A stretch of 41,860 nucleotides of DNA from NCBI GenBank assembly GCA_902519455.1, contig CABYJT010000003.1, positions 1-41,860 of the forward strand, written 5' to 3'. The stretch comes from an uncultured Pelagibacteraceae bacterium (lineage in GTDB: Bacteria > Pseudomonadota > Alphaproteobacteria > Pelagibacterales > Pelagibacteraceae). Below the pieces are notes generated by a model. The model searched no databases. It was not told where the DNA came from and saw only the letters and a program-made list of their open reading frames with translations. Numbering within the stretch: position 1 is the stretch's first letter; every line of letters begins with the position of its first letter. The position numbers and the translations under genes were made by a program. Shown piece by piece: positions 1-41,860 of the stretch.

Positions 1-19
1 ATCCAGAAATAGAAACTAA

Positions 20-1171
20 ATGAAGAAATCTAAAAGAAGTAATGTAGACCCATTTATTGTAATGGATGTAATGGAGTCTGCTAGAAAAGCAGAAGCTAAT
101 GGCAAGCATGTAATTCATATGGAAGTAGGTCAACCAGGAACACCAGCACCAAAGCGTGCCAAACAATTTATTTCAGATGAAATTTCTAATAATGATCTTG
201 GCTATACAGTTACTTTAGGTTTGCCAGAATTACGAAATAGAATTTCTAAATTGTATGGAGATTGGTACAATATTGATTTAAACCCAGACAGAATAATTAT
301 AACAACTGGATCTTCAGGAGCATTTATACTTTCTTTTGCAGCATTATTTGATGTTGGAGATAGAGTAGGCATTGCCGCTCCAGGCTATCCTAGCTATAGA
401 CAAATTTTAAAGTCTCAAGATTTAATCCCAATTGATATTTTTACAGAGTTGCAAAATAAATTTCAGCCTATACCGAAAGATATTAAAGAAAATAATTTAA
501 ATGGTTTATTAGTTGCTTCTCCTGCAAATCCCACTGGTTCAATGCTTGATAAAAAAAAACTAGAAGAACTTATTAATACTGCGCATGAAAATAAAGTGAG
601 TTTTATTAGCGATGAGATTTATCATGGAATTCAATATGAAAATAATCCTACATCTGCATTAGAAATTTCAAATGAATGTTATGTTATAAATTCATTTTCT
701 AAATATTTTTCTATGACAGGTTGGAGAGTAGGCTGGATGATTGTTCCTGAAGATCATGTGAGACAAGTAGAAAGATTATCTCAAAATCTTTTTATTTGTC
801 CTCCTCATGTTAGTCAATTAACTGCTCTATCAGCAATGGATGCAAAAGAGGAATTAAATACAAATGTAGAGGTTTATAAAAAAAATAGATCAATTTTGTT
901 AGAAGAGTTACCTAAGGCTGGTTTAAATAAATTTTCACCTCCAGATGGTGCTTTTTATATCTACATTGATATTTCAGAGTATTCGAAAGATAGCCTTAAC
1001 TTTTGTAGAGAAGTGCTTGATAAAGCAGGAGTAGCAATAACTCCTGGACTTGATTTCGATCAAAAAAGAGGAAATTCTACAATAAGGTTTTCATACGCTA
1101 GAAGCACTGAGGATATAATTGAAGGAGCAAATAGAATAAAAAAATTTATGAAAGAAGAGTATTTAAAATAA
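20..1171 (+). CDS. Pyridoxal-phosphate aminotransferase class I/II (aspartate aminotransferase-like)
   Basis: Full-length ORF; motifs SPANPTGS, SDEIYHG and NSFSKYFSMTGWRVGW (PLP-lysine region) typical of class I/II aminotransferases. Confidence 0.93.
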   Translation: MKKSKRSNVDPFIVMDVMESARKAEANGKHVIHMEVGQPGTPAPKRAKQFISDEISNNDLGYTVTLGLPELRNRISKLYGDWYNIDLNPDRIIITTGSSGAFILSFAALFDVGDRVGIAAPGYPSYRQILKSQDLIPIDIFTELQNKFQPIPKDIKENNLNGLLVASPANPTGSMLDKKKLEELINTAHENKVSFISDEIYHGIQYENNPTSALEISNECYVINSFSKYFSMTGWRVGWMIVPEDHVRQVERLSQNLFICPPHVSQLTALSAMDAKEELNTNVEVYKKNRSILLEELPKAGLNKFSPPDGAFYIYIDISEYSKDSLNFCREVLDKAGVAITPGLDFDQKRGNSTIRFSYARSTEDIIEGANRIKKFMKEEYLK

Positions 1172-1173
1172 TA

Positions 1174-1830
1174 ATGAAAACCGCTGTTTTATTTGGCTCA
1201 TCTGGGTTAATTGGATCTAATTTACTAGATAATTTAATCAACAATAATACTTACAACAAAATAAAAATATTTGTTAGAAAATTACCTTCTATTGATAATT
1301 CAAAAGTTGAAGTGATCAATACAGATTTTTTAGATTTAGCCACTTTAAAAGAAAAATTAACAGGTGATGATTGTTTTTTTTGCATTGGTACAACTAACAA
1401 AGACACACCCAATAAAAACGAATATAGAAGAATAGAATATGACTTGCCTGTACAATTAGCAAAAATTGCAAAATTTAATTCAATTAGTAATTTTATTTAT
1501 GTCTCCTCAATTGGAGCAAACCCAAAAGCCTCAAGTACATATTTAAAAAATAAAGGTCAAGTAGAGGAGGAGCTAAAAAAGATTGGGTTTTCTAACCTAA
1601 GCATTATTCAACCCTCATTTTTAGTTGGCAACAGAAAAGACTTTAGAATTGTTGAGGTTTTAGGAATTCCAGTGATGAAATTTCTATCCTTATTCTTTTT
1701 TGGTGGATTTAAAAAATATACTCCAATAAAAGTTGAGATAGTTGTGAATGCAATGATCAAACTTGCCTCAGATAATAATAGTGAGCAAACTTATTTATCT
1801 GATAGATTGCAAGAGTTAGGATCTAACTAA
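1174..1830 (+). CDS. NAD(P)-binding Rossmann-fold oxidoreductase (HTATIP2/YfcH-like)
   Basis: N-terminal GSSGLIGSNLL nucleotide-binding motif, YVSSIGAN and YLKNKG motifs; directly follows the previous ORF. Confidence 0.8.
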   Translation: MKTAVLFGSSGLIGSNLLDNLINNNTYNKIKIFVRKLPSIDNSKVEVINTDFLDLATLKEKLTGDDCFFCIGTTNKDTPNKNEYRRIEYDLPVQLAKIAKFNSISNFIYVSSIGANPKASSTYLKNKGQVEEELKKIGFSNLSIIQPSFLVGNRKDFRIVEVLGIPVMKFLSLFFFGGFKKYTPIKVEIVVNAMIKLASDNNSEQTYLSDRLQELGSN

Positions 1831-2403
1831 ATGAGAAAATCAATAATATCGATATCTTTTTTGATTTATATATTCTGTATTTTACCTTACTCTACTTCAA
1901 TGGCTTATGAGGAATCTCAATATGATGTAGTATATAAATCTGAAATATACGAAGTGAGACATTATAAAGACCGTCTAGTTGTCGAAGTTGTAAGTAGAAA
2001 CGATGACAGTAGTTTTAGAAAACTTTTTAAATATATCTCGGGTCAGAATAATAAATCCCAAGAAATCAAAATGACTGTGCCTGTAACACAGGGTGAGAAG
2101 GATAATGGATACTATATGCAATTTTATCTTCCATCAAAATTTACAAAAGAGAATGCGCCTATACCCACAAATTCAGATGTTAAAATCTCAACAATAGAAG
2201 AAGGTTTTTTTGCTGTAATAGAATATTCTGGAAGAGCCTCAGATAATAATTTCTTCAAACATAAGGAAATTCTTAATAAAAAACTCTTAGAGGATAAAGT
2301 AATCATTAAAGGACCTCCAATAAGAGCAACCTATAATGGGCCTTTTACGCTTCCTATGATGAGACGCAATGAAGCTATGTTTAAAGTTGAGTGGAGTAAA
2401 TAG
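1831..2403 (+). CDS. SOUL family haem-binding protein, exported
   Basis: Signal peptide; YEVRHYKDRLVVEV and MTVPVTQGE...MQFYLPSKFT are SOUL-family features. Confidence 0.85.
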   Translation: MRKSIISISFLIYIFCILPYSTSMAYEESQYDVVYKSEIYEVRHYKDRLVVEVVSRNDDSSFRKLFKYISGQNNKSQEIKMTVPVTQGEKDNGYYMQFYLPSKFTKENAPIPTNSDVKISTIEEGFFAVIEYSGRASDNNFFKHKEILNKKLLEDKVIIKGPPIRATYNGPFTLPMMRRNEAMFKVEWSK

Positions 2404-2473
2404 ATTACATTTTGCCATATATATTAATTTTTATCGCCTGATAGTTTAATTTCATTAATCAGAAAGGTATTTT

Positions 2474-2875
2474 ATGAAAAAATTATTTCTAATTTTATTT
2501 GTATCATTTGGTTTAAACAGCTCTGTTTTTGCTGATGGTCATGTAAAAAGAATTTTATCAACTAGTCAGACTGGTATGGGTAACGATATTGTTTATCCAT
2601 CAGGAAAAGCAAAGATCACAGCTTTTGAATTTACTGTGCCCGTAGGAGGCCCTGTAGTTCCGCATACTCACTCGTTCCCTGTTTTAATAATGATTCAACA
2701 AGGAGAAATTGAACTTACTCAAGGTGGCAAAAGCTATGTTTATAAAGCTGGAGATGCATTTATTGAAGATGTAGGTGTGGCTCATGAATCTAAAAATATT
2801 GGAGATGTTCCTGTTAAAGCAATTGTTGTTGCTATGGGAGTTGAAGGTCAAAAAATTATGACTCCAGTAAAATAG
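2474..2875 (+). CDS. Cupin-domain protein with signal peptide
   Basis: N-terminal signal; VPHTHSFPVLIMIQQGEIEL and YKAGDAFIEDVGVAHE cupin motifs; AGAAAGG upstream of the start. Confidence 0.85.
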   Translation: MKKLFLILFVSFGLNSSVFADGHVKRILSTSQTGMGNDIVYPSGKAKITAFEFTVPVGGPVVPHTHSFPVLIMIQQGEIELTQGGKSYVYKAGDAFIEDVGVAHESKNIGDVPVKAIVVAMGVEGQKIMTPVK

Positions 2876-2884
2876 AAAGAAAAA

Positions 2885-2916
2885 ATATGGGGCAGTTATT
2901 TTTAGATGCCCCATAT
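2885..2916. terminator. Perfect 10-bp stem-loop (ATATGGGGCA...TGCCCCATAT), shared terminator between convergent genes
   Basis: Exact inverted repeat 2885-2894/2907-2916, lying between the 3' ends of the cupin gene (+) and the 63-aa ORF (-). Confidence 0.75.
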
Positions 2917-2929
2917 CTCATTCTTTAAG

Positions 2930-3121
2930 CTATATTTTTTTACTCTCTTTTTTCAAGTGTCTCAATGTTTCCCCGGAGTTTTTTCCTGATTTGATCACGT
3001 ATCCACTTGTGCCGTTGGCATTAGTTTCTACGGTTTTCAAATTTCGAAACATTAATTGATTTAGCCTAGCGTTCTTTGAGCCTCGGCTAAACGAACTTAA
3101 AACTCTGTGCATTCTTTTCAT
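2930..3121 (-). CDS. Small, strongly basic protein of unknown function (63 aa)
   Basis: ORF preceded on the minus strand by AAGGAGAG at good spacing from ATG; isolated gene with its own leader and a downstream terminator hairpin; 15 Lys/Arg against 3 Glu and no Asp. Confidence 0.7.
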   Translation of the reverse strand: MKRMHRVLSSFSRGSKNARLNQLMFRNLKTVETNANGTSGYVIKSGKNSGETLRHLKKESKKI

Positions 3122-3159
3122 ACACTCTCCTTGTTTGTTTTTCCAAAACTCGCTTTTAA

Positions 3160-3199
3160 CCGATGCGATATCGGCCTCTTTTTCACCATGAGATATGGT
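3160..3199 (-). promoter_or_regulatory. Two tandem 5-bp-stem/5-nt-loop hairpins (or palindromic operators) upstream of the 63-aa ORF
   Basis: Plus strand 3160-3174 CCGAT-GCGAT-ATCGG and 3185-3199 ACCAT-GAGAT-ATGGT; the arms differ by compensatory changes. Confidence 0.5.
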
Positions 3200-3284
3200 A
3201 TTAATAAATTATCTTTTACAAATAATATTTTCAATTAGTTAACTTATTATTATGACCAAACTGGGTTTTAAAATTGTTTAATAC

Positions 3285-4436
3285 TTAGAGAATAACTAAG
3301 TCTGTCTTTTGATTACCTAGTCTTTCATTTCCTTTTTCAGTAACAATGTAAGTCTCACCTAGATTCATAGCTAACTCTTTTTTACTATCCATTAGAATCA
3401 TGTGCATAAAGAAAACATTTCCTGGTTGGATTACATAAGGATTGCCTGTGTAAAGCATTGGCCAATCCATCCAATTAGGGGAAAATGTTGCACCTAATGA
3501 ATATCCACATGCATTCATCCGACAATCTTTATAACCTAAATTATCAAATATTTTTGCGTGCATATCAAAAACCTCTCCAATTTTATTGCCAGGTTTTAAT
3601 GTATTTTCACAGTTTTTTAATGCTTCTAAACAAGCCTCGTACATTTCATAATGTTTGGGATTTGCTTTTCCAATCGGTATAGTCCTGAACATTGCAGAAT
3701 GATAATGTCTATACGTGCCTGCCCATTCAATAGTTAGTTGATCTACATCATTAAGTATTTGTTTTTCTGATTGATATCTACATAGTAGTGCGTTTTTACC
3801 AGAACCTATTATAAATTCATTTGCAGGATAGTCCCCACCTCCTTCAAAAATTACTCTATTCATTTCAGCAAGAATTTTACTTTCACTCACTCCCTTTTTA
3901 GCAAATTTCCAAACTTCATCTAAAGCTTTGTCGGCAAGGGTTGCTGCTTTCTTAACATAAACTATTTCTTCAGGAGATTTAATTACTCTGAGTTTTGTTA
4001 TTAATTCAGATTTATCATCTAAAGAGCAAAAATTTTTTAATGATTTATTTAAATTAATTGCATTACGTCCAGTAAGTCCATAAGCTTCATACTCAATACC
4101 GATCTTTTTATCTTTTAAGTTAAGTTCGTTTAAGATTTGTTTTAGATCCTCTGTGGGATTAGAATCATCTTTATCAACCCAAATTTTTATATTTTCTATA
4201 TTTGAAGTATTTTGTGCTTGTCTTAAATCAGGAGCTCTAGTTAATAATATTAAATTACCTTTTTGGTCTAATATTAAGGACTGAAAAAAAACATAACCAA
4301 ATGTATCGTAACCAGTCAGCCAATACATAGACTCTTGTCTAAACATGACCAAGGCATCTATTTTTTCCTCTTTTAATTTAGTAATAACTTTATTTCGTCT
4401 ACTTTTGAATTCTTCTGAGGAAAAATGAAGACCCAT
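3285..4436 (-). CDS. M24 / creatinase-like 'pita-bread' hydrolase (metal ligands apparently missing)
   Basis: N-terminal creatinase-type domain (MFRQESMYWLTGYDTFGY) and C-terminal IEWAGTYRHYHSAMFRT ... GYSLG ... LGETYIVTEKG. Confidence 0.85.
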   Translation of the reverse strand: MGLHFSSEEFKSRRNKVITKLKEEKIDALVMFRQESMYWLTGYDTFGYVFFQSLILDQKGNLILLTRAPDLRQAQNTSNIENIKIWVDKDDSNPTEDLKQILNELNLKDKKIGIEYEAYGLTGRNAINLNKSLKNFCSLDDKSELITKLRVIKSPEEIVYVKKAATLADKALDEVWKFAKKGVSESKILAEMNRVIFEGGGDYPANEFIIGSGKNALLCRYQSEKQILNDVDQLTIEWAGTYRHYHSAMFRTIPIGKANPKHYEMYEACLEALKNCENTLKPGNKIGEVFDMHAKIFDNLGYKDCRMNACGYSLGATFSPNWMDWPMLYTGNPYVIQPGNVFFMHMILMDSKKELAMNLGETYIVTEKGNERLGNQKTDLVIL

Positions 4437-5206
4437 TAATTGATAGTGGTTCTAACTGATCCGATTTTATCAACTTTGCCTATATATTCGCCCTTATTTT
4501 TTATTGGAACAACTCCTACCGTTGAGCCTGTGAACACGTAGAAATCTTTCTCTAATTTTACTTTTTCTTTCCTAACTTTATTTAAGACAAATTTTAGAGA
4601 ATTAAGAGGGTTTATATAAACAGTATTTGTATTACCTTTGATATTTAAACCCTTATTATTTTTTAAATTTGTTTTTAAATTATTTAAATTTAGTTTTTTA
4701 AACTTCTTTTTTGGTCCCGTAATAAATTTAATATTTACTCCAAAATCACTGCATAAATCACCCAAAAACTTAATACCTTTTTTCTTTTGTCTAAAACCTA
4801 CTACCTCAATACAAGGACCCATATGGGTTATAAATTTTGTGACATTTTTGGGATTTAGCCTACCTTTGAAACCAAAAAAGGATTTTTTAATTATGTAATA
4901 AACTTCTACTTCAATACCTAGAGCATATTTATTTACCTTAACTTTACCTCCTGATTTAATAAGGTTTTTTTGAAATACTGTTGAATGGAAAGGTTCTTTT
5001 TCTTTTAACTTTTTTAACAGAGCAAAAATAGTTCCACCTGCTTTAAATCCTATTTTACTATCATTAATTTTACTTTCACATAACATTCTTAATTTATGTG
5101 CAAGTTTAATATTTTTGCAAAACTTCTCTGGTATTGGATTGATTAATTTATTTTTGTTGTAGGCATTAACTAGTCTTTTTGAAACTGATTGGATATCATT
5201 TTTCAT
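4436..5206 (-). CDS. 2-keto-4-pentenoate hydratase / MhpD-like family protein
   Basis: DSKIGFKAGGT, GIEVEVYY, THMGPCIEVVGFRQ and FVFTGSTVGVVPI-type segments; start overlaps the end of the next minus-strand gene. Confidence 0.7.
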   Translation of the reverse strand: MKNDIQSVSKRLVNAYNKNKLINPIPEKFCKNIKLAHKLRMLCESKINDSKIGFKAGGTIFALLKKLKEKEPFHSTVFQKNLIKSGGKVKVNKYALGIEVEVYYIIKKSFFGFKGRLNPKNVTKFITHMGPCIEVVGFRQKKKGIKFLGDLCSDFGVNIKFITGPKKKFKKLNLNNLKTNLKNNKGLNIKGNTNTVYINPLNSLKFVLNKVRKEKVKLEKDFYVFTGSTVGVVPIKNKGEYIGKVDKIGSVRTTIN

Positions 5207-5215
5207 AGTAATAGA

Positions 5216-6004
5216 TTATTGAATAACTGTCATTGGATCAAGTCTAGTTTGAAACCAATTAACTCTAAAGTCTAGATGAGGACCTGTTGATCTGCCAGTA
5301 GAACCTACTGTACCAATTATATCACCTTGTTTTATTAAATCTCCAACGTCAACCATTACATTTTCTAAATGTGAGTAGATTGTTGATATGCCATGGCCAT
5401 GATCCATTATGATTGTTCCACCAGTATAATAAAGATCATTTTCAGCCATTGTAACAACTCCAGTTCCAGATGACTTTATTGGTGTTCCTTTTTTTGCAGC
5501 AATATCTATTCCATAGTGAGGCCATCTTGGTTTACCATTTAGAATTCTTTGACTTCCATAAACTCCACTAATTATTCCTTTAACAGGCATAATGAATTTA
5601 TTGCTAAAATAATTTAAATCTGAATTTATGGCTCTTGCTTCACCTATTTTTCCATTCTCTTTTTTTATTCTTTTGTATACAGACTCTGGGGGTGTTACTT
5701 TATTTTCAGGTAATCCATCTATTCTTTGAATATTGTATTTTCTTTTAAATACACGTTTAGTAATTTTTTTAGTTTTACCATTTGAAATTTTTGTAATTAA
5801 TATATCGTATTTTCTATCTCTATCTATACCAAATACAAAGAAACCATTTTTGGATACTTTTATTTTTTTTTTATCAATTATAATTTTTGAACTTGGATCA
5901 GTTTTACCTAAAATATAATGCCCTTGAATAAACTTACCAGTAAATTCAATCGCTAGAATGTTTGTTGGAAATAAAATTGCTATTATAAGCAATATTTTTT
6001 TCAT
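5216..6004 (-). CDS. M23 family metallopeptidase (LytM-like, murein hydrolase)
   Basis: PHYGIDIAAKKGTPIKSSGTGVV and STIYSHL...GPHLDFRV M23 motifs; start chosen at MKKILLIIAILFPTNILA (signal peptide) rather than the longer ORF start at 6082. Confidence 0.9.
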   Translation of the reverse strand: MKKILLIIAILFPTNILAIEFTGKFIQGHYILGKTDPSSKIIIDKKKIKVSKNGFFVFGIDRDRKYDILITKISNGKTKKITKRVFKRKYNIQRIDGLPENKVTPPESVYKRIKKENGKIGEARAINSDLNYFSNKFIMPVKGIISGVYGSQRILNGKPRWPHYGIDIAAKKGTPIKSSGTGVVTMAENDLYYTGGTIIMDHGHGISTIYSHLENVMVDVGDLIKQGDIIGTVGSTGRSTGPHLDFRVNWFQTRLDPMTVIQ

Positions 6005-6762
6005 TATTTTGCGGTCCACCCACCGTCTATTTTTATAGATGTTCCTGTTATCATTGCTGCAGCATCTGAAGCTAAAAAACAAACTGCAGTTGCTACGTCA
6101 CTCTCTTTTGCGGCTTTACCCATAGGAATATTTCCTAGTGCTAATTTTTTAAAATTTTTATTTTTAAAAAATTTTTTCACCATAGGTGTTTCAACAAAGG
6201 TTGGCGCTACGGTATTTACTCTTATATTTTTTGTGGCGAGCTCTACACCCATACCTTTAGTTAGTCCTTCAATACCAAATTTAGTCATATTATAAACGTT
6301 TCTACCAGACATACCTACATGACCAAGTTGCGATGACATGTTTATAATGGATCCACCTCTTTTCTTATTTTTTATCATCTTTTTTACAACTATTTGAGCA
6401 ACATTAAATGCAGCTCTTAAATTTAAATCTATCAAATAATTTAAGCTTTCTTGTTTTACTTTATCAAACGGTTCTGGAATATTAGTCCCGGCATTGTTTA
6501 CTAAAATATCTATTATTTTTATTTTTTTTAATTTTTTACTTAAATCTTTGTAATCCATTACATCACAGTTTATTTTTATCAATTTACTTTTTACTTTTTT
6601 TATATCTTTTTCTAGTTTATCTAAATCCGAGGAAGTTCTGCTTAGTCCTATTATTGTTGCTCCAGCCTCAGCCATTGCAATAGAACAAGCTCTTCCTAAG
6701 CCTTTACCAGCCCCCGTTACAAGAGCATACTTATTTTTAAGATTAATTTTTTTTAAATACAT
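6004..6762 (-). CDS. Short-chain dehydrogenase/reductase
   Basis: TGAGKGLGRA, NNAGTN, YNMTK catalytic motif and a C-terminal IDGGW. Confidence 0.93.
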   Translation of the reverse strand: MYLKKINLKNKYALVTGAGKGLGRACSIAMAEAGATIIGLSRTSSDLDKLEKDIKKVKSKLIKINCDVMDYKDLSKKLKKIKIIDILVNNAGTNIPEPFDKVKQESLNYLIDLNLRAAFNVAQIVVKKMIKNKKRGGSIINMSSQLGHVGMSGRNVYNMTKFGIEGLTKGMGVELATKNIRVNTVAPTFVETPMVKKFFKNKNFKKLALGNIPMGKAAKESDVATAVCFLASDAAAMITGTSIKIDGGWTAK

Positions 6763-7338
6763 TTAAATAAAAAGTTTTAAATCTGTGTAAATTAGTTCAA
6801 CTGCCACAAACAATATAGCAAATAAACCAACCCATGCTATCCATTTATAATCTTTTATCCATTTGGAAATTAATGTTGCAGCTGTAGCCATCAAAATAAT
6901 AGATAAAACAAGACCAAATATTAATAAATAATAGTGATCTTTGGCAGCACCAGCAACACCGAGTACATTGTCTAAACTCATCGTAAAGTCAGCTAGCAAA
7001 ACGGTCCAAATTGCTTTCAACATTGATGAGTTATCAACTTTAATATTTTCCTCACCACCACCTGAATTCTTAATTACATCGACATAAAGTTTATAAACTA
7101 TATAAAGAAGCAACAGACCACCTATAAGTCTTAAACCTGTGATTTGTAAAAGATAAGCGGTTAAAAGTGTTAATAAAATTCTTAGTATTACTGCTCCACC
7201 AATGCCCCAAAAAATAATTTTTTTTCTTTGTTCTGGTGGAAACTTAGAGGCAACCATTCCAATGATAATGGCATTATCTCCAGCTAAAATTAAATCTATA
7301 AATATTATTTGAAAAAAAATTGTTATTTCTTCAGTCAT
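6763..7338 (-). CDS. TerC/YjbE-family integral membrane protein
   Basis: Repeated motifs LILAGDNAIIIG and FTMSLDNVLGVAG plus several transmembrane segments. Confidence 0.88.
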   Translation of the reverse strand: MTEEITIFFQIIFIDLILAGDNAIIIGMVASKFPPEQRKKIIFWGIGGAVILRILLTLLTAYLLQITGLRLIGGLLLLYIVYKLYVDVIKNSGGGEENIKVDNSSMLKAIWTVLLADFTMSLDNVLGVAGAAKDHYYLLIFGLVLSIILMATAATLISKWIKDYKWIAWVGLFAILFVAVELIYTDLKLFI

Positions 7339-8936
7339 CTAGCATCTTCTATTATCATATCTGCTGCTTTTTCAGCAATCATAATAGTTGGTGCATTAGT
7401 ATTTCCTGAGGTTATTGATGGCATGACAGATGCATCAACAATTCTTAAATTTTCTAGGCCATGAGCGACTAATCGGTCAGATACAACTGCATTTTCGTCA
7501 GTCCCCATTCTACATGTGCTCACAGGATGAAAAATAGTACTACAAAATTTTCCAGCCTCTTTAGCCAATTCTTCATTATCCGTAATATGAATTCCAGGCC
7601 TATATTCTTCAGGCTCATACTCTTTATAAGCTTTTGAATTCATAACAATATTTCTTGTGATTTTTAATGCTTTACCTGCAATTTCTCTGTCTTCGTCTGT
7701 AGATAAGTAATTCATCTTAATTTCTGGAGATACTCTTGTATCGGATGATTTTAATTTAATTGAACCTCTGCTAGTTGGTCTTACATTTGTGATGCTAGGA
7801 GTAAATGCTGTAAATTTATGAAGGGAGCCTTTGCCTAAGACATCTGTGCTAGCTGGAGATACATGGAATTGCAAATTAGGAGTTGCTAAATGATCATCAC
7901 TTTTTACAAAGCCACATAAATAACTAGCCCCGACCGTTAGTGGTCCTTTTCTAAATAAGAAATATTTTAGTCCAGCCATAAGCTTTTTAGTCATACTATA
8001 ATAGATATCATTTAAGCTTTCTAAATTTTTAACTTTATAAACTGGTCTTAACATTAAATGATCTGTTAAATTCATGCCTACTCCAGGATGATCTTTAACT
8101 ACATTTACATTATTTTTTTTTAAAAGTTCACCTGGACCAATACCTGAAGCTTGAAGGATATGTGGTGAGCCTATAGTCCCAGAACTTAAGATTACCTCTT
8201 TATTTGCTTTAACAGTAATTACATTCTCACCAATCCAATAATTCACTTTGTCTGCTTTTTTATTATCAAACTCAATGTTCTTAACATGAGCATTCGTAAC
8301 AACTTTTAAATTTTTTCTTTTTTTAACTGGATTAAGATAGCCTACGGCAGTACTACATCTTAGACCATTTCTTACGGTAAAAGGAAAATAACCCATTCCT
8401 TCATTGTCACCATTATTAAAATCATCAGTTCTTTTGTGACCAAATTCTTCTGCCGCATCCATAAATAGATCGCACACTTTAAAAGTTCCTCTTATTTGCT
8501 GAACTGCCAAAGGACCACCAGATCCATGAAATTCATCTTCACCAAATTGAAAATCTTCAGATTTTTTAAAATAGGGAAGTACATCTTCCCATGACCAACC
8601 AACGTTACCAAGCTGTCTCCAATAATCAAAATCGTTCGACTGACCTCTAATATAAAGCATTCCATTTATTGAGGAACTTCCACCTAAAGTTTTACCTCTC
8701 GGGTAAACCATTTCTCTATTGTCACAAAACTCTTCTTTTTCCGTCTGAAAACACCAATCCGTTTTTGGGTTCAACATTGTTTTAAAATATCCACCTGGAA
8801 TATGGATCCAAGGGTTTGTGTCTCTACTTCCCGCCTCGATCAATAAAACTTTATGATTTGGATTAGCGCTTAATCTATTTGCTAGTACACATCCGGCAGA
8901 TCCAGCACCTAAAATAACATAATCAAAGTTTTCCAT
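7335..8936 (-). CDS. GMC-family FAD oxidoreductase (choline/alcohol dehydrogenase-like)
   Basis: DYVILGAGSAGCVLANRLS, YPRGKTLGGSSSINGMLYIRG and STIFHPVSTCRMG ... GNTNAPTIMIAEKAADMI. Confidence 0.93.
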   Translation of the reverse strand: MENFDYVILGAGSAGCVLANRLSANPNHKVLLIEAGSRDTNPWIHIPGGYFKTMLNPKTDWCFQTEKEEFCDNREMVYPRGKTLGGSSSINGMLYIRGQSNDFDYWRQLGNVGWSWEDVLPYFKKSEDFQFGEDEFHGSGGPLAVQQIRGTFKVCDLFMDAAEEFGHKRTDDFNNGDNEGMGYFPFTVRNGLRCSTAVGYLNPVKKRKNLKVVTNAHVKNIEFDNKKADKVNYWIGENVITVKANKEVILSSGTIGSPHILQASGIGPGELLKKNNVNVVKDHPGVGMNLTDHLMLRPVYKVKNLESLNDIYYSMTKKLMAGLKYFLFRKGPLTVGASYLCGFVKSDDHLATPNLQFHVSPASTDVLGKGSLHKFTAFTPSITNVRPTSRGSIKLKSSDTRVSPEIKMNYLSTDEDREIAGKALKITRNIVMNSKAYKEYEPEEYRPGIHITDNEELAKEAGKFCSTIFHPVSTCRMGTDENAVVSDRLVAHGLENLRIVDASVMPSITSGNTNAPTIMIAEKAADMIIEDAR

Positions 8937-9015
8937 AATATTTTATAATTAAATTTTTTTAAAAATCTTTTAACATATACTTTATAAATTAAATAATAAG
9001 ATTGGGTAGTTATAT

Positions 9016-10611
9016 ATGAAATATTTAGACGCATTAATTATAGGTGCTGGATTTTCAGGACTATATCAACTTCATTGTTTGAGAGATAAATTAAAATTAA
9101 ACACATTGGTCCTAGAAGAAGGAGATGATCTAGGAGGTACATGGTACTGGAATAGATACCCAGGAGCGAGATGTGACTCAGAGAGTTTTACCTATGGTTT
9201 TACTTTTTCAAAAAAAATTTTTAAAAACTGGACTTGGAAAGAGAGATATCCTAAACAAAAAGTAATTTTAAAATATCTCAAATATTTTTCGAAAGAATAT
9301 AATCTTAAAAAAAACATAGTTTTTAAACAAAAGGTAATATCTACACAATATTTTGAAAAAGAAAACTTATGGAAAATAAAAACGAACAATAAGAAAATTT
9401 ATTTTTCAAAATATTTAATTTGTGCAGTTGGGTCCCTTTCCTCAATTAATTTACCTGCAATAAAAGGAATAAACCAATTTAAAGGTCAACTACACCACAG
9501 TGGAAGATGGCCAAAAAAAAAAATTAATTTTAAAAATAAAATTGTTGGACAGGTAGGAACAGGTTCTACTGGGATACAGATCGCACCTGAAATTGCCAAA
9601 AAAGCAAAAAAATTAGTTTTATTCCAAAGATCTCCAAATTTTAGTATTCCAGCAAGAAATAGAAAATTATCAAATACAAACATTAAAAACTATAAAAACA
9701 ATTTTAATAAACTAAGAAGTTTTTTAAAAAGAACACCAGGTGGCCATCCTTTTGAATTTCCAAAAAAATCTGCATTTGATTTTAACGAAGCTAGAAGAAA
9801 TAAGATGTATGAAAAATCTTGGCATTATGGAACTTTATCCTTTAGAGCAACCTTTAATGACATAGTAAAAACCGTCAAAGCAAATAAAACAGCAGTTAAA
9901 TTTATTGAAAATAAAATATACTCAACAGTTAAAAATAGAGAGTATGCAAAGATCCTTACTAATTTTGACCACCCATTTACTGCTAAAAGACCAACCTTAA
10001 ATACAAATTATTATGAGATGTTTAATAAAAAAAATGTGGAATTAGTTGATTTAAAAGAAAACCCAATAATAAAAATTACCAAAAGAGGAATAAAGACAAA
10101 AAAAAATGAATACACACTAAATAAAATTATATTTGCAACAGGATTTGATGCTTTGACAGGATCAATTGAAAAATTAAATATAACTGGAAAAAAGGGAATT
10201 AAATTGACTAAATATTGGAAAAATGGACCTAAAAGTTTTTTAGGACTTCTTGTTCCTAACTTTCCAAATATGTTTATAGTTAGTGGTCCAGGAAGTCCCT
10301 CAGTATTAACAAATGTACCGGTACAAATAGAACAGCATGTTGAATGGATTACTAAATGTATTAAGTTTTTGGAAAATAATAAAAGACAAAGTATAGAAAG
10401 TACAAATGAAGCAGCAAAAAAATGGCAAAAAGAAATTACGAGCTCAGTTAAAAAAACATTATTTATGAAAGCAAAAAGCTCGTGGTATAAAGGCGACAAT
10501 ATACCTGGCAAGTCGAAGTCTTTTTTACCTTATCCTGGTGGAATGCCAAAATATAGAAAAGCTTGTTTAAAAGTTGAGAAGACTAATTATAAAGAATTAA
10601 AAATAATCTAA
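9016..10611 (+). CDS. Baeyer-Villiger / flavin-containing monooxygenase
   Basis: IIGAGFSGL, GGTWYWNRYPGARCD, BVMO fingerprint FKGQLHHSGRWP (FxGxxxHxxxWP) and GTGSTG. Confidence 0.9.
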   Translation: MKYLDALIIGAGFSGLYQLHCLRDKLKLNTLVLEEGDDLGGTWYWNRYPGARCDSESFTYGFTFSKKIFKNWTWKERYPKQKVILKYLKYFSKEYNLKKNIVFKQKVISTQYFEKENLWKIKTNNKKIYFSKYLICAVGSLSSINLPAIKGINQFKGQLHHSGRWPKKKINFKNKIVGQVGTGSTGIQIAPEIAKKAKKLVLFQRSPNFSIPARNRKLSNTNIKNYKNNFNKLRSFLKRTPGGHPFEFPKKSAFDFNEARRNKMYEKSWHYGTLSFRATFNDIVKTVKANKTAVKFIENKIYSTVKNREYAKILTNFDHPFTAKRPTLNTNYYEMFNKKNVELVDLKENPIIKITKRGIKTKKNEYTLNKIIFATGFDALTGSIEKLNITGKKGIKLTKYWKNGPKSFLGLLVPNFPNMFIVSGPGSPSVLTNVPVQIEQHVEWITKCIKFLENNKRQSIESTNEAAKKWQKEITSSVKKTLFMKAKSSWYKGDNIPGKSKSFLPYPGGMPKYRKACLKVEKTNYKELKII

Positions 10612-11355
10612 ATGAATAAAATTAAATTTCTAATAATATATTTTTTTTTAATTTGTAATGTTTTTGCCGCAGAAATAGAAATTATTCTTGATAAGCCAGG
10701 TGAAGGAAAAAAAATTATTAATCACTCATGGGTTCAAATTGAATACACAGGTTCTTTTGTTGATGGAAAAGTTTTTGATACCAACGTTGGAAAAGACAGA
10801 CCTTTAGTTATTCAAATAGGTATGAAAGAAGTTATACCTGGTTTTGAAATGGGTATAGTTGGAACCAATAAAGGAACTGTCAGAAAAATTAAAATACCTG
10901 CTGAACTAGCATATGGAGCAAAAGGCGCTGGAAATATAATACCGCCAAACTCCGATCTTATTTTTGAATTCAAGATTATTGATGTTCTTGATCCAAATTA
11001 TAATTTAATCACATCTGATGAATTAAACAATTTATTGAAAAAAAATGCAGTAGTTTTAGATATTAGAACAGAAGATCAATGGATTAAAACTGGTGTAATT
11101 AAAGAGTCGTTTCAAGAAACAGCTTTCGACAAAAATGGAAAATTTAATGTTTACCTTATGGATAGAGTAAGAGCTTTAGCTGGAGCAGAGTCTCAAAATA
11201 TTGAAATTATTTTTGTTAGTCATGATGGTGAAACAGCATCAATTTTAGGCAATGCTTTTGCAGAAGATCTTGGTTTTGAAAATGTTTATGTTCTTGATGG
11301 AGGAATTAAAGCTTGGATTAGTGAGGAAAAAGCATTAGTTTCCTTCTTAAAATAA
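10612..11355 (+). CDS. Exported FKBP-type peptidyl-prolyl isomerase fused to a C-terminal rhodanese-like domain
   Basis: Signal peptide; FKBP motifs WVQIEYTG, VFDTNVG, VIPGFEMGI, LAYGAKGAGNIIPPNSDLIFEFKIIDV; then rhodanese-like VVLDIRTEDQWIKTG ... VYVLDGGIKAW. Confidence 0.85.
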   Translation: MNKIKFLIIYFFLICNVFAAEIEIILDKPGEGKKIINHSWVQIEYTGSFVDGKVFDTNVGKDRPLVIQIGMKEVIPGFEMGIVGTNKGTVRKIKIPAELAYGAKGAGNIIPPNSDLIFEFKIIDVLDPNYNLITSDELNNLLKKNAVVLDIRTEDQWIKTGVIKESFQETAFDKNGKFNVYLMDRVRALAGAESQNIEIIFVSHDGETASILGNAFAEDLGFENVYVLDGGIKAWISEEKALVSFLK

Positions 11356-11372
11356 CGTCAATCATTTGGGAA

Positions 11373-12152
11373 ATGAAACTTAAAGATAGGGTAGCAATAG
11401 TTACAGGCGGAGGAAAAGGAATAGGACAAGAAATTTGTCTTGCTCTTGTAAAAGAAGGTGCAAAGATAGTTATCGCAGAAATAGATATTGAAAATTCAGA
11501 AAAAGCTAAAAAAAAAATTATAGAGACAGGCGGTGAAGCAATAATTATAAAAACTGACGTTTCAAATCAAAAGAGCATCAACGAGATGGTGGATCAAACT
11601 ATCAAACACTACGGTAAAATTGATATTCTCATAAACAATGCAGGAATTAGACATGTTAAGAAACTTTTAGATCATACAAAACAAGATTGGGATGATATGA
11701 TTTCTGTGAATCTCACAGCACCTTTCCTTGCTAGTCAGGCTGTAATTCCTCATATGATTAAAAATGGAAAAGGTAAAATTATTAACTTTGGGTCGATAGC
11801 AAGTTTTATGGGAAGACCAGATAGGGTAGGATATGTAGCTGCAAAGAGCGGTGTCTTAGGCTTAACAAGAGCGTTATCTGTTGATCTGACTGGAAAAAAT
11901 ATTAATGTAAATACTATTTGTCCAGGTTTAATATCTACCTCATTTAATCAAAAATATGCTGAAGATCCAAAACATGGTGAAGCCTGGGGGAAAGAAACTG
12001 TAGTAGGTAGATGGGGAGAACCAAAAGATATAGTAGGAGCAGCAGTATTTTTAGCAAGCGATGACTCTGATTTCATAAATGGCTCTGAAATAAAAATAGA
12101 TGGTGGATGGCTCTCTTCTAAAGTTAGAAGAGGAGAATTAGATAATGAGTAA
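11373..12152 (+). CDS. Short-chain dehydrogenase/reductase
   Basis: TGGGKGIGQEI, NNAGIRH, YVAAKSG and IDGGW. Confidence 0.93.
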   Translation: MKLKDRVAIVTGGGKGIGQEICLALVKEGAKIVIAEIDIENSEKAKKKIIETGGEAIIIKTDVSNQKSINEMVDQTIKHYGKIDILINNAGIRHVKKLLDHTKQDWDDMISVNLTAPFLASQAVIPHMIKNGKGKIINFGSIASFMGRPDRVGYVAAKSGVLGLTRALSVDLTGKNINVNTICPGLISTSFNQKYAEDPKHGEAWGKETVVGRWGEPKDIVGAAVFLASDDSDFINGSEIKIDGGWLSSKVRRGELDNE

Positions 12153-13662
12153 CTTTGAAAAAAATCATGAACAAGCAATTAATAATGCAAAAAGATTAAC
12201 TGATAAAATTTTAATTGATGGTAAACTAATATCTGCTCAAACAAATAATAAGATACCAGTATTAAATCCAAGTACAGGAGACAATATCGGTTCTGCTCCT
12301 CAATGTAATAAAGATGATGTTAATATTGCAGTTGAGTCAGCACACAAAGCTTTTCAAAAATGGAAAAAAATACCAGCAAGGGAAAGAGGAAAAATGGTTG
12401 CTGCTGGAGCAAAAAGATTAGAGGAAAGAAAGTCAGAAATTGAAACTTTATTATCATTAGATACAGGTAATGCTTTAAGGACACAGGCTATGCCAGAAAC
12501 AGGTGCTTCCATTGAACTTACAAATATGTTTGCTGGTTTGTCTGGAGAGTTAAAAGGAGAAAATTATCCAACCAATATTCCAAATAGTATTCATTATACC
12601 ACCAGAGATCCAATTGGGGTTGTTTGTGCAATCGTCCCTTGGAATGCGCCATTATTTTTAACAGTAGCAAAAATCGCTCCAGCTATTGTAGCAGGAAATA
12701 GTGTTGTTTTAAAAACAGCTGAACAAGCTCCATTTTGTGCTCTTCTACTATCGGAGATATTTCAACAAGAACTTCCTCCGGGTGTTTTAAATGTAATTTC
12801 AGGCTATGGAGAAGAGTGTGGCGAACCTCTGGTAACTCATGAAAAAGTAAGAAAAGTAACGTTTACTGGATCTTTTACTGTAGGAAAGATTATAGCGCAA
12901 AAAGCAGCTCCTAAATTATGTCCAGTTACTTTAGAGCTTGGAGGAAAAAATCCAAACATAATAATGAGTGATGCAGATTTAGATATTGCAATTCAAGGGG
13001 TTATTGATGGAATGAGATATACTCGACAAGGACAAGCATGTACCGCTGGTTCAAGAGTTTATATTCAGGAAAAAATTTATGATCAAGTACTGAGTGGAGC
13101 TGCTGAAAAATTAAATAAATTAAAAATGGGTAATGCCCTAGATGAAAGTTCTGACATTGGAGCAATTATTTCCGAAGAACAACTGAAACGAACTTTACAT
13201 TATATGGATATTGCCAAAAAAAACTCTACAACCAATATTGTGCATGGTGGCAATCAAATAACAGGTGGTGATTATAAAAATGGTTTCTTCTATGAACCTA
13301 CATTGATGTCAGGTGTTCCAATAAGCTCTCCAGTTTGTCAAGAAGAAATATTTGGTCCTGTCGCTTGTGCAATACCATTTAAAACATTTGATGAAGTAAT
13401 GAACAGTGCAAATGATACACCATTTGGATTATCAGCTGTATTGTGGACACAAAATTTATCTAGAGCTTTACAGTTTGTTGAAGAAATCGAGGCAGGTTTT
13501 GTCCAAGTAAATCAATGTGTGGCGCCCAGAGCAAATGTTTCATATGGTGGTTTAAAAATGAGTGGGCTAGGAAAAGAGTACGCCTTTGATAGCATGATAA
13601 ATCATTTTACTCAAAGTAAAACGGTTTTGATTAATAGAGGAAAATCAAATATAGATATTTAA
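12145..13662 (+). CDS. Aldehyde dehydrogenase family protein
   Basis: VPWNAPLFL, FTGSFTVGK, LELGGKNPNII, GQACTAGSRV (catalytic Cys), CQEEIFGPV. Confidence 0.93.
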   Translation: MSNFEKNHEQAINNAKRLTDKILIDGKLISAQTNNKIPVLNPSTGDNIGSAPQCNKDDVNIAVESAHKAFQKWKKIPARERGKMVAAGAKRLEERKSEIETLLSLDTGNALRTQAMPETGASIELTNMFAGLSGELKGENYPTNIPNSIHYTTRDPIGVVCAIVPWNAPLFLTVAKIAPAIVAGNSVVLKTAEQAPFCALLLSEIFQQELPPGVLNVISGYGEECGEPLVTHEKVRKVTFTGSFTVGKIIAQKAAPKLCPVTLELGGKNPNIIMSDADLDIAIQGVIDGMRYTRQGQACTAGSRVYIQEKIYDQVLSGAAEKLNKLKMGNALDESSDIGAIISEEQLKRTLHYMDIAKKNSTTNIVHGGNQITGGDYKNGFFYEPTLMSGVPISSPVCQEEIFGPVACAIPFKTFDEVMNSANDTPFGLSAVLWTQNLSRALQFVEEIEAGFVQVNQCVAPRANVSYGGLKMSGLGKEYAFDSMINHFTQSKTVLINRGKSNIDI

Positions 13663-13664
13663 AT

Positions 13665-14591
13665 ATGACAGATCAAATAGCTTTTATTGGTGTTGGAAAT
13701 ATGGGTAACCCAATGGCAGATCAATTAGTTAAGGCTGGTAAAAAAGTTAAAGCCTACGATGTTTCTTCAGAAATGATAAAAAAAGCTAAGGATGCGAATT
13801 TAGATGTGGTTGATACATTAGATGAGGTCCTTGAAGGTGCAAATTTTGTAATCTCAATGTTGCCTGAAGGCAAACATGTAAAATCTCTTTTTTTAGGAGA
13901 CAAAGGTATTATTGATAAAATTTCAAAGGATGCTCTCATAATTGACTGTTCAACAATTGATATTGAAACTTCTTTATTACTAGGCAAGGAAGCAAAAAAT
14001 AGAGGAATTAAAATGATTGATGCGCCTGTTACAGGAGGTGTTATGGGAGCAAGAGTAGGTAAATTAAATTTTTTAGTTGGTGGAGATGATGAAGCTGTAA
14101 ATTTAGCTAAACCATTAATGGATATAATGGGGCAAAAAATTTTACATGCTGGACCACAAGGAAGTGGAGTGGGAGTAAAGATTTGTAATAATATGTCTTT
14201 AGGAATTTCAATGATAGCAGCATCAGAGGCACTAATGTTAGCGAAAAGACTAAAGATGGATTTAAAAAAAGTTCATGAAATTATGAAAAATGCCTCTGGA
14301 AATAATTGGGCTTTATCAACATATACACCGCTGCCAAATTTAACAGATGGCGTTCCCTCAAATAACAAATATAGACCAGGCTTTTCTGCAGCCATGATGA
14401 CTAAAGATTTAAAATTAGCTAATGATGCTGCAAAATCTGTAAATGCTTCAACACCTCTGGGAAAACATGCCTTAGATATATTTAATGAATTTTGTGAAGG
14501 TGGTGATAGCGAAACAGATTATTCAGGTATATCTAAAAAAATTGGTGGAGATGCTTGGGATTATCCCTTTGATCCTAAGGGCAAGAAATAG
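13665..14591 (+). CDS. 3-hydroxyisobutyrate dehydrogenase-like NAD(P)-dependent oxidoreductase
   Basis: IAFIGVGNMGNPMA, DAPVTGGVMGA, GSGVGVKICNN family signatures. Confidence 0.9.
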   Translation: MTDQIAFIGVGNMGNPMADQLVKAGKKVKAYDVSSEMIKKAKDANLDVVDTLDEVLEGANFVISMLPEGKHVKSLFLGDKGIIDKISKDALIIDCSTIDIETSLLLGKEAKNRGIKMIDAPVTGGVMGARVGKLNFLVGGDDEAVNLAKPLMDIMGQKILHAGPQGSGVGVKICNNMSLGISMIAASEALMLAKRLKMDLKKVHEIMKNASGNNWALSTYTPLPNLTDGVPSNNKYRPGFSAAMMTKDLKLANDAAKSVNASTPLGKHALDIFNEFCEGGDSETDYSGISKKIGGDAWDYPFDPKGKK

Positions 14592-14617
14592 CTTTTATTA
14601 AACCTCTGGTTGTATAA

Positions 14618-14645
14618 AAATGTAACAATTAATCGTTTTACATTT
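14618..14645. promoter_or_regulatory. Candidate operator: inverted repeat AAATGTAA-N12-TTACATTT upstream of dctP
   Basis: Perfect 8-bp arms with a 12-bp spacer in the intergenic region before the TRAP operon. Confidence 0.4.
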
Positions 14646-14672
14646 GTCATTCAATGAGTTTTACTTCGATCA

Positions 14673-14689
14673 TTATTAAGACTTAATAA
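14673..14689. promoter_or_regulatory. Candidate operator: perfect 17-bp palindrome TTATTAAG-A-CTTAATAA just upstream of the dctP RBS
   Basis: Perfect palindrome with one central base, directly before AAAGAGAGGGATAAATAATG. Confidence 0.4.
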
Positions 14690-14710
14690 CAATAAAGAGA
14701 GGGATAAATA

Positions 14711-15799
14711 ATGAAAAAAATCACTTCAATGATTTTAGCTTTAGTATTTGCAGTTTCAGTAATTGGATCTGCTTCTGCTAAAACATTAAAAATCCAACTT
14801 ACTTTTCCTAAAACATCATACGATGGACAAATCGTAAAAATGTGGACTGACAGGGTAACAAAACTAACTCGTGGAGAGTTAAAATTTGAGCTTCTTTCAA
14901 AAGGTGAAGTTGTTGGTATGAAAGAAACACTAGAAGCTGTTGACAAAGGTCTAGTAGATGGTGGTGCAGCATGGACTCACTACTGGTCAAACTATCACCC
15001 AGCTGCGATGTTATTTGGATCGCCAGTTGCTGGTGGAGGAATTGGTTTAAGTACTAAATCCTGGTTAGCATGGTATTTCGATAATGGTGGTAAAGAATTA
15101 TACGACCAATTATGGAGCGAAATGGGAATGAATGTTAAAGGTTTCGTGATGGCATCATCAGGACCTGAAGCATTAGGTTGGTTCAAAGAGCCAATTAAAA
15201 ACATGGATGATTTCAGAAAATACAGATTCAGAACTCCTCCAGGAATTCCAGGACAAACATACAAAGATATTGGAATTGCATCAGTATCTTTATCAGGTGG
15301 TGATATTTTACCAGCACTTGAAAAAGGAACTATTGATGCTGCTGAATGGTGTTGTCCAAAACCAGACTCAGTTTTTGGTTTTCAAAAAGTTCTTAAAAAC
15401 TACTATCTACAAGGATTACACCAAAACGTAGTAAATGGTGATATCTATATTAATGGAGATGTTTACAATTCTTTAACTGACCATCAAAAATATGCAATGG
15501 AAGTTGCGTCTGAAGCGATGATCACTAGAAACATCACTAATAGAGCTGTAGAAAATGGTAAAGCGTTAATCGATCTTACTGAAAATCACGGTGTAAAACT
15601 TTGGGATACACCAGCTGATTATTTCACTGAGTACATGAACGCTGCTCAAGCAACTCTTAAAAAGAATGCTGCATCAAATGCTTTCTTTAAAGAAGTTTAT
15701 GAGCACATGACTGCACATGCAAAAATTGTAGTACCTTTTATTGCACAAATGGAAACATCTGATGCATCAATTGGAACTGCATTCGCATCACAACAGTAG
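14711..15799 (+). CDS. dctP: TRAP transporter solute-binding protein (DctP/TakP-like)
   Basis: Signal peptide; periplasmic binding protein with YRFRTPPGIPGQ and GTIDAAEWCCP; followed by TRAP permease genes. Confidence 0.9.
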   Translation: MKKITSMILALVFAVSVIGSASAKTLKIQLTFPKTSYDGQIVKMWTDRVTKLTRGELKFELLSKGEVVGMKETLEAVDKGLVDGGAAWTHYWSNYHPAAMLFGSPVAGGGIGLSTKSWLAWYFDNGGKELYDQLWSEMGMNVKGFVMASSGPEALGWFKEPIKNMDDFRKYRFRTPPGIPGQTYKDIGIASVSLSGGDILPALEKGTIDAAEWCCPKPDSVFGFQKVLKNYYLQGLHQNVVNGDIYINGDVYNSLTDHQKYAMEVASEAMITRNITNRAVENGKALIDLTENHGVKLWDTPADYFTEYMNAAQATLKKNAASNAFFKEVYEHMTAHAKIVVPFIAQMETSDASIGTAFASQQ

Positions 15800-15810
15800 T
15801 TTAAAATATT

Positions 15811-15844
15811 AAAACGGGGATTTTTAAAAATCCCCGTTTTTTTT
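15811..15844. terminator. Perfect 30-bp palindromic stem-loop plus T-tract between dctP and dctQM
   Basis: AAAACGGGGATTTTTAAAAATCCCCGTTTT followed by TTTT. Confidence 0.85.
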
Positions 15845-15876
15845 ACAAATTTAATTTAAATAACTATACTAGTTAA

Positions 15877-16533
15877 ATGGTTGATAAAGACTCAGAGCCT
15901 AAAGTTAAAGAAAATCTTGATATTACTGACGAGCTTATAGCCGAAAGAAGAACAAGCTTAAAAATGCCTGAGGATATGACTCCTTGGATGGCAAAAACAA
16001 TAGAATTCATAGACTCAAAAATGTTAATTACCGGCAAAGTATTTGCCTGGTTAACTGTATTTCTAATTTATGCAATGATCCATGAGGTTATAGGAAGACA
16101 TTTTTTCAACAGACCTACTTTGTGGTCATTTGACATAAGTAGAATGTTGGCTGGTGCTTTATTTATGTTAGGTGCAGCCTATACATTATCAAAAGGAATA
16201 CATATAAGAGCAGATTTTCTTTATCGAAATTGGTCAGTAAAAAATCAGGCTAGAGTAGATTTATTTTTATATTTATTATTTTTTATACCAGGGTTTCTCG
16301 TATTTTTCCTTGTAAGTTTTGATTACGCCTATACTTCAATTTGTGGAAGATCAAATTTAGAGGAATGCTTAGGTGGTAAAGTTAGAATTCAAAGAGCCAT
16401 GGATACAACATGGATGCCAATTATGTGGCCTTTAAAAAGTTGTATGCCTATTGGTGCATTTTTACTTTTAGTACAAGGTATATCTGAAATTTTAAAAACT
16501 TATTATGCTTTTGTTAAAGGGAGATGGCCATAA
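15877..16533 (+). CDS. dctQ: TRAP transporter small permease subunit (DctQ)
   Basis: Four hydrophobic segments; FDISRMLAGALFMLGAAYTLSKGIHIRADF is typical of DctQ. Confidence 0.88.
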   Translation: MVDKDSEPKVKENLDITDELIAERRTSLKMPEDMTPWMAKTIEFIDSKMLITGKVFAWLTVFLIYAMIHEVIGRHFFNRPTLWSFDISRMLAGALFMLGAAYTLSKGIHIRADFLYRNWSVKNQARVDLFLYLLFFIPGFLVFFLVSFDYAYTSICGRSNLEECLGGKVRIQRAMDTTWMPIMWPLKSCMPIGAFLLLVQGISEILKTYYAFVKGRWP

Positions 16534-17864
16534 TGGATTTCTTTAGCCCAGAAATAATTGGAGCAATAATGATTGGTTGCATGTTATTTGCAATATTTGT
16601 TGGTTTCCCAATTTCATTTACTTTAATATTTTTAGGCCTTGTTTTTGGATATTGGGGTTTTGGTAAATTAGTTTTTTACTTAATGACTCTTCAGTTCAAT
16701 ATGATTATGACGGAGAATACACTCGCCGCCGTACCACTCTTTATATTTATGGGAATTTTAATGGAACAAGCAGGTTTAATGGAGAGATTATTTAATGCAG
16801 TTCAGTTAATGCTTTCTAAGACGAGAGGAGCATTATTTTATGCAGTAATGTTTGTCTCAACAATTTTTGCAGCTGCAACTGGAATAGTTGGTGCATCAGT
16901 TACAATCTTAGGAATTATGGCAGGTAAAACTATGATTAGAACTGGTTATGATACTAGACTATCTGCTGGTTTGATTTGTGCTGGTGGAACTCTTGGAATT
17001 TTAATTCCTCCAAGTATTATGTTAGTTGTCATGGGACCTGTTTTAGAAATTCCTGTAACAGATTTATTTGCTGCAGCAATAATGCCAGGTATTTTATTAG
17101 CATGTCTGTACGCAGCTTACACAACATTAAGATGTTATTTTAATCCAAAACTTGGCCCTGTTTTACCAGCAAATGAACAACCAACAAATATGGCCAAGGT
17201 TTGGTATGAGTTTATTATGGGATTAATACCTCCTGCAGGTTTAGTTTTTTTTGCACTTGGAAGTATTCTATTTGGTCTTGCTACTCCAACTGAAGGGGCT
17301 GGTATGGGAGCCTTTGGTGCTATCTTACTTGCACTAGCATATAAAAAATTAACTCTGCCAGGTTTGAAAGACGCTCTTTTAAAAACTTTAGAGATTACAG
17401 CTTTAATAATGTTTTTAGTTGCTGCATCGAACTTTTTTGGAGCAGTATTCTCAAAATTAGGAACTCCATCTCTGTTAACTGATTTCCTTTTAAATTTAGA
17501 GGTAAATAGATATGTAATATTAGCAATTATAATGGCTGCCATTTTTTTATTAGGATGGCCTTTAGAGTGGGTACCAATAGTTTTAATAGTATTACCAATT
17601 GTATTACCTCTAGTAATCGAGTTAGGATTTAATCTTACATGGTTTGCAATATTAGTAGCCGTTAATCTCCAAACCGCCTGGCTCTCACCTCCTGTAGCAT
17701 TATCTGCTTATTTCTTAAAAGGTGTGGTTCCAGAGTGGGATTTAAAAGATATCTATCTTGGTATGATGCAATTTATGGTTATCCAAGTCATTGGTTTAGT
17801 ATTAATTATAATATTTCCAAAAATAGCATTGTGGTTGCCTGGGGTAATGTACCCATCACCTTAG
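16533..17864 (+). CDS. dctM: TRAP transporter large permease subunit (DctM)
   Basis: Multi-TM protein; GGTLGILIPPSIMLVVMG and ATPTEGAGMGAFGA; start chosen at ATG 16533 (TAATG overlap with dctQ, RBS AGGGAG), 9 bp inside the listed ORF start at 16524. Confidence 0.9.
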   Translation: MDFFSPEIIGAIMIGCMLFAIFVGFPISFTLIFLGLVFGYWGFGKLVFYLMTLQFNMIMTENTLAAVPLFIFMGILMEQAGLMERLFNAVQLMLSKTRGALFYAVMFVSTIFAAATGIVGASVTILGIMAGKTMIRTGYDTRLSAGLICAGGTLGILIPPSIMLVVMGPVLEIPVTDLFAAAIMPGILLACLYAAYTTLRCYFNPKLGPVLPANEQPTNMAKVWYEFIMGLIPPAGLVFFALGSILFGLATPTEGAGMGAFGAILLALAYKKLTLPGLKDALLKTLEITALIMFLVAASNFFGAVFSKLGTPSLLTDFLLNLEVNRYVILAIIMAAIFLLGWPLEWVPIVLIVLPIVLPLVIELGFNLTWFAILVAVNLQTAWLSPPVALSAYFLKGVVPEWDLKDIYLGMMQFMVIQVIGLVLIIIFPKIALWLPGVMYPSP

Positions 17865-18754
17865 CTAGACTTATTTATTTGAGGTATAATAGTTCCAACT
17901 AGAATTATCGCTAAAGATATAAAAACATTTATTGAAATTGGAGAGTCGAGTATTAACCAAGACATTGTTGCACCAATAGGGCCTGTTAAAGGATACATCA
18001 AACTAATTCTACCTATTGGAACTCTTCTAAGAGCAAAATTATAAAACAAATATGCTCCAAACGTTATACAAGATAAAGTTATAGCCGCTAAAACTGGTGG
18101 TGAAAAATTTAAATAATTTTGATATTCAAAACTTGAATTAGGCCAAATTACAAAAAGAACTAACAAAGATAGTATAGCACCAATAAAATACTGATAAGTA
18201 TTGACTCCCAATTGATCAACTTTAGTTTGCATAAATCTTCTTCCCAAAACTTCATTTACAGAAACGCATATCATTCCTAAAAAAATTATCAAATCACCAA
18301 TATAATTTCCTTGTCCTGATTTTGTTTGACTTGTAAGTAGAATTAAGGTTCCAATAATTGTTATAAAGGCTCCAATAATTACTTTTATTTCAATTTTTTC
18401 TTTTAAAAAAAGTCTTGCAATAAATGGTTGCCATATTGGCAAAGTGCTAATTAAAGCAACTCCATTTACTGGTGAGGTTAGTAGAAGACCAATATGAAAA
18501 CTTAAAGTCACTAAAAAAGGATTTAATAAACCCATTAAGAAAGGAGTAAAACCAATTTTTTTAATTTTTAAATCTGCCCTCATGATCAAAGCAAAAATTA
18601 ACATCAAACTAAATGCTAAGGAGAATCGTACTGCCATTAAATCCATTACATAAAATTCCTGTAATGCTAATTTTACAAACGGCGGACCTGACCCAAACCC
18701 TATTACTGCTACAAACATAGAAACGTAGCCAATATTATTTTTAAGAAAATTCAT
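17861..18754 (-). CDS. EamA/DMT-superfamily transporter
   Basis: About ten TM segments in two repeats; LMYPLTGPIGATMSWLIL; tail-to-tail overlap with dctM. Confidence 0.85.
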   Translation of the reverse strand: MNFLKNNIGYVSMFVAVIGFGSGPPFVKLALQEFYVMDLMAVRFSLAFSLMLIFALIMRADLKIKKIGFTPFLMGLLNPFLVTLSFHIGLLLTSPVNGVALISTLPIWQPFIARLFLKEKIEIKVIIGAFITIIGTLILLTSQTKSGQGNYIGDLIIFLGMICVSVNEVLGRRFMQTKVDQLGVNTYQYFIGAILSLLVLFVIWPNSSFEYQNYLNFSPPVLAAITLSCITFGAYLFYNFALRRVPIGRISLMYPLTGPIGATMSWLILDSPISINVFISLAIILVGTIIPQINKSS

Positions 18755-18819
18755 AGAATTACAAAATTATGGATATCACAATTATAGACATATAAAAATT
18801 TTAGTTTAAGGTTACATTA

Positions 18820-20271
18820 GTGAGTCAGAATATAGAATTAAAAAATTTTGAATTAGCCACAGTTAACCCAAGCAACAAAACATGGACATCAATTGATTTA
18901 TTTTGCTTTTGGGCTAATAGCATCCAAACCATTGCAGGTTTTGCGTTAATAGCCTCTTTATATTTAATATATAATCTTAGTACTGTAATAGTCTTAACTT
19001 CTTCATTAGCCGCCTCTATATTAATTTATTTTTTTATATCATTGATCGGCAAACCATCACAAAAGCATGGATTACCTTTTCCTGTTATGCTCAGAATATC
19101 AATGGGCTTAAATGGAGCCAAATACTTAAGTCTTTTAAGATCTGTTATTGGAGTGTTTATGTTCGGCATTCAAACATTTTTTATTTCAAAATCAATTACA
19201 TATCTAATTAGAATTTTTATATACTATAACCTAGATAGTCAAATTCTAGATGGTCAAGTATTTTTAGCTTTCTTTCTTGGATTAAATATTATTGATTGGA
19301 TTTCATTAATACTAACTTTTGTCATTCAGTATTTTTTATTTACAAATGGACAAAGGTTTAATCAAAGATTTTTACAGTTTTCAGCCATCTTTGTTTATTT
19401 AGGTTTGTTTGTCTTTTTTTTAATTTTAACTTCTGAAAATCACACACAAATTTTTGAGTCTCTTAAATCGAATACAACAGAGGGAAATTTTTTTTCAAAA
19501 TCAAATTTTTTACCTTTTGTAGTTTTAACAGGAACAATTTTCTCTTACTTCTCAATTGTGTTGTTAAATTTCGGAGATTTTTCTAGATATGTCAAAACAG
19601 AAAAGGATCTAAAATTGGGAAACCTAAATCTTTTTCTAAATATGATTTTGTTTTCATTTTTAGCAACATCTATAGTTGTTGGAGTAGATGTTGTTTTAAA
19701 TCAAAAGCTTATTGTTGTTGATCAAATATTGACTAAGCCAATGGATATTATTGGAAAATTAGACAATACTGGCTTAACGGTCTTTGCTCTGATTTTTATT
19801 ATTTTTTCGTCTCTATCTACTAATTTAATTTCTAATTATGTCCCTACGCAAAATAGTATAATAAATTTTATTCCTAATAATTTAGATCTCAAAACTTCTG
19901 GAGTATTAATTTTAATAATTGGTTTTATTGCCGGAGGTTTGTGGCCCTCTATTTTAAGTCAAATAGGTGTAATAAATATTATAGATAGCCTTGCAGCATT
20001 TTTTGGCCCAATATTTGCAATAATAATTACTGACTACCACCTGGTGAAAAAAGGGAAAGTAAATCACAAAGATCTGTTTTTTTTGAGAGATGGGAATGAA
20101 TATATGTACTCAAATGGTTGGAACTATAAAGCTATGTATTCACTTGTTATAGGTTTTATTTTCTCTTTTTCATTATTATGGAATATCAATTTCTCAGATA
20201 TAAAATCATTTTCTTGGATATTAGGATTTGTCGTATCGTTTTTTATATATTATCTTCTAGCTGAAAAATAA
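18820..20271 (+). CDS. NCS1-family permease (cytosine/purine/hydantoin-type), GTG start
   Basis: Multi-TM protein; FCFWANSIQTIAGF, LPFPVMLRISMGLNGAKYLSLLR, FFGPIFAIIITDY typical of NCS1. Confidence 0.8.
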   Translation: MSQNIELKNFELATVNPSNKTWTSIDLFCFWANSIQTIAGFALIASLYLIYNLSTVIVLTSSLAASILIYFFISLIGKPSQKHGLPFPVMLRISMGLNGAKYLSLLRSVIGVFMFGIQTFFISKSITYLIRIFIYYNLDSQILDGQVFLAFFLGLNIIDWISLILTFVIQYFLFTNGQRFNQRFLQFSAIFVYLGLFVFFLILTSENHTQIFESLKSNTTEGNFFSKSNFLPFVVLTGTIFSYFSIVLLNFGDFSRYVKTEKDLKLGNLNLFLNMILFSFLATSIVVGVDVVLNQKLIVVDQILTKPMDIIGKLDNTGLTVFALIFIIFSSLSTNLISNYVPTQNSIINFIPNNLDLKTSGVLILIIGFIAGGLWPSILSQIGVINIIDSLAAFFGPIFAIIITDYHLVKKGKVNHKDLFFLRDGNEYMYSNGWNYKAMYSLVIGFIFSFSLLWNINFSDIKSFSWILGFVVSFFIYYLLAEK

Positions 20272-20273
20272 TT

Positions 20274-21278
20274 ATGAAAGCTTTAGTTTATACTGGCGTT
20301 GAAAAATTGATTTACAGAGAAGAAAAAGATCCCGTAGAGACAAGTGGAGAAAGTATATTAAAAGTTCATGCTTCAGGAATATGTGGATCTGATATGCACG
20401 CGTATCATGGAAAAGACGAAAGACGAATTCCTCCATTAATAATTGGTCACGAGGTGAGTGGTGTAATACAAAATGGCAAATTCCAAGGAAAAAATGTTGT
20501 ATTAAATCCCTTAATAACATGCGGAAAGTGTGAATATTGCACAAGTGGGCGAGAACATTTATGCCCACATAGAGTTCTTTTAGGAATGAACAGACCTTAC
20601 GAGAGACAAGGAGTTTTTGCAGAATTGGTTTCTTCTCCTAATCAAAATATATATGAGGTACCAGATCATTTAGATCTTAATGAAGCGGCTATAGCAGAAC
20701 CAACTGCAGTCTCACTACACGCTGTACTTATGGGGGAAAACTCTCTTAAAAAACCTCTTTCTGAGTGCAGAACTTTAGTTCAGGGCGCCGGAGCAATAGG
20801 ATTATTGTGCTCTCTAATATTATCGAAAATCAAGGGGAATAAAAATATTATTATGTCAGACCCCAATAATCTGAGACTAAGTGAATGTGCAAAATATTTT
20901 GATGGTAAGTTTGTTAACCCATTAGACAAAGAAGTGCAAAATGACAGCTTCGATGTTGTATTTGATACAGTTGGTTTAGAAGTTTCAAGACAACAAGCTA
21001 TATCAGTTATTAAACCTGGAGGCACAATAATACATATTGGATTAACCCAACCAGCAGGGCAGTTTAATTTTAGAAAAGCAACTCTTCAAGAGGTAACTTT
21101 TATTGGTACATATTGTTATACTAATAAAGATTTTGAACATACAATCAAAATTTTAGCTGACAATAAAATTGGCAAACTAGATTGGATAGAATATAGGGAA
21201 TTAAAGAAAGGTGCAGAGGCCTTTAAACAAATTCATGACGGAACTTGTTCTTCACCAAAAATTATTCTTTTACCTTAA
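20274..21278 (+). CDS. Zinc-dependent alcohol dehydrogenase (MDR family, sorbitol/threonine dehydrogenase-like)
   Basis: GICGSDMHAYHG, GHEVSGVI, structural zinc motif CGKCEYCTSGREHLC, GAGAIGLL. Confidence 0.92.
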   Translation: MKALVYTGVEKLIYREEKDPVETSGESILKVHASGICGSDMHAYHGKDERRIPPLIIGHEVSGVIQNGKFQGKNVVLNPLITCGKCEYCTSGREHLCPHRVLLGMNRPYERQGVFAELVSSPNQNIYEVPDHLDLNEAAIAEPTAVSLHAVLMGENSLKKPLSECRTLVQGAGAIGLLCSLILSKIKGNKNIIMSDPNNLRLSECAKYFDGKFVNPLDKEVQNDSFDVVFDTVGLEVSRQQAISVIKPGGTIIHIGLTQPAGQFNFRKATLQEVTFIGTYCYTNKDFEHTIKILADNKIGKLDWIEYRELKKGAEAFKQIHDGTCSSPKIILLP

Positions 21279-21323
21279 AGTTAAATTTTAAATTATAGTT
21301 GATAATTAAAAATATTTAATTAT

Positions 21324-21986
21324 ATGAAAAGAGTGTTAATAAAATTTATCAAAATAATAATAATTTATTTTTTATTTATATCCTCGGTTTGTGCTGAAAA
21401 ACTAATGGTTTTCGATTTTACTGAGGAGGAATTAAATTCATTACAAGTCAGGAAAGTAAGAGGAGCTGATGCAAAAACATTATATTCTATAGGAAGTAAT
21501 GAGAACGGAAATTATTTAAAAGCAGAAGCAGTAAATGCAGCTTCAGGAGTAGGTAAAGAAATAAAAATTAATTTAGACAAAACCCCTTTTATAAATATTA
21601 CCTGGAAGATTGAAAAAGATCTTAAAGGTATAAAAGAAAATACCAAAAAAGGTCATGATTTTGCTGCTAGAGTTTTTGTAATCAAAAAAACTGGCGCAAC
21701 ACCACTATCAAATAGAGCTATAAACTATGTTTTTTCAAGCAATTCAAATGTAGGAGAAACATGGCCCAGCCCTTATACAAAGAAATCTATCGATAGCGTT
21801 CTGGCTTCAACAAAGTCAAATTTAAATGAATGGGTCACAGTAAGAGCTAATGTAAAGGAAGATTTTAAAAAATTTCATGATTTAGACGTTGAAGAGCTTT
21901 CAGGAATTGCAATTATGGCAGATACCGATAATTCAAAACTAACCGCAGTTAGTTATTACCAAAATATTTTTTTTTCTTCTGAGTAA
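21324..21986 (+). CDS. Exported DUF3047-like protein
   Basis: Signal peptide; ITWKIEKDL...HDFAARVFVIKK...AINYVFSSN and IAIMADTDNS resemble DUF3047. Confidence 0.7.
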   Translation: MKRVLIKFIKIIIIYFLFISSVCAEKLMVFDFTEEELNSLQVRKVRGADAKTLYSIGSNENGNYLKAEAVNAASGVGKEIKINLDKTPFINITWKIEKDLKGIKENTKKGHDFAARVFVIKKTGATPLSNRAINYVFSSNSNVGETWPSPYTKKSIDSVLASTKSNLNEWVTVRANVKEDFKKFHDLDVEELSGIAIMADTDNSKLTAVSYYQNIFFSSE

Positions 21987-21990
21987 AATT

Positions 21991-22128
21991 TTAATTAAGA
22001 TACTTTTTTAAACCAAAACTTAATAAAGACAGTATTATTGCAGCCAAAACATCAAGGATTGGAGTGGCTTCTGGATATCCGAAATTCCATAATATAACAC
22101 CAATTAACCAAATTATATAAATTTTCAT
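21991..22128 (-). CDS. Small single-pass membrane protein (45 aa), hypothetical
   Basis: MKIYIIWLIGVILWNFGYPEATPILDVLAAIILSLLSFGLKKYLN read on the minus strand; fills an intergenic gap; below the ORF-track size cutoff. Confidence 0.5.
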   Translation of the reverse strand: MKIYIIWLIGVILWNFGYPEATPILDVLAAIILSLLSFGLKKYLN

Positions 22129-22181
22129 ATTGTATTAATCATTAGTATAAAAAATATTTCCACTTTGATATTGTTATTTTT

Positions 22182-22577
22182 ATGAAAAAATTTAAATCAA
22201 GTTTTAATGTATACTATGAGGATACAGATGCTGGTGGAGTAGTTTATTACGCAAATTATTTAAAATTTATAGAGCGTGCTAGAACTGATGCTATAGCATC
22301 TGTAAATTTTACAAATTCTAAACTGAGAGAAAATTATGGAATATATATAATTGTTAAATCTTGTAATTTAAATTTTATAAAACCTTCAAGGTTAGAAGAT
22401 AAACTTGATATTTTTTCTGAAATTGTAGAAGTAAAGAATGTATCAATTAAAATGAAGCAAGACATTTTTATAAAAGATAATTTAATTCTAACTGCAGATG
22501 TTCATTTGGCTACAATCAATAAAGAGGGTAAACCAATCAAAATGCCTGAAAAACTTAAAGAACTATTAATTAAATAG
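22182..22577 (+). CDS. ybgC: YbgC-like acyl-CoA thioesterase (hotdog fold, 4HBT)
   Basis: VYYEDTDAGGVVYYANYLKFIERARTDAI signature. Confidence 0.9.
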   Translation: MKKFKSSFNVYYEDTDAGGVVYYANYLKFIERARTDAIASVNFTNSKLRENYGIYIIVKSCNLNFIKPSRLEDKLDIFSEIVEVKNVSIKMKQDIFIKDNLILTADVHLATINKEGKPIKMPEKLKELLIK

Positions 22578-23244
22578 TATTTTTAATTTTAACAAATAAA
22601 TTAGTCATTTTATTTACGTTAATTCTACCTGTATTTACGTTTCTTGGACTTGGGTGATAAGAGCCTACCAATAAAATATTATTCGGGAGTTTAAAGAATT
22701 TACTATGCCCAAATTTAACATTTGAATTAATTTTGTGATGTTTTTTGTAAAACTCTAAACAAGCATCAAAGGCTATTTTCCCAAGAGCAACAACAATTTT
22801 TAAATTTTCTAAGTATTCAATTTCTTTATTAAAATATTTAAAACAAGTATTTAACTCTTTTTTTGTAGGTTTATCTCCAGGTGGGACACATTTTAAAGCA
22901 GTAGTTATAAATATGTCTTTTAATTTAAGTCCATCATTTCTGTGGTCTGAATTTGGCTGGTTAGATAACTTTGCCTTATAAAGACATTTGTATAAAAAAT
23001 CAGACGATCTATCTCCTGTAAAAACTCTTCCAGTTCTATTGCCACCGTGTGCAGCTGGTGCTAAACCAACAAATAAAATTCTAGCTTTTGGGTCACCAAA
23101 CCCTGTTATTGGTTTCCCCCAATATTTTTCATTTATATATTGTTTTCTTTTTTCTTTAGCTATCTTTTTTCTAAAACTTACCAACCTAGGGCATTTTTTG
23201 CAGCTCACTATCAAATTTTCAAGCTTTTCAAAATGATTAGACAT
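22570..23244 (-). CDS. Uracil-DNA glycosylase superfamily, family 5 (UDGb)-like
   Basis: N-terminal CKKCPRL, VGLAPAAHGGNRTGRVFTGDRSS, GSYHPSPRNVNTGR. Confidence 0.88.
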   Translation of the reverse strand: MSNHFEKLENLIVSCKKCPRLVSFRKKIAKEKRKQYINEKYWGKPITGFGDPKARILFVGLAPAAHGGNRTGRVFTGDRSSDFLYKCLYKAKLSNQPNSDHRNDGLKLKDIFITTALKCVPPGDKPTKKELNTCFKYFNKEIEYLENLKIVVALGKIAFDACLEFYKKHHKINSNVKFGHSKFFKLPNNILLVGSYHPSPRNVNTGRINVNKMTNLFVKIKNTI

Positions 23245-23293
23245 AAATATTAATTTTTAATCTTTATGTCTTATACTATAATTAAAATAGATT

Positions 23294-24148
23294 ATGAATG
23301 TAGGTTTTATTGGTGTTGGCTATATGGGTTATGGGATAGCCAAAAATATTTTAAAAAAAGGAAATAACTTATTTGTTATTGCAAATAAAAAAAGGGCGCC
23401 AATAGATAAAATTGTGGGTGATGGAGCGGTTGAAGTAAACTCTTATGATGAACTGTGCGAAAAAAATTTAGATGCGCTATTTCTTTGCGTAACAAATACA
23501 CCAATCGCTCTGAGTATTGCTGAAAAAGTCTCTACTTTACTTAAAAATAAAACATTAATTATTGATGTTACAACACATAACCAAAATGGCTCAATTCAAA
23601 TGGAACAGATTTTTTCAAAACAAAAAATTAACTACATCGAATGTCCTGTGATGGGGGGTCCCGTTCAAGCAGAAGAAGGTGTTTGTGGAGGTATTGTTGG
23701 AGCATCAGAGGAAAATTTTAAACAATCTGAAGTTTATTTAAAAACTTTTTGTAAAGATTATTTCCATTTCGGAGAAGTGGGTAAAGGAGCAAAGTCAAAG
23801 TTACTAAATAATTTTTTGTCACTCGGTACTGCAACAAATGTTATTGAATTCATCAAAAGCGCAAAAAAATTAGATATTGATTTAGAAAAACTTTTTGCAG
23901 TAGCAAAATTAGGATCTGGAAACTCAACAGCTTTAAATAGAATTTTTGATAATGTGCTTAAAGACGATTATACTGGATTTAAATTTTCAACTTCCAATAC
24001 TTTAAAAGATCTTACTTATATTCATGAAATGCTAAAAGATTTAGGTAATGCAGAAAAATTAGCTGATGTAAAAAAATCTTTTTACAAAAAAGCAGTAGAA
24101 GATGGTAATGGAGATTTATTCATAAGTGAATTAATACAAAAAGATTAA
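23294..24148 (+). CDS. NAD(P)-dependent beta-hydroxyacid dehydrogenase (HIBADH-like)
   Basis: VGFIGVGYMGYGIAKNIL, ECPVMGGPVQAEEG, GAKSKLLNNFL. Confidence 0.88.
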   Translation: MNVGFIGVGYMGYGIAKNILKKGNNLFVIANKKRAPIDKIVGDGAVEVNSYDELCEKNLDALFLCVTNTPIALSIAEKVSTLLKNKTLIIDVTTHNQNGSIQMEQIFSKQKINYIECPVMGGPVQAEEGVCGGIVGASEENFKQSEVYLKTFCKDYFHFGEVGKGAKSKLLNNFLSLGTATNVIEFIKSAKKLDIDLEKLFAVAKLGSGNSTALNRIFDNVLKDDYTGFKFSTSNTLKDLTYIHEMLKDLGNAEKLADVKKSFYKKAVEDGNGDLFISELIQKD

Positions 24149-24319
24149 TTATTCCTTTTTTTTATCAGCAAATACAATAGCTATAAGCAATAATGCTGTC
24201 CAAAACATCGCCGCTAAACTTTTGATAGCACTCGTTTCAGCGCTCCATAAATCAAAAAAAAATGCTCCAATAAGAATTCCAATTATATAAATAATTACTA
24301 CTAATCTAGTCTGAGTCAT
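24149..24319 (-). CDS. Small membrane protein (56 aa), hypothetical
   Basis: MTQTRLVVIIYIIGILIGAFFFDLWSAETSAIKSLAAMFWTALLLIAIVFADKKKE, two hydrophobic stretches; start overlaps the 3' end of the DUF1289 gene; not in the ORF track. Confidence 0.6.
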   Translation of the reverse strand: MTQTRLVVIIYIIGILIGAFFFDLWSAETSAIKSLAAMFWTALLLIAIVFADKKKE

Positions 24320-24563
24320 TTATTTGCTTCTTTTTAAATAATGACATTCCATTATTTTTTTTATGTTCATACGATTCTTTGAAACTTTCTAGTTGCCATC
24401 CTTGCATTCTCATTTGAATATCTTCTAAATTTTGTTTTTTCCATTCATCTTTTGTATTTGGGTCTTTCCAAATCTTCTTTTCATCATTATTTCTACCACA
24501 GCCATAACAATATCCAGTTACAGGATCCATTTTACAAATGCTTATACATGGTGAAACTATCAT
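24306..24563 (-). CDS. DUF1289 family protein (Cys-rich N-terminus)
   Basis: SPCISICKMDPVTGYCYGCGR. Confidence 0.85.
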   Translation of the reverse strand: MIVSPCISICKMDPVTGYCYGCGRNNDEKKIWKDPNTKDEWKKQNLEDIQMRMQGWQLESFKESYEHKKNNGMSLFKKKQINDSD

Positions 24564-24602
24564 TTTTTTATATAATTATATCTTTTTACACTATTATTCT
24601 AA

Positions 24603-24631
24603 TTGGACAAATTAGATCAATACTATATAAA
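24603..24631 (+). promoter_or_regulatory. Putative sigma70-type promoter of tRNA-Leu (TTGGAC-N17-TATAAA)
   Basis: -35 24603-24608, -10 24626-24631, 17-nt spacing, placed 13 nt before the mature tRNA 5' end. Confidence 0.5.
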
Positions 24632-24644
24632 ACAGCTTAAATTT

Positions 24645-24729
24645 GGGCGAGTGGCGGAATTGGTAGACGCGTTGGTCTTAGGAACCAATAGTGCAAGCTG
24701 TGAAGGTTCGAGTCCTTTCTCGCCTACCA
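24645..24729 (+). tRNA. tRNA-Leu (anticodon UAG)
   Basis: 85 nt with CCA encoded; GGGCGAG/CTCGCCT acceptor, GGTTCGAGTCC T-arm, anticodon loop CTTAGGA, long variable arm. Confidence 0.95.
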
Positions 24730-24739
24730 TAAATAGATT

Positions 24740-26197
24740 ATGAAAGTAACAATAGAAAATAAAAAAGGTTTAGAAAAAGATCTTAAAGTACTTATAGATA
24801 AAAAAACAATCTCAGGCTTTATGGATGAGAAATATGAGCAAATAAGAAAAGATGTTGTTATAAAAGGTTTCAGACCTGGTAAGGTTCCTACTGAGATATT
24901 AAAAAGACAATTTGGTAAAGCTGTTTACGGTGAAGTAATTGATAAGTTGTTAAAAGATACAACAACTAAAGCTCTAGAAGAAAATAAAATAAAACCAGCC
25001 GGACAACCTAAAATAGATTTAAAGTCTTTTGGTGAAGGTAAAGATTTAGAATACATCATTTCAGTTACTGAACTACCCGAGGTTTCTGCTAAAGGACTAA
25101 GTTCAATTAAAGTAGATGAGTATGTTGTAAAAATTGATCCAAAAGAAACAGATAAAAGAATTAGTGAAATTGCAAAAAATCAAAATAATTTTAAAGATGC
25201 AGAAGCAAATTATAGCTCAAAAATAAATGATCTTGTAATTTTTGATTATAAAGGAACTATTGACGGCAAAGAATTTAAAGGTAACGAGGGTAAAAATACT
25301 CAATTAGTTCTTGGAAAAGATTTATTTATTAAAGGTTTTGATAAACAATTAGAGGGCGTTAAATCAGGTGACACAAAAAATATAGAAGTAAATCTACCTG
25401 AAAATTTTCCTGAAAAAGATCTTATTAACAAAAGTGCTGTTTTTGAATGCAAGATTACAGCAGTTAGAATTCCAGAAGAAGTAAAAATTAATGATGATTT
25501 TGCAAAAAATATGGGTGCAAAAGATTTAGCAAATTTAAAAGAACTTATTTCAAAACAAATTAATGATGAATATAAAAATTCATTAGCCATGATAACAAAG
25601 AAAAGTATTCTTGAGCAAATAGAGAAAGAAAAATTAGACCAATTACCCGGTAATTTAATTGAACAGGAAGTTAAAATATTATCTCAAGGAATGAAGGAAG
25701 ATGAAGTTAAAAAGAACCAAATATCACTAGAGGAACAAGCTAAAAAAAGAATTAAAACTGGATTAATCTTAAATGCTTTTGGTGAAGAAAATAAAATTAA
25801 TGTATCACAGGAAGAAATTAATGTGGAAATACAAAAACAATTTAGAATGATGCCAGGTCAAGAGAAGATTGTTAAAGATTATTATGAACAAAATCCTGCA
25901 GCCATTGATAGTTTAAGGGGACAAATTTACGAAGAAAAAATAATTGAAGAAATTAAGAAAAAAGCAAAAACTACTAAAAAAGAAATTACTAAAGAAGAGG
26001 CCGAGAAAATATTAAAAGAAGAAAATGAAAACAATATTAAAGAGCAAGCTAAAATTGCTAAAAAAGGTGGAGATGAAAAAAATAAGAAAAAAATAGATCC
26101 CAAAAAAAAAGAGGTTAAAGCAAAATCGAAAGAAACTAAAAAAACTAAAACTCCTGCATCAAAACCTAAAAAAGCAAAAAAGGTTAGCAAAAAGTAA
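24740..26197 (+). CDS. tig: Trigger factor with a long Lys-rich C-terminal tail
   Basis: [19 protein letters not shown] ribosome-binding signature, FKBP-like [16 protein letters not shown], SurA-like C-domain; upstream of clpP-clpX-lon. Confidence 0.93.
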
Positions 26198-26215
26198 TCA
26201 CAAGTTGTATAAGAT

Positions 26216-26230
26216 TAATCGAATCGATTA
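26216..26230. promoter_or_regulatory. 15-bp perfect palindrome TAATCGA-A-TCGATTA abutting the clpP start codon
   Basis: 7-bp arms around one central base; last base is the A of the ATG. Confidence 0.3.
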
Positions 26231-26841
26231 TGACTTTTAAAATTCCAGAACAATTAAATACTCTTATTCCTATGGTTGTTGAACAATCTAGTAGAGGAGA
26301 GAGGGCATACGACATTTATTCAAGACTTCTTAAAGAGAGAATTGTATTTGTGGTTGGTCCCATAAATGATGCAGTTGCATCATTAGTTACTGCTCAACTA
26401 TTATTTTTAGAGTCTGAAGACCCCAAAAAAGAAATTTCTCTATATATAAATAGTCCTGGTGGACTTGTAACAGCCGGACTTGGTATCTATGATACAATGC
26501 AATACATTAAACCAGAAATAAGTACTTTGTGTATAGGTCAAGCGGCAAGTATGGGATCGTTTTTACTTGCAGCTGGGGCTAAAGGAAAAAGGTTTTCATT
26601 ACCAAATTCTAGAATTATGGTTCATCAACCCTCTGCAGGTTTTCAAGGACAAGCAACAGATATTGAGATTCATGCTAATGAAGTTTTATCTTTAAAGAAA
26701 AGACTAAATGAAATCTATTCAAAACATACTGGAAAATCTGTAGATGAAATTAAATCAGCATTAGAGAGAGATAATTTTATGACTCCTGATAATGCAAAAA
26801 GTTTTGGTCTGATAGATAAAGTGGTAGAAAAGAGAGAATAA
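26230..26841 (+). CDS. clpP: ATP-dependent Clp protease proteolytic subunit
   Basis: [14 protein letters not shown] and [16 protein letters not shown] (catalytic Ser and His). Confidence 0.97.
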
Positions 26842-26929
26842 GCCACAATATATAGTTTGTCCACAACCTCTACTTGATTACTTTGCGCCATATGTATTAA
26901 AGTATTAAAATTGATTCGAATTAAAAATT

Positions 26930-28189
26930 ATGAGCAACAATAAAAACATTCTTTACTGTTCTTTTTGTGGCAAGAGCCAACACGAAGTTAGGAAGTTAAT
27001 TGCTGGACCAACTGTATTCATTTGTGATGAATGCGTAGAACTTTGCATGGACATTATAAAAGAAGAAAGCAAAGATAATTTTGTAAAACATCAGGATGGA
27101 TTACCTTTACCAAAAGAAATATGTAAAGTTCTTGACGACTATGTGATTGGACAGTCTCATGCAAAAAAAGTTTTGTCAGTTGCAGTGCATAATCATTATA
27201 AAAGGTTAAACTACGAAAATAAAACAAGCAAAACAGTTGAGCTCTCTAAATCTAATATTATGCTGGTAGGTCCAACTGGATGTGGAAAAACATTATTAGC
27301 CCAAACTCTTGCAAGAATACTTGATGTACCTTTTACAATGGCTGATGCAACTACATTAACTGAAGCAGGATATGTTGGTGAGGATGTTGAGAATATAATT
27401 CTAAAATTATTACAAGCTGCAGATTATAATGTAGAAAAAGCTCAAAGAGGAATTGTTTATATAGATGAGGTTGACAAGATAAGTAGAAAATCTGAAAATC
27501 CATCTATAACTAGGGATGTATCTGGAGAAGGAGTTCAACAAGCATTATTAAAAATTATGGAGGGAACAGTAGCAAGCGTTCCTCCTCAAGGAGGAAGAAA
27601 ACATCCTCAACAAGAATTTCTGCAAGTTGATACTACTAATATACTGTTTATTTGTGGAGGAGCATTCGCTGGTCTTGATAAAATAATATCTCAAAGAGAC
27701 AAAGGATCATCTATTGGATTCGGAGCAGAAGTAAAAACTTTAGAAGATAAAAAAACTGGAGAATGGATGAAAAATCTAGAGCCTGAAGATTTATTAAGAT
27801 ATGGACTGATTCCAGAATTTATTGGTAGATTGCCAATTACAGCTACACTTGAAGATTTGGATGAAAAATCTTTAGTAAAAATTCTACAAGAGCCAAAAAA
27901 TTCTTTGATTAAACAGTACCAAGAATTATTTAGATTGGAAGGTGTAAAACTAACATTTAAAGATCAGGCAGTTAAAGATATTGCTAACAAAGCAATAAGT
28001 AAGAAAACTGGGGCTAGAGGATTAAGATCAATTTTAGAAAATTTATTACTAAAAACAATGTTTGACCTTCCTGGTCAAGAGAACATAGAAGAAGTTATTA
28101 TTGATGGTGGAGCCACTAAGGGAACCTCTCAGCCAATTATTGTTCATACTAAGAACAAATCAAAAACAGAAAAGACTTCTGCGGCTTAA
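26930..28189 (+). CDS. clpX: ATP-dependent Clp protease ATP-binding subunit ClpX
   Basis: Zn-finger CSFCGKSQ...CDECVELC, Walker [24 protein letters not shown]. Confidence 0.97.
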
Positions 28190-28233
28190 TAAGAGTTAAT
28201 AAACAAAAGTTTCCTATTGCATTATAAAATATT

Positions 28234-28253
28234 ATATCCATATTTATGGATAT
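28234..28253 (+). promoter_or_regulatory. Inverted repeat ATATCCATA-TT-TATGGATAT overlapping the lon start codon
   Basis: Perfect 9-bp arms; ATG at 28246 lies inside the right arm; no clear Shine-Dalgarno upstream. Confidence 0.4.
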
Positions 28254-30639
28254 GGAAGTTAAATTAACACAGCCCTTATTACCATTAAGAGACATAGTAG
28301 TGTTTCCAAGCATGGTCATTCCACTATTTGTTGGCAGAGACAAATCTATTACTGCCTTAAACGAGGTAATGAAAAGTGATAAAAAAATAATATTAGTTAC
28401 TCAAAAAAATTCTGAAGTTGATGATCCAAAAAAAAATGACGTATTTTCTTATGGATGTGAAAGCAATATATTGCAACTTTTAAAACTTCCAGACGGTACA
28501 GTTAAGGTTTTAGTTGAAGGAATAAAAAGAGTAAAAATAATTGATTTTAAAGATGATGATAAATTTATTACTTGTACATATGAACATCAAAAAGATGTTC
28601 TAAACAAAGATGAAGATCTATTACCTCTAGCTCTTACCGCTGTAAAAAGATTAGAAAAATTAACGTCTGTAAATAAAAAAATTTCATCAGAAACAATTAG
28701 CAATATTAAACAATTAAAAGATCCATCCAAAATTGTAGATAATATTGTTTCAAACTTAAATGCGTCGATATCTGAAAAGCAACAAATATTTGAAACATTG
28801 GATGTTAAGAAAAGATTAAATGCAGTTATAAAAATGATGGAAAGTGAAACAAGTATCATTGGTGTTGAAAAAAGAATTAGAGGAAGAGTTAAAACTCAAA
28901 TGGAAAAAACCCAAAGAGAGTATTATTTAAACGAACAACTAAAAGCAATCCAAAAAGAATTAGGTGAAATTGAAGATGGTAAGGATGAAACTACTAACTT
29001 AAAAAAATCAATTCAAAAAGCTAAAATGCCAAAAGAAGTTGAGAAGAAGTGCATGTCAGAGCTTAAGAAATTAAAAAATATGAGCCCTATGTCTGCAGAA
29101 GCAACAGTTGTTAGAAATTATTTAGATTGGATGATTGATCTTCCATGGTTTAAAAAAAATGATGTAGATATTGATTTAAACAAAGGTCTTAAAATTTTAG
29201 ATGAAGATCATTTTGGTTTAGAAAAAGTAAAAGAGAGAATTATTGAGTTTCTTGCTGTTCAAAAAAGAATGGAAAAAATTAAAGGACCAATTTTATGTTT
29301 AGTTGGACCCCCAGGTGTAGGAAAAACATCACTTGGAAAATCTATTGCTAAAGCTACTAACAGACAGTTTATTCGGATGTCGCTAGGGGGTGTTAGAGAT
29401 GAGGCTGAAATAAGAGGTCATAGAAGAACGTACATTGGATCTTTACCAGGAAAAATAATTCAAATGATGAAGAAAGCTGGTACAAAAAATCCTTTATTTT
29501 TATTAGATGAAGTTGATAAAATTGGAAACGATTATAGAGGAGATCCATCATCAGCTTTACTAGAAGCATTAGACCCTGAGCAGAATACAGCTTTCAATGA
29601 TCACTATTTAGAAGTTGATTATGATTTGTCTGATGTAATGTTTGTAACAACAGCAAATACTTTAAATATTTTACCACCACTTCTTGATAGAATGGAAGTT
29701 ATAAGAATTCCTGGATATACAGAAGATGAAAAGATAAATATTGCAAATAAGTATTTATTACCCAAACAAGTAAAAGAAAATGGAGTAAAAGAGGGTGAAC
29801 TAAATTTAGAAGATGGGACAATAAAAGAGATAATTAGAAGTTACACAAGGGAGTCAGGTGTCAGAAATTTAGAGAGAGAAATTTCTAAAGTAACAAGAAA
29901 AGTTGTTAAAAAAGTAGTAAGTGGTGAAGTAGAAAAAGTTCAAGTCAACGATAAAAATATTCCAGATTTTTTAGGAATTAAAAAATTTAAATATGGAGAA
30001 GTAGAAGATAAAAACAAAACTGGAATAGTTATAGGACTAGCATGGACTGAAGTAGGAGGGGAAATTCTCAAAATTGAGACTGTCAATATGCCAGGTAAAG
30101 GTAGAATGCAAATAACAGGAAAACTGGGTGATGTTATGCAAGAGTCTGTTAAAGCTGCAAAATCATATGTCAGATCAAAAAGTTTAGAATATGGAATAAT
30201 ACCACCTTTCTTTGAAAAAAAGGATTTTCATATCCATGTTCCAGAAGGAGCTACACCTAAAGATGGACCTTCAGCCGGTATAGCAATGGTTACATCTATA
30301 GTATCATCAATAACAAACATTCCAGTTAATAGAGAGATTGCTATGACTGGTGAAGTAACAATTACAGGGCAGGTTTTGCAAATTGGCGGTTTAAAGGAAA
30401 AATTATTAGCTGCACACAGAGCAGGAGTTAAAAAGGTATTAATACCCAAAGAAAACGAAAAAGATTTAGCAGATATTCCAAAAAAGGTAAGAGAAGATAT
30501 TAAAATCATTCCAGTGGAAACAGCAGATGAAGTGCTTAAAATTGCCCTTACTAAAGAGCTAAAACCTGTGGAGTGGACTGAAGTAGACAAAATTTCTGAG
30601 GGTAAAAAGGACGATAAATCTCAAGCTAGTATTCAGTAA
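28246..30639 (+). CDS. lon: ATP-dependent protease Lon
   Basis: LPLRDIVVFPSMVIPLFVGR, GPPGVGKTSLGKS, catalytic PKDGPSAGIAM and Lys-containing GGLKEKLLAAHRAG. Confidence 0.97.
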   Translation: MDMEVKLTQPLLPLRDIVVFPSMVIPLFVGRDKSITALNEVMKSDKKIILVTQKNSEVDDPKKNDVFSYGCESNILQLLKLPDGTVKVLVEGIKRVKIIDFKDDDKFITCTYEHQKDVLNKDEDLLPLALTAVKRLEKLTSVNKKISSETISNIKQLKDPSKIVDNIVSNLNASISEKQQIFETLDVKKRLNAVIKMMESETSIIGVEKRIRGRVKTQMEKTQREYYLNEQLKAIQKELGEIEDGKDETTNLKKSIQKAKMPKEVEKKCMSELKKLKNMSPMSAEATVVRNYLDWMIDLPWFKKNDVDIDLNKGLKILDEDHFGLEKVKERIIEFLAVQKRMEKIKGPILCLVGPPGVGKTSLGKSIAKATNRQFIRMSLGGVRDEAEIRGHRRTYIGSLPGKIIQMMKKAGTKNPLFLLDEVDKIGNDYRGDPSSALLEALDPEQNTAFNDHYLEVDYDLSDVMFVTTANTLNILPPLLDRMEVIRIPGYTEDEKINIANKYLLPKQVKENGVKEGELNLEDGTIKEIIRSYTRESGVRNLEREISKVTRKVVKKVVSGEVEKVQVNDKNIPDFLGIKKFKYGEVEDKNKTGIVIGLAWTEVGGEILKIETVNMPGKGRMQITGKLGDVMQESVKAAKSYVRSKSLEYGIIPPFFEKKDFHIHVPEGATPKDGPSAGIAMVTSIVSSITNIPVNREIAMTGEVTITGQVLQIGGLKEKLLAAHRAGVKKVLIPKENEKDLADIPKKVREDIKIIPVETADEVLKIALTKELKPVEWTEVDKISEGKKDDKSQASIQ

Positions 30640-30646
30640 TAAACAA

Positions 30647-30675
30647 TTTACTTTATTAATCCGTTGATGTAATAG
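30647..30675 (+). promoter_or_regulatory. Putative sigma70-type promoter of the tRNA-Val/tRNA-Asp pair (TTTACT-N17-TAATAG)
   Basis: 17-nt spacing; 12 nt before the tRNA-Val 5' end. Confidence 0.45.
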
Positions 30676-30687
30676 TACCAAGATTTT

Positions 30688-30763
30688 GGGTGGTTAGCTC
30701 AGTTGGTAGAGCATCTCGTTTACACCGAGGGGGTCAAAGGTTCGAGTCCTTTACTACCCACCA
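30688..30763 (+). tRNA. tRNA-Val (anticodon UAC)
   Basis: 76 nt with CCA encoded; GGGTGGT/ACTACCC acceptor, loop TTTACAC, GGTTCGAGTCC. Confidence 0.95.
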
Positions 30764-30774
30764 TTTACACCTGT

Positions 30775-30851
30775 GGGGGTGTAGCTCAGTTGGTTAGAGC
30801 ACCTGCCTGTCACGCAGGGGGCCGAGGGTTCGAGTCCCTTCACTCCCGCCA
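30775..30851 (+). tRNA. tRNA-Asp (anticodon GUC)
   Basis: 77 nt with CCA encoded; GGGGGTG/CACTCCC acceptor, anticodon loop CTGTCAC, GGTTCGAGTCC. Confidence 0.95.
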
Positions 30852-30904
30852 TTATTCTAGTAAAACTAGGCATAAAAATGTGACATATCTTCACTTTTAG
30901 TTGA

Positions 30905-30910
30905 TATAAT
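30905..30910 (+). promoter_or_regulatory. Putative -10 element (TATAAT) for the nuo operon
   Basis: Exact TATAAT 20 bp upstream of the nuoA ATG at 30931; a GTGACA lies 19 bp upstream as a possible but widely spaced -35. Confidence 0.45.
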
Positions 30911-30930
30911 AGTTGTTACATAGGAATCAA

Positions 30931-31299
30931 ATGCTTGCGGAATTTTTAAAAGATTATCTACCGATAATATTATTTTTGATAATAGCCTTAGGCTTAAGTC
31001 TTGCTTTTGTAGCAATTAATTATATCGCTGCTCCAAGCAAACCTGATCCTGAGAAACTTTCAGCCTATGAGTGTGGATTTGAACCTTTCAATGACTCAAG
31101 GATGGAATTTGATGTCAGGTTTTATTTGGTTGCAATATTATTTATAATATTTGATTTAGAAATTGCATTTTTATTCCCATGGGCGATTTCACTTGGTGAA
31201 ATTGGTTTATATGGTTTCTGCTCTATGATGTTATTTTTATTTATTCTAACTGTTGGATTTATTTACGAGTGGAAAAAAGGTGCCTTAGACTGGGAATAA
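30931..31299 (+). CDS. nuoA: NADH-quinone oxidoreductase subunit A
   Basis: [40 protein letters not shown]; start chosen at ATG 30931 rather than the TTG at 30913. Confidence 0.96.
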
Positions 31300-31300
31300 T

Positions 31301-31822
31301 ATGAATTTACAAGATAGAAAAAAAGATATTCCAGATGAGTTTAAACAATTAGCTCAAGACTTTAGTGACAACGGTTTTATAACAACATCACTAGACAATC
31401 TAGTTAATTGGGCAAGAACTGGTTCATTGCATTGGATGACATTTGGATTAGCATGTTGTGCTGTTGAAATGATGCAAACATCTATGCCAAGATATGATCT
31501 TGAAAGATTTGGTGCAGCACCAAGAGCATCGCCACGTCAATCAGATGTGATGATAGTTGCAGGCACGCTTACAAATAAAATGGCTCCTGCATTAAGAAAA
31601 GTTTACGACCAGATGCCTGAACCCAGGTATGTAATATCTATGGGAAGTTGTGCAAATGGTGGAGGCTATTATCATTATTCATATTCTGTAGTAAGAGGAT
31701 GCGATCGAGTGGTGCCTGTTGATGTATATGTCCCTGGATGCCCTCCGTCAGCTGAAGCATTACTTTATGGAATTTTACAATTACAGAAAAAAATAAGAAA
31801 TAAAGGTTCTTTAGAAAGATAA
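31301..31822 (+). CDS. nuoB: NADH-quinone oxidoreductase subunit B
   Basis: [48 protein letters not shown]. Confidence 0.97.
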
Positions 31823-31824
31823 TA

Positions 31825-32415
31825 ATGAAAAATCTTGAGGACTTGGAAAAGTTTATAAACTCCGAATTAACATCTAAAATAAATAATTCATTTATAAAAC
31901 ATAAAACTATTTATATAAACATAGATCATGATGAATTGGTCGATGTGATTTCTTTTTTGAAGACCAATAAAGAAACTAAATTTAGGCAATTAATCGAAAT
32001 TACAGCTGTAGATTATCCGGAAAATGAAAATAGATTTAAGATGGTTTATTTATTATTAAGTCATGAATATAATCAAAGAATAATTATTGATTATTCAATA
32101 AAAGAAAATGACGTAATTTCCTCATTAACCTCTATATTTCCTGCTGCAAATTGGATGGAAAGAGAAGTATTTGATATGTATGGGTTAAACTTTAAAAATC
32201 ATCCTGATTTGAGAAGAATTTTAACCGATTATGGTTTTGAGGGGCATCCTCTAAGAAAAGATTTTCCTCTTACTGGTCATAATGAGGTTCGTTATAGTGA
32301 AGAACAAAAAAAAGTGATCTATGAACCTGTTAAATTAGAGCAAAATTACAGAAATTTTGATTATGAGAGTCCTTGGGAAGGAACAAAATATATTAAAGAA
32401 ATTAAAAAAAGTTAA
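31825..32415 (+). CDS. nuoC: NADH-quinone oxidoreductase subunit C
   Basis: [43 protein letters not shown]. Confidence 0.96.
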
Positions 32416-33590
32416 TGGCAAAAGAAAAAAAAACACTAAACTTAAATTTTGGACCACAACATCCTGCAGCGCATGGAGTTTTAAGATTAATACTTCAATT
32501 AGATGGAGAAGTTGTTGAAAAAGCTGATCCTCACATAGGGTTGTTGCACCGAGGTACTGAGAAGTTAATTGAAAACAAAACATATATACAAGCAGTTCCT
32601 TATTTTGATCGTTTGGACTATGTAGCACCAATGAATCAGGAACATGCATTTGCTTTAGCTATAGAAAAAATTCTAAAAATCGAAGTTCCTTCTAGGGCGA
32701 AATATATAAGAGTAATTTTCTGTGAAATAGGTCGAATATTAAGTCACATATTGAATGTAACTACTCAAGCAATGGATGTTGGGGCGTTAACACCAACTTT
32801 ATGGGGATTTGAGGAACGAGAAAAATTAATGGGATTTTATGAGAGGGTGTCGGGATCAAGGTTGCACGCTAATTATTTTAGAGCTGGTGGAGTACATAAA
32901 GATCTTCCCTCTGGACTTGAAAGTGATATTGATGAATTTTGTGAAAAATTTCCAAAGATTATTGATGATTTAGAAACTTTACTTACCGACAACAGAATAT
33001 TTAAACAGAGAAATGTAGATATAGGAATTGTATCCAAACAAGATGCGCTAGATTATTCTTTTTCAGGAGTAATGTTAAGAGGTTCTGGTGTAGCTTGGGA
33101 TTTAAGAAGAAGTCAACCTTATGATTGTTATGACGAATTAGAATTTAAAATTCCTGTTGGAAAAAATGGAGATTGTTATGACAGATATCTTTGCAGAATT
33201 GAAGAAATGAGAGAAAGTGTAAAAATTATTAAACAGTGTTTAACAAATATTCCAAAAGGACCAATCAAAACTGAGGATGGAAAGATTTCTCCTCCTCCAA
33301 AAAAGGAACTTAAACAGTCTATGGAGGCTTTAATTCATCATTTTAAGTTATTCACAGAAGGATATAGGGTTGAAAAAGACGAGATATATACAGCAGTTGA
33401 GGCACCAAAAGGAGAATTTGGTGTCTATCTGATTTCAGATGGCTCAAGTAAACCATATAAATGCAAAATCAGAGCTCCTGGATTTACCCATCTTCAAGCT
33501 ATGGATTATTTAATAAAAGGGCATATGCTTGCTGATGTACCTGCTGTATTGGGTTCAATGGATATTGTTTTTGGAGAGGTTGATAGATGA
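32415..33590 (+). CDS. nuoD: NADH-quinone oxidoreductase subunit D
   Basis: [30 protein letters not shown]. Confidence 0.97.
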
Positions 33591-34195
33591 GTATAAAAAA
33601 AATTCACAAAGAACAGCCTGAAACTTTTAAATTTAATGATAAAAGTATGGAGGCTGCAAATAAAATAGTTTCTAATTATCCAGATGGGAAACAACAGAGC
33701 GCGGTTATGGCTTTGTTATATATAGCTCAAAGGCAAAACGATAATTGGATACCGTTACAAGCAATGAAATATATAGCTAAATTTTTAGACATGCCTTACA
33801 TAAAAGTTTATGAGGTAGCAACTTTTTATTCAATGTATAATTTATCACCAGTTGGTAAATATTTCTTTCAGGTTTGTACTACAACACCTTGTATGCTTAG
33901 AGGGGCATATGATTTAGTTAAAGTTTGTAAAAATAAAATATCTGAAAAAGAAAATGTATTATCTGAGGATGGAAAAATTTCTTGGATGGAAGTTGAATGT
34001 TTAGGCGCATGTGTTAATGCTCCAATGATGCAAGTTAATGAAGATTATTACGAAGACTTGAATGATAAAAAACTTGAAGAAATAATTGAAACGATATACC
34101 AAAATAAAATTCCAAAACCAGGATCTTACTCAGGAAGAATAAATGCAGAACCAGTTAACAATAGAAAAACTTTATTAGGAAACAAAAATGCTTAA
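33587..34195 (+). CDS. nuoE: NADH-quinone oxidoreductase subunit E
   Basis: [32 protein letters not shown] [2Fe-2S] site. Confidence 0.96.
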
Positions 34196-35519
34196 AGACG
34201 AAGATAGAATATTTCAAAATTTGTACAATGACAGTGGTGTTGATATCAAGTCTGCTAAATTAAGAAATGATTGGAATGGAACAAAAGAAATTTTAGAAAA
34301 AGGAAGAGATTGGATAATCAATGAAGTTAAATCTTCAGAGCTTAGAGGACGTGGTGGAGCTGGTTTCCCAACTGGTCTAAAATGGTCATTTGCACCTAAA
34401 GAAGTAGGGTCTAGACCTCATTACTTAGTTATCAATGCTGATGAGTCAGAACCTGGAACATGTAAAGATAGAGATATATTAAGATTTGAACCTCACAAAT
34501 TAATAGAAGGATGTTTAATTGCTTCTTACGCAGTTAATGCCCATAAATGTTACATTTATATTAGAGGTGAATATTTTAATGAAGGACAAAAACTTCAAAC
34601 TGCAATCGATGAGGCTTATAAAAATAATTTAATAGGTAAAAATGCATTAAATTCAGGATGGGATTTAGATATTTATATTCATTATGGTGCTGGTGCCTAT
34701 ATTTGTGGTGAAGAAACTGCACTACTGGAGAGTTTGGAAGGAAAAAAAGGACAACCAAGATTAAAACCACCATTTCCTGCATTAATTGGATTATATGGAT
34801 GTCCTACTATCATAAATAATGTTGAGACTGTTGCGGCTGTTCCCACAATTCTAAGAAGAGGAGCAAAATGGTTTAGTTCACTTGGAAGAGCTAAAAACAC
34901 TGGAACAAAAATTTATTGTATTTCTGGAAATGTCAATAACCCATGTAACGTTGAGGAAGAAATGGGAGTTCCACTTAAGGAATTAATTGAAACTCACGCT
35001 GGTGGTGTAGTTGGTGGATGGGACAATCTCAAAGCAGTAATACCCGGTGGTTCTTCTATGCCAATGTTACCTAAAGAAATTTGTGACAACATGAAAATGG
35101 ATTTTGATGCATGTGTTGAAAATAAAACAGGACTAGGAACAGCTGGTATTGTTGTGATTAATAATGACCAAGATATTATTAAGTGTATGGCAAGAATAGC
35201 TAGATTTTATAAACATGAAAGTTGTGGTCAGTGTACTCCATGTAGGGAAGGATCTGGATGGATGTGGAGAATGTTGGAAAGAATGGCTGCAGGTGAGGCA
35301 ACCCCAGACGAAGTGGATATGCTTTTTGATGTAACAAAACAAATAGAAGGTCATACAATTTGTGCTTTTGGTGAAGGTTCATCTTGGCCAGTTCAAGGAT
35401 TAATCAGACATTTTAAAGATGAAATACTAGAAAGAAATAAATTTGACCCCGTTGTGAAAAAAAACAAAAATATTCCATACCTTGTTGATCAACATTTATT
35501 AGAAAAGGAAAATGCCTAA
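34188..35519 (+). CDS. nuoF: NADH-quinone oxidoreductase subunit F
   Basis: [40 protein letters not shown]. Confidence 0.97.
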
Positions 35520-37539
35520 ATTAAAAGTAAACGACATTGATATTGAAGTTGAAGATGGTCTAACAGTACTCCAGGCTTGTGAACAAGCCGGAGCTGAGAT
35601 ACCAAGATTTTGTTATCATGAAAAACTTTCCATAGCTGGGAATTGTCGTATGTGTTTGGTTGAAATGGAAAAGTCGCCAAAACCTATAGCTTCATGTGCA
35701 ATGCCTGCAACTGAGGGTATGGTTATTAAAACAAATACAGAAAAAGTTGAAAAAGCAAGAAAAGGTGTGATGGAATTTTTGTTAGCCAACCATCCATTAG
35801 ACTGTCCTGTTTGTGATCAAGGTGGTGAGTGTGATTTACAGGATCAATCAATGTTTTACGGAATTGATAAATCACGATTTAAAGAGAATAAAAGATATGT
35901 ACCTGAAAAATACATGGGTCCATTAATAAAAACTCAAATGACTAGATGTATTCATTGTACTAGATGTATTAGATTTGCTACTGAAGTAGCTGGAGTACCA
36001 GAATTAGGAGCGATCGGACGTGGAGAAAACATGGAAATTACTACATATTTAGAAAAATCTATGGAGTCTGAAATGTCAGCTAATGTAATTGATTTATGTC
36101 CAGTTGGTGCATTAACTTCTAAACCTTATGTGTTCGAAGCAAGACCTTGGGAATTAAAAAAAACTGAAACAATCGATGTTATGGACGCCGTCGGGTCAAA
36201 CATTAGAGTGGATACTTATGATTGGGAAGTAAAAAGAGTTTTACCAAGAATTAATGAGGAAATTAATGAGGAATGGATTTCTGATAAAACAAGATATGCA
36301 TGCGATGGATTAAAAAATCAAAGATTAGACACTCCATTAATAAAAAATGATGGAAATTTTGAAGAAATAAGTTGGCAAGATGCATACAAAAAAATTAAAG
36401 AAAAAATTTTAAAAACTTCACCAGACAAAATAGTTGGTTTAACTGGCGACATGACAAATATGGAAACTATGTTTAGTGTAAAAAACTTATTTCAAAAAAC
36501 ATTAAATTCTAGCTATTTAGACTCAAGAGCTAATCATACTTACATAAATTTTAAAAATAGAAGTAACTACCTATTTAACTCCCGCATAGAAGGGATTGAA
36601 GAAAGCGATCTTATATTATTAATAGGCACAAACCCAAGATTTGAGGCAACTATATTAAACTCAAGAATAAGAAAAACTTATTTAAAAAATAAAATTGAAA
36701 TATTTTCTTTAGAGGATGTGGGTGATTTAACTTATCCTTATAAAGTTTTAGAAAATAATTCAAAAGTGATTAATAAAATAATTAAAAATGAACACGATCT
36801 TTCAAATAAAATTGCCAGTGCAGAAAAACCTCTGATTATCTTAGGTCAATCAATTTTAAACAGTAAAAATGGTGCATATATATTTGAAGAGTTAAAAAAG
36901 TATTTAACCAGTATTAAAAAAATTGATAATAATTGGAATTCACTAAATATTTTATCAACTGATGCATCGGCTGTTGGTTCTTATGATTTAGGCATTTTTT
37001 CCTCAAATAATGGAAGCAATAAAACCCTTGAGAAAATCGAAGATAGTGAAGCAGAGATTATTTTTTTATTAGGTCAAGACAACCTCAAGATTAAAAAAAA
37101 TAATGAATTTATAATTTATATTGGTAGTCATGGTGATAAAGGCGCAGGTATGGCAGATCTTATATTGCCTGGTGCTGCCTATACTGAACAAGACGGTTAT
37201 TTTACAAACTTAGAAGGAAAGCTCCAAAAAGCTTATAAAGCTTCATATCCACCAGGAGAAGCTAAAGAAGATTGGCAAATAATTAATGAATTATCATCAA
37301 CTATCCATGGAAATTCTTTATTTAATAATAAAGATGAACTACTTAAATCTATGCAAAACTATTTAAATAATCAAAATATTAAAAATTTTGAAGTACCTTC
37401 ATATAATTTTAATGATGAAATAATATTAGTTGAAGATATTGATTATTACTATTCTAATACAATTGCACGTGCATCCAAAACAATGTCAGAGTGTAGATAC
37501 GAAAGAGCTAATTTGAAAAAAACCGGAACTGAGGGTTAA
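35512..37539 (+). CDS. nuoG: NADH-quinone oxidoreductase subunit G
   Basis: [52 protein letters not shown]. Confidence 0.96.
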
Positions 37540-38540
37540 TGGACTCTTATTTTTCAATATTATTTACTGAAGTTTATAAAATTTTATTTTTATTAGTACC
37601 TGTTTTAGTTTCTGTTGCAATGATAGTTTGGCTTGATAGAAGAGTTTGGGCCTTTGTGCAAAAAAGGAGAGGGCCTAATGTTGTTGGTCCATTTGGTTTA
37701 TTTCAATCATTAGCTGATGCATTAAAATATATCTTTAAAGAAATAATAATACCTGCAAGCTCAAACAAGCTTGTATTTGTATTAGCTCCAGTCGTGACTA
37801 TGACATTAGCATTAATATCATGGGCCGTAATACCATTTGATGAAGGTTTTGTTCTAGCTGACATTAATGTTGGTATTTTATATCTTTTCGCAGTTTCATC
37901 ATTAGGTGTATATGGAATAATTATGGGAGGATGGGCCTCCAACTCTAAATACCCTTTTTTAGGTGCAATCAGATCTGCTGCACAAATGGTATCATATGAA
38001 GTTTCAATAGGAGTCATAATAATCAATGTTCTATTATGTGTTGGATCTTTAAACTTAAGCGACATTGTTATGGCACAACAAAACTTATGGTTTGTAATTC
38101 CTTTGTTTCCTATGTTTGTAATTTTTTTTATTTCTGCATTAGCAGAAACAAACCGTCCTCCATTTGATTTACCAGAAGCAGAAGCAGAATTAGTGGCAGG
38201 ATATCAAACTGAATATTCAGGAATGATGTATGCTATGTTTTGGTTAGGAGAGTATGCAAATATTTTGTTAATGTGTGCAATGGGAGCAGTTTTATTTTTA
38301 GGTGGCTGGTTATCTCCAATAGATATTTTCCCATTTAATGTTATACCAGGTCCATTTTGGTTAATCTTTAAAATATTATTTTTATTTATTTTATTTGCGT
38401 TAGTTAAAGCAACTGTTCCAAGATACAGATATGACCAATTAATGAAGCTTGGTTGGAAGATATTTCTCCCGTTTTCACTATTTTATGTTGTTTTAACTTC
38501 AAGTTTTTTACTATATTTTGATTTACTACCAGGAAAATAA
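37539..38540 (+). CDS. nuoH: NADH-quinone oxidoreductase subunit H
   Basis: [58 protein letters not shown]. Confidence 0.97.
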
Positions 38541-39026
38541 ATGAAAATTTCAAGATTATTAAAAACTATATTCATGATTGATTTTGTGACTGGTTTATTG
38601 ATTGCAATAAAAGAGACTTTTAAGGAAAAAAAAACAATCAATTATCCTTTTGAAAAAGGATCTTTAGGAACAAGGTCTAGAGGGGAGCACGCTCTTAGAA
38701 GATATCCTAATGGTGAAGAAAGATGTATAGCATGTAAGCTTTGCGAAGCTGTATGTCCTGCTCAAGCTATTACAATTGAATCAAAAGAAAGAGATGATGG
38801 TAGTAGAAAAACAGTAAGATATGATATTGATATGCTTAAGTGCATATACTGCGGTCTTTGTGAAGAGTCATGTCCTGTAGATGCAATTGTCCAAGGTCCT
38901 AATTTTGAATTTGCAACAGAGTCTAGAGAAGAGCTTTATTATACAAAAGAAAAACTCTTGGAAAATGGAGACAGGTGGGAAAACATTTTAGCCGCTAATA
39001 TAAAGGCTGATAGTTCTCACAGGTAA
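38541..39026 (+). CDS. nuoI: NADH-quinone oxidoreductase subunit I
   Basis: Two 4Fe-4S motifs: [12 protein letters not shown] and [12 protein letters not shown]. Confidence 0.97.
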
Positions 39027-39030
39027 TCTT

Positions 39031-39666
39031 ATGATTGCTCACTCAGTTTTCTTCTATATTTTCTCCTTAATAGCTATTGTTTCTGCAGTCATGGTAACAG
39101 TCTCAAAAAATACTGTTCACTCTGTATTTTTTTTAATCCTCGATTTCATTAGCATATCCTGTTTGTTTATTATGATAGGTGCAGAATTTTTAGGCATGAT
39201 AATGCTTATAGTTTATGTTGGAGCGGTTGCAGTTTTATTTTTATTTGTTGTAATGATGTTAAACGTAGCTGAACAAAAAGGTCAGTGGTTTAGCTCAAGG
39301 TGGGATGGAGGGACCCATATACCAGTTGGTTTATTAGTTAGCTTAATCATTTTTTTTGAACTTATAATTGTAATTGGAGGATGGAAATATAAACCCGATT
39401 TATTAAATAGTCTTTCTATAAACATATCTAAAGAAGTCACTAATACTAGATCTATTGGAAACGTTTTATATACGGATTATATACTTCTATTTCAAATTTC
39501 AGGAATGATTTTGTTAGTTGCTATGATAGGAGCAATTGTTTTAACTTATAGAGAAAGAGCCGGAGTTAAAAGACAAAGTTATGTTAAGCAAATTTCTAGA
39601 GAAAGAGATGAAGGTGTTGATTTAGTTGAGGCTGAGAGAAATAAAGGAGTTAAAATAGATGCTTAG
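39031..39666 (+). CDS. nuoJ: NADH-quinone oxidoreductase subunit J
   Basis: [25 protein letters not shown]. Confidence 0.96.
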
Positions 39667-39970
39667 TATAGGTTTAGGGCATTATTTAACATTAGCCGCA
39701 ATTATATTTACTATTGGTGTTGTGGGTATTTTTCTTAATAGAAAAAATGTAATAGTTATTTTAATGAGCATTGAGCTAATTTTACTTGCAGTAAACATTA
39801 ACCTTGTTGCCTTTTCAATATTTATCAATGATTTAAGTGGGCAAATATTTACACTATTCATTTTAACAGTTGCTGCAGCAGAGGCAGCTATTGGATTAGC
39901 CATAATTGTAGTTTATTTCAGAAATTCAGACACAATAAGAGTTGAAGAGATTAAAAATTTAAAAGGATAA
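39659..39970 (+). CDS. nuoK: NADH-quinone oxidoreductase subunit K
   Basis: [49 protein letters not shown]. Confidence 0.97.
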
Positions 39971-39971
39971 A

Positions 39972-41860
39972 ATGGAATATCTAATTTTATTTCTACCTCT
40001 AATAGGTTCAATAATTAGTGGTTTTTTTGGAAAAAAAATAGGAGACAGAAATTCTCAAATTTTGACAAGTTCGTTTGTGAGTATTTCAGCAATACTCTCT
40101 TTATTTGTTTTGTATAAAGTTATTAGCTCAGATTATTCAAACAATCTTGTTATAGCTACTTGGATTAATTCTGGAACATTAAATGTTAACTGGTCAATAA
40201 AAATTGATACCTTATCAGCAGTTATGTTTGTTGTAGTAAATTTTGTTTCAGCTTTGGTGCATATTTATTCAATTGGTTACATGTCACACGATCCTCATAA
40301 AACAAGATTCATGGCATATTTGTCTTTATTTACTTTTGCAATGTTAACTTTAGTAAGTTCAGATAATTTTATTCAACTATTTTTTGGATGGGAAGGTGTA
40401 GGCTTATGCTCATATTTTTTAATCGGATTTTGGTTTAAAAAAGAGAGTGCAAACAAGGCTGCAATAAAAGCCTTTGTTGTTAATAGAGTTGGTGACTTTG
40501 GTTTAGCGCTTGGAATTTTTCTGATTTTTTATATTTTTGGTACAGTCAATTATGACGAAGTTTTTGAACAAATCCCAAATGTTTTAGATAAAAAAATAAA
40601 TTTCATTGGTATTAATATAGAAATTATTGATTTGATTTGTTTACTTTTATTAATTGGAGCAATGGGTAAATCAGCTCAATTTTTATTACACACATGGTTG
40701 CCAGATGCTATGGAAGGCCCAACGCCAGTGTCTGCACTAATTCACGCTGCAACAATGGTAACTGCTGGAGTATTTCTGATCGTTAGATGCTCACCTATTT
40801 ATGAATATTCCCCATTAGCTCTTACAGTTATAACTATAATTGGAATGACTACTGCTTTCTTTGCGGCAACAGTCGCACTTGTTCAAAATGATATTAAAAA
40901 AATTATTGCTTATTCTACTTGTAGTCAATTAGGTTATATGTTTTTTGCTGCCGGGGTAGGTGCATATAATGTTGCGATGTTTCATCTATTTACACATGCC
41001 TTTTTTAAAGCTTTACTTTTTTTGGGAGCTGGTGCTGTAATACATTCATTTAATGACGAACAAGATATAAATAAAATGGGTGGAGTTATAAAGAAACTCC
41101 CATACACATATGTATTAATGCTTATTGGGACTCTTGCTTTAACAGGTTTTCCGTTTTTATCAGGTTTCTATTCTAAAGATGCAATAATAGAATTTGCGTA
41201 CCTAAGAGGAAATGGAGTTGGAATACTTGCAGCTTTTGTCGGTATTGTTACAGCTTTATTAACATCAATTTATTCCTGGAGACTCATATTTAAAACATTC
41301 CATGGTAATTTTAATAATAAAGAACTTAGTGTTGATAAAATACACGAGTCTCCTTTGGTTATGATTGCTCCTTTAATTATCTTAGCAATAGGAGCTATTT
41401 TTGCAGGTATGGCCTTTAAAGGTTTGTTTATAGGTCATGAGATAGCATATGAATTTTGGGGTAAATCTATAAAATTTTTAGAACCACTAAGTACAGATCA
41501 TCCACCAACGTGGTTTTTGTTTTTAACGCCTATACTTGTTACCTCTGCAATTCCATTTTCTTATTATTTATATCTAAAAAATACAAACATAGTAAATGGA
41601 CTGAAAGAAATGAATGAACCAATTTATCAATTTTTAGTTAAGAAATGGTACTTCGATGAAATGTACGATTATTTATTTGTTAATCCTTCAAAAAAAATTG
41701 GAAAGTTTTTATGGAAAAAAGTTGATGGATCAATAATAGATAAATTTGGTCCTGATGGGATTTCAAGTGTAATTAAAAATTTATCAATTAAAGCAGTCAA
41801 ATTTCAATCTGGATTTATTTATCAATATGCATTTGTTATGTTGATTGGATTTTCAGTTTT
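39972..41860 (+). CDS. nuoL: NADH-quinone oxidoreductase subunit L, 3' truncated by the window end
   Basis: Open from ATG 39972 (MEYLILFLPLIGSIISG...) with translated FFGWEGVGLCSYFLIGFWF, KSAQFLLHTWLPDAMEGPTPVSALIHAATMVTAG and AYSTCSQLGYMFFA; no stop in the window, so absent from the ORF track. Confidence 0.95.
   Translation, partial: MEYLILFLPLIGSIISGFFGKKIGDRNSQILTSSFVSISAILSLFVLYKVISSDYSNNLVIATWINSGTLNVNWSIKIDTLSAVMFVVVNFVSALVHIYSIGYMSHDPHKTRFMAYLSLFTFAMLTLVSSDNFIQLFFGWEGVGLCSYFLIGFWFKKESANKAAIKAFVVNRVGDFGLALGIFLIFYIFGTVNYDEVFEQIPNVLDKKINFIGINIEIIDLICLLLLIGAMGKSAQFLLHTWLPDAMEGPTPVSALIHAATMVTAGVFLIVRCSPIYEYSPLALTVITIIGMTTAFFAATVALVQNDIKKIIAYSTCSQLGYMFFAAGVGAYNVAMFHLFTHAFFKALLFLGAGAVIHSFNDEQDINKMGGVIKKLPYTYVLMLIGTLALTGFPFLSGFYSKDAIIEFAYLRGNGVGILAAFVGIVTALLTSIYSWRLIFKTFHGNFNNKELSVDKIHESPLVMIAPLIILAIGAIFAGMAFKGLFIGHEIAYEFWGKSIKFLEPLSTDHPPTWFLFLTPILVTSAIPFSYYLYLKNTNIVNGLKEMNEPIYQFLVKKWYFDEMYDYLFVNPSKKIGKFLWKKVDGSIIDKFGPDGISSVIKNLSIKAVKFQSGFIYQYAFVMLIGFSV

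Follow-up and report, generated by a model that had tools for sequence, protein, structure and literature searches.

A tandem-pseudoknot leader RNA and its small basic protein in SAR11 bacteria: a possible nitrogen-control cassette

The locus and its small basic protein

The window analysed here comprises 41,860 nucleotides of a contig (CABYJT010000003.1) from an uncultured Pelagibacteraceae bacterium. Between the genes of a cupin protein (2474-2875, plus strand) and an M24 peptidase (3285-4436, minus strand) it carries a short open reading frame, in the following called smORF, together with these features:

3208..3234, minus strand: probable promoter, TTGAAA (3229-3234) and GATAAT (3208-3213) with a 15-bp spacer, from sequence only
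3176..3199, minus strand: pseudoknot 1, stem ACCAU/AUGGU, loop CUC pairing with GAG; covariation with three pairing types of the knot helix
3150..3175, minus strand: pseudoknot 2, stem GCCGAU/AUCGGU, loop UCGC pairing with GCGA; covariation with six pairing types of the knot helix
3137..3149, minus strand: possible small hairpin, GUUUU-GGA-AAAAC, downstream of pseudoknot 2 and ahead of the Shine-Dalgarno sequence, seen in the sequence
3125..3132, minus strand: Shine-Dalgarno sequence motif AAGGAGAG, with AGGAG kept in nearly all orthologues
2930..3121, minus strand: ORF of a 63-aa basic protein, group A member of phrog_32989
2911..2921, minus strand: sequence ATGAGATATGG, an 11-nt perfect complement of CCATATCTCAT in the leader (3188-3198)
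2880..2916, minus strand: intrinsic terminator, 10-bp perfect stem plus U6, from sequence and fold

The original prediction had described a self-contained minus-strand ORF with an ATG preceded by a ribosome binding site, a TTGAAA box as possible -35 element and a perfect 10-bp terminator stem downstream. All of these are present in the sequence: TTGACA or TTGAAA occurs at a similar place in relatives, and the terminator consists of a perfect ATATGGGGCA/TGCCCCATAT stem followed by T6. Judging from the promoter motifs, the transcript would probably begin near 3199, i.e. at the first pseudoknot. A recount also returns the described charge bias (15 Lys and Arg against 3 Glu and no Asp), and the contrast in codon usage is seen as a GC3 of 0.41 compared to 0.16-0.24 in eight nearby genes. 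The unusual GC3, the changing neighbours and the viral homologues (see below) signal horizontal movement, in agreement with the suggested acquisition.

A hairpin just downstream of the smORF, GGGGCACCTGGCAACAGAACGCCCC, looks like a terminator and is similar to the 3' end of the alphaproteobacterial tmRNA model (L003-L005, L169-L190, L207-L211). A tmRNA (RF01849) near the smORF was rejected, since the match reached 28 bits against a gathering score of 50 and covered the 3' hairpin only. The sub-threshold matches at the ends of L003 and L004 go back to a single hairpin that both share. The true ssrA is located on a different contig of G000, and weak extra matches are found elsewhere in relatives. 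By its sequence the element may thus be a hairpin or terminator that is dispersed in SAR11.

For 57 distinct coding sequences of the smORF family we obtained a median dN/dS of 0.127, and variable columns were distributed over codon positions 1/2/3 as 21/13/46. The protein is thus under purifying selection, and an untranslated non-coding RNA in place of the ORF is ruled out. The family shares a conserved core of N-G-T-x-x-Y-x-x-K-x-G-x-N. In agreement with the earlier statement that no domain family is recognised, searches of Pfam and NCBIfam returned none that fits. An AlphaFold2 model (pLDDT 73, pTM 0.43) places a helix at residues 2-26, followed by three short strands. It found no match in the PDB with E below 1, and a profile search of PDB sequences gave chance-like matches only, EF-hand loops among them, such that no known fold was recognised.

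The window protein does match phrog_32989 (E 1.9e-9), as do all 13 of 13 family representatives. This phage family is annotated as of unknown function, and its members otherwise come from pelagiphages; its cellular members, the leader and the link to glnA described below are new here. Homologues occur in 29 of 61 close relatives. Of the 297 Pelagibacterales genomes 129 have one, as do 77 of the 150 good genomes in this set, and orthologues in Pelagibacteraceae genomes are 78-98% identical. A scan of genome contigs confirmed 109 stretches as relatives, and the 80 listed all belong to Pelagibacter, Pelagibacteraceae or Pelagibacterales; 289 sampled alphaproteobacterial genomes gave no match beyond the window's own genus. 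With relatives throughout Pelagibacterales and the codon pattern of a selected protein, the ORF exceeds what chance would provide.

The family forms two paralogous groups, A (the window type) and B, which occur together in one genome, G242. In a phage collection the window protein matched 25 records, 24 of them Pelagibacter phages, and a group B protein matched 28 (26 Pelagibacter phages), while at least 343 related stretches were found in IMG/VR. One phrog_32989-like match falls in an unannotated stretch of the pelagimyophage HTVC008M (KC465899.1, 18229-18333); such small genes may therefore be missed in other phage records as well. Group A is mobile: its upstream neighbourhoods fall into six clusters and its downstream neighbourhoods into ten (up to 80 loci), and it is not adjacent to glnA. 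Group B proteins have 56 aa, contain VETGANGTQDYVVKKG and keep a fixed position: NifU_N, FeS_assembly_P and Fe-S_biosyn genes precede them, and glnA is convergent (domains verified on L011). Many group B ORFs (L009-L027, L030, L243) are preceded within about 90 nt by repeats such as TTGCATATCAG..TTGCAT..ATGCATATCTG, and similar repeats precede the smORF of genus g6 (L227/L228). By their sequence these repeats resemble an operator, perhaps of a nitrogen regulator.

Two consecutive pseudoknots in the leader

The DNA upstream of the ORF had been taken as non-coding, but much of it is structured RNA, which had been overlooked. In aligned group A leaders a region of free variation ends at a sharp boundary, beyond which ACCATATCTCATGGTGAAAAAGAGRCCGATATCGCATCGGTTAAAAGCGAG is nearly fixed. 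Leaders of other genera explain this block: positions 3149-3199 (minus strand) form two consecutive, conserved H-type pseudoknots. Each has a stem of 5-6 bp and 3-4 loop nucleotides that pair just downstream across an A-rich linker.

In alignment A4, 99.6% of the cells were paired, compared to 20-34% for slid controls, and 7 pairs had changed on both sides. Since MAFFT misaligns an insertion in genus g8, pairs were also counted by explicit parsing of 23 leaders, from seven genera of the order, family f10, the phage contig L034 and contigs L476 and L491. Here 411 of 414 pairs hold, with extensive compensatory change. The knot helix of pseudoknot 1 occurs as CUC:GAG, CAC:GUG and GUC:GAC, and that of pseudoknot 2 with six loops (UCGC, CUAC, AGCC, GUAC, GUCC and CGAC), each with its matching partner. 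Knot partners were placed by position, without a search for complements, except in six g8 sequences with an inserted hairpin, for which the last strand was set after the A-run. None of 5000 whole-strand shuffles, which ignore relatedness, reached the observed pairing in any helix.

Two further pairings show a narrower distribution. The hairpin at 3137..3149 is not kept outside the genus, and the complementarity of ATGAGATATGG, at the 3' end, to CCATATCTCAT in the pseudoknot leader is kept in one SAR11 subclade only; to judge by sequence, it is a possible alternative pairing or due to chance.

A scan with Rfam 15 gave no match for the tandem pseudoknot, and the passages that keywords retrieve from the 2009 survey of Pelagibacter RNAs (PMC2704228) describe no such motif. 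The leader is thus a well supported, undescribed tandem-pseudoknot RNA and a stronger discovery than the ORF itself. Protein and structured RNA, previously posed as alternatives, both exist: the leader holds the RNA, and the ORF that follows encodes the protein. In our judgement, which was not computed, it is nearly certain that the locus encodes a functional cis-regulatory RNA together with a translated protein.

Genes behind the pseudoknots and exchange with the glutamine-I riboswitch

With a covariance model (R1) the tandem pseudoknot was found once per genome in 41 of 297 Pelagibacterales genomes, as well as in three genomes from another part of the Alphaproteobacteria, family f10; these counts are lower bounds, since some g8 genomes with the insertion are missed or score low. 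Its position is the smORF locus in 39 of the 41 genomes. The other two belong to genus g5 and have another basic ORF, of 48 aa (MFYKDF...KERQSRPRAKENVINPSQKGI), behind the element; in family f10 it is followed by a third ORF of 39-41 aa (MLLTKNIIKFNN...ENRWGYKSLKKDI). The element is thus always found before a tiny ORF, and these ORFs form three unrelated families. A covarying structured RNA of the 5' UTR followed by different, unrelated genes is what is expected of a riboswitch.

Among viral contigs an exact-pattern scan, for which the pattern was too strict, found no pseudoknots, and the covariance model matched L034, L476 and L491. L034, which looks like a T4-like phage, carries pseudoknots and smORF together. 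L476 and L491 look cellular, with IscU- and SdhB-like genes identified by eye. For the ENRWGYK-motif family of 39-41 aa ORFs (L415-L494), at least 131 relatives occur in viruses, and most of these lack an upstream riboswitch or pseudoknot.

The glutamine-I riboswitch (RF01739) is absent from the window, which rules it out there, and none scored above the gathering score in the window's 61 relatives. It was found only for viral smORF orthologues and those of the sister SAR11 genus g7, where G125 and the complete genome G240 carry it (60.2 bits) directly before the orthologous smORF. No further match was obtained in the 297 genomes of the order. In G193 and G181, which also belong to g7, the tandem pseudoknot takes this position instead. 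Behind the riboswitch-led smORF of G240 lies a 63-aa cysteine-rich, zinc-ribbon-like ORF (L282:3363-3554, minus strand) that has its own Shine-Dalgarno sequence and no match in Pfam; it may be co-transcribed with the smORF.

In viruses RF01739 lies just upstream of the smORF in 7 of 7 records of one clade and in 0 of 43 other records. Glutamine riboswitches were located at 80 loci of viral contigs by a pattern scan, and a next ORF could be called at 73 of them. These ORFs are small (median 41 aa), and all 73 are net positive (median +6), a charge taken at face value, since phage ORFs that are small and AT-rich may frequently contain much lysine. They include 11 members of the smORF family, 13 ORFs with DUF4278-type YRG motifs and five of the g5 kind (one pair gave a BLASTP E of 6e-10, and searching the 73 gave 9e-6). 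Since smORF and g5-type ORFs follow RF01739 too, two unrelated families occur behind both RNA elements; the third, of f10 type, was not seen behind RF01739. More generally, viral glutamine riboswitches (L286-L365) nearly always lead tiny basic ORFs of several unrelated families, such as W..C peptides, DNPFYP, DUF4278-type YRG, KERQSRPR and phrog_32989.

Interpretation and relation to known systems

The preferred reading is a single-gene cassette for nitrogen control, composed of a promoter, a 5' UTR opening with two H-type pseudoknots, the gene of the 63-aa basic protein and a terminator. The tandem pseudoknot would be a cis-regulatory metabolite riboswitch whose ligand reports nitrogen status, with glutamine as first guess, and the two copies possibly provide a steeper response. 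In analogy to the cyanobacterial glutamine riboswitches, high glutamine would lead to more of the small basic protein. This protein would in turn dampen glutamine synthetase (GS), or a partner in ammonium assimilation, by binding to it. The reading builds on the covarying structure, its link to tiny ORFs, its replacement by RF01739, the glnA-adjacent paralogue and the selection on the protein. We infer ligand, ON direction and protein target by analogy.

Leader and protein together look like the missing unit of nitrogen control because close relatives carry a known glutamine-sensing RNA at exactly the same site. Glutamine riboswitches have been reported before PII, GS and transporter genes as well, such that the RF01739 link supports 'nitrogen' more strongly than 'GS inhibitor'. 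For the smORF as a GS inactivating factor, size and charge fit, and the nitrogen link is drawn from the RF01739 and glnA contexts. GlnE, the GS adenylyltransferase, was found in 0 of 61 genomes and PII in 0 of 37 genomes of the window's genus, many of these genomes being incomplete. By analogy with IF7 in cyanobacteria, a dedicated small GS inhibitor would fill this gap. PII is present in the sister family f2, whose genomes carry both it and the pseudoknot, and the element is thus not merely a substitute for PII.

By judgement rather than computation, we hold control of the smORF by nitrogen status to be likely, glutamine as ligand to fall just short of an even chance and GS as target to be a slightly weaker proposition. 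The whole reading we put a little below evens. That the leader is a third natural class of glutamine riboswitch, which switches on small basic GS inhibitors in SAR11, another alphaproteobacterial family and at least one phage, we propose tentatively and with some doubt. As for the original prediction, an undescribed protein under selection is genuine, and its regulatory role stays plausible but was incomplete without the leader. The RNA- or ribosome-binding factor had been deduced from charge alone and found no support; the links to glutamine riboswitches and to glnA speak for nitrogen metabolism rather than nucleic-acid binding.

Several other explanations have to be weighed against the nitrogen-control cassette. 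The RNA evidence is compatible with any ligand, so the pseudoknots may respond to another metabolite (such as 2-oxoglutarate, a different amino acid than glutamine, or a nucleotide) and the small protein may have a target unrelated to GS; the varied genes behind RF01739 leave room for this. Orthologous genes with different riboswitch classes usually sense one ligand, as for the SAM and preQ1 classes, and two ORF families are common to RF01739 and the pseudoknots, which makes another ligand unlikely. Alternatively, the basic protein may bind the pseudoknots of its own mRNA and repress its own translation, as known for the autoregulatory leaders of ribosomal-protein mRNAs and the phage gene 32 mRNA. 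A small basic product, compact pseudoknots with conserved loops close to the start codon and tandem repeats suited to protein binding would fit. However, three unrelated proteins would each need to bind, and in g7 and viruses the same protein family has RF01739 in place of the pseudoknots, which leaves autoregulation improbable.

A domesticated phage gene whose product serves the phage, the takeover of the host or defence against phages, and whose leader merely stabilises the mRNA or aids strong translation, would agree with the spread of homologues in phages (25 to 28 records, besides at least 343 stretches from viruses), with the unusual GC3 and changing neighbourhoods, and with the T4-like phage contig that has leader and ORF together. 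Yet the compensatory change in both pseudoknots exceeds the needs of a stabiliser, the exchange with RF01739 is left without explanation, and group B keeps a stable chromosomal place next to glnA; we consider this origin of the function distinctly improbable.

Cells of SAR11 bacteria rank among the ocean's most abundant. For these bacteria the candidate riboswitch class and its small protein offer a testable handle on how ammonium assimilation is regulated without the usual proteins. The orphan phage family phrog_32989 is now joined to a putative host regulatory circuit, and the viral loci suggest that many marine viruses carry small proteins controlled by glutamine riboswitches to steer host nitrogen flow.

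Compact H-type pseudoknots near the start codon are also formed by the SAM-II and SAM-V riboswitches, and SAM-V has been found in SAR11 (PMC2704228). The window leader differs from them in sequence and by its tandem duplication, and it was unmatched in the Rfam scans. The glutamine-II riboswitch (Downstream-peptide motif, RF01704) is linked to nitrogen and leads ORFs of 17-100 aa without known family in marine bacteria (PMC2864571), similar to our leader and its short family-less ORFs. Its covariance model gave no match to the window leader at E up to 5, and it is reported from cyanobacteria and marine samples. The glutamine-I riboswitch (glnA motif, RF01739) is sometimes reported in tandem (PMC2864571) and shares the position about 25-90 nt before orthologous or homologous tiny basic ORFs, whereas the window leader consists of two H-type pseudoknots of other sequence and fold, without the GACGGAAGUAG core. 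Glutamine riboswitches have been called restricted to cyanobacteria (PMC6316151), with phage examples reported later (PMC9004378); the g7 genomes extend them to cellular alphaproteobacteria.

Both known types activate expression upon glutamine binding, and one controls gifB, which encodes the GS inactivating factor IF17 (PMC6316151). The cyanobacterial factor IF7 has 65 aa (PMC7760959). IF7 and IF17 (gifA, gifB) thus resemble the smORF product as small proteins, one of them under a glutamine riboswitch, the smORF product being small and basic. Viral DUF4278-type ORFs have the same riboswitch context, and among the A1 smORF members the family searches gave no match to DUF4278. If the leader is indeed such a third class of glutamine riboswitch, SAR11, where neither GlnE nor, within this genus, PII was detected, would possess an independent counterpart of the cyanobacterial IF-type control.
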